Shown: one piece after another, positions 1 through 36,431 of the stretch
How the letters are laid out: each line of letters begins with the position of its first letter
Numbering within the stretch: position 1 is the stretch's first letter
NCBI RefSeq assembly: GCF_900112675.1
Contig: NZ_FOMQ01000024.1
Span: 1-36,431 of the forward strand
Length of the DNA: 36,431 bases
Reading direction: 5' to 3'
Origin: Paracidovorax konjaci
Lineage (GTDB): Bacteria; Pseudomonadota; Gammaproteobacteria; Burkholderiales; Burkholderiaceae_C
Position numbers and translations under genes: made by a program
The notes under the pieces: generated by a model
Seen by the model: only the letters and a program-made list of their open reading frames with translations
What the model was told of the DNA's origin: nothing
Database searches by the model: none

Positions 1-104
1 TAGCGAGTTTCGCAGCCGCGCCCCGTGACCGAGCACCGCAGGTTGCCCCCTTCGCCCCTCGGGCGAAGGGGGACGCAGCCAGCAGGGTCGCCTTTTCTTT
101 GCCT

Positions 105-152
105 ACTTTCTTTTGGCGAAGCAAAAGAAAGTCGGTGCGCCGCCGGGCGCAC
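105..152. repeat. Double-hairpin dispersed repeat of the Comamonadaceae type
   Basis: Two hairpins lie in tandem. The first pairs ACTTTCTTTT (105-114) with AAAAGAAAGT (123-132) around an 8-nt loop. The second pairs GTGCGC (135-140) with GCGCAC (147-152). From memory, this arrangement is a recurrent intergenic repeat in Acidovorax and relatives. It sits 56 bp beyond the ligase stop codon and could act as its transcription terminator or mRNA 3'-end stabiliser. Only one copy is visible in the window. Confidence 0.6.
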
Positions 153-207
153 ATCCCGGCCCCGGGAAGCAAACCCACCATGCCGCAAGCCATGCCAAAA
201 AAGAGCA

Positions 208-1899
208 TCAAGGATCCGACCTCGGCAACAACCCCGCCAATGTCTCCACCGAATCCGCCTCCTCCACCGGCTTGTCCTCCCGCCACCGCAGCATCCGCGG
301 AAACCGCACCGCGATCCCGCTCTTGTGCCGCGTGCTGCGCGCGATCCCCTCGAACCCCAGTTCGAATACCAGCGTCGGCTTCACACTGCGCACCGGCCCG
401 AAGGTTTCCACCGTGGTGCGCCGGATGACCGCATCCACGCGTGCCATCTCGGCGTCGGTGAGCCCCGAGTACGCCTTGGCGAACGGCACGAGCGCGCGCC
501 CCTCGGTGCCGGGCGGGCCGTCCCACACCGCGAAGGTGTAGTCGCTGTAGAGGCTCGCGCGCCGGCCGTGGCCGCGCTGGGCGTAGATGAGCACGGCGTC
601 GATGCTGAGCGGGTCGATCTTCCATTTCCACCACGTGCCCACGTCCTTGGTGCGGCCCACGCCGTACTGCGCGCCGCGGGCCTTGAGCATCATCCCCTCC
701 ACGCCCAGGGCGCGGGCCTGGGCGCGCTGGGCGGCCAGGTCGGCCCAGTCGGTGCCGTGCAGCACGGGGCTCGCGACGAGCGAGGGGTGCGCGGTGCGCG
801 CGAGCAGCGCGTCCAGGCGCGCGCGGCGCTCGTGCTGGGGCAGCGCGCGCAGGTCCCGGCCGCCCTCTTCGAGCAGGTCGTAGGCGAGCAGCACCACGGG
901 CAGCTCGCGCAGCAGCTTGGGGCCGAGCGTCTTGCGGCCGATGCGCTTTTGCAGATCGGCGAAGGGGCGCACGTGGGCGGGGGTGTCGCCCTCGGCGGGC
1001 TGCCAGACGACGATCTCGCCGTCCAGCACGGTGCCATCGGGCAGGGCCTCGTCGCCCAGGCGCTGCAGTTCGGGAAAGCGGTCGCTCACCAGCTCTTCGC
1101 CGCGCGACCAGACCCAGGTGGCGCCGGCGCGCCGCACGAGCTGGGCGCGGATGCCGTCCCATTTCCATTCGACGACCCAGCCGCCCGGGGGCCCCAGCGT
1201 GGCGTCGAACTGCTCCACGGGCAGCGAGAGCGGGTGCGCGAGGAAGAACGGGTACGGGTGGCCGCTGGTCTCGGCGCTCGGCGCGCCGTCGCCGTCCGCG
1301 CCGTCCGGCTGCGGGGCCACGAGGCGCTCGTAGTCGGCCGCTCCGGGCCGCGCGCCGATGTGCGTGTACCCCATGAGGCGCTGCGCCACGCGCTTGGGAT
1401 CGACGCCGCTCACGGCGGCGAGCGCCTGCGTGACCTGCAGCTTGGAGACACCCACGCGGAACGCGCCCGTGATGAGCTTGAAATACACCAGCCGCTCCTC
1501 GGGGGCGAGCCGGGCCCATTGCGCGCGCAGCACGGGCTCCAGCGCCTCGGGCGCCATGCCGCGCAGCGGCAGCAGATGCTCACCGACCCATTCGGCCAGG
1601 CCCAGCGCATGGCGGTCGGTGGGCATCGGCAGCAGCAGCGCGATGGTTTCCGCCAGATCGCCCACGGCCTCGTAGCTCTCGTCGAACAGCCACTCGGGCA
1701 GGCGGGCCGCCTCCCGCGCGAACTGGCGCAGCAGCTTGGTGGGCACGAGCTGGCGCGGCTTGCCGCCCGCGAGGAAATACACCGCCCAGGCCGCATCCTC
1801 GGGCGCGGCGGCGCGCAGGTAGGCCTGCAGCGCCGCCTGCTTGGCCAGGCTGGAGGTGCTGGAATCCAGCGCGCGGTAGAGGGCAGCGAAATCCTTCAC
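208..1899 (-). CDS. ATP-dependent DNA ligase (exonuclease-associated type)
   Basis: A 563-residue ATP-dependent DNA ligase that seals nicks through a lysyl-AMP intermediate. An N-terminal DNA-binding domain covers about residues 1-200. The adenylation domain carries the nucleotidyltransferase motif K246-W-D-G-I-R, a DGE at 293-295, EGMMLK at 401-406 and WWKWK at 423-427. An OB-fold domain follows to the end. The start is a GTG that overlaps the stop codon of the upstream exonuclease gene (GTGA), with GGAGG about 10 bases before it, so translation is probably coupled. This type is distinct from the NAD-dependent replicative LigA. It belongs to the bacterial set of ligase, MBL exonuclease, Lhr-like helicase and phosphoesterase presumed to act in DNA repair. 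No helicase or phosphoesterase gene is present in this window. Confidence 0.93.
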   Translation of the reverse strand: MKDFAALYRALDSSTSSLAKQAALQAYLRAAAPEDAAWAVYFLAGGKPRQLVPTKLLRQFAREAARLPEWLFDESYEAVGDLAETIALLLPMPTDRHALGLAEWVGEHLLPLRGMAPEALEPVLRAQWARLAPEERLVYFKLITGAFRVGVSKLQVTQALAAVSGVDPKRVAQRLMGYTHIGARPGAADYERLVAPQPDGADGDGAPSAETSGHPYPFFLAHPLSLPVEQFDATLGPPGGWVVEWKWDGIRAQLVRRAGATWVWSRGEELVSDRFPELQRLGDEALPDGTVLDGEIVVWQPAEGDTPAHVRPFADLQKRIGRKTLGPKLLRELPVVLLAYDLLEEGGRDLRALPQHERRARLDALLARTAHPSLVASPVLHGTDWADLAAQRAQARALGVEGMMLKARGAQYGVGRTKDVGTWWKWKIDPLSIDAVLIYAQRGHGRRASLYSDYTFAVWDGPPGTEGRALVPFAKAYSGLTDAEMARVDAVIRRTTVETFGPVRSVKPTLVFELGFEGIARSTRHKSGIAVRFPRMLRWREDKPVEEADSVETLAGLLPRSDP

Positions 1900-3065
1900 G
1901 GCGCGCGGCCTCCGTCGGCCGGGGAAGCGGCGCCCTCCTCCAGCGGCGAGGCATCGCCGCCGGGCGCCGCGATGGGCGGGGTGCCATCCGCGCCCGGCGC
2001 AGCGTCCGCCCCGGCGGGCACGCCCGTGGACGACGCCACTGCCGCTGCGGTGCCGGGCGCCTCGTCGTCCTCGTCGCCGTATTCGGTGTGGAAGGACTGC
2101 GCGTCCAGCCCCTGCTCGCAGAGCCAGCGCACCAGCACCGCCACGCTGCCGTGCGTGACGAAGACGCGCTCCGCGCCGGTCGCGCCGATGGCCTTCTGCA
2201 GGCCCGGCCAGTCCGCGTGGTCGGACATCACGAAGCCCCGGTCCACGCCGCGCCGCCGGCGCGTGCCGCGCAGTTGCATCCAGCCGCTCGCAAAGGCATC
2301 GGCGTGCCGCGCGAAGCGGCGCATCCAGGGCGTGCCCTGGGCCGAGGGCGGCGCCACCACGAGCGCGGTCTGCAGCTGCTTGGGGTCCACCCCCGGATCG
2401 GTCACCCGCAGCGTGGGCGGGAGTGCCACGCCGGCCGCGCGGTAGACCCGGTTCAGGGGTTCCACCGCGCCGTGGACCACGATGGGCCCGATCGATGCAT
2501 CCACGCCATGCAGGATGCGCTGCGCCTTGCCGAAGGCGTAGCAGAGCATCACCGAAGGGCGGCCCTCGGCCGCGTTCGCGCGCCACCAGGCATCGATCTC
2601 CCCAAACAGTGCGTCCTGCGTGGGCCAGCGGTAGATGGGCAGCCCGAAGGTCGATTCGGTGATGAAGGTATCGCAGCGCACCGGCTCGAACGGCGGACAG
2701 GTGCCATCGGCGTCGGTCTTGTAGTCGCCCGAGGCCACCCAGACGCGGCCCCCGTGCTCCAGCCGCACCTGGGCCGAGCCGAGCACGTGGCCCGCCGGAT
2801 GCAGCGAGATGCGCACGCCGTGGTGCTCGATGGCCTGGCCGTAAGGCAGTGTCTGCAGGGTGATGTCGGCCCCGAGCCGGGTGCGCAGGATGCCTTCGCT
2901 GTCGATGTGCGCAAGGTAGTGCCCGTGGCCCATCCGGGCATGGTCGGAATGCCCGTGGGTGATGACCGCGCGTTCCACGGGCCGCCACGGGTCGATGTAG
3001 AAATCGCCGGGCGGACAGTACAGGCCTTCGGGCCGTGCGATCACGAGGTCATCGGACGGCGGCAT
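1896..3065 (-). CDS. Ligase-associated MBL-fold DNA exonuclease
   Basis: A 389-residue metallo-beta-lactamase-fold nuclease of the SNM1/CPSF-like group found next to ATP-dependent ligases; it presumably trims DNA ends before ligation. Metal-binding motifs are T36-H-G-H-S-D-H42, HPAGHVLGSA at 89-98, SGDYKTD at 112-118 and ESTFGLP at 137-143. The last 50 or so residues are a low-complexity Ala/Gly/Pro-rich tail that is probably disordered. I chose the ATG at 3065, which has an AAGGCGGG ribosome-binding site. The reading frame also extends to a TTG at 3104, but those extra residues do not look like the family. The stop overlaps the ligase start (GTGA). The pair forms a two-gene operon. Confidence 0.92.
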   Translation of the reverse strand: MPPSDDLVIARPEGLYCPPGDFYIDPWRPVERAVITHGHSDHARMGHGHYLAHIDSEGILRTRLGADITLQTLPYGQAIEHHGVRISLHPAGHVLGSAQVRLEHGGRVWVASGDYKTDADGTCPPFEPVRCDTFITESTFGLPIYRWPTQDALFGEIDAWWRANAAEGRPSVMLCYAFGKAQRILHGVDASIGPIVVHGAVEPLNRVYRAAGVALPPTLRVTDPGVDPKQLQTALVVAPPSAQGTPWMRRFARHADAFASGWMQLRGTRRRRGVDRGFVMSDHADWPGLQKAIGATGAERVFVTHGSVAVLVRWLCEQGLDAQSFHTEYGDEDDEAPGTAAAVASSTGVPAGADAAPGADGTPPIAAPGGDASPLEEGAASPADGGRAP

Positions 3066-3306
3066 GGCGGACCCGCCTTTCCGGGCAATGGTGGGCAGCG
3101 CCAACCTGCCGCCCTGCTGACCCCGTCGCCCAATGCGCCGTGCGTAGAAGGAAGAAAGCCCTGGTGTGCGCTTGCATGCGGAATGCTATCGCCCCCCCTT
3201 CTCCGCCCGCCGTCGGGCGCGCCGCATGCGGCTGTGGGAGCACGCCTACCCGGAGGGCCGGTTTCCGCAGGGCGCAAAGTGCTGCGGCGCAACAAGAAAG
3301 CAACGG
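3066..3306. other. Intergenic stretch between exonuclease gene and atp terminator
   Basis: Together with the atpC terminator this forms a 349-bp gap between the exonuclease start and the atpC stop. It must hold the promoter of the exonuclease-ligase operon, but I see no convincing -35/-10 pair. A weak TAGCAT on the minus strand near 3185 is the best -10 candidate. No small gene is supported. Confidence 0.4.
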
Positions 3307-3335
3307 GCAAAGAAAAAGCCGCCCGGAGGCGGCTT
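3307..3335 (-). terminator. Rho-independent terminator of the atp operon
   Basis: A perfect 8-bp stem pairs AAGCCGCC (3316-3323) with GGCGGCTT (3328-3335) around a 4-nt loop. On the minus strand it is followed by a T-rich tract (TTTTTCTTT). It lies about 80 bp after the atpC stop and marks the end of the ATP synthase operon. Confidence 0.88.
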
Positions 3336-3414
3336 GGAAGGGGGGTGTCGTGGCGGCATCGCGCTCCAGCCGCGCGATGGCGGCGGCGGCAGCGGGCCGG
3401 TCGACCCGGCTGCG

Positions 3415-3831
3415 TCAGCGCTTCTGGCGGAACCGGCGCAGGGCGGCGATCTGGGCGGCCATCACGGCCAGCTCGGACTGCGCCTTGGCGAAATCGACAT
3501 CGCTCTTGGCGTTCTTGAGCGCTTCCTCGGCAGCGGCACGGGCGGCAGCGGCCTTCTCGTCGTCCAGGTCCTTGCCGCGGATGGCGGTGTCGGACAGCAC
3601 GGTCACGCGGCCGGGCTGCACTTCGAGGATGCCGCCGGCCACGAAGACGAACTCTTCGCCGCCATCGGCCGTCTCGATGCGCACCGACCCCGGCTTGATG
3701 CGCGTGATCAGCGGCGTGTGGCGCGGATAGATGCCGAGCTCGCCGGCCTCGCCGGGCAGCGCGATGAAACGCGCTTCACCCGAGAAGATGGACTCTTCGG
3801 CGCTGACCACATCGACGTGGATGGTGTTCAT
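3415..3831 (-). CDS. atpC: F1 ATP synthase epsilon subunit
   Basis: A 138-residue epsilon subunit of the F1 central stalk, which couples rotation to catalysis and can inhibit ATP hydrolysis. The N-terminal beta-sandwich begins with [10 protein letters not shown] and contains the conserved [17 protein letters not shown] segment at about 28-44. An alanine-rich two-helix domain forms the C-terminal third. The ATG at 3831 has GGAAGGA upstream. A longer frame starting 15 bases earlier adds MEGKP, which is just the ribosome-binding site read as codons. The gene is last in the atp operon, 121 bp after atpD, and is followed by a terminator. Confidence 0.97.
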
Positions 3832-3952
3832 GGGTTTTCCTTCCAAAAGTCGGGGGAAAGCAAGGAATCGGCCGCATCGCTAGGCGGCGCGCGGAAATGT
3901 GCATCGAGCACATTGAGCACGCCAACGACGCGAGGCGGTCGATTACGCCGCT

Positions 3953-5401
<1,449 letters not shown>

Positions 5402-6268
5402 TTAAACTGCCGCGGCACCCGCGACGATCTCCGAAAGTTCTTTCGTGATCGCGGCCTGGCGCGTCTTGTTGTAGACCAGCTTGAGTTCGCCGATGACGTT
5501 GCCCGCGTTGTCCGTGGCGGCCTTCATGGCCACCATGCGCGCCGATTGCTCGGACGCCATGTTCTCGGCCACGGCCTGGTAGATCAGCGACTCGACATAG
5601 CGAACCAGCAGGTCGTCGATGACGCTCTGGGCATCGGGCTCGTAGATGTAGTCCCAGCCATGCTCCGTCTTCTCGGCCTGCATCTTCTCGGACGAGAGCG
5701 GCAGGAGCTGCTCCACGACCGATTCCTGCTTCATGGTGTTGATGAACTTGGTGTAGCTCAGGTACACCGCGTTGATCTTGCCTTCAGCGTAGGCGTCGAG
5801 CAGCACCTTGGCGGGGCCGATCAGCTTGTCGAGGTGCGGCGTGTCGCCGAGGCCCGTCACGTGCGAGACCACCTTGGCGCCCACGCGGTTCAGGAACCCC
5901 AGGCCCTTGTTGCCGATCGCCACGGCCTGCGTGGACACACCCTGCGACTGCAGTTCGCGCAGCTTGGCCGTCACGGCGCGCAGCACGTTGGTGTTCATGC
6001 CACCGCACAGTCCCTTGTCCGTCGTCACCACGATGAAGCCGGCCGCCTTGGCGTCGTTCGTCTTCATGAAGGGGTGGACGTATTCCGGGTTGGCGTGGCC
6101 GAGATTCGCCGCGATGTTGCGGATCTTCTCGCTGTACGGCCGTGCGGCGCGCATGCGGTCCTGCGCCTTGCGCATCTTGGACGCGGCCACCATTTCCATG
6201 GCCTTGGTGATCTTCTTGGTGTTTTCCACCGATTTGATCTTGCCGCGAATTTCCTTGCCTGCTGCCAT
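5402..6268 (-). CDS. atpG: F1 ATP synthase gamma subunit
   Basis: A 288-residue gamma subunit, the rotor shaft of F1. It has the characteristic long N-terminal helix ([19 protein letters not shown], residues 5-23) and the matching C-terminal helix that form the coiled coil inside the alpha3-beta3 hexamer. The central Rossmann-like domain is present. The ATG at 6268 is preceded by GGAGG; an upstream in-frame extension to 6307 runs through the atpA-atpG spacer and is not family-like. The spacer upstream (6269-6377) is unusually long for this operon and is described separately. Confidence 0.97.
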
Positions 6269-6377
6269 GCCTAGACCTCCACGTTGGCCACCGCCACGGC
6301 TGCGCAACCCCCGAAGGGGCCGCGAGCGGGCTGGCGGCGGTTCTGCGCTGCGCTCATGTCTTTCGCTTCCCGTCCGG
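6269..6377 (-). other. atpA-atpG spacer with UUCG hairpin and possible 28-codon ORF
   Basis: At 109 bp this is one of the two long spacers in the operon. On the minus strand it contains CCCC-TTCG-GGGG, a stem closed by a UUCG tetraloop. It also contains a 28-codon frame (6357 to 6271) that starts with ATG and ends TAG two bases before the atpG ATG. A GGAAG lies about 10 bases before that ATG. The frame could be a translated leader coupled to atpG, or chance. The hairpin could set mRNA stability between the two cistrons. Confidence 0.35.
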
Positions 6378-7931
<1,554 letters not shown>

Positions 7932-7973
7932 GACTCTTTCCTTCTTTCTTGGGTTAGCCGAAACCTCGGGCGC

Positions 7974-8516
7974 TTACGCGACGAGGGCCGCTTTCATTTG
8001 TTCCAGACGGGCCTTGACCGAGGTGTCCAGCACCTCGTCGCCCACGACCACGCGGACGCCGCCGATCAGCGATTCGTCCAGTTGCACGGAGAGGTTCAGC
8101 TTGCGGCCGAAACGCTTCTCCAGCACGCCACCGAGGTCTGCCAGTGCGGCGCCGTCGAGCGCGAAGGCGCTGTGGACGACCGCATCGGACGATCCGCTCT
8201 GGCGGTTGACGAGGGCGCGGAACTGCGCAGCCACTTCGGGCAGCGCGGCCAGGCGACCGTTGTCGATGAGCACGCGCAGGAAGTTGCGGGCCGCATCGGA
8301 GAGCGGCGAGCGGACCACGCCGGCGATCACGTCGAACAGCTGTCCGGACGCGACCTTCGGGTTGTCGGCCAGTTGCCGGATCTGCGGGTCGGCAGCAATC
8401 GCCGCCAACTCGTCCACCCAGGCGACGGTGCTGCCCAGGTCAGCGCCCGACTGGGCTGTGCTGGCCTTGAACAGGGCTTCCGCGTAAGGGCGGGCAATGG
8501 TGGCGAGTTCAGCCAT
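7974..8516 (-). CDS. atpH: F1 ATP synthase delta subunit
   Basis: A 180-residue delta subunit (OSCP equivalent) that joins the F1 head to the peripheral stalk. The N-terminal helical domain starts [18 protein letters not shown], as in the family. The C-terminal domain carries the conserved pattern around [22 protein letters not shown], the usual signature near the C-terminus. The gene lies 15 bp after atpF. Confidence 0.96.
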
Positions 8517-8531
8517 GGTTGCGTCCCTTAC

Positions 8532-9002
8532 TTACAGCTCGGTCTTGAGGCGGTTCAACAGATCGGCGTGGATGCCGGCATTGACCTCCTTGCGGAGGAT
8601 CTGCTCGGCGCCCTTGACGGCCAGCGCGGCCACCTGCTCGCGCAGGGCCTCGCGGGCCTGCACGGTCTGCTGCTCGGCTTCGGCACGGGCGGCGGCGACG
8701 ATCTTGGCGCCTTCGTCGTTGGCACGGGCCTTGGCTTCTTCGATGATGGCCTGGGCACGGCGTTCGGCGTCCGCAAGACGCGATGCCGTCTCGTTGCGCG
8801 TCTGCGCCAGTTCCTTCTCGACGCGCTGATTCACAGCGGTGAGTTCGGACTTGGCGCGATCGGCAGCAGCGAGGCCTTCGGCGATTTTCTGGGCTCGCTC
8901 ATCCAGCGCTTTCGCGATCGGGGGCCACACGAACTTCATCGTGAACAGCACCAGGATCAGGAAGACGATGGCCTGAACGAACAGGGTCGCGTTGATACTC
9001 AC
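8532..9002 (-). CDS. atpF: Fo ATP synthase b subunit
   Basis: A 156-residue b subunit that forms the peripheral stalk as a dimer. One N-terminal membrane helix covers about residues 6-26 ([20 protein letters not shown]). A long charged, alanine-rich coiled coil takes up the rest. The length equals that of the E. coli protein. The gene is 34 bp after atpE and 15 bp before atpH. Confidence 0.97.
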
Positions 9003-9036
9003 GGCAACACCTTTCTAGTTGGGCGTTGGTCGGGAA

Positions 9037-9339
<303 letters not shown>

Positions 9340-10218
9340 TCAGTGAGCTTCATGCGCCTGGCCGAGATAGATCAGCGCCAGCATCATGAAAATGAAGGCT
9401 TGCAGGGTGATCACCAGAATGTGGAAGATCGCCCAGATCGAGCCTGCAATGATGTGCCCCACGGGGAGCAACACACCGGAAAGCGACATGGCTGCCGCGC
9501 CGCCCATCAGGGCGATCAGCATGAACACCAACTCACCAGCGTACATGTTGCCGAAAAGCCGCATGCCATGCGACACGGTCTTGGCAACGTATTCGATGAT
9601 CTGCATCAGCAGATTGATCACGCCCAGGATGAGGGCGAAGACGGGATTCTTGCTCGTGCCGAACGGCGCGGTGACCAGCTCATGCGCCCAGCCGCCCACG
9701 CCCTTGATCTTGACGCTGTAGTAGAAGCAGAGGATCAGCACGGCCGTCGACAGGCCCAGCGTGGTGGAGAGGTCGGCCGTGGGCACGACGCGCAGATAGG
9801 CGTGGTGCGGATCATGGCCGGCGGCGCCGTAGATCTGGGCCCAGATGGCGGGCAGCAGGTCGACGGGCAGCATGTCCATCGCGTTCATGAGGAAGATCCA
9901 CACGAACACGGTGAGGGCCAGGGGCGCGATGAACTTGCGGCTCTCGGCGTTGTGGATGTTGGCCTTGGCCTGGTTGTCCACCATCTCGACGAGGATCTCG
10001 ACGGCCGCCTGGAACCGACCCGGAACGCCCGGGGTGGCCTTGCGCGCAGCGAGCCAGAAAACGAAAAGGGCCAGAAAACCGAGAACCAAACCGACGACCA
10101 CCGAGTCAATGTTGACCACGGTGAAATCGACGATGGACTTCTGCTTGATGTTCTGGAGATGCTGCAAGTGGTGAACGATGTATTCACTGGCAGTCGGTGC
10201 GTGCGCTTCTGCGGCCAT
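9340..10218 (-). CDS. atpB: Fo ATP synthase a subunit
   Basis: A 292-residue a subunit, the stator half of the proton channel. The essential arginine facing the c ring is R220 in MRLFGNMYAGE. The protein has five to six hydrophobic helices and a hydrophilic, histidine-containing periplasmic loop near 135-145. It is slightly longer than the E. coli protein, as is usual in betaproteobacteria. The gene follows atpI by 15 bp. Confidence 0.97.
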   Translation of the reverse strand: MAAEAHAPTASEYIVHHLQHLQNIKQKSIVDFTVVNIDSVVVGLVLGFLALFVFWLAARKATPGVPGRFQAAVEILVEMVDNQAKANIHNAESRKFIAPLALTVFVWIFLMNAMDMLPVDLLPAIWAQIYGAAGHDPHHAYLRVVPTADLSTTLGLSTAVLILCFYYSVKIKGVGGWAHELVTAPFGTSKNPVFALILGVINLLMQIIEYVAKTVSHGMRLFGNMYAGELVFMLIALMGGAAAMSLSGVLLPVGHIIAGSIWAIFHILVITLQAFIFMMLALIYLGQAHEAH

Positions 10219-10233
10219 CGGACAACTCTTCTC

Positions 10234-10704
10234 TCAATCAATCGGTTTGCGGACACCGGGCCGCACCATGAGTGCGATCCAGTACGTTTTCATCGTCACC
10301 ACCATGCCGGCAAGCAAAGCGAGCCAGCTCAATCCCGGCACCAGCCGGGGCGCCGCCGCCAGCATGGCGACGGTCAAAGCAATCTTGACCAGTTCCCACC
10401 CGAAGAGGCCCGCCAGCGCGGCCCCTGCCGAAGCCCTGTCGCGCGCCACACCCCGGGCGAAGAGCGCCGCGGGGAGGACCACCGCCAACGCACCGTATCC
10501 CGTGGACCACGCGATCGAGGACTTGCCGGACACCCCCCAGGCCACCACTGCCGCAAGGAGCCCGACGACTGCCTGGAAGGCCACGATGCGCCAGACGGAC
10601 ACCCTGGGATGGCGCATCCGCCAGTCCCGCGCCTCATCGGCAGAAAGGGGCTTGAAGCCAGGATCTTCGGCCTCAGTTCCTGTATCCGGAGCGTCTGTTT
10701 TCAT
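10234..10704 (-). CDS. atpI: ATP synthase subunit I, c-ring assembly factor
   Basis: A 156-residue AtpI-family membrane protein that helps assemble the c ring in many bacteria. A charged N-terminal segment of about 50 residues (MKTDAPDTGTEAEDPGF) precedes four hydrophobic helices. The ATG at 10704 follows a promoter with a perfect TATAAT. A longer frame reaching 10881 would include the promoter and is rejected. The ribosome-binding site is weak, consistent with lower synthesis than the structural subunits. This is the first gene of the atp operon. Confidence 0.9.
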   Translation of the reverse strand: MKTDAPDTGTEAEDPGFKPLSADEARDWRMRHPRVSVWRIVAFQAVVGLLAAVVAWGVSGKSSIAWSTGYGALAVVLPAALFARGVARDRASAGAALAGLFGWELVKIALTVAMLAAAPRLVPGLSWLALLAGMVVTMKTYWIALMVRPGVRKPID

Positions 10705-10752
10705 TGTTCGGCAACGCCGGTTTACGGCCTGAAACTTCTTACAAAGCCGCTG

Positions 10753-10783
10753 ATTATAAGTAAAAACCCGTTGCATCCCGCAA
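10753..10783 (-). promoter_or_regulatory. Promoter of the atp operon
   Basis: On the minus strand a perfect -10 hexamer TATAAT covers 10758-10753, about 50 bp before the atpI ATG. The best -35 is TTGCGG (10783-10778) at a long 19-bp spacing, so the -35 assignment is weak. The intergenic region is shared with the divergent DUF493-lipB-lipA genes. Confidence 0.65.
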
Positions 10784-10903
10784 TGCCCCGACACGCATGT
10801 GCGAAAGCGGTGCGCGCCGGTGCGCTGCGCTGGTGAAAGGAACGACGAACAGCGCGCCACCATGGTGCGCAGTCGCTCCACGGCATCATCGACAATTCAC
10901 CGC

Positions 10904-11212
10904 ATGACCCAGCCCCCAGTCCCTCCCGTGATCGGAGCCGGCGGCCATTCGCCGCAGGATTCGCTCATCGAATACCCCTCCCGCTTTCCGATCAAGGTCA
11001 TGGGCCGCAAGGCCGATGGCTTCGTCCACGCGCTCACGGAAGTGGCGCGCCGCTTCGATCCGGATTTCGACGCTTCCACCATCGAGCTGCGCGACAGCCG
11101 CGAGGGCAACTATCTGGGCGTGACCCTCACCGTGACGGCGACCAGCCGGGAGCAACTGGACGACCTCTACCGCGCGCTGTCTTCGCACCCGATGGTCAAG
11201 ATCGTGCTCTGA
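10904..11212 (+). CDS. DUF493 (YbeD-like) family protein
   Basis: A 102-residue protein of the DUF493 family, which often sits directly upstream of lipB. The recognisable core runs from [14 protein letters not shown] (about 20-33) to the C-terminal [16 protein letters not shown]. The predicted fold is a small alpha/beta sandwich resembling ACT-like regulatory domains. The ATG at 10904 follows the conserved spacing to the core; upstream in-frame codons look non-coding. It lies 13 bp before lipB and is probably cotranscribed. Its biochemical role is not established. Confidence 0.9.
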
Positions 11213-11225
11213 CGCGAAAGCCGCC

Positions 11226-11918
11226 ATGCAGGTGCAGATGTTGGGCCGCGTGGATTACCGGGACACCGTGCAGGCCATGCAGGAGTTCACCGAGCTGCGG
11301 ACCGGGGACACCCCCGACGCGCTCTGGGTGTGCGAGCACGCGCCCCATTTCACGCAGGGGCTCGCCGGCAAGGCGGACCACCTGCTGTCCCCGGGTGCGA
11401 TCCCCGTGGTCGCCACCAACCGGGGCGGGCAGGTCACGTTCCATGGCCCCGGCCAGGTGGTCGCCTACCCGCTCGTCGACCTGCGCCGCGCGGGCTACTA
11501 CGTGAAGGAATACGTCTACCGGGTGGAAGAGGCCGCGATCCGCACGCTGGCGCATTTCGGCGTCACGGGGCACCGCGTGGCGGGCGCTCCGGGCATCTAC
11601 GTGCGGCTGGCCGATCCGGGCAGCCATGCGCTGCTGGCCCAACGCCCGCAGAAAGCCGATCCGAACGCGATCCCCATCGGCCCCGATTTCACGGGCCTGG
11701 GCAAGATCGCGGCATTGGGCATCAAGGTCACCCGCCATTGCACGTACCACGGGGTGGCGCTCAACGTGGACATGGACCTCGAACCCTTCTCGCGTATCAA
11801 CCCTTGCGGCTACACAGGGCTGCCGACCGTCGACCTTTCTACAATCGGCGTCCACACCACCTGGGACGAGGCCGCCGCCGTACTGGCACGCCAACTGGCC
11901 ATCCGCCTCGCACCCTGA
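11226..11918 (+). CDS. lipB: Octanoyl-[acyl-carrier-protein]:protein octanoyltransferase
   Basis: A 230-residue LipB, which moves octanoate from acyl carrier protein to lipoyl domains of 2-oxoacid dehydrogenases and the glycine-cleavage H protein. The signature [12 protein letters not shown] covers residues 66-77. The catalytic cysteine is C194 in INPCGYTG and the catalytic lysine is K160 in [12 protein letters not shown]. The length is normal. The next gene is lipA, 14 bp downstream, so the two steps of lipoate synthesis are encoded together. Confidence 0.97.
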
Positions 11919-11932
11919 CCTCAGCACCAGCC

Positions 11933-12922
11933 ATGAGCACTCCAGAAGTCGTCCGCGAAGCGCAGTCCACCGTTGCCTATAACCCGCTCGCCAAGCAGAA
12001 GGCGGCCGCGAAGCTCTCGCGCATCCCGATCAAGGTCGAACAGGGTGAAGTGCTTAAGAAGCCAGAGTGGATCCGCGTCAAGGCGGGCTCGCCCACCACG
12101 CGCTTCTACGAGATCAAGGAAATCCTGCGCGAGCACAAGCTGCACACGGTGTGCGAAGAGGCCTCGTGCCCCAACATCGGCGAGTGCTTCGGCAAGGGCA
12201 CGGCCACGTTCATGATCATGGGCGACAAGTGCACGCGCCGCTGCCCGTTCTGCGACGTGGGCCACGGCCGCCCCGATCCGCTCGACAAGGACGAACCGCT
12301 CAACCTCGCGCGCACCATCGCCGCGCTCAAGCTCAAGTACGTGGTGATCACCAGTGTGGACCGCGACGATCTGCGCGACGGCGGCAGCGGGCATTTCGTG
12401 GAGTGCATCCAGAACATCCGCGCGCTGTCTCCCCAGACGCAGATCGAGATCCTCGTGCCCGACTTCCGGGGCCGCGACGACCGCGCGCTGGAGATCCTGA
12501 AGGCAGCGCCGCCCGATGTGATGAACCACAACCTGGAAACCGCGCCACGCCTCTACAAGGAAGCGCGCCCGGGCTCCGACTACCAGTTCAGCCTGAACCT
12601 GCTCAAGAAGTTCAAGGCACTGCATCCGCAGGTGCCGACCAAGAGCGGCATCATGGTTGGCCTCGGCGAAACCGACGAGGAGATCCTGCAGGTGATGCGC
12701 GACATGCGTGCGCACGACATCGACATGCTGACGATCGGCCAGTACCTCGCGCCGTCGAACAGCCACCTTCCCGTGCGCCGCTACGTGCATCCGGACACCT
12801 TCAAGATGTACGAGGAAGAAGCCTACAAGATGGGCTTCACCCACGCGGCCGTGGGCGCGATGGTGCGATCGAGTTACCACGCGGACCAGCAGGCACACGC
12901 TGCGGGCGTGCATACCGGCTGA
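11933..12922 (+). CDS. lipA: Lipoyl synthase (radical SAM)
   Basis: A 329-residue lipoyl synthase that inserts two sulfurs into the octanoyl chain. The auxiliary cluster ligands are C74, C79 and C85 ([12 protein letters not shown]). The radical SAM cluster is C100-TRR-C104-PF-C107. The C-terminal RSSYHAD motif that supplies the serine ligand of the auxiliary cluster is present. I chose the ATG at 11933, 14 bp after lipB; the frame is open far upstream inside lipB but that part is a shadow. Confidence 0.97.
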
Positions 12923-12990
12923 CCGGGGTTCCGCCACCCAGCCGCGCCCCCCACTGCGAGGCGCGCGGCCGATTCCGGCATTCAGAATGT

Positions 12991-13087
12991 CGGTAACAAA
13001 TGAATACGTCCGGAGTTGCGCACAGTAGGCTTCGGTGGTCGTCGTGCGTCCATTCCTTTTTCAGGCTGGACGGTGCGTTTGTTACCG
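12991..13087. promoter_or_regulatory. 10-bp inverted repeat in front of the collagen-like gene
   Basis: CGGTAACAAA at 12991-13000 recurs as its exact reverse complement TTTGTTACCG at 13078-13087, with 77 bp between. The second arm ends 43 bp before the ATG of the collagen-like gene. The arms could be two operator sites for a regulator that loops the promoter, or chance. No clear -35/-10 pair is visible between them. Confidence 0.35.
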
Positions 13088-13130
13088 CGTTTCCTGTGTC
13101 CGGGAGACGCTCCCTCGCGCGAGCCATCCC

Positions 13131-14354
13131 ATGAAAATCCGGTTTTCCCTTTTGCACGCGGCCATGGCCACGTCCTTGCTCGGTACGGCACCGTTGCTGC
13201 ATGCCGCCGACGTGCGGGTGACCGTGCCTCCCGGCGGCGCCTTCGCGGTGCGGAGCGCCAATGGCACCCAGGAAGTGCTGCGGGCCCAGGATGGCGGCAG
13301 TGTCCTGCTGCCGGCGGTGTCGTCGCAGCCCCCCGGCTCCAACGTCCTGTGCTTCGATAGCGCCACGGGCGCGTTGGGCCCTTGCGCCTCGGGGGTCGCG
13401 GTCGGGCCGGCAGGCGCGACGGGCGCCACGGGACCCGCAGGCGTCACAGGACCCGCAGGCGCCACGGGTGCAACGGGCACGACCGGCCTGGCAGGAGCGA
13501 CCGGAGCGACCGGAGCCACCGGAGCTGCGGGACCGACCGGCGCCACCGGCTCGACCGGCAGCCCGGGCGCGGCGGGACCAACCGGAGCGATGGGAACCAC
13601 GGGGCCGGCCGGCCCCACCGGGGCCACGGGCGCGACCGGCGCCGACGGCGCGACCGGGCCGGGCTTGGCCAACGGAACGGCCGGTGGACAGATCACCCTG
13701 ACCGCATCCACCGCTCCGTATGCGCCCCAGGTGCCCGTGACGCTGACCGGCGACGCCAGCCTCCAGAGCAATGGCACGCTGACCATCGGCACCGGTGCGA
13801 TCACCAGTTCCAAGATTGCCGACCTCAACGTCAACAACAACCATATCTCGGTCAACGCCATCACCACGAGCAAAGTGGCCAACGGCACCGTCACCGCCAG
13901 CAAGATGGCCGATCAGGCCATTTCAACGATCAAGCTGCTGGACGGTGCCGTGACGACCATCAAGCTCGCCGACGGTGCGGTCAGCGTAGCCAAGCTGCAG
14001 GGGGGCAACGGCGCCGCCGCGAACACCTATCTGCGAGCGGACGGTACCTGGGTTCAGCCCGGACAACTCGTGCAAGGAGGGGCGCTCTCATCCGGGACCA
14101 CCGTGCCCTCCACGCCGGCCGGAGGCGTGTTCTATTCAGCCACGGGAGGAAGTACGCTCACCCTGCCGGCGGCCAACGTGGCCGGGCAGACCCTGACCAT
14201 CATCACGTCGAACCCGGCAGGCGGGAATTCGGTGATCCTGCAGGCAGCCGGCAGCGACACGATCGTCTACAACGCAAGCACCGGCACGACGCTGCAGGGC
14301 GCGTACAAATACTCGCTGCTGAGCGACGGCAATGGCCGGTGGTTCGCGAACTGA
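13131..14354 (+). CDS. Exported collagen-like protein with tail-fibre-like C-terminal half
   Basis: A 407-residue predicted secreted or surface protein. A signal peptide covers about residues 1-26 ([20 protein letters not shown], cleavage after HAA). An N-terminal domain of about 65 residues has two cysteines (C74, C85). Residues 92-178 are 29 uninterrupted Gly-X-Y triplets, mostly GAT, GPA and GPT, which should form a collagen triple helix and make the protein a trimer. Residues 222-291 form seven degenerate ten-residue repeats of the type [11 protein letters not shown] segment [11 protein letters not shown] (298-308) and a beta-rich C-terminus follow, as in phage tail-fibre and other trimeric stalk proteins. 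The gene stands alone, 208 bp after lipA. A role in adhesion is inferred only; no anchor motif is visible. Confidence 0.85.
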
Positions 14355-14395
14355 CGGGGTTCCGTCTCGATCCGTCACTAGGCGCCGGAGCGCGT

Positions 14396-14515
14396 TCAGC
14401 GCGGCGCTCCGCGCCGGCCTTTCCTGCGGCCGCACCAGCGCACGATGCACCATGCCACGGCCAGCGGCGCGAACAGCGCCAGGATGGCCAGGCAGGCGTG
14501 GCCCATCGCTGCCAT
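14396..14515 (-). CDS. Predicted 39-residue single-span membrane protein
   Basis: A small frame of 39 codons starting MAAMGHACLAILAL. It has one hydrophobic segment at about 5-27, followed by a strongly basic tail (CGRRKGRRGAPR), so the C-terminus should stay in the cytoplasm. The ATG is one base after the stop of the 126-residue gene (TGACATG), the same junction type seen between kdpF and kdpA, which suggests translational coupling. I do not recognise the family. It is too short for statistics alone, so its support comes from context, topology and spacing. Confidence 0.55.
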   Translation of the reverse strand: MAAMGHACLAILALFAPLAVAWCIVRWCGRRKGRRGAPR

Positions 14516-14516
14516 G

Positions 14517-14897
14517 TCAGGCGCGGGCACGCTGCACCCCGCACGACGTGGGCTCAGCCCCCCGGCCCTCCCGGGCCGCATGAAAAACGCGGTCCACGCG
14601 GCCGAACTCCGCCGTCGGCAGTGCGGCCATGATCCGGTCCATGCATTCGCCGACTTCGGCCTCCCGCAGGTGCAGATGCACCGTGCACAGGGGCCGCACC
14701 GCATCCACCGACAGGCTGTAGGTGCCCAGCAGATGCCCCAGCGCCGCGTGCAGCCGCTGCCGCACGCGCAGCGCCGGTTCCCGGACCATCACGACGGGAA
14801 GAACCACCCACGGCGAGGCGGAGCGGGCGCAAGACAGGGCCGAAGGCGCGACGGCAGAACGCTCGTCTTCCTGAAGAAAAATGCGGTGCAGCAGCAT
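14517..14897 (-). CDS. Unknown 126-residue protein behind kdpE
   Basis: A 126-residue protein with GC-rich third codon positions like its neighbours. Residues 30-110 alternate predicted strands and helices: the strand WVVLPVVMVRE, helix RVRQRLHAALGHLLG, strand PLCTVHLHLRE, helix VGECMDRIMAALP and a final strand FGRVDRVFH. This pattern fits a small beta-alpha-beta sandwich, possibly ACT- or ferredoxin-like. No catalytic motif is seen and I do not recognise a named family. AAGG lies about 10 bases before the ATG. The promoter region upstream carries KdpE-like half-sites, and the gene lies 131 bp after kdpE on the same strand. A link to potassium homeostasis is inferred from that context. Confidence 0.7.
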   Translation of the reverse strand: MLLHRIFLQEDERSAVAPSALSCARSASPWVVLPVVMVREPALRVRQRLHAALGHLLGTYSLSVDAVRPLCTVHLHLREAEVGECMDRIMAALPTAEFGRVDRVFHAAREGRGAEPTSCGVQRARA

Positions 14898-14958
14898 GTT
14901 CGATGGGCCTTGCGCAGGGCGGTATGCCAGGCGAAGCGCCGGTGATGAAGCGGACTCC

Positions 14959-14991
14959 AGTCTAGGAAGACGCCCGTCAAAAGTGCGTAAA
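14959..14991 (-). promoter_or_regulatory. Putative KdpE box and promoter of the 126/39-residue gene pair
   Basis: On the minus strand TTTACGC (14991-14985), a 4-base spacer ACTT and TTGACGG (14980-14974) form two half-sites at an 11-bp period. Nine bases further is TAGACT (14964-14959), a possible -10 box. The layout and the core ACTTTTKACGGGCG match the kdp promoter at 23483-23547. The absence of a good -35 hexamer fits a promoter that needs an OmpR-type activator overlapping the -35 region. Confidence 0.6.
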
Positions 14992-15028
14992 AAAGCCGGT
15001 GCGGCGCATCAACCGCGCGTCAACGCGC

Positions 15029-15733
15029 TCACAGGGAAAGCCGGTAGCCCACGCCGGTCTCGGTGAGCAGGTGGCGCGGCTGCGCGGGGTCCGCTTCGAG
15101 CTTCTGGCGCAGATGACCCATGTAGATGCGCAGATAGTGGCTCTGGTCTGAGCGCGCGGGCCCCCACACCTCGCGCAGCAACTGGCGCTGGGTGATCACG
15201 CGCCCCGCGTTGGCCACCAGGACGGTGAGCATGCGGTATTCGGTGGGCGTGAGGTGCACGACGGCGCCGCCGCGCCGTACCAACCGCGCGGCGCGGTCCA
15301 CCTCGATATCGCCGAAGCGGAACAGAGGCTCCGCCGATTCGGGCTGCAGGCCCTGCCCCATCGCGGGCCGTGGCCGCCGCAGGTTGGCGCGCACCCGCGC
15401 CAGCAGCTCGCCCATGCCGAAGGGTTTGGTGAGGTAGTCATCGGCCCCCGCATCGAGCGCGGCGATCTTGTCGGCTTCGTCGGTGCGCGCGGAGAGCACG
15501 ATGACCGGCACGGCCGACCAGTTGCGGACATCGCGCAGCAGCGCCAGCCCATCGCCGTCGGGCAGGCCGAGGTCGAGCACCAGCAGGTCGGGTTGCCGCG
15601 TGCCGGCGGCCGAGAGCCCCTCGCGCAGCGTGGCGGCCTCGTGCACCTGCCAGCCCTCGTCCTCCAGCGCTCCACGGACGAAGCGGCGGATCTGGGGCTC
15701 GTCCTCGACAACGATCGCGGTGCGCAGGTTCAT
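15029..15733 (-). CDS. kdpE: Potassium-limitation response regulator
   Basis: A 234-residue OmpR/PhoB-family response regulator that activates kdp transcription when phosphorylated by KdpD. The receiver domain has the acidic pair E10-D11, phosphoacceptor D54 in LLVLDLGLPDGDG, S81 and K103. The winged-helix DNA-binding domain covers about 135-234 and ends in TGVGYRLSL. Its ATG overlaps the kdpD stop (ATGA), so the two are translated together. Confidence 0.96.
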   Translation of the reverse strand: MNLRTAIVVEDEPQIRRFVRGALEDEGWQVHEAATLREGLSAAGTRQPDLLVLDLGLPDGDGLALLRDVRNWSAVPVIVLSARTDEADKIAALDAGADDYLTKPFGMGELLARVRANLRRPRPAMGQGLQPESAEPLFRFGDIEVDRAARLVRRGGAVVHLTPTEYRMLTVLVANAGRVITQRQLLREVWGPARSDQSHYLRIYMGHLRQKLEADPAQPRHLLTETGVGYRLSL

Positions 15734-18546
15734 GGCGGTGAAGGCAGGTCGGATGGTTGGCGCGTCGGGTCTGGCAGCGCGGGTTCGGGCGGATCGGCCG
15801 CCTCGGGCACGGGGGGCGGCTCGCGCCGCGGCAGCGTGACGGTGAATTCTGCGCCCGGCCCGAGGGGTACGCCACCCGCGGCGATGTCGCCGCCGTGCGC
15901 CAGCACCACGGCCTTGCAGATGGCCAGCCCCAGGCCCACGCCCGGCGTGGCGGATTCGGCCTGCCCGCGCGTGAACTTGTCGAACAGCGTCTGCTCCTGC
16001 CCGCGCAATGCCGCCGGCAGGCCGGGGCCGTGGTCCCGCACACGGATCTGCAGGGTGCCCGGCAAAGCCTCGGCTGCGATGTCGATGGGCGGTGCGCCGT
16101 ACTTGGCGGCGTTTTCCAGCAGATTGACCAGCACGCGCTCGATCAGCACCGCATCGAACTCCACCAGGGGCAGGTCCAGCGGCAGCGATGTGCGCACTTC
16201 GAGCGTCCCCAGCGCGGGCCGCGCCGCGCGGATGGCCGAGCCCACGACCTCCTCCACGGACTGCCAGTCACGGCGCAGGCTCACGTGCCCCCCCGACAGG
16301 CCGCTTTCGAGCCGTGCCATGTCCAGCAGGTTGCTGACCAGGGCGTGCAGTTGGTGCGCCTGCTGCACGATGCTGCGCGAGGCGGCCTGCAGCGCTTCGC
16401 CGGGTTGCGCGGGCAGGGACTCGGCGAGGGCGATGAGCGCGGTGAGCGGCGTGCGCACATCGTGCGATATCGCGCCCAGCAGGGCGTTGCGCAGGCGCTC
16501 GGACTCCATGTCGACGACGGCGCGCTGCGCCACGTCCACGTAGTGCACGCGCTCCAGGGCGATGGCGATCTGGCGCGCCAGGGTGTCGAGCTGCCGTGCC
16601 TGTTCGGGAATGAGGAGCCAGCGCGGCCGCGCGGGCGCGAGCGCCAGCACGCCGCGCACGCGCATCGGCGCCGTGAGGGGCACGTAACGCCAGCTCTGCG
16701 CGGCCAGCGTGGCCGTTCCCAGCCCGGCGCTCTGCCCGTGGCGCAGCGTCCAGTCGGCCACGCTCGCATCGAAGCCGGCCGGGGCCTGCGCGGGCAGCAC
16801 GAGGCGGTCGCCTTCATCGAGCGGCAGCACCAGGGCATGCCCGCCGAAATGTTGCTGCACCGCCGCCGTGCCGATGTCCACGATCTGCGCCGCCTCCAGT
16901 GCCGCAGAGAGTTCACGCGTCAGCTCGAACAGCGAGCGCGTTCGCTGCTCCCGTCCAGCCGACACGCCGGCGGAAAACCGCAGGCCCGCCGTGAGCTGCC
17001 CGACCAGCAGCCCCACGCCCAGCATCACGGAGAAGGTGACGAGGTACTGCACGTCGCTCACCGCGAACGAGAGGCGCGGCGAGACGAAAACGAAATCGAA
17101 GGCCGCCACGTTGAGCAGTGCGGCCAGCGCGGCGGGGCCGCGCCCGAAGCGCATGGCCACACCGACCACGCCCAGCAGGTAGAGCATGACGATGTTGGTC
17201 AGCTCCAGCACGCCGGACAGCGGAAGCGCCATGAGCGTGACCGCCACGCTCGATGCCGCCGCCGCGCCGTAGCCGGGCCAGCGGGCGGCATGGCGTTCGT
17301 CGCCGTCATTCGCCGCCGCAGGCGTCGCCGGGGCCGTGTCCGCCGCCTGCCGCCAGGGGGATGCGGCCAGGCGTCGGCTGCTGCCGGGCTCCCCTGCTTC
17401 CACGATGTCCAGGGCTGGCGCGGCGGTGCCGATGGCCTGCGCCATCCCGGGCACGGGCCACCACCAGCGTCCCCGGCCTGCACGCGGGCGGGCACGCCCG
17501 ACCACCAGGGTGGCGCAATTGAGCTGGCGCGCGTGTTCCGCGAGCGCGGCCGCCACCGCGCCGCCGGTGAGCACGGCCGTCTCCGCGCCCAGGCTCTCGG
17601 CCAGTTGCAGCACGGCGAGCACGCGGTCGCGCTGCGGCGCGGGCAGCCGCTGCAGCCGCGGCGTCTCGACATAGGCCGCATGCCAGCGCACATTGAGCTG
17701 GCCGGCCAGGCGCGCGGCCGTGCGCACCGTGTGGGCCGCGTCTTCGTGCGGCCCCACGCAGGCCAGCAGCGCACCGGAGGTGTTCCACGCAGGCGGCACG
17801 CCATGTCCGCCGCCGGACTGCTCCACGCGCCAGCCGCGCACGTCGTCTTCCACGTGTTCGGCGGTGCGCCGCAGGGCGATCTCGCGCAGCGCGATGAGGT
17901 TGCCCTTGCGGAAGAAATTCTGCGCCGCGCGCTCGGCCTGCTGCGGCACGTAGACCTTGCCCGCGGCCAGGCGTGCGGCCAGTTCGTCGGGCGTGGCATC
18001 GACCAGCACGACCTCGTCGGCCTCGTCCAGCACCGTGTCGGGCACGGTCTCGTGCACGCGCACGCCGGTGATGGCGCCCACGGTGCCGTTCAGGCTCTCC
18101 AGGTGCTGCACGTTGAGCGCGGTCCAGACCTCGATGCCCGAAGCCACCAGCTCGTGCACGTCCTGCCAGCGCTTGGCGTGGCGCGATCCCGGCGCGTTGG
18201 AGTGGGCCAGTTCGTCCACGAGCAGCACCGCGGGGCGCCGCTGGAGGGCCGCGTCCAGGTCGAACTCGGGGCGCGCCCGCCCGCGGTGCTCCAGACTGCG
18301 CCGCGGCAGCACCGGCAGGCCTTCGAGCAAGGCGGCGGTCTCCGCACGGCCATGGGTTTCCACCACGCCGACGAGCACGTCGCGCCCGGCCTGCCGCTCG
18401 CGCTGCGCGGCGCCCAGCATGGACCACGTCTTGCCCACGCCCGCATTGGCACCGAAATAGATGCGCAGCTTGCCGCGCTGCACGCGCTGCTCCTCGGCGC
18501 GCATCTGCGCGATGAGGGCATCGGGATCGGGTCGGGTGTCGGGCAT
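15730..18546 (-). CDS. kdpD: Potassium/turgor sensor histidine kinase
   Basis: A 938-residue KdpD. The N-terminal KdpD domain has the Walker A motif GANAGVGKT (32-40) and DELAHSN (111-117). It is followed by a universal-stress-protein-like domain around 245-370, four membrane helices (DUF4118) around 420-510, a GAF-like domain, and the kinase core with phosphoacceptor H695 in ISHDVRTPL and a C-terminal HATPase domain with GLGLAICKAV. A GTG 36 bases upstream (18582) is an alternative start; MPDTRPDPDALIAQM matches the usual N-terminus better. Neither start has a strong ribosome-binding site. kdpC ends 58 bp upstream and kdpE overlaps the stop codon. Confidence 0.95.
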   Translation of the reverse strand: MPDTRPDPDALIAQMRAEEQRVQRGKLRIYFGANAGVGKTWSMLGAAQRERQAGRDVLVGVVETHGRAETAALLEGLPVLPRRSLEHRGRARPEFDLDAALQRRPAVLLVDELAHSNAPGSRHAKRWQDVHELVASGIEVWTALNVQHLESLNGTVGAITGVRVHETVPDTVLDEADEVVLVDATPDELAARLAAGKVYVPQQAERAAQNFFRKGNLIALREIALRRTAEHVEDDVRGWRVEQSGGGHGVPPAWNTSGALLACVGPHEDAAHTVRTAARLAGQLNVRWHAAYVETPRLQRLPAPQRDRVLAVLQLAESLGAETAVLTGGAVAAALAEHARQLNCATLVVGRARPRAGRGRWWWPVPGMAQAIGTAAPALDIVEAGEPGSSRRLAASPWRQAADTAPATPAAANDGDERHAARWPGYGAAAASSVAVTLMALPLSGVLELTNIVMLYLLGVVGVAMRFGRGPAALAALLNVAAFDFVFVSPRLSFAVSDVQYLVTFSVMLGVGLLVGQLTAGLRFSAGVSAGREQRTRSLFELTRELSAALEAAQIVDIGTAAVQQHFGGHALVLPLDEGDRLVLPAQAPAGFDASVADWTLRHGQSAGLGTATLAAQSWRYVPLTAPMRVRGVLALAPARPRWLLIPEQARQLDTLARQIAIALERVHYVDVAQRAVVDMESERLRNALLGAISHDVRTPLTALIALAESLPAQPGEALQAASRSIVQQAHQLHALVSNLLDMARLESGLSGGHVSLRRDWQSVEEVVGSAIRAARPALGTLEVRTSLPLDLPLVEFDAVLIERVLVNLLENAAKYGAPPIDIAAEALPGTLQIRVRDHGPGLPAALRGQEQTLFDKFTRGQAESATPGVGLGLAICKAVVLAHGGDIAAGGVPLGPGAEFTVTLPRREPPPVPEAADPPEPALPDPTRQPSDLPSPP

Positions 18547-18604
18547 GCGGTGGCGTTCGGGCGTCAGGGTGGCGGGGCACACGGCGCCCCGCAGTCTCGC
18601 GGAT

Positions 18605-19261
18605 TCAGCGCAGCGCGTCGAGCGCGAGATTGAGGGCCAGCACGTTCACGCCGGCATCGCCCAGCCAGGCGACGGCGGGCGCCTCGGTGTGCTCGCGCAC
18701 CAGGGCCTCCACGCGCTCGGGCGGCAGGCCCCGCGCGCGCGCCACGCGGGCGGTCTGGTACCGCGCGGCCGCCGGGCTGATGTGCGGGTCGAGCCCGCTG
18801 GCCGAGGCCGTGACGAGGTCCACCGGCACGGGCGCGGTGTTGCCCGGGTCGGCGTCCCGCAGTGCCGCCACGCGCGCTTTGACGGCATCGGCCAGCGCAG
18901 GATTGAGGGGCCCGAGGTTCGATCCCCCCGAGGCGCCCGCGTTGTAGGGCATGGGCGCGGTAGCCGAGGGGCGGCCCCAGAAATGTCCGGGGTCGGTGAA
19001 GTTCTGCCCGATCAGCGCGGAGCCGACCGCGTGGCCGGCCCGGTCGTGCAGCAGGCTGCCTGCCGCCTGGTGCGGAAAGGCCGCCTGCGCCACGCCGGTG
19101 ACGGCGAGCGGATAGAGCACGCCGGTGACCAGCGACAGGACCACGAAGAGCGACAGGGCCGGCCGCAGCAGCGGGCCACGGGCCGCGGCAGGCGCACCGC
19201 CGTCCGGCGCGGTGGAGGAAGCAGGCGATGCCGCGATGGCGTCGGGGAGGGAGGTCGTCAT
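18605..19261 (-). CDS. kdpC: K+-transporting P-type ATPase, KdpC subunit
   Basis: A 218-residue KdpC, the single-span subunit of the KdpFABC pump. One membrane helix lies at about 33-55 ([21 protein letters not shown]). The conserved periplasmic segment includes [18 protein letters not shown] and the C-terminal [14 protein letters not shown] signature. The N-terminal 30 residues are an Ala/Ser/Pro-rich extension compared with E. coli. The ATG at 19261 fits; a longer frame to 19402 runs through the kdpB 3' end and is a shadow. Confidence 0.96.
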
Positions 19262-19286
19262 GGAATGTCCTTTCACGAAGCCGGGC

Positions 19287-21419
19287 TCAGACGAGGCCCA
19301 CGGCCACGAGCGCCCAGTCGATGAGCTTGATGCCGATGAACGGCACGATGAGGCCGCCCATGCCGTAGATGGCGAGGTTGCGGCGCAGCAGGGCCGCGGC
19401 ACCCACCGGGCGGTAGCGCACGCCCTGCAGCGCCAGCGGAATCAGGAAGACGATGATCAGCGCGTTGAAGATCACCGCCGAGAGGATGGCCGAGGACGGA
19501 CTGGCCAGCCCCATCACGTTCAGCGCCCCGAGCTGCGGGTAGGTGGACACGAACATCGCCGGGATGATGGCGAAGTACTTGGCCACGTCGTTCGCGATCG
19601 AGAAAGTGGTGAGCGAGCCGCGCGTCATGAGCAGCGCCTTGCCCGTTTCCACCACCTCCAGCAGCTTGGTGGGGTTGGAATCCAGGTCCACCATGTTGCC
19701 GGCCTCCTTCGCGGCCTGCGTGCCGCTGCCCATGGCCACCGCCACGTCGGCCTGGGCCAGCGCGGGCGCATCGTTGGTGCCGTCGCCCGTCATGGCGACG
19801 AGGCGGCCTTCGGACTGGTAGCGGCGGATCAGGGCCAGCTTGTCCTCGGGGGTGGCCTCGGCCAGGAAGTCGTCCACGCCCGCTTCGGCCGCGATGGCCG
19901 CCGCGGTGAGCTTGTTGTCGCCCGTGATCATCACCGTCTTGATGCCCATGCGCCGCAGCTCGGCGAACCGCGCCTGGATGCCGGCCTTGACGATGTCCTT
20001 GAGTTCCACCACGCCGAGCACACGCGCGCCCTCGGCGACGGCCAGCGGCGTGCTGCCCCGCCGGGCCACGTCGTCGGCCGCGCGCGCCACTTCCTGCGGC
20101 AGCGCGCCGCCCAGCGCCTGCACATGCCGGGCCAGGGCCTGCACCGCGCCCTTGCGCAGCGCCACCGACGCAGCGGTGCCGCGGGCGGGCAGATCCACGC
20201 CGCTCATGCGCGTCTGCGCCGTGAAGGGCACCAGCACCACGCCCCCGGCGGCATCGGCCTCCGCCTCGATGCCTTCGCGCCGCGCCAGTTCCACGATGCT
20301 GCGGCCCTCGGGCGTCTCGTCGGCCAGCGAGGCCATCAGTGCCGCCCGCGCGAGGTGCGCCCGCGACACGCCGGGCGCGGGCAGGAAAGTGCTCGCCTGC
20401 CGGTTGCCGTGCGTGATGGTGCCGGTCTTGTCGAGCATCAGCACATCCACGTCGCCCGCGGCCTCGACGGCGCGGCCCGAGGTCGCGATCACATTGGCTT
20501 GCATCATGCGGCTCATGCCCGCCACGCCCACGGCCGAGAGCAGGCCGCCGATGGTGGTGGGGATGAGGCACACCAGCAGCGCGATGAGCGCGGTCAGCGA
20601 CACCACGGTGCCCGAGCCCGACGCCGACACGCTGAAGATCGAGAACGGCAGCAGCGTCACCGTCACCACGAGGAACACGATCGTGAGCGCCACCAGCAGG
20701 ATGGTGAGCGCCACCTCGTTGGGCGTCTTCTGGCGCTTGGCGGCCTCCACCATGCCGATCATGCGGTCGAGGAACGATTCGCCCGGGTTCACGCTGATGC
20801 GCACCACCAGCCAGTCGGAGAGCACGCGCGTGCCTCCGGTCACGGCCGAGAAATCCCCGCCGGACTCGCGCACCACGGGCGCGGATTCGCCGGTGATCGC
20901 GCTCTCGTCCACCGAGGCCATGCCTTCGATGACCTCGCCGTCGAGCGGGATCACGTCGCCGGCATCGACCTGGACCACATCACCACGGCGCAGGTTGGCC
21001 GCCTGTTCCGGCAGGAAGCGTGCGCCGTGGCGCGGCTCGGAGAGCTTCTTGGCCCAGGTGTCCTTGCGCAGGCCCCGCAGCGATGCGGCCTGCGCCTTGC
21101 TGCGGCCTTCGGCCAGCGCTTCGGCGAAGTTGGCGAACAGCACCGTGAACCACAGCCATACCGCCACGGCCAGGATGAAGGCCGGCCGCATCCCCATGTC
21201 CTGCGCCGCCGTGAGCGCCTGCAGCCACAGCAGCGTGGTGAAGAGGCTGCCGATGAAGACGATGAACATCACCGGGTTGCGCCATTGCACGCGCGGATCC
21301 AGCTTGGCGAAGGCCTGCCAGAGCGCAGGGCGCACGAGCGCGGCATCGAGCAGCGTGAGGGCTCGGGGGCGGGCCTGGGGGGTGGCGGTTGCCGTTGTCG
21401 TTGTCGTGGGTGTCGTCAT
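19287..21419 (-). CDS. kdpB: K+-transporting P-type ATPase, catalytic KdpB subunit
   Basis: A 710-residue P-type ATPase subunit that hydrolyses ATP to drive potassium uptake. The phosphorylated aspartate is D330 in [10 protein letters not shown]. The actuator loop TGES is at 176-179; its serine corresponds to the residue whose phosphorylation inhibits the E. coli pump. The hinge motif [15 protein letters not shown] is at 544-558. The N-terminus has a threonine-rich stretch (TTTTTATAT). The ATG at 21419 has AAGGAG upstream; the open frame further upstream lies inside kdpA. Confidence 0.97.
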
Positions 21420-21436
21420 GTCGTTCTCCTTGCCGG

Positions 21437-23242
21437 TCAGCGCGCCTGGAGCACCAGGTGCTCGACCACCGGGCCCAGCGCGAGCGAGGGCACGTAATTC
21501 AGCAGGCCCACCAGCAGCACGGTGAAGATCAGCAGCGCCACGAAAAGGGGCCCGTGCGTGGGCATCGTTCCGGCACCGGCCGGCAGCCGCTTCTTCGACG
21601 CCAGGGAGCCCGCGATGGCCAGCACGGGCACGATCACGCCGAAGCGGCCGAACCACATGGCCAGCGCCAGCAGCACGTTGTAGAAGGGCGTGTTGGCCGA
21701 CAGGCCCGCGAAGGCGCTGCCGTTGTTGTTGGCGGCCGAGGTGAGCGCGTACAGCACTTCCGAGAAGCCGTGCGCGCCCGGATTGGCGATGCCCGCCCGG
21801 CCGTCCGCCGCCGCCACCGCCACCGCGGTGCCCACCAGCACGAGGATGGGCGTCACGAGAATGGCCACGGAGGTGAGCTTCATCTCGCGCACCTCGATCT
21901 TCTTGCCCAGGTATTCAGGCGTGCGGCCGATCATCAGCCCGGCGATGAACACCGCCAGGATGGCGAACACCAGCATGCCGTACAGGCCCGTGCCGACGCC
22001 GCCGAAGACCACCTCGCCCAACTGCATGAGCACCATCGGCACCATGCCGCCCAGCGGCGTGAACGAGTCGTGCATGCCGTTGACGGCACCACACGAGGCC
22101 GCCGTGGTCACGGCCGCGAACAGCGCGGAGGCGGAGATGCCGAAGCGCACCTCCTTGCCCTCCATGTTGCCGCCCGACTGCAGCGCCGAGGCGGCCTGGT
22201 CCGCGCCCAGGGCGGTGAGCTGCGGGTTGCCCGCCTGCTCGGCCGCCGTCACCGCGACCACGGCCACCACGAGCAGGATCGACATCGCCGCCAGGATGGC
22301 GACGCCCTGGCGCCAGTCGCCCACCACGCGGCCGAAGGCGAAGCACAGCGCCGCGGGAATCAGGAAGATCGCCAGCATCTGCACGAAGTTGGCAAGCGGC
22401 GTCGGGTTCTCGTAGGGATGGGCCGAGTTGGCGTTGAAGAAGCCCCCGCCGTTGGTGCCCAGCATCTTGATCGCCTCCTGCGAAGCGACCGGCCCCATGG
22501 GCAGGGTCTGGACGTTCGTGGTCGCTTCCTGGGTCAGCGGGTTGCCGGCCGCATCCTTCAGCGGCTGGCCCTGCGCATCCAGCTGCGGCGCCTGGAAGGT
22601 CGTCGCCTCCAGCGTGGCCACGTCCTGGTAGGGCTTGAAGTTCTGGATCACCCCCTGCCCCGCGAAAAACACCGCCAGCACGAACGACAGCGGCACCAGC
22701 ACCCAGGCCGTGATGCGCACCAGGTCGGCCCAGAAGTTGCCCACGTGGCCCTGCCCGTCGGTGCGCCGCGCGGCGAATCCACGGGCCAGCGCGAAGGCCA
22801 CGGCAATGCCCGTGGCGGCCGACAGGAAGTTCTGCACCGACAGCCCCAGCATCTGCACGAGGTAGCCCATGGTGCCCTCGCCCGCATAGCCCTGCCAGTT
22901 GGTGTTGGCCACGAAGCTCACCGCCGTGTTGAAGGCGGAATCGGGCGATACCGCGGCCATCCCCTGGGGATTGAGCGGCAGCACGTGCTGCAGGCGCTGC
23001 AGCGCATAGACCGCGAAGACGCCCATCGCATTGAAGGCCAGCAGTGCCAGCGCATAGTGGCGCCAGTGCATGCCCACGCCGGGCTGCACGCCGGCCAGGC
23101 GGTAGAGCGGCGCCTCGGCACGGTTCATCCAGCGCGGCAGGCGGCCGTCGCACACGGCGGCCAATGCCTTGCCGAGCGGCCACGCCAGCACGCCCAGCAC
23201 GGCGAGGAACAGGGCCAGCAGGCCCCAGGCAGAGGTGTCCAT
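21437..23242 (-). CDS. kdpA: K+-transporting P-type ATPase, channel-like KdpA subunit
   Basis: A 601-residue KdpA, the potassium-channel-like subunit with about ten membrane helices. Two signature segments of the selectivity-filter repeats are visible: [10 protein letters not shown] (113-122) and [19 protein letters not shown] (262-280). It is about 40 residues longer than my recollection of E. coli KdpA. Part of the excess is a hydrophilic insertion at about 221-245 just before the second signature. The ATG lies one base after the kdpF stop (TGACATG). Confidence 0.97.
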
Positions 23243-23243
23243 G

Positions 23244-23342
23244 TCAGAACTCCTCCGCGCAGATCAGCGCGAACACGAGGTACGCGAACAGCAGCACGGC
23301 CACGATGGCGCCGAAGCCGTAGAGCACTTCGATGCCGATCAT
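23244..23342 (-). CDS. kdpF: KdpF small stabilising subunit
   Basis: A 32-residue single-span membrane peptide ([20 protein letters not shown]...), matching KdpF in length, topology and position immediately before kdpA. It stabilises the KdpFABC complex. Its ATG overlaps the stop of the small upstream frame (ATGA), and its stop is one base from the kdpA ATG, so the three are probably translationally coupled. It is too short for ordinary ORF cut-offs. Confidence 0.88.
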
Positions 23343-23446
23343 CGTGCCTCTCCCCGCGGCCGGCCATCGTGGCGACCCAGGATCACCACGGCCTCGGCCA
23401 TGGCGATCCACAACACCGCGATGGCGGCAATCCACAGGACATCCAT
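23339..23446 (-). CDS. Small membrane protein leading the kdp operon
   Basis: A 35-residue frame, MDVLWIAAIAVLWIAMAEAV followed by a short tail rich in Arg, Gly and His. One hydrophobic span covers about 2-23. A GGAG ribosome-binding site lies about 7 bases before the ATG. The stop overlaps the kdpF ATG by ATGA. From memory, short membrane frames beginning MD.L are found ahead of kdpF in other bacterial kdp operons, often unannotated. It may be an extra accessory peptide of the pump or a coupled leader; the function is unknown. Confidence 0.72.
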   Translation of the reverse strand: MDVLWIAAIAVLWIAMAEAVVILGRHDGRPRGEAR

Positions 23447-23482
23447 TTCTGCACTCCAGCAACCCTTGCGGGCGATGGAGGC

Positions 23483-23547
23483 ATTCTGGAAATCCGCCCG
23501 TAAAAAGTGTGCACAGCTTGCAGCGGGCCGCGTAAACGCGGCGTAAA
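23483..23547 (-). promoter_or_regulatory. kdp operon promoter with KdpE-like half-sites
   Basis: On the minus strand two exact TTTACGC copies (23547-23541 and 23536-23530) repeat at an 11-bp period. A third half-site TTTACGG (23504-23498) follows in the context ACTTTTTACGGGCGG. Nine bases further is CAGAAT (23488-23483), a possible -10, 37 bp before the first ATG. Direct TTTA-type half-sites at 11 bp match the architecture I recall for the E. coli KdpE site. The binding protein is therefore inferred to be the KdpE encoded in the same operon. Confidence 0.7.
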
Positions 23548-23691
23548 AAGCCTGGCGGCCACCGCGCTGCGCCCCAGGGGTTTGACCGCGCCTCGGTGCG
23601 GTGCCGGCCCCTTTCGACACCGTTTCGATGCGGGGGGCTTTCTACGCTGGCGGTTTGCCCGGCATGCCGCCAGCGCGGCGCTCCGCTCCCA

Positions 23692-24021
23692 ATGACCTTC
23701 CGCCCTTGTCTCACCGCCGCCCGGCTTCCGGCGGCCTTCTTCGCAGCCTGCCTGGCCCGTGCGCAGCCCACCGGCGACCTCGCCCTCAGCACGAACGACA
23801 CGCTCCTCGGCCAGGACCAGGACATGCTGAATGCGGCCGGCTTCGCCACGCGCCGCAGCCTCAAACCCGCCGTGCAGGGCGGCCTGGACTATGCCTTCGT
23901 GGACACCGGCTGGTACGTGGGCGCCTGGGCGGAACCGCTCCGCCGGGCGCCTCCAGCCGCTTGGGATGGTTTCACCCCCATGCCGCCGATTCCATTCAAT
24001 AGTTTGCTATTATTTTTATAG
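23692..24021 (+). pseudogene. 5' remnant of an outer-membrane protein gene (TIGR02001-like)
   Basis: An apparent signal peptide (MTFRPCLTAARLPAAFFAAC, cleavage after ARA) is followed by about 55 residues. The segment RRSLKPAVQGGLDYAFVDTG, then WYVGAWA, resembles the N-terminal strands of TIGR02001-type outer-membrane proteins. After WYVGAWA the similarity stops abruptly, and the frame runs into unrelated sequence and ends at a stem-loop. Intact members have well over 200 residues, so most of the gene is missing. It is read toward ptsI. There is no good ribosome-binding site. An intact short protein is possible but unlikely. Confidence 0.5.
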
Positions 24022-24024
24022 CAA
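24004..24024. repeat. AT-rich stem-loop at the ptsI 3' end
   Basis: TTGCTAT (24004-24010) pairs perfectly with ATAGCAA (24018-24024) around the loop TATTTTT. It starts one base after the ptsI stop codon on the minus strand. Its AT content is striking against the GC-rich surroundings. Similar TAGC-type AT-rich stem-loops are, from memory, dispersed in Comamonadaceae genomes. There is no T-run downstream of the stem on the minus strand, so it is a weak terminator at best. Confidence 0.5.
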
Positions 24025-25806
24025 TCAGCTTCCCAGCACATCCGCCGGGTCGTCGGCATCGATCACCGACTGCGCCCAGGCGGCGAGCTTGCGGGTGTCG
24101 GCGCGCAGCACCTCCTGCTTCACGGCCAGGATCTGCGCGGGGTGCATCGAGAAACTGCGCAGGCCCAGGCCCAGCAGCAGCCGCGTCATCGCGACATCGC
24201 CGGCCGCCTCGCCGCACAGGCACACGCTCTTGCCCTGCCGGTGGCCCTCGGCGATCACGTCGGCTACGAGTTGCAGCACGGCAGGATGCATGGGATCGTA
24301 GAGGTGGGCCACGCCTTCGTCGGCCCGGTCGATCGCCAGCGTGTACTGGATCAGGTCGTTCGTGCCGATGGACAGGAAGTCGAAATACTGCAGGAAGCGG
24401 CGCACGATGAGCGCCGCGGCAGGCACCTCGATCATCGCGCCGAGCTGCACCGTGCCATAGGGCGTGCCACGCGCATCCAGCTCGGCGCGCGCCATCTCCA
24501 CCTGCGCCAGCGTCTGCCGGATCTCGCTCACGTGCGCGAGCATCGGAAAGAGCAGGTTCACCGGCCCGTGCGCGGCCGCGCGCAGCACGGCGCGCAACTG
24601 CGTGCGGAACATGGCCGGGTCGGCCAGGCTCCAGCGGATCGCGCGCAGGCCCAGCGCCGGGTTCAGGTAGCCGCCGGCTTCCTTGGAGGATTTGTTGTCG
24701 AGCGGCTTGTCCGCGCCCACGTCGATCGTGCGCAGCGTGACGGGCAGGCCGTTCATGCCCTCCACCGCCGTGCGGTAGGCGTGGTATTGCTCTTCCTCGC
24801 CCGGCAGGTGGCCGCCCCGCCCCATGAACATGAATTCGCTGCGGAACAGGCCCACGCCCGCCGCGCCGGCCCGCACGGCCACGGCCGCATCGGCGGGCTG
24901 CTCGATGTTGGCCAGCAGTTCGATGCGCTCGCCGTCGAGCGTCACGGCCGGCGTGTGGCGCAGCCGGGAGAGCCGCTCGCGCTCCAGCTCGGCCTGGCGC
25001 TGGCGGAAGCCGTATTCGGCCAGGATGATCGGCGACGGATCGACGATCACGATGCCCGCGTCGCCGTCGATGATGACCCAGTCGTCCTGCCGCACGAGCT
25101 GGCTCGCGGCCCGTGCGCCGACCACCGCCGGGATGTCCATGCTGCGCGCCACGATGGCCGTGTGCGAGGTCTTGCCCCCGACGTCGGTCACGAAACCCGC
25201 GAACACGCTTTGCTTGAACTGCAGCATGTCGGCCGGCGAGAGGTCGTGCGCCACCAGCACCAGCGGCACGTCCACCATGTCGCCGGGCAGCAGGTCCTGC
25301 TGCAGCCCCAGCGCGGCCGCATTGCCGCGGCGCGGGCTGCAGGGCGGCGGCGCCACGGGGCTGGCCACGCCCTTCATGTGCCGCAGGATGCGCTCGACCA
25401 CCTGCTCCAGATCGGCCTTGCGCTCGCGCAGGTACTCGTCCTCCATCTCGTCGAACTGGCGCGCGATGATCTCCAGCTGCGTCGTCAGGGCCCACTCGGC
25501 GTTGTAGAGGCGGTCGGTGATCCAGTGCTTCACACCGCTCACGAGCGCCTCGTCCTGCAGCAGCATCAGGTGCACGTCGAGCAGCGCGGCCAGTTCGTGG
25601 GGCGCGTCGGCAGGCATTTCGGCCTGCAGGCGCTGCAGTTCCTCGACCACCGCGTTGCGTCCGTTGCGCACGCGCACGATCTCGGCTTTGACCTGGTCGG
25701 GCTCGATGAAGTAATGCGCCACATCCACGCGGCTCGATGCCACCAGCACCGCCCGTCCGATGGCGATGCCGCGGGCGACGGCCAGGCCGTGGATGGCGAA
25801 CGTCAT
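24025..25806 (-). CDS. ptsI: PTS enzyme I (phosphoenolpyruvate-protein phosphotransferase)
   Basis: A 593-residue enzyme I that takes phosphate from phosphoenolpyruvate and passes it to HPr. The phosphorylated histidine is H215 in GGKTSHTAIVARS. The catalytic cysteine is C531 in CLCGEAAGD. A proline-rich stretch with two cysteines or so (about 148-172, including PVAPPPCSPRRG) lies between the HPr-binding domain and the phosphohistidine domain and looks longer than the E. coli linker. The ATG has GGAG upstream. HPr is encoded 43 bp upstream, with an EIIA(Man)-like gene before that. No sugar permease (EIIB, C or D) gene is visible, so the relay is likely regulatory. Confidence 0.96.
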   Translation of the reverse strand: MTFAIHGLAVARGIAIGRAVLVASSRVDVAHYFIEPDQVKAEIVRVRNGRNAVVEELQRLQAEMPADAPHELAALLDVHLMLLQDEALVSGVKHWITDRLYNAEWALTTQLEIIARQFDEMEDEYLRERKADLEQVVERILRHMKGVASPVAPPPCSPRRGNAAALGLQQDLLPGDMVDVPLVLVAHDLSPADMLQFKQSVFAGFVTDVGGKTSHTAIVARSMDIPAVVGARAASQLVRQDDWVIIDGDAGIVIVDPSPIILAEYGFRQRQAELERERLSRLRHTPAVTLDGERIELLANIEQPADAAVAVRAGAAGVGLFRSEFMFMGRGGHLPGEEEQYHAYRTAVEGMNGLPVTLRTIDVGADKPLDNKSSKEAGGYLNPALGLRAIRWSLADPAMFRTQLRAVLRAAAHGPVNLLFPMLAHVSEIRQTLAQVEMARAELDARGTPYGTVQLGAMIEVPAAALIVRRFLQYFDFLSIGTNDLIQYTLAIDRADEGVAHLYDPMHPAVLQLVADVIAEGHRQGKSVCLCGEAAGDVAMTRLLLGLGLRSFSMHPAQILAVKQEVLRADTRKLAAWAQSVIDADDPADVLGS

Positions 25807-25849
25807 CGGCGCTCTCCGGAAAGTGCGTGGCGGGTCGTCATGCCGGCGA

Positions 25850-26119
25850 TCACTCCCCTTCGCCGAATTTGCCGTCGATGAGCGCGCGCAGCGCGTCCAT
25901 CGCTTCCTGCTCCTGGGGGCCGTCGGTCTCGATCGCGACTTCGGTGCCGATGCCAGCCGCCAGCATCATCACGCCCATGATGCTCTTGGCATTCACGCGG
26001 CGTTCGCCACGGCCCATCCACACCTCGCACGGAAAGCTGCCTGCCAGCTTGGTGAGCTTGGCCGATGCGCGGGCATGCAGGCCCAGCTTATTGCTGATGG
26101 TGATGGTCGTCTTGATCAT
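25850..26119 (-). CDS. ptsH: HPr phosphocarrier protein
   Basis: An 89-residue HPr. The phosphocarrier histidine is H15 in NKLGLHARASAKL. S46 in NAKSIMGVM is the position phosphorylated by HPr kinase in bacteria that have it. The fold-defining segments and length are normal. The first 32 bases overlap the 3' end of the EIIA gene in another frame, an arrangement that ties HPr synthesis to EIIA translation. Confidence 0.96.
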   Translation of the reverse strand: MIKTTITISNKLGLHARASAKLTKLAGSFPCEVWMGRGERRVNAKSIMGVMMLAAGIGTEVAIETDGPQEQEAMDALRALIDGKFGEGE

Positions 26120-26540
26120 GGTGGGGACGTCGGGTCTGGTTCTGGGGTGCGGCGGCAGCGACCTGCATCACCCCCTGCGTGCCGCCGACGACCGCGCGGG
26201 AGACCAGCGCGTCGAGCGGCTCGCGACGGTAGCTCACCGTGCGCAGCAGCATGGGCAGGTTCACGCCGGTGACGAGGCGCGAATGCTCGCCGTCCACGAG
26301 GCGCTGCGCCACATTGCAGGGCGTGGCACCGAACACGTCGGTCAGCACCAGCGTCGTGCCGTCGGCGGGCCCGGCTTCCAGCAGGATGCGGGCGGCCGAG
26401 AGCGTGTCCTCCGGAGGGGCATTGGGGTGCACGTCGAGCGCCAAGATGTCCTCGGCGGAATCGGGGAAGACATGCAGGGCGCAGGCGCGAAGCGCATGGG
26501 CCAGCGGTGCGTGGGCGATGAGGAGGATGCGCGTGCTCAT
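26088..26540 (-). CDS. PTS EIIA component, mannose/fructose-superfamily (Man) type
   Basis: A 150-residue EIIA(Man)-like domain that accepts phosphate from HPr. The phosphorylated histidine is H10 in LLIAHAPLA. The conserved segment TDVFGATPCNVAQRL (67-81) and NLPMLLR (94-100) are present. The last dozen residues are an odd His/Asp/Gln tail (HHDQDDHHHQQ) produced by reading through the ptsH start region in a different frame. No EIIB/C/D partner is near. In related bacteria this gene (sometimes called ptsM) is thought to be part of a regulatory phosphorelay. Its ATG overlaps the stop of the MFS gene (ATGA). Confidence 0.93.
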   Translation of the reverse strand: MSTRILLIAHAPLAHALRACALHVFPDSAEDILALDVHPNAPPEDTLSAARILLEAGPADGTTLVLTDVFGATPCNVAQRLVDGEHSRLVTGVNLPMLLRTVSYRREPLDALVSRAVVGGTQGVMQVAAAAPQNQTRRPHHDQDDHHHQQ

Positions 26541-27853
26541 GGGGTGATCGGGTGAACCGCATTATGGCGCCGCCCCCGGACCAGGAACCACGCATAGGCC
26601 AGGGCACTGCACGCGCCATAGGCCGCCATCGTCGCGCGGAAGGCCGAGGACTCGGGCCACCCGGCGGTCACGAAAGCATCCACCGCGAGGCCGATGCCCC
26701 ACTGCACGCAGAACACGCCCAGGAACATCACGAGGTTGAAGGCGGAGAGCACGCGCCCGGCCATGCCCTGCGGGAAAGCCATCGCCAGCGCCGGCTGCGA
26801 CAGCGTGATGCACGACGTGGTCACGCAATAGAGCGCCCAGGCCGCGGCCCCCGCCGCCTCGCCCGCGATCACGATCCCCGCCAGCACGGCCAGCGGAACC
26901 GGCAGCATGGCGGCCATCACCGGATCGGCACCGCCCAGACGCCGCAGCAGCCAGGGGTTCACCATGCCCCAGGTCCAGAAGGCGCAGAGCATTGCCAGAT
27001 TGATCGTGAACAGGCCTGTCGCGGCTTCGAGCGGCGAGTACCCGGCCACGCGCTGCAGCCAGGGGCCGGCCCAGAGCGTCTGCACCGCCACCATGCCCCC
27101 GTAGGTGAAAAAGCCCAGGGGGGCCAGCCGGCGGAAATAGGGATGCCGCCAGACGGCGGCGTATCCGGGCGGTGGCGCATCCGGCCCACCCGGCCGCTCC
27201 GGCGCGTCCGCTGCGCTGCGGCTGTCCTGTCCGTCCCAGCGGGGCGCACAGCGGGCGATCAGGAGCGCCGCCAGCACCACCAGCAACCCCAGCGCGCCGA
27301 ACATCGGTCGCCATCCCGTCAAAGGCAGCAACCACTGCACCGGCAACGTCGAAGCCACCATGCCCAGCGAACCGGTCATGAGCATCCAGGCATTCGCGCG
27401 CAACTGCGCCGCCGGCGACATCCAGCGCCGGAAACCGGTGAGCGGTGCCATCAGGCAGGCACTCACGCCCGCACCGCACAGCACCCGGCCCAGCAGCAGG
27501 TCACCGAAGCCATCCGCCAGGGCGAACACCGCGCAGCCCGCCACGGCCAGCCCCGAGAAGGCCAGCACCACCGCGCGCGGGCCGTGGCGGTCCAGCCAGC
27601 GGCCCATCGGCAACTGCATGGCCGCGAATCCGAGGAAATAACCGCCCGCCAGCAGGCCCAGATCGCGGGCATGGAGAGCGAACTCGGCCACCAGCACGGG
27701 CGCCAGCGTCGCCGTGACCGCGCGCAGCAGCGCGGAAAGGAAATAGGCGAAGGCGAAGACCAGGAACACCGCGACCGCCATGCGGGTGCCCAGCCGCCCC
27801 GCCGGGCCCTCGGGCTCCACCGATCGAGCCCCATCGCGCGGGCGAGCAGTCAC
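26537..27853 (-). CDS. Major facilitator superfamily transporter
   Basis: A 438-residue MFS permease with about twelve hydrophobic helices. The conserved loop between helices 2 and 3 reads GRWLDRHGPR. A hydrophilic central loop of about 40 residues, rich in Asp, Ala and Pro, divides the two halves. The GTG at 27853 overlaps the stop of the upstream lipoprotein gene (GTGA). An internal ATG at 27781 would give 414 residues and start right at the first helix. I prefer the longer form because of the overlap, but the ribosome-binding site is weak for both. The substrate cannot be told from sequence. The stop overlaps the EIIA start. Confidence 0.88.
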   Translation of the reverse strand: MTARPRDGARSVEPEGPAGRLGTRMAVAVFLVFAFAYFLSALLRAVTATLAPVLVAEFALHARDLGLLAGGYFLGFAAMQLPMGRWLDRHGPRAVVLAFSGLAVAGCAVFALADGFGDLLLGRVLCGAGVSACLMAPLTGFRRWMSPAAQLRANAWMLMTGSLGMVASTLPVQWLLPLTGWRPMFGALGLLVVLAALLIARCAPRWDGQDSRSAADAPERPGGPDAPPPGYAAVWRHPYFRRLAPLGFFTYGGMVAVQTLWAGPWLQRVAGYSPLEAATGLFTINLAMLCAFWTWGMVNPWLLRRLGGADPVMAAMLPVPLAVLAGIVIAGEAAGAAAWALYCVTTSCITLSQPALAMAFPQGMAGRVLSAFNLVMFLGVFCVQWGIGLAVDAFVTAGWPESSAFRATMAAYGACSALAYAWFLVRGRRHNAVHPITP

Positions 27854-28431
27854 TGCAACGACAACCCTGCGAAGAAAGTGTCTGCCGCGGCCGGCCGCGG
27901 CGCTGGCGCGTAGACCACCGCGTGGTAGAGATGCAGGCGCGGTGCGCCTTCCGCGGCTTCGGCGCGCGCAAACCACACGGCGTGCACGGCCACCGGGCGC
28001 CCGCCCCCCGCATCCTGCGTGCCCTGCGCCTGCACCCGCACCGCCTGCGGCAACGGCAGCGCGCCCGGCAGCGAAAACGCGGCGGCGGCAGCCTCTGCCG
28101 GTGCGCCGATGCGTCCCAGCGTGGCGGCCCGCCACTGCGCCAGCACCGATCCCGCTTCCGCGGCACCCGCCCCCGCCTCCAGCGCCATGTGCGATACGGC
28201 GAAAGTGGCTCCGTCGGCGTCGCAACCGGCCATCGAAAGCTCCACGGAACGCCCGGCCAGCGCCACGGGCCGTGCTGCGCGGTCCGGTTTGCACGGCAGC
28301 AGCGCACTCAGCCTGGCATCGTCCATCCGTACCGTGCGCCAGTCCAGCGCCGGACTGCATCCCGCCAATGGCGCGGTCACGAGAACCGCCAAAGCCCAGG
28401 CAGGCAGGGAAACGGCGGAACGGGTTGGCAT
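27850..28431 (-). CDS. Predicted lipoprotein of unknown function
   Basis: A 193-residue protein with an N-terminal lipoprotein signal (MPTRSAVSLPAWALAVLVTA then PLAGC), with lipobox LAGC and C25 as the lipidated residue. The mature part starts SPALDWRTVRMDDARLSALLPCKPD and contains C48 and C66, which may form a disulfide. The rest is Ala-rich with probable beta strands. I do not recognise a named family. Its stop overlaps the MFS start codon (GTGA), so it is the first gene of a unit continuing through MFS, EIIA, HPr and enzyme I. Confidence 0.82.
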   Translation of the reverse strand: MPTRSAVSLPAWALAVLVTAPLAGCSPALDWRTVRMDDARLSALLPCKPDRAARPVALAGRSVELSMAGCDADGATFAVSHMALEAGAGAAEAGSVLAQWRAATLGRIGAPAEAAAAAFSLPGALPLPQAVRVQAQGTQDAGGGRPVAVHAVWFARAEAAEGAPRLHLYHAVVYAPAPRPAAADTFFAGLSLQ

Positions 28432-28503
28432 GGACGCATTATCGGCAGCGGCCTCTGCCGCCCCGGGCAGCCCACCCACCGCCGCGTGGCCTCCCTGCAA
28501 CGA

Positions 28504-28517
28504 TTGACCCACGTCAA
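28504..28517. promoter_or_regulatory. FNR/Anr-like palindrome between divergent genes
   Basis: TTGACCCACGTCAA is a perfect 5-4-5 palindrome (TTGAC-N4-GTCAA) close to the FNR/CRP-family consensus TTGAT-N4-ATCAA. It lies between the lipoprotein/PTS unit (minus) and the thioredoxin-like gene (plus). A CACAAT at 28580-28585 could be the -10 for the plus-strand gene. The box would then be centred near -80, further upstream than the classical -41.5. Confidence 0.42.
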
Positions 28518-28639
28518 GCGCCGAACTTTTGCGTGCGCTGCAGGCTCCATCCCCGCGAGCGCCGGCGATTCCCGTCCGGCACAATGGCGGCCGATGGGCG
28601 GCAAGGCTGCCGGACGGACTCTGGAAAAGGATGGCGACG

Positions 28640-29143
28640 ATGGGCATGAAGCATTGGATCGGCGCGGCAGCGGTTGCGGCTTTCGTGGGTGTGGGCGCCT
28701 TCGTGTTCCTGGGCGCAGGCCGCTCGGAAGCCCCGGAAACCACCTTCGTGCTGCTGGACGGCAGCCGCCAGACCACCGCGGATCTGCGCGGCAAGGTCAC
28801 CCTGGTGAACTTCTGGGCCACGAGCTGCACCACCTGCGTGGCCGAGATGCCGGAGATCGTCTCCACCTACGGCAAATACCGAGGTCAGGGCTTCGAAACG
28901 CTGGCCGTGGCCATGAGCTACGACCCGCCCAGCTACGTGGTGAACTTCGCCGAAACCCGCCAGTTGCCCTTCAAGGTCGCCATCGACAACACCGGTGCTG
29001 TGGCCAAGGCCTGGGGCGACGTGCGCCTGACCCCTTCCACCTTCATCGTGAACAAGCGCGGCGAAATCGTGAAGAGCTATGTGGGTGCCCCCGACTTTCC
29101 CGAACTCCATCGGCTGATCGAACGGCTGCTGGCCGAAACCTGA
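28640..29143 (+). CDS. Membrane-anchored thioredoxin-like (TlpA-family) protein
   Basis: A 167-residue thiol-disulfide protein. One N-terminal membrane anchor (about 5-25) puts the thioredoxin domain in the periplasm. The active site is C63-T-T-C66 in FWATSCTTCVAEMP. The conserved cis-proline is P132 in LTPSTFIVN. The family reduces or delivers thiols for cytochrome c or oxidase maturation, or peroxide defence; the exact partner is not evident. Three in-frame ATGs (28631, 28640, 28646) are possible. I chose 28640 because AAAGGA lies about 8 bases before it. The gene is divergent from the lipoprotein unit. Confidence 0.88.
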   Translation: MGMKHWIGAAAVAAFVGVGAFVFLGAGRSEAPETTFVLLDGSRQTTADLRGKVTLVNFWATSCTTCVAEMPEIVSTYGKYRGQGFETLAVAMSYDPPSYVVNFAETRQLPFKVAIDNTGAVAKAWGDVRLTPSTFIVNKRGEIVKSYVGAPDFPELHRLIERLLAET

Positions 29144-29342
29144 GACGTTCCATGGTTTCGCGCTTCCGCCATCGGGGACGCGCTGGAGCACAGCCGCCCG
29201 CAACGCGCCTGCGGGACTGAACTGCCTGGCGCACAGGCCCATTGGCCCCGAAGGTGATTCGGACCGCACCGGCGGGCGCCTGCCGATGGTGTCGCGGGGG
29301 TAGCCCGTTACACTGGCCCGTCACGCCACCGCCACCTCTGCC

Positions 29343-29840
29343 ATGTCCGTGAACCAGCCCACCGTCACCCTCCTGAAACCCTGCCAGCCCGCCGAAATGG
29401 ACGCCGTGCGCGACATCTTCCGCGAGTACGGCGACAGCCTGGGGATCGACCTGCAGTTCCAGGACTTCGAATCGGAATTGCTCCACCTGCCGGCCGACTA
29501 CGCGCCGCCGCGGGGACAGATCCTGCTGGCGGAGGTGGATGGGTCCGTCGCGGGCTGCTGTGCGCTACGGCCGCTCGACACGGCCGACTACCCCAATGCC
29601 GCCGAGATGAAGCGGCTGTATGTGCGCAAGGCTTTCCGCGGCTTCGGCCTGGGGCGCCAATTGGCCGAAGCCATGCTGGACGTGGCCCGGCAGGCGGGCT
29701 ATGCCTGCGTGCTGCTGGACACGCTGGACGGCATGGAATCGGCCCGTGCTCTGTATACGGACCTGGGTTTCGAGGAGATCCCGCCCTACTACCACAACCC
29801 CATCGCGGGGTCGCACTACCTGAAAGTCGATATCGACTGA
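29343..29840 (+). CDS. GNAT-family N-acetyltransferase
   Basis: A 165-residue GNAT enzyme. The acetyl-CoA pyrophosphate-binding motif is R99-G-F-G-L-G104, preceded by the strand MKRLYVRKAF. A C-terminal segment SARALYTDLGFEEIPPYYHNP matches the usual GNAT motif B and beta-bulge pattern. The acceptor substrate cannot be told from sequence. The gene is 199 bp after the thioredoxin-like gene and convergent with the peroxiredoxin gene. Confidence 0.9.
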   Translation: MSVNQPTVTLLKPCQPAEMDAVRDIFREYGDSLGIDLQFQDFESELLHLPADYAPPRGQILLAEVDGSVAGCCALRPLDTADYPNAAEMKRLYVRKAFRGFGLGRQLAEAMLDVARQAGYACVLLDTLDGMESARALYTDLGFEEIPPYYHNPIAGSHYLKVDID

Positions 29841-29984
29841 GCGCGCATCGCATCGTCGCGCGAGGGTGCGACAAGCCCGCGGCGCACAGCCGAGCCAAGC
29901 CGACCGGCAGCTCCTCCATCGCGCGTCGGCGCTCCCTGGAAGAGGACGCGCCGGAGCATCAGGGGCGACGGACGCCCCATGCGC

Positions 29985-30491
29985 TCAGCCCTGCGCCTGG
30001 GCCAACAGGGTGGCGGCGTCGCTCACCTCGAACTTGCCGGGAGCCTCAATGTTCAACGACGCCACCTTGCCATCCTTGACCAGCATGGAATAGCGGTTGC
30101 TGCGCAGGCCCAGGCCCTTGCCATGGAGATCCAGCGTCAGTCCCGTTGCCTTGGCGAATGCCGCATCGCCGTCGGCCAGCATGCGCACCTTGCCATCGGT
30201 CTTCTGGTCACGGGCCCATGCGCCCATCACGAAGGCATCGTTCACGCTCAGGCACCAGATCTCGTCCACGCCGGCAGCCTTGAATGCATCGGCCTGCTCG
30301 ACATACCCGGGCACATGCTTGGCGGAGCAGGTGGGCGTGAAGGCGCCAGGAACGGCAAACACGGCGATGGTCTTGCCGGCTGCCGCCTTCTCGACCGCCA
30401 CGGCGTTGGGGCCCAGGCTGCATCCTTCGCCCTCGACCTCCGAATACTCCATCAGCGTCACGGCGGGCAGCGTTTCTCCAACTTTGATCAT
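29985..30491 (-). CDS. Prx5-type peroxiredoxin
   Basis: A 168-residue peroxiredoxin of the Prx5 (AhpE/TSA-like, type II) group, which reduces hydrogen peroxide and organic peroxides. The peroxidatic cysteine is C55 in PGAFTPTCSAKHVPGY. Two further cysteines are C24 and C80; C80 (EIWCLSVND) lies at a position seen in bacterial Prx5 proteins and one of the two could resolve the sulfenate. The conserved arginine is in GLRSNRYSM. No glutaredoxin domain is fused. An AGGAG site precedes the ATG. It sits 133 bp behind rpsQ on the same strand but is separated by a terminator, so it should have its own promoter. Confidence 0.94.
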   Translation of the reverse strand: MIKVGETLPAVTLMEYSEVEGEGCSLGPNAVAVEKAAAGKTIAVFAVPGAFTPTCSAKHVPGYVEQADAFKAAGVDEIWCLSVNDAFVMGAWARDQKTDGKVRMLADGDAAFAKATGLTLDLHGKGLGLRSNRYSMLVKDGKVASLNIEAPGKFEVSDAATLLAQAQG

Positions 30492-30565
30492 GCTTTGTTC
30501 TCCTGCGATATAGAAGTGGTAGGGAATCCGAACCGGCCACCCGTTCGGCGGGCCCCGGAAATAAA

Positions 30566-30593
30566 AAAACGGCCCACGATTGTGGGCCGTTTT
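30566..30593 (-). terminator. Terminator of the S10-type ribosomal operon
   Basis: A perfect 12-bp stem pairs AAAACGGCCCAC (30566-30577) with GTGGGCCGTTTT (30582-30593) around GATT. On the minus strand it is followed by an uninterrupted T-rich tract (GTTTTTTTATTT). It ends the ribosomal cluster after rpsQ and can work in both directions. Confidence 0.92.
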
Positions 30594-30623
30594 CGGTGAG
30601 CAGGTCGCCGAGTTTTTGAAGAC

Positions 30624-30893
30624 TCAGAGCAGGCCGGCCTTTTGAACAAGGCGGGTCGCCACCCAGTTCTTGGTCCTGGAAAGCGGGCGGCTTTCCGTGA
30701 TCTCGATGGTGTCACCCAGCTTGTATTCGCCGTTTTCGTCGTGCGCGTGGTACTTGCTCGACTTCATCACGATCTTGTCGTAGATCGGGTGTTTCACACG
30801 GCGTTCAACCAGAACCGTCACGGTCTTGGCACGCTTGTCGCTGACCACCTTGCCAACCAAGGTGCGCTTGAGGGATTTTTTAGCTTCCGTCAT
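30624..30893 (-). CDS. rpsQ: 30S ribosomal protein S17
   Basis: An 89-residue S17, an early-assembly protein of the 30S subunit that binds 16S rRNA. The N-terminus [20 protein letters not shown] and the segment [18 protein letters not shown] are the family signature. It is the last gene of this ribosomal cluster and is followed by a strong terminator instead of rplN. The gap to rpmC is 9 bp. Confidence 0.97.
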
Positions 30894-30902
30894 GTCGGCT
30901 CC

Positions 30903-31100
30903 TTACTTGGCGGCTTGCTTCTCAGCAAGAATGGTCTTGGCACGTGCGATGTCACGGCGCGTGGAACGCAGCGTGCTCGTGTTGCCAAGTTGTTGCGTGG
31001 CCTTCTGCATGCGCAGGCCGAAATGGGCCTTCTGCAGGGACTTGATTTCGGCTTCCAGGCCGGCTTCGTCTTTTTGGCGCAGTTCAGCAGCTTTCGTCAT
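30903..31100 (-). CDS. rpmC: 50S ribosomal protein L29
   Basis: A 65-residue L29, located near the peptide exit tunnel of the 50S subunit. [20 protein letters not shown] and the C-terminal [15 protein letters not shown] give the two-helix hairpin of the family. I placed the start at the ATG at 31100; the longer open frame runs into rplP and is a shadow. Spacing to rplP is 16 bp. Confidence 0.97.
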
Positions 31101-31116
31101 TTGTCGATTCTCCTGA

Positions 31117-31533
31117 TCAAGCGCCGATCTGGCGGGCAACGAACGTGGTGCGCAGCGGCAGCTTGGCAGCAGCCAAACGGAACGCTTCGCGTGCCAGCTC
31201 TTCAGGAACGCCAACGATTTCGAAGACGATCTTGCCGGGCTGGATTTCTGCCACGTAGTACTCGGGATTGCCCTTGCCGTTACCCATCCGCACTTCTGCG
31301 GGCTTGGTGGAAATCGGCTTGTCAGGGAACACGCGGATCCAGATACGGCCGCCACGCTTCACGTGACGGGAGATCGCACGGCGTGCGGCCTCGATCTGGC
31401 GGGCCGTCAGGCGGCCGCGGTCCGTGCACTTCAGACCGAAATCACCGAACGCGACCGAGTTACCCCGGGTGGCGACGCCAGTGTTGCGGCCCTTCTGCTC
31501 CTTGCGGTATTTGCGACGAGCGGGTTGCAGCAT
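31117..31533 (-). CDS. rplP: 50S ribosomal protein L16
   Basis: A 138-residue L16, which helps shape the A-site tRNA region of the 50S subunit. [17 protein letters not shown] is the standard N-terminus. The segment [27 protein letters not shown] is conserved. The length is normal. Two bases separate it from rpsC. Confidence 0.98.
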
Positions 31534-31535
31534 CT

Positions 31536-32417
31536 TTATTCTCCTTTGCCGTCCGCTGCTGTAGCGGGCGCGTCAACCTTGCGAACGCGCTTAACGGCGG
31601 TGTTATCGGCGCCACCGGCACCAGCGGGCTTGTCGCTGCCATCGGCAGGAGCGACATTGCCACCCACGGGACGGCGCGGGCCACGGCCTGCACCAGCGCG
31701 GTCGCCACCTGGGCGGCCATCGCGGCGAGGACCACGGGGACGGCGCTCTTCTTCAGGGCGCGGCGTCTCGGCGGCCGGCAGGTCGTTGCGGCCCAGCGTG
31801 TCGCCCTTGTAGACCCACACCTTCACGCCGATCACACCATAGGTGGTCTTGGCTTCGGAGGTGCCGTAGTCGATGTCGGCGCGCAGGGTGTGCAGTGGCA
31901 CACGGCCTTCGCGGTACCACTCGGTACGAGCGATTTCGATACCGTTCAGACGACCTGCAGACATGATCTTGATGCCCTGGGCACCAAGGCGCATGGCGTT
32001 CTGCATCGCGCGCTTCATCGCACGGCGGAACATGATGCGCTTTTCCAGCTGCTGGGTGATCGAGTCGGCGATCAGCTTGGCATCGATTTCGGGCTTGCGC
32101 ACTTCTTCGATGTTCACTGCAACCGGCACGCCCAGACGCGTGGCGAGTTCCTTCTTGAGGTTCTCGATGTCTTCGCCCTTCTTGCCGATCACGACGCCCG
32201 GACGTGCCGAGTAGATCGTGATACGGGCGTTCTTGGCAGGACGCTCGATCAGGATGCGCGACACGGCAGCGTTCTTGAGCTTGGCCTTCAGGTACTCGCG
32301 AACCTTGATGTCTTCGGCCAGCATGCCGGCGAAGTCACGGTTGCTCGCGTACCAGCGGCTGGCCCAGTTGCGGCTCACGGCCAGGCGGAAGCCGGTAGGA
32401 TGGATTTTCTGTCCCAT
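31536..32417 (-). CDS. rpsC: 30S ribosomal protein S3 with long C-terminal tail
   Basis: A 293-residue S3, part of the mRNA entry channel. The KH domain has [10 protein letters not shown] at 74-83. The ordinary S3 fold ends near residue 210 ([12 protein letters not shown]). The remaining 80 or so residues are an Arg/Gly/Pro/Ala-rich tail that is probably disordered and RNA-binding. E. coli S3 has about 233 residues, so the tail is an extension; similar tails occur in other Comamonadaceae. Confidence 0.97.
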
Positions 32418-32432
32418 ATTCTTCCTTTGGCC

Positions 32433-32765
32433 TCAGTTGCCGACCGTCACGTAAACGTGGCAGGTGGGTTTGCTGATGCGATTGCCGCGGCCCTTGGCCC
32501 GGGCCGTGAAGCGCTTGAGCGTGGTGCCTTGTTCGACGTAGATGGTCTTGACCTTCAGTTCATCGATGTCGGCGCCGTCGTTGTGCTCAGCGTTGGCGAT
32601 AGCAGACTCCAGCACCTTCTTCACGATCACGGCAGCTTTTTTCTGCGTGAACGTCAGGATGTTCAGAGCTTGGTCGACCTTCTTGCCGCGGATCAGGTCC
32701 GCAACCAGACGGCCCTTGTCCACCGACAGGCGGACACCACGGAGGACAGCACGTGTTTCAGACAT
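32433..32765 (-). CDS. rplV: 50S ribosomal protein L22
   Basis: A 110-residue L22, whose beta-hairpin lines the peptide exit tunnel. The hairpin segment near 82-96 ([18 protein letters not shown]) is intact, without the deletions known for macrolide resistance. The length matches E. coli. The gene is 9 bp after rpsS. Confidence 0.97.
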
Positions 32766-32774
32766 GTCTACTCC

Positions 32775-33053
32775 TTATTTCTTCTGGACCTTCTTGTCCG
32801 CGGGGTGACCCTTGAAGGTGCGCGTCAGGGCGAATTCGCCGAGCTTGTGGCCCACCATCTGGTCGGTGATATAGACAGGCACGTGCTGCTTGCCGTTGTG
32901 AACGGCGATGGTCAGTCCGATGAAATCGGGCAGAACCATGGAGCGGCGCGACCAGGTCTTGACTGGCTTTTTGTCCTTGGTGGCAATGGCCTTCTCGACC
33001 TTGGCCAGCAAGTGGTGGTCAACAAACGGACCCTTTTTGAGAGAGCGAGTCAT
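32775..33053 (-). CDS. rpsS: 30S ribosomal protein S19
   Basis: A 92-residue S19 of the 30S head. [19 protein letters not shown] and the segment [22 protein letters not shown] are diagnostic. The length is normal, and the gene is 10 bp after rplB. Confidence 0.98.
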
Positions 33054-33063
33054 TTGTTATCCC

Positions 33064-33888
33064 TTACTTCTTGCGGCGCGACACGATCATCACCTGTGTG
33101 CGCTTGTTGTTGCGGGTGCGATAACCCTTGGTGAGATTGCCCCAAGGATCGACGGCATGGCGGCCTTCGCCGGTACGGCCTTCGCCGCCACCGTGCGGGT
33201 GATCCACCGGGTTCATGGCAACGCCGCGAACCGTGGGACGAATACCCATCCAGCGCTTCACACCGGCCTTGCCGAGCTGGCGCAGGCTGTGTTCTTCGTT
33301 GGCAACTTCGCCGATCGTGGCGCGGCACTCGATATGGATCTTGCGCACTTCACCCGAACGCATACGCACCTGGGCGTACGTGCCTTCACGGGCCAGCAGC
33401 GTCGCGGATGCACCTGCCGAACGAGCGATCTGGGCACCGGCACCGGGCTTCAGCTCGATGCAGTGGATCGTCGAACCCACGGGAATGTTGCGGATCGGCA
33501 GCGTGTTGCCAGCGCGGATCGGAGCTTCCGAACCCGACATCAGCGTTGCACCGACTTCCAGACCACGCGGAGCGATGATGTAACGGCGCTCGCCGTCGGC
33601 ATAGCACACCAGAGCGATGTGGGCCGTACGGTTCGGGTCGTACTCGATGCGCTCAACCTTGGCGGAAATCCCGTCCTTGTTGCGCTTGAAGTCCACCACG
33701 CGATAGTGGTGCTTGTGACCGCCGCCCTTGTGGCGGGTGGTGATGTGACCGTTGTTGTTGCGGCCGGCCTTCTGGAACTGGGGCTCCAGCAGGGGCGCAT
33801 ACGCTTCACCCTTGTACAGGTGGTCACGCGTGACCTTCACCACGGCACGTTGGCCGGGCGAGGTCGGTTTCATCTTGATGACTGCCAT
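33064..33888 (-). CDS. rplB: 50S ribosomal protein L2
   Basis: A 274-residue L2, needed for subunit joining and peptidyl transfer. The conserved [16 protein letters not shown] begins at H230, equivalent to the functionally important H229 of E. coli. The ATG directly abuts the rplW stop codon (TAAATG). Confidence 0.98.
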
Positions 33889-34203
33889 TTAAGCGGCCTC
33901 CCCGGACAGGTTCAGCTCTTGGCCTTCCTTCAGCGTCACATAGGCCTTGCGAATGTTGTCGCGGCGACCCATGGTCTTGCCAAAGCGCTTGGCCTTGCCT
34001 TTGGTGTTCACCACAGAAACGCCCTTGACCTCGACCTTGAACATCAATTCCACGGCGGCCTTGATTTCTGGCTTGGTTGCGTTCTGCAGCACCTTGAACG
34101 TCACAGCATTGGACTTCTCGGCAACCATGGTGGCCTTTTCGGACACGATGGGAGCGACAAGCACCTGCATCAGACGGCCTTCGTCAAACTGGGTCGTGCT
34201 CAT
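33889..34203 (-). CDS. rplW: 50S ribosomal protein L23
   Basis: A 104-residue L23, which sits at the tunnel exit and docks trigger factor and signal recognition particle. The core [20 protein letters not shown] and the basic loop [13 protein letters not shown] are present. Its ATG overlaps the rplD stop (ATGA). Confidence 0.97.
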
Positions 34204-34820
34204 GCGAACATCTCCTTGAGTTTGTCGATAGCGCCCTTGGTGACGAGCACTTTCTTGTAATGCACCAGCGACACCGGATCTGCGTAACGCGGCTCGACGA
34301 CGAACACGTTCTTCAGATTGCGCGATGCGAGGTAGAGGTTTTCGTCCACTTCATCGGAGATCACCATCACCGATTGCAGATTCATCGCCTTGAACTTGTC
34401 GGCGAGCACCTTGGTCTTGGGAGACTCGAGCTTCAGCGAGTCCACCACCGCCAGGCGGCCTTCGCGGGCCAGCTGGGACAGGATGGAAGCCATCCCGGCA
34501 CGGTACATCTTCTTGTTGATCTTCTGCGTGAAGTTTTCTTCAGGCAGGTTCGGGAAGATGCGACCGCCCCCACGCCACAGTGGCGAGGAAGTCATACCAG
34601 CACGTGCGTTACCCGTACCCTTTTGCTTGAAAGGCTTCTTGGTCGAGTGACGAACCTGCTCGCGGTCCTTCTGGGCGCGCGTGCCTTGACGGGCATTGGC
34701 ACGGTAGGCGACGACGATCTGATGGATCAGATCTTCGTTGTATTGGCGGTCGAACACGGTCTCGGGCACGTCGATCTTGGACGCGGCCTGGCCTTGGTCA
34801 TTCAGGAGTTCGAGCTGCAT
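34200..34820 (-). CDS. rplD: 50S ribosomal protein L4
   Basis: A 206-residue L4. The tunnel-lining loop region [20 protein letters not shown] (about 70-89) is intact. In E. coli this protein also represses the S10 operon through the leader RNA; whether that happens here is unknown because rpsJ is separated from rplC by a promoter. The start overlaps the rplC stop by one base (TAATG). Confidence 0.97.
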
Positions 34821-35491
34821 TAGTTCGCTCCTTCGGAAGCTTTGGCCTTGACGGCGGGACGCACGGTCACGAAACCGCCCTTGGATCCGGGGATTGCGCC
34901 CTTGATCAAGAGAAGTTGGCGTGCTTCGTCGATACGGATCACGTCGAGGTTCTGCGTCGTGATGGTGACATCGCCGAGGTGACCGGTCATGCGCTTGCCA
35001 GGGAACACGCGTCCGGGATCCTGGGCCATGCCGATGGAGCCAGGCACGTTGTGCGAACGGCTGTTACCGTGCGACGCGCGTTGGGAAGACATGTTGTGGC
35101 GCTTGATCGTGCCGGCGTAGCCCTTACCGATCGAGGTGCCTTGCACATCGACCTTCTGGCCCACCGAGAACAGCGACACGGGAAGCGAATCACCTACCTT
35201 GTAGCTGACAGTAGCGTCGGCATCCAGGCGGAATTCACGAACGATTTCACCGGCTTCCACACCTGCCTTGGCAAGGTGACCAGCTTCAGGCTTGCTCACG
35301 CGGGAGGCCTTGCGCGAACCGAACGTGACCTGCAGGGCCACGTAGCCATCGTTCTCTTGGGTCTTGATCTGGGTCACGCGGTTGTTGGACACGTCCACCA
35401 CCGTGACAGGCACTGCGTCCCCATCATCGGTGAAGAGGCGCATCATGCCCACCTTGCGGCCCAGCAACCCTTGGGAGTTGCTCTGACTCAT
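34820..35491 (-). CDS. rplC: 50S ribosomal protein L3
   Basis: A 223-residue L3, one of the two initiators of 50S assembly. [22 protein letters not shown] is the conserved start. The segment [16 protein letters not shown] (with its glutamine-methylation-type loop) and [12 protein letters not shown] are present. It is preceded by GGAG and by a leader of about 150 bases after a consensus promoter. It is the first gene of the transcription unit ending at rpsQ. Confidence 0.97.
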
Positions 35492-35653
35492 TGATTTTTC
35501 TCCAAAACTTTCACCGCCCCGACTTCAATTGGCCGAAGCGTTTGCACGGGCAGCAGCACCGAACGTGCGCGAAAGAAGGTTAATAAGACTCCGCCGCATG
35601 CACGAAATCCGCAGCCGCGAAGCCGCAACACGCGCAAAAAAGCGAAGCCGCAA

Positions 35654-35682
35654 ATTATAACGCGGACTGCTTTAGCAAGCAA
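35654..35682 (-). promoter_or_regulatory. Sigma-70-type promoter of the rplC-rpsQ unit
   Basis: On the minus strand TTGCTT (35682-35677) and a perfect TATAAT (35659-35654) are 17 bp apart. The start point should lie near 35647, giving a leader of about 150 bases before rplC. The promoter is enclosed by a palindrome (35659-35691). Confidence 0.85.
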
Positions 35683-35691
35683 GTCCGCGTT
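35659..35691 (-). terminator. Long hairpin overlapping the rplC promoter
   Basis: AACGCGGACT (35659-35668) pairs perfectly with AGTCCGCGTT (35682-35691), and the 13-base interior can pair further. In a transcript reading through from rpsJ the stem would be followed by AUAAUUU, so it can act as a terminator for the tuf-rpsJ unit. In DNA the same sequence holds the -35, spacer and first -10 base of the rplC promoter. Confidence 0.6.
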
Positions 35692-35696
35692 AAGAA

Positions 35697-35722
35697 GACC
35701 GCCCGATCGACGCCGGGCGGTC
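35697..35722 (-). terminator. GC-rich hairpin 20 bp after rpsJ
   Basis: GACCGCCCG (35697-35705) pairs with CGGGCGGTC (35714-35722) around an 8-base loop. On the minus strand it is followed by only TTCTTAA, so termination may be partial. It lies between the rpsJ stop and the rplC promoter. Confidence 0.65.
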
Positions 35723-35742
35723 AGAGGATCCAGAACCAGGGA

Positions 35743-36054
35743 TTACTGGAGCTTGATCTCGACGTCCACGCCCGCTGGCAGATCCAGCTTCATGAGAGCA
35801 TCGACCGTCTTGTCGGTGGGATCGACGATGTCCATCAGGCGCTGGTGCGTGCGAATTTCAAACTGATCCCGCGACGTCTTGTTGACGTGTGGCGAGCGCA
35901 GGATGTCGAAGCGCTTCATACGCGTCGGCAGGGGCACGGGACCCTTGACGATGGCGCCGGTGCGCTTGGCGGTATCGACGATTTCGGCAGCGGACTGATC
36001 GATCAGCTTGTAATCGAAAGCCTTCAGGCGGATACGAATCTTTTGCTTGGACAT
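35743..36054 (-). CDS. rpsJ: 30S ribosomal protein S10 (NusE)
   Basis: A 103-residue S10, a 30S head protein that also works in transcription antitermination as Nus[21 protein letters not shown], the loop with [26 protein letters not shown] and the C-terminal [11 protein letters not shown] match the family; length is as in E. coli. A strong AAAGGAA site precedes it. It follows the EF-Tu gene by 25 bp and seems to end that str-type unit. Confidence 0.98.
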
Positions 36055-36079
36055 GGCAAATTCCTTTATTGCTTAAATA

Positions 36080-36431
36080 TTAAGCAATGATCTTTGCCAC
36101 GACACCGGCGCCGACCGTGCGGCCACCTTCGCGGATGGCGAAACGCAGACCTTCTTCCATGGCAATGGGGTTGATCAGCTTGACGGTGATCGACACGTTA
36201 TCGCCGGGCATGACCATTTCCTTGTCGGCCGGCAGCTCGATGGCACCGGTCACGTCGGTCGTGCGGAAGTAGAACTGGGGGCGGTAGTTGTTGAAGAACG
36301 GCGTGTGACGGCCGCCCTCATCCTTGGACAGGACATACACCTCAGCGGTGAAGTGGGTGTGTGGCTTGATGGAGTTGGGCTTGCACAGCACTTGGCCACG
36401 CTCCACGTCTTCACGCTTCGTACCGCGCAGC
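36080..36431 (-). CDS. tuf: Elongation factor Tu, C-terminal part (cut by window edge)
   Basis: The last 117 or so residues of EF-Tu, covering the end of domain 2 and domain 3, from [20 protein letters not shown] to the terminal [10 protein letters not shown]. The segment [21 protein letters not shown] is diagnostic. EF-Tu brings aminoacyl-tRNA to the ribosome. The GTPase domain and start lie outside the window. No frameshift is seen. Confidence 0.97.

Follow-up and report, generated by a model that had tools for sequence, protein, structure and literature searches.

The two small genes that follow kdpE in the stretch of DNA analysed here are very likely a direct target of the response regulator KdpE, judging from their sequence. 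This stretch of 36,431 nucleotides (the window) belongs to contig C9 of a 5.08 Mb genome. The promoter of the gene pair and the kdp promoter have a 65-base layout in common, in which four half-sites stand at offsets 0, 11, 32 and 43 and are followed, after 9 bases, by a -10 element at offset 59. Direct control by KdpE is considered very likely because of this layout, its conservation in homologues, the matches of a profile free of kdp promoters to sites before kdpA, and the likeness to the promoter of E. coli. The gene pair would then very probably be switched on together with the potassium pump when potassium is short.

The locus and its two promoters

On the minus strand of the window, the genes are arranged in the order kdpF, kdpA, a P-type ATPase gene in the place of kdpB, kdpC, kdpD and kdpE, and then the gene pair (Table 1). 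The window encodes a cognate KdpE whose DNA-recognition stretch, SHYLRIYMGHLRQKLE, is identical to that of E. coli KdpE (4kny). A 439-codon open reading frame (ORF) with a collagen-type repeat domain (13035-14354, plus strand) is convergent with the gene pair and ends near it. At the other end, a 35-residue ORF with one hydrophobic helix (23339-23446, minus strand) lies ahead of kdpF, the two overlapping by ATGA. Most of the 27 order-level kdp loci listed have a similar small ORF in this place, L244 having none, and the three that were tested match neither Pfam nor NCBIfam; the 35-residue ORF is possibly an undescribed small Kdp protein.

Table 1. Positions of the features discussed in the window
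Feature	Position	Strand	Basis or remark
Second gene of the pair, 44 residues	14396..14530	-	GTG start overlaps the end of the first gene
126-residue gene, first of the pair, undescribed family	14517..14897	-	18 accepted homologues
Gene-pair promoter, KdpE-type	14959..15023	-	Half-sites and -10; R1 and R2 profile matches
Gene-pair promoter, half-site TTGACGC	15023-15017	-	
Gene-pair promoter, half-site TTGATGC	15012-15006	-	
Gene-pair promoter, half-site TTTACGC	14991-14985	-	
Gene-pair promoter, half-site TTGACGG	14980-14974	-	
Gene-pair promoter, -10 TAGACT	14964-14959	-	
kdpE, response regulator	15029..15733	-	NCBIfam KdpE equivalog NF007820, 342.5 bits against a cut-off of 325
kdpD	15730..18582	-	Pfam KdpD, 1.3e-93
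kdp promoter	23483..23547	-	Half-sites 23547-23541, 23536-23530, 23515-23509 (degenerate) and 23504-23498
kdp promoter, -10 CAGAAT	23488-23483	-	
Decayed third array, divergent TorF-family porin gene	23583..23648	+	R2 E=2.4e-6, own genome
Truncated TorF-family porin ORF	23692..24021	+	TIGR02001 E=3.9e-7, 29.9 bits, cut-off 47.15

The gene-pair promoter reads TTGACGC-N4-TTGATGC-N14-TTTACGC-N4-TTGACGG-N9-TAGACT and the kdp promoter reads TTTACGC-N4-TTTACGC-N14-TGTGCAC-N4-TTTACGG-N9-CAGAAT, the TGTGCAC of the latter being a degenerate third half-site. The offsets of the kdp promoter are the same in all 17 genomes of the genus, and its third half-site is degenerate (4/6) in every one of them. In the gene-pair promoter, the proximal box is TTTACG/TTGACG and the distal box is TTGA-type; a pair of TTTA-type half-sites with an 11-base period is present, and TTTA does not run throughout. 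In both promoters the start of the distal pair lies 59 bases upstream of the -10, which would place the site at about -72 to -50 from the presumed start of transcription.

The original prediction rested on TTTACGC-N4-TTGACGG before the 126-residue gene and TTTACGC-N4-TTTACGC before kdp, and both are found exactly (14974-14991 and 23530-23547, minus strand). Its further observations, that the last half-site lies nine bases before the -10 and that a good -35 is missing, hold for both promoters; a consensus scan of 14340-15120 found no sigma-70 type promoter with a -35. It caught the downstream pair of the gene-pair promoter and missed the upstream pair, TTGACGC-N4-TTGATGC (15006-15023). The 14-base core that it singled out, ACTTTTKACGGGCG, does occur at 14971-14984 and 23495-23508, both on the minus strand, but it is not general in relatives: among the eight copies of the gene pair adjacent to kdpE, G000 and G399 have it unchanged, G403 has it with one altered base, and five lack it. 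The conserved feature is the set of half-sites with their spacing, not the 14-base core.

Counts of the patterns alone are weak evidence because the patterns were derived from the two sites themselves; the searches with profiles and in relatives, described below, are the real evidence for a shared layout. When two mismatches were allowed in the 14-mer, 3 of 100 shuffles of the window gave at least two matches, and no shuffle out of 100 gave at least three matches to the spaced pattern. With up to one mismatch, TTTACGCNNNNTTKACG occurs nowhere else in the 5.08 Mb genome than at these two sites; the backwards pattern gives 5 matches. Across the 17 genomes of the genus, TTKAYGCNNNNTTKAYG occurs 27 times, 20 of them at the kdp locus by position, and read backwards it occurs 18 times in all.

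Conservation of the array upstream of homologues

The 126-residue gene is rare in the family. A single-protein search of 399 family genomes returned 8 matches at E<=0.001, two of which were rejected, and a profile search of the same number returned 15 matches, 8 of them accepted and seven not counted. L007 and L008 were rejected as long frames unlike the family. The profile search added G187 and G383 to G085; these three genomes represent one other genus, and in all of them the gene stands directly after kdpE. At least two genomes of that genus in the sample, G262 and G325, gave no match to the gene. Within Paracidovorax, 16 of the 17 genomes gave a match at E<=0.1, and the match in G190 (E=0.045) was rejected as it lies inside a 913-residue frame, which leaves 15 accepted homologues and two genomes in which the gene is missing. 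Eight of the 15 lie directly after kdpE, and seven lie elsewhere beside a divergent gene, which we take to be nth from its start, read by eye. The total is thus 18 accepted homologues, and the gene adjoins kdpE in 11. Weak second matches (L020-L026, E 0.003-0.1) and remote profile matches (L128-L134, E 0.0017-0.009) were kept outside the count; L129, on reading, is unlike the family.

When the upstream regions of the homologues were anchored only on CTAGA[CG]T, the half-sites at offsets 32 and 43 matched TTKAYR at 6 of 6 positions in all 18. Mean scores at offsets 11 and 0 were 5.61 and 5.50, against 2.0 at other offsets, and the first half-site (offset 0) is the variable one, scoring 5/6 in half of the promoters (9/18). 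The array is in register upstream of every accepted homologue, and the loss of the half-sites in relatives, by which the original prediction would have been refuted, was not seen. It is kept in the seven copies unlinked to kdp and in the three copies of the other genus, and in both groups the spacers differ while the half-sites stay; the layout is conserved in both genera and in both genomic settings. Of the eight kdpE-adjacent promoters, five are almost identical and are therefore not independent.

Searches between promoter classes

Three profiles were used for searches between promoter classes. R1 was built from the kdp promoters of 16 genomes, with the genome of the window excluded. In that genome, where 150 of 4123 first-look candidates were scored, it ranked the kdp promoter first (1e-18) and the gene-pair promoter second (E=0.11), with the third match at 0.48. 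R2 was built from the porin promoters of 7 genomes, again without the genome of the window, some of its training genomes also holding gene promoters that were searched. It matched the gene-pair promoter of the window at E=9.1e-5 and all eight kdpE-adjacent gene promoters at 7.8e-8 to 3.9e-4. On the unlinked gene promoters, it gave 3.8e-5 in G404 and 6.7e-4 in G405, both genomes being in its training set, and 0.68 in G408; the other four of the seven unlinked arrays (G328, G088, G406 and G409) were not matched at E<=3.

R3 combined 11 gene-pair and 6 porin promoters and excluded all kdp promoters. At E<=0.01 it gave 91 matches in 73 of 399 family genomes and 44 of 141 genera; since 13 candidates were scored per genome under strict filters, the absence of a match means little. 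Classification by tblastn covered 77 of the 91: 48, none of them in Paracidovorax, lie before kdpA, 6 lie before a TorF-type porin and 23 before neither. The other 14 were assigned by position as 8 gene-pair promoters, mainly from the training set, 3 porin arrays including the relic in the window, 2 kdp promoters of the genus, and G383:C7:184, which is unclassified. In the nine kdp clusters of the genus that lack the gene beside kdpE, with kdpE inside all nine stretches examined, R3 found no array after kdpE. It gave 16 matches in six of these clusters, by position at kdp and porin promoters; in the other three it matched nothing anywhere, and for that reason its silence after kdpE there says little.

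Twelve places where R3 matched before other genes were examined, and none is claimed as a KdpE target. Four of the matches (L153, L156, L166 and L175, in four genomes of other genera) precede class-I glutamine amidotransferase-like genes, with Pfam GATase confirmed for two of them; such genes are a possible further target. At L203 the match precedes a gene whose product has, like KdpD, a DUF4118 domain, with a KdpE downstream, and the array there possibly serves autoregulation.

The original prediction that the gene pair behind kdpE is a KdpE target is supported by this evidence, as the array is kept in relatives and the profile searches link the kdp and gene-pair promoters in both directions. 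Counting against it are the high E-value given by R1, the four unlinked arrays that R2 missed, the 23 classified R3 matches before neither kdpA nor a porin, and the rarity of the gene. Direct-repeat half-sites are common to the OmpR/PhoB family, and half-sites of the TTGACG type are unlike the TTTA(T/C)A recognised by KdpE of E. coli, so another regulator of that family with similar 11-base repeats might bind the gene-pair promoter and the likeness to kdp be a family resemblance. We consider this improbable, given that the gene-pair/porin profile matches mostly kdp promoters (48 of the 77 classified), that the gene so often adjoins kdpE (11/18), and that the exact spacing of the four sites is common with kdp.

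The proteins of the gene pair

No member of the 126-residue family matched a Pfam or NCBIfam model; one of 16 touches NCBIfam XAC0095 at E=0.056 only. A weak likeness to a phage coat protein in a profile search (E=5e-4 across 51 residues, with none of its stretches passing by itself) was dismissed as probably fortuitous. Across the 16 aligned proteins 15 columns are invariant, AEFG among them, and G187 and G383, which are outside the alignment, read LEIG at that position. Read by eye, the family alignment (A4) gives beta-alpha-beta-beta-alpha-beta, which is taken as a lead only. The second gene encodes one membrane helix by eye, and a single hydrophobic stretch is present in the 14 copies aligned. 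In the window, it matched neither Pfam (searched inside a longer ORF) nor NCBIfam (searched without the start codon), KdpF included, whereas the real KdpF of the operon matches TIGR02115; the copy in G085 likewise gave no KdpF match. When profiles of the second gene and of the small ORF ahead of kdpF were compared, the result (45%) did not bear on whether they are related.

Purifying selection acts on the 126-residue protein in eight of ten pairwise comparisons (dN/dS 0.14-0.40). The values of the other two, 0.58 and 0.79, together with a second gene that looks damaged in G265 and G400 and a first gene missing in 2 of 17 genomes, would suit a reading in which the array is a KdpE promoter but its transcript works as a regulatory RNA or the two genes are no longer functional. 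This is very unlikely in view of the other eight comparisons and the 15 invariant columns. A KdpE-controlled pair of working proteins remains our preferred reading. Because neither protein has a Pfam or NCBIfam match, their role in potassium uptake can only be inferred; tentatively, the two products, the first small and soluble and the second a membrane peptide with one helix, might form a membrane-acting accessory or feedback part of Kdp.

A third array before a porin gene

The window holds a third array, divergent from kdp, before a truncated porin ORF. It has decayed: in the alignment, half-sites have TCGA in place of TTGA and a small insertion is present. The porin remnant spans 109 codons, against 268 in the intact copy of G265, and its Pfam Gcw_chp match (1.6e-4) is below the cut-off. 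In nine relatives, an array immediately upstream of kdp but on the other strand stands before a longer TorF-family porin gene, whose identity was checked against Pfam and NCBIfam in one of the nine. R2 matched these nine arrays at 1.9e-18 to 1.0e-10, seven of the nine being its own training set. The other seven genomes of the genus gave no TorF match in the kdp-locus stretch examined.

A rule by which every broken porin gene has a decayed array would suit the window but is contradicted by G404, where the porin gene matches in two frames and the array is intact; array and gene thus do not always decay together. That intact array and the near identity of five kdpE-adjacent promoters could be read as chance similarity or recent common descent without function, a reading that is almost certainly wrong and already contradicted by half-sites kept amid differing spacers in unlinked copies and another genus, and by successful cross-searches between promoter classes.

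The layout in Burkholderiales and E. coli

The layout was examined at 33 kdp loci: 29 at the order level (own locus excluded), drawn from 67 genomes with KdpA, three of five at the class level, two having matched only part of KdpA, and that of E. coli K-12. Two loci had no distal pair scoring 10/12 and were dropped, leaving 31; the distal pair was chosen as the most upstream of the best-scoring ones. A second pair at +32 scores at least 9/12 in 26 of the 31 loci (mean 9.68). Other offsets average 4.65, and the highest of them, 8.00 at +43, shares a half-site. TANNNT is found at +59 in 21 of the 31, and at the next offset in 3.

At the published site, E. coli K-12 reads TTTATAC-tttt-TTTACAC-N14-TTTGCGA-aatc-TTTGCAG-N9-TACCCT, with the same offsets, and its distal pair is the published pair of KdpE half-sites. 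The most-upstream rule chose another upstream candidate in E. coli, and in the counts above this locus therefore stands against the layout rule. Among the Burkholderiales loci examined, kdp promoters commonly have this layout, as does that of E. coli K-12. An R3 match inside ybfA, beside kdp of E. coli K-12 (L222 1370-1392, E=0.0022 in 2.1 kb), is probably due to chance.

Proposed mechanism and significance

KdpD phosphorylates KdpE in potassium shortage. Phosphorylated KdpE would then bind two boxes in tandem whose starts are separated by 32 bases, one spanning roughly -72 to -55 and the other roughly -40 to -23, and each made up of two half-sites with an 11-base period; two KdpE dimers on the tandem boxes would be the simplest reading. 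The downstream box would take the place of the missing -35 and bring RNA polymerase to the -10, which lies nine bases further downstream. We infer KdpE binding, occupancy of the proximal box and activation by low potassium from this arrangement.

In a wider sense, we lean slightly towards the view that KdpE promoters, from Burkholderiales to E. coli, follow a rigid code of two tandem boxes 32 bases apart, each of two half-sites, in which the second box replaces the -35 and the -10 lies nine bases beyond it. In Paracidovorax and a related genus this code would run an envelope-wide potassium regulon of the inner-membrane pump, a TorF-type outer-membrane porin and the new pair of a soluble and a membrane protein. 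A conserved promoter code that predicts further targets would make the potassium regulon testable, and it would assign a part in potassium uptake to a porin of the outer membrane and to two small proteins so far uncharacterised.

Comparison with known systems

In class II activation of the PhoB type, the box overlaps the -35 region close to the -10. The proximal box of the window promoters has a similar position, and its half-site sequence differs. TorF family putative porins (TIGR02001, Pfam Gcw_chp) are known as a family, and the gene that diverges from kdp in nine relatives and is cut short in the window belongs to it. We recognised no published account of the gene pair, of a KdpE-controlled TorF porin or of a second KdpE box among the papers that searches on KdpE sites, regulons, porins and Acidovorax listed; no passage on Kdp came up in PMC5343134 or PMC8041468 when these were searched by term.

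In M. smegmatis, KdpE likewise activates kdp from an upstream site, but the available text of PMC5401905 describes a SigF promoter and, as the site, 22 bases of another sequence. In E. coli, the textbook regulator KdpE has essentially one described target: kdpFABC has been called its sole known target, to which adeP, uxaA and uxaC were added (PMC7657598, in the sections available). The main target there is kdpFABC, as here, and those sections of PMC7657598 hold no counterpart of the gene pair or the porin gene.

The closest comparison is the KdpE site of E. coli kdpFABC, given as TTTATA-N5-TTTACA with an 11-base period at -72 to -50 in the accessible part of PMC3264566. According to the same part, changing two bases of TTTA abolishes binding by E. 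coli KdpE and changing one base weakens it (PMC3264566); this effect is the main caution for our reading because the distal box of the gene-pair promoter is TTGA-type. The published site occupies the same place in the layout of the window promoters as the distal pair. Whereas that part of PMC3264566 describes the distal pair only, the second pair of E. coli, TTTGCGA-N4-TTTGCAG, 32 bases downstream, comes from the present analysis and suggests that a second KdpE box in the kdp promoter of E. coli may have been overlooked.
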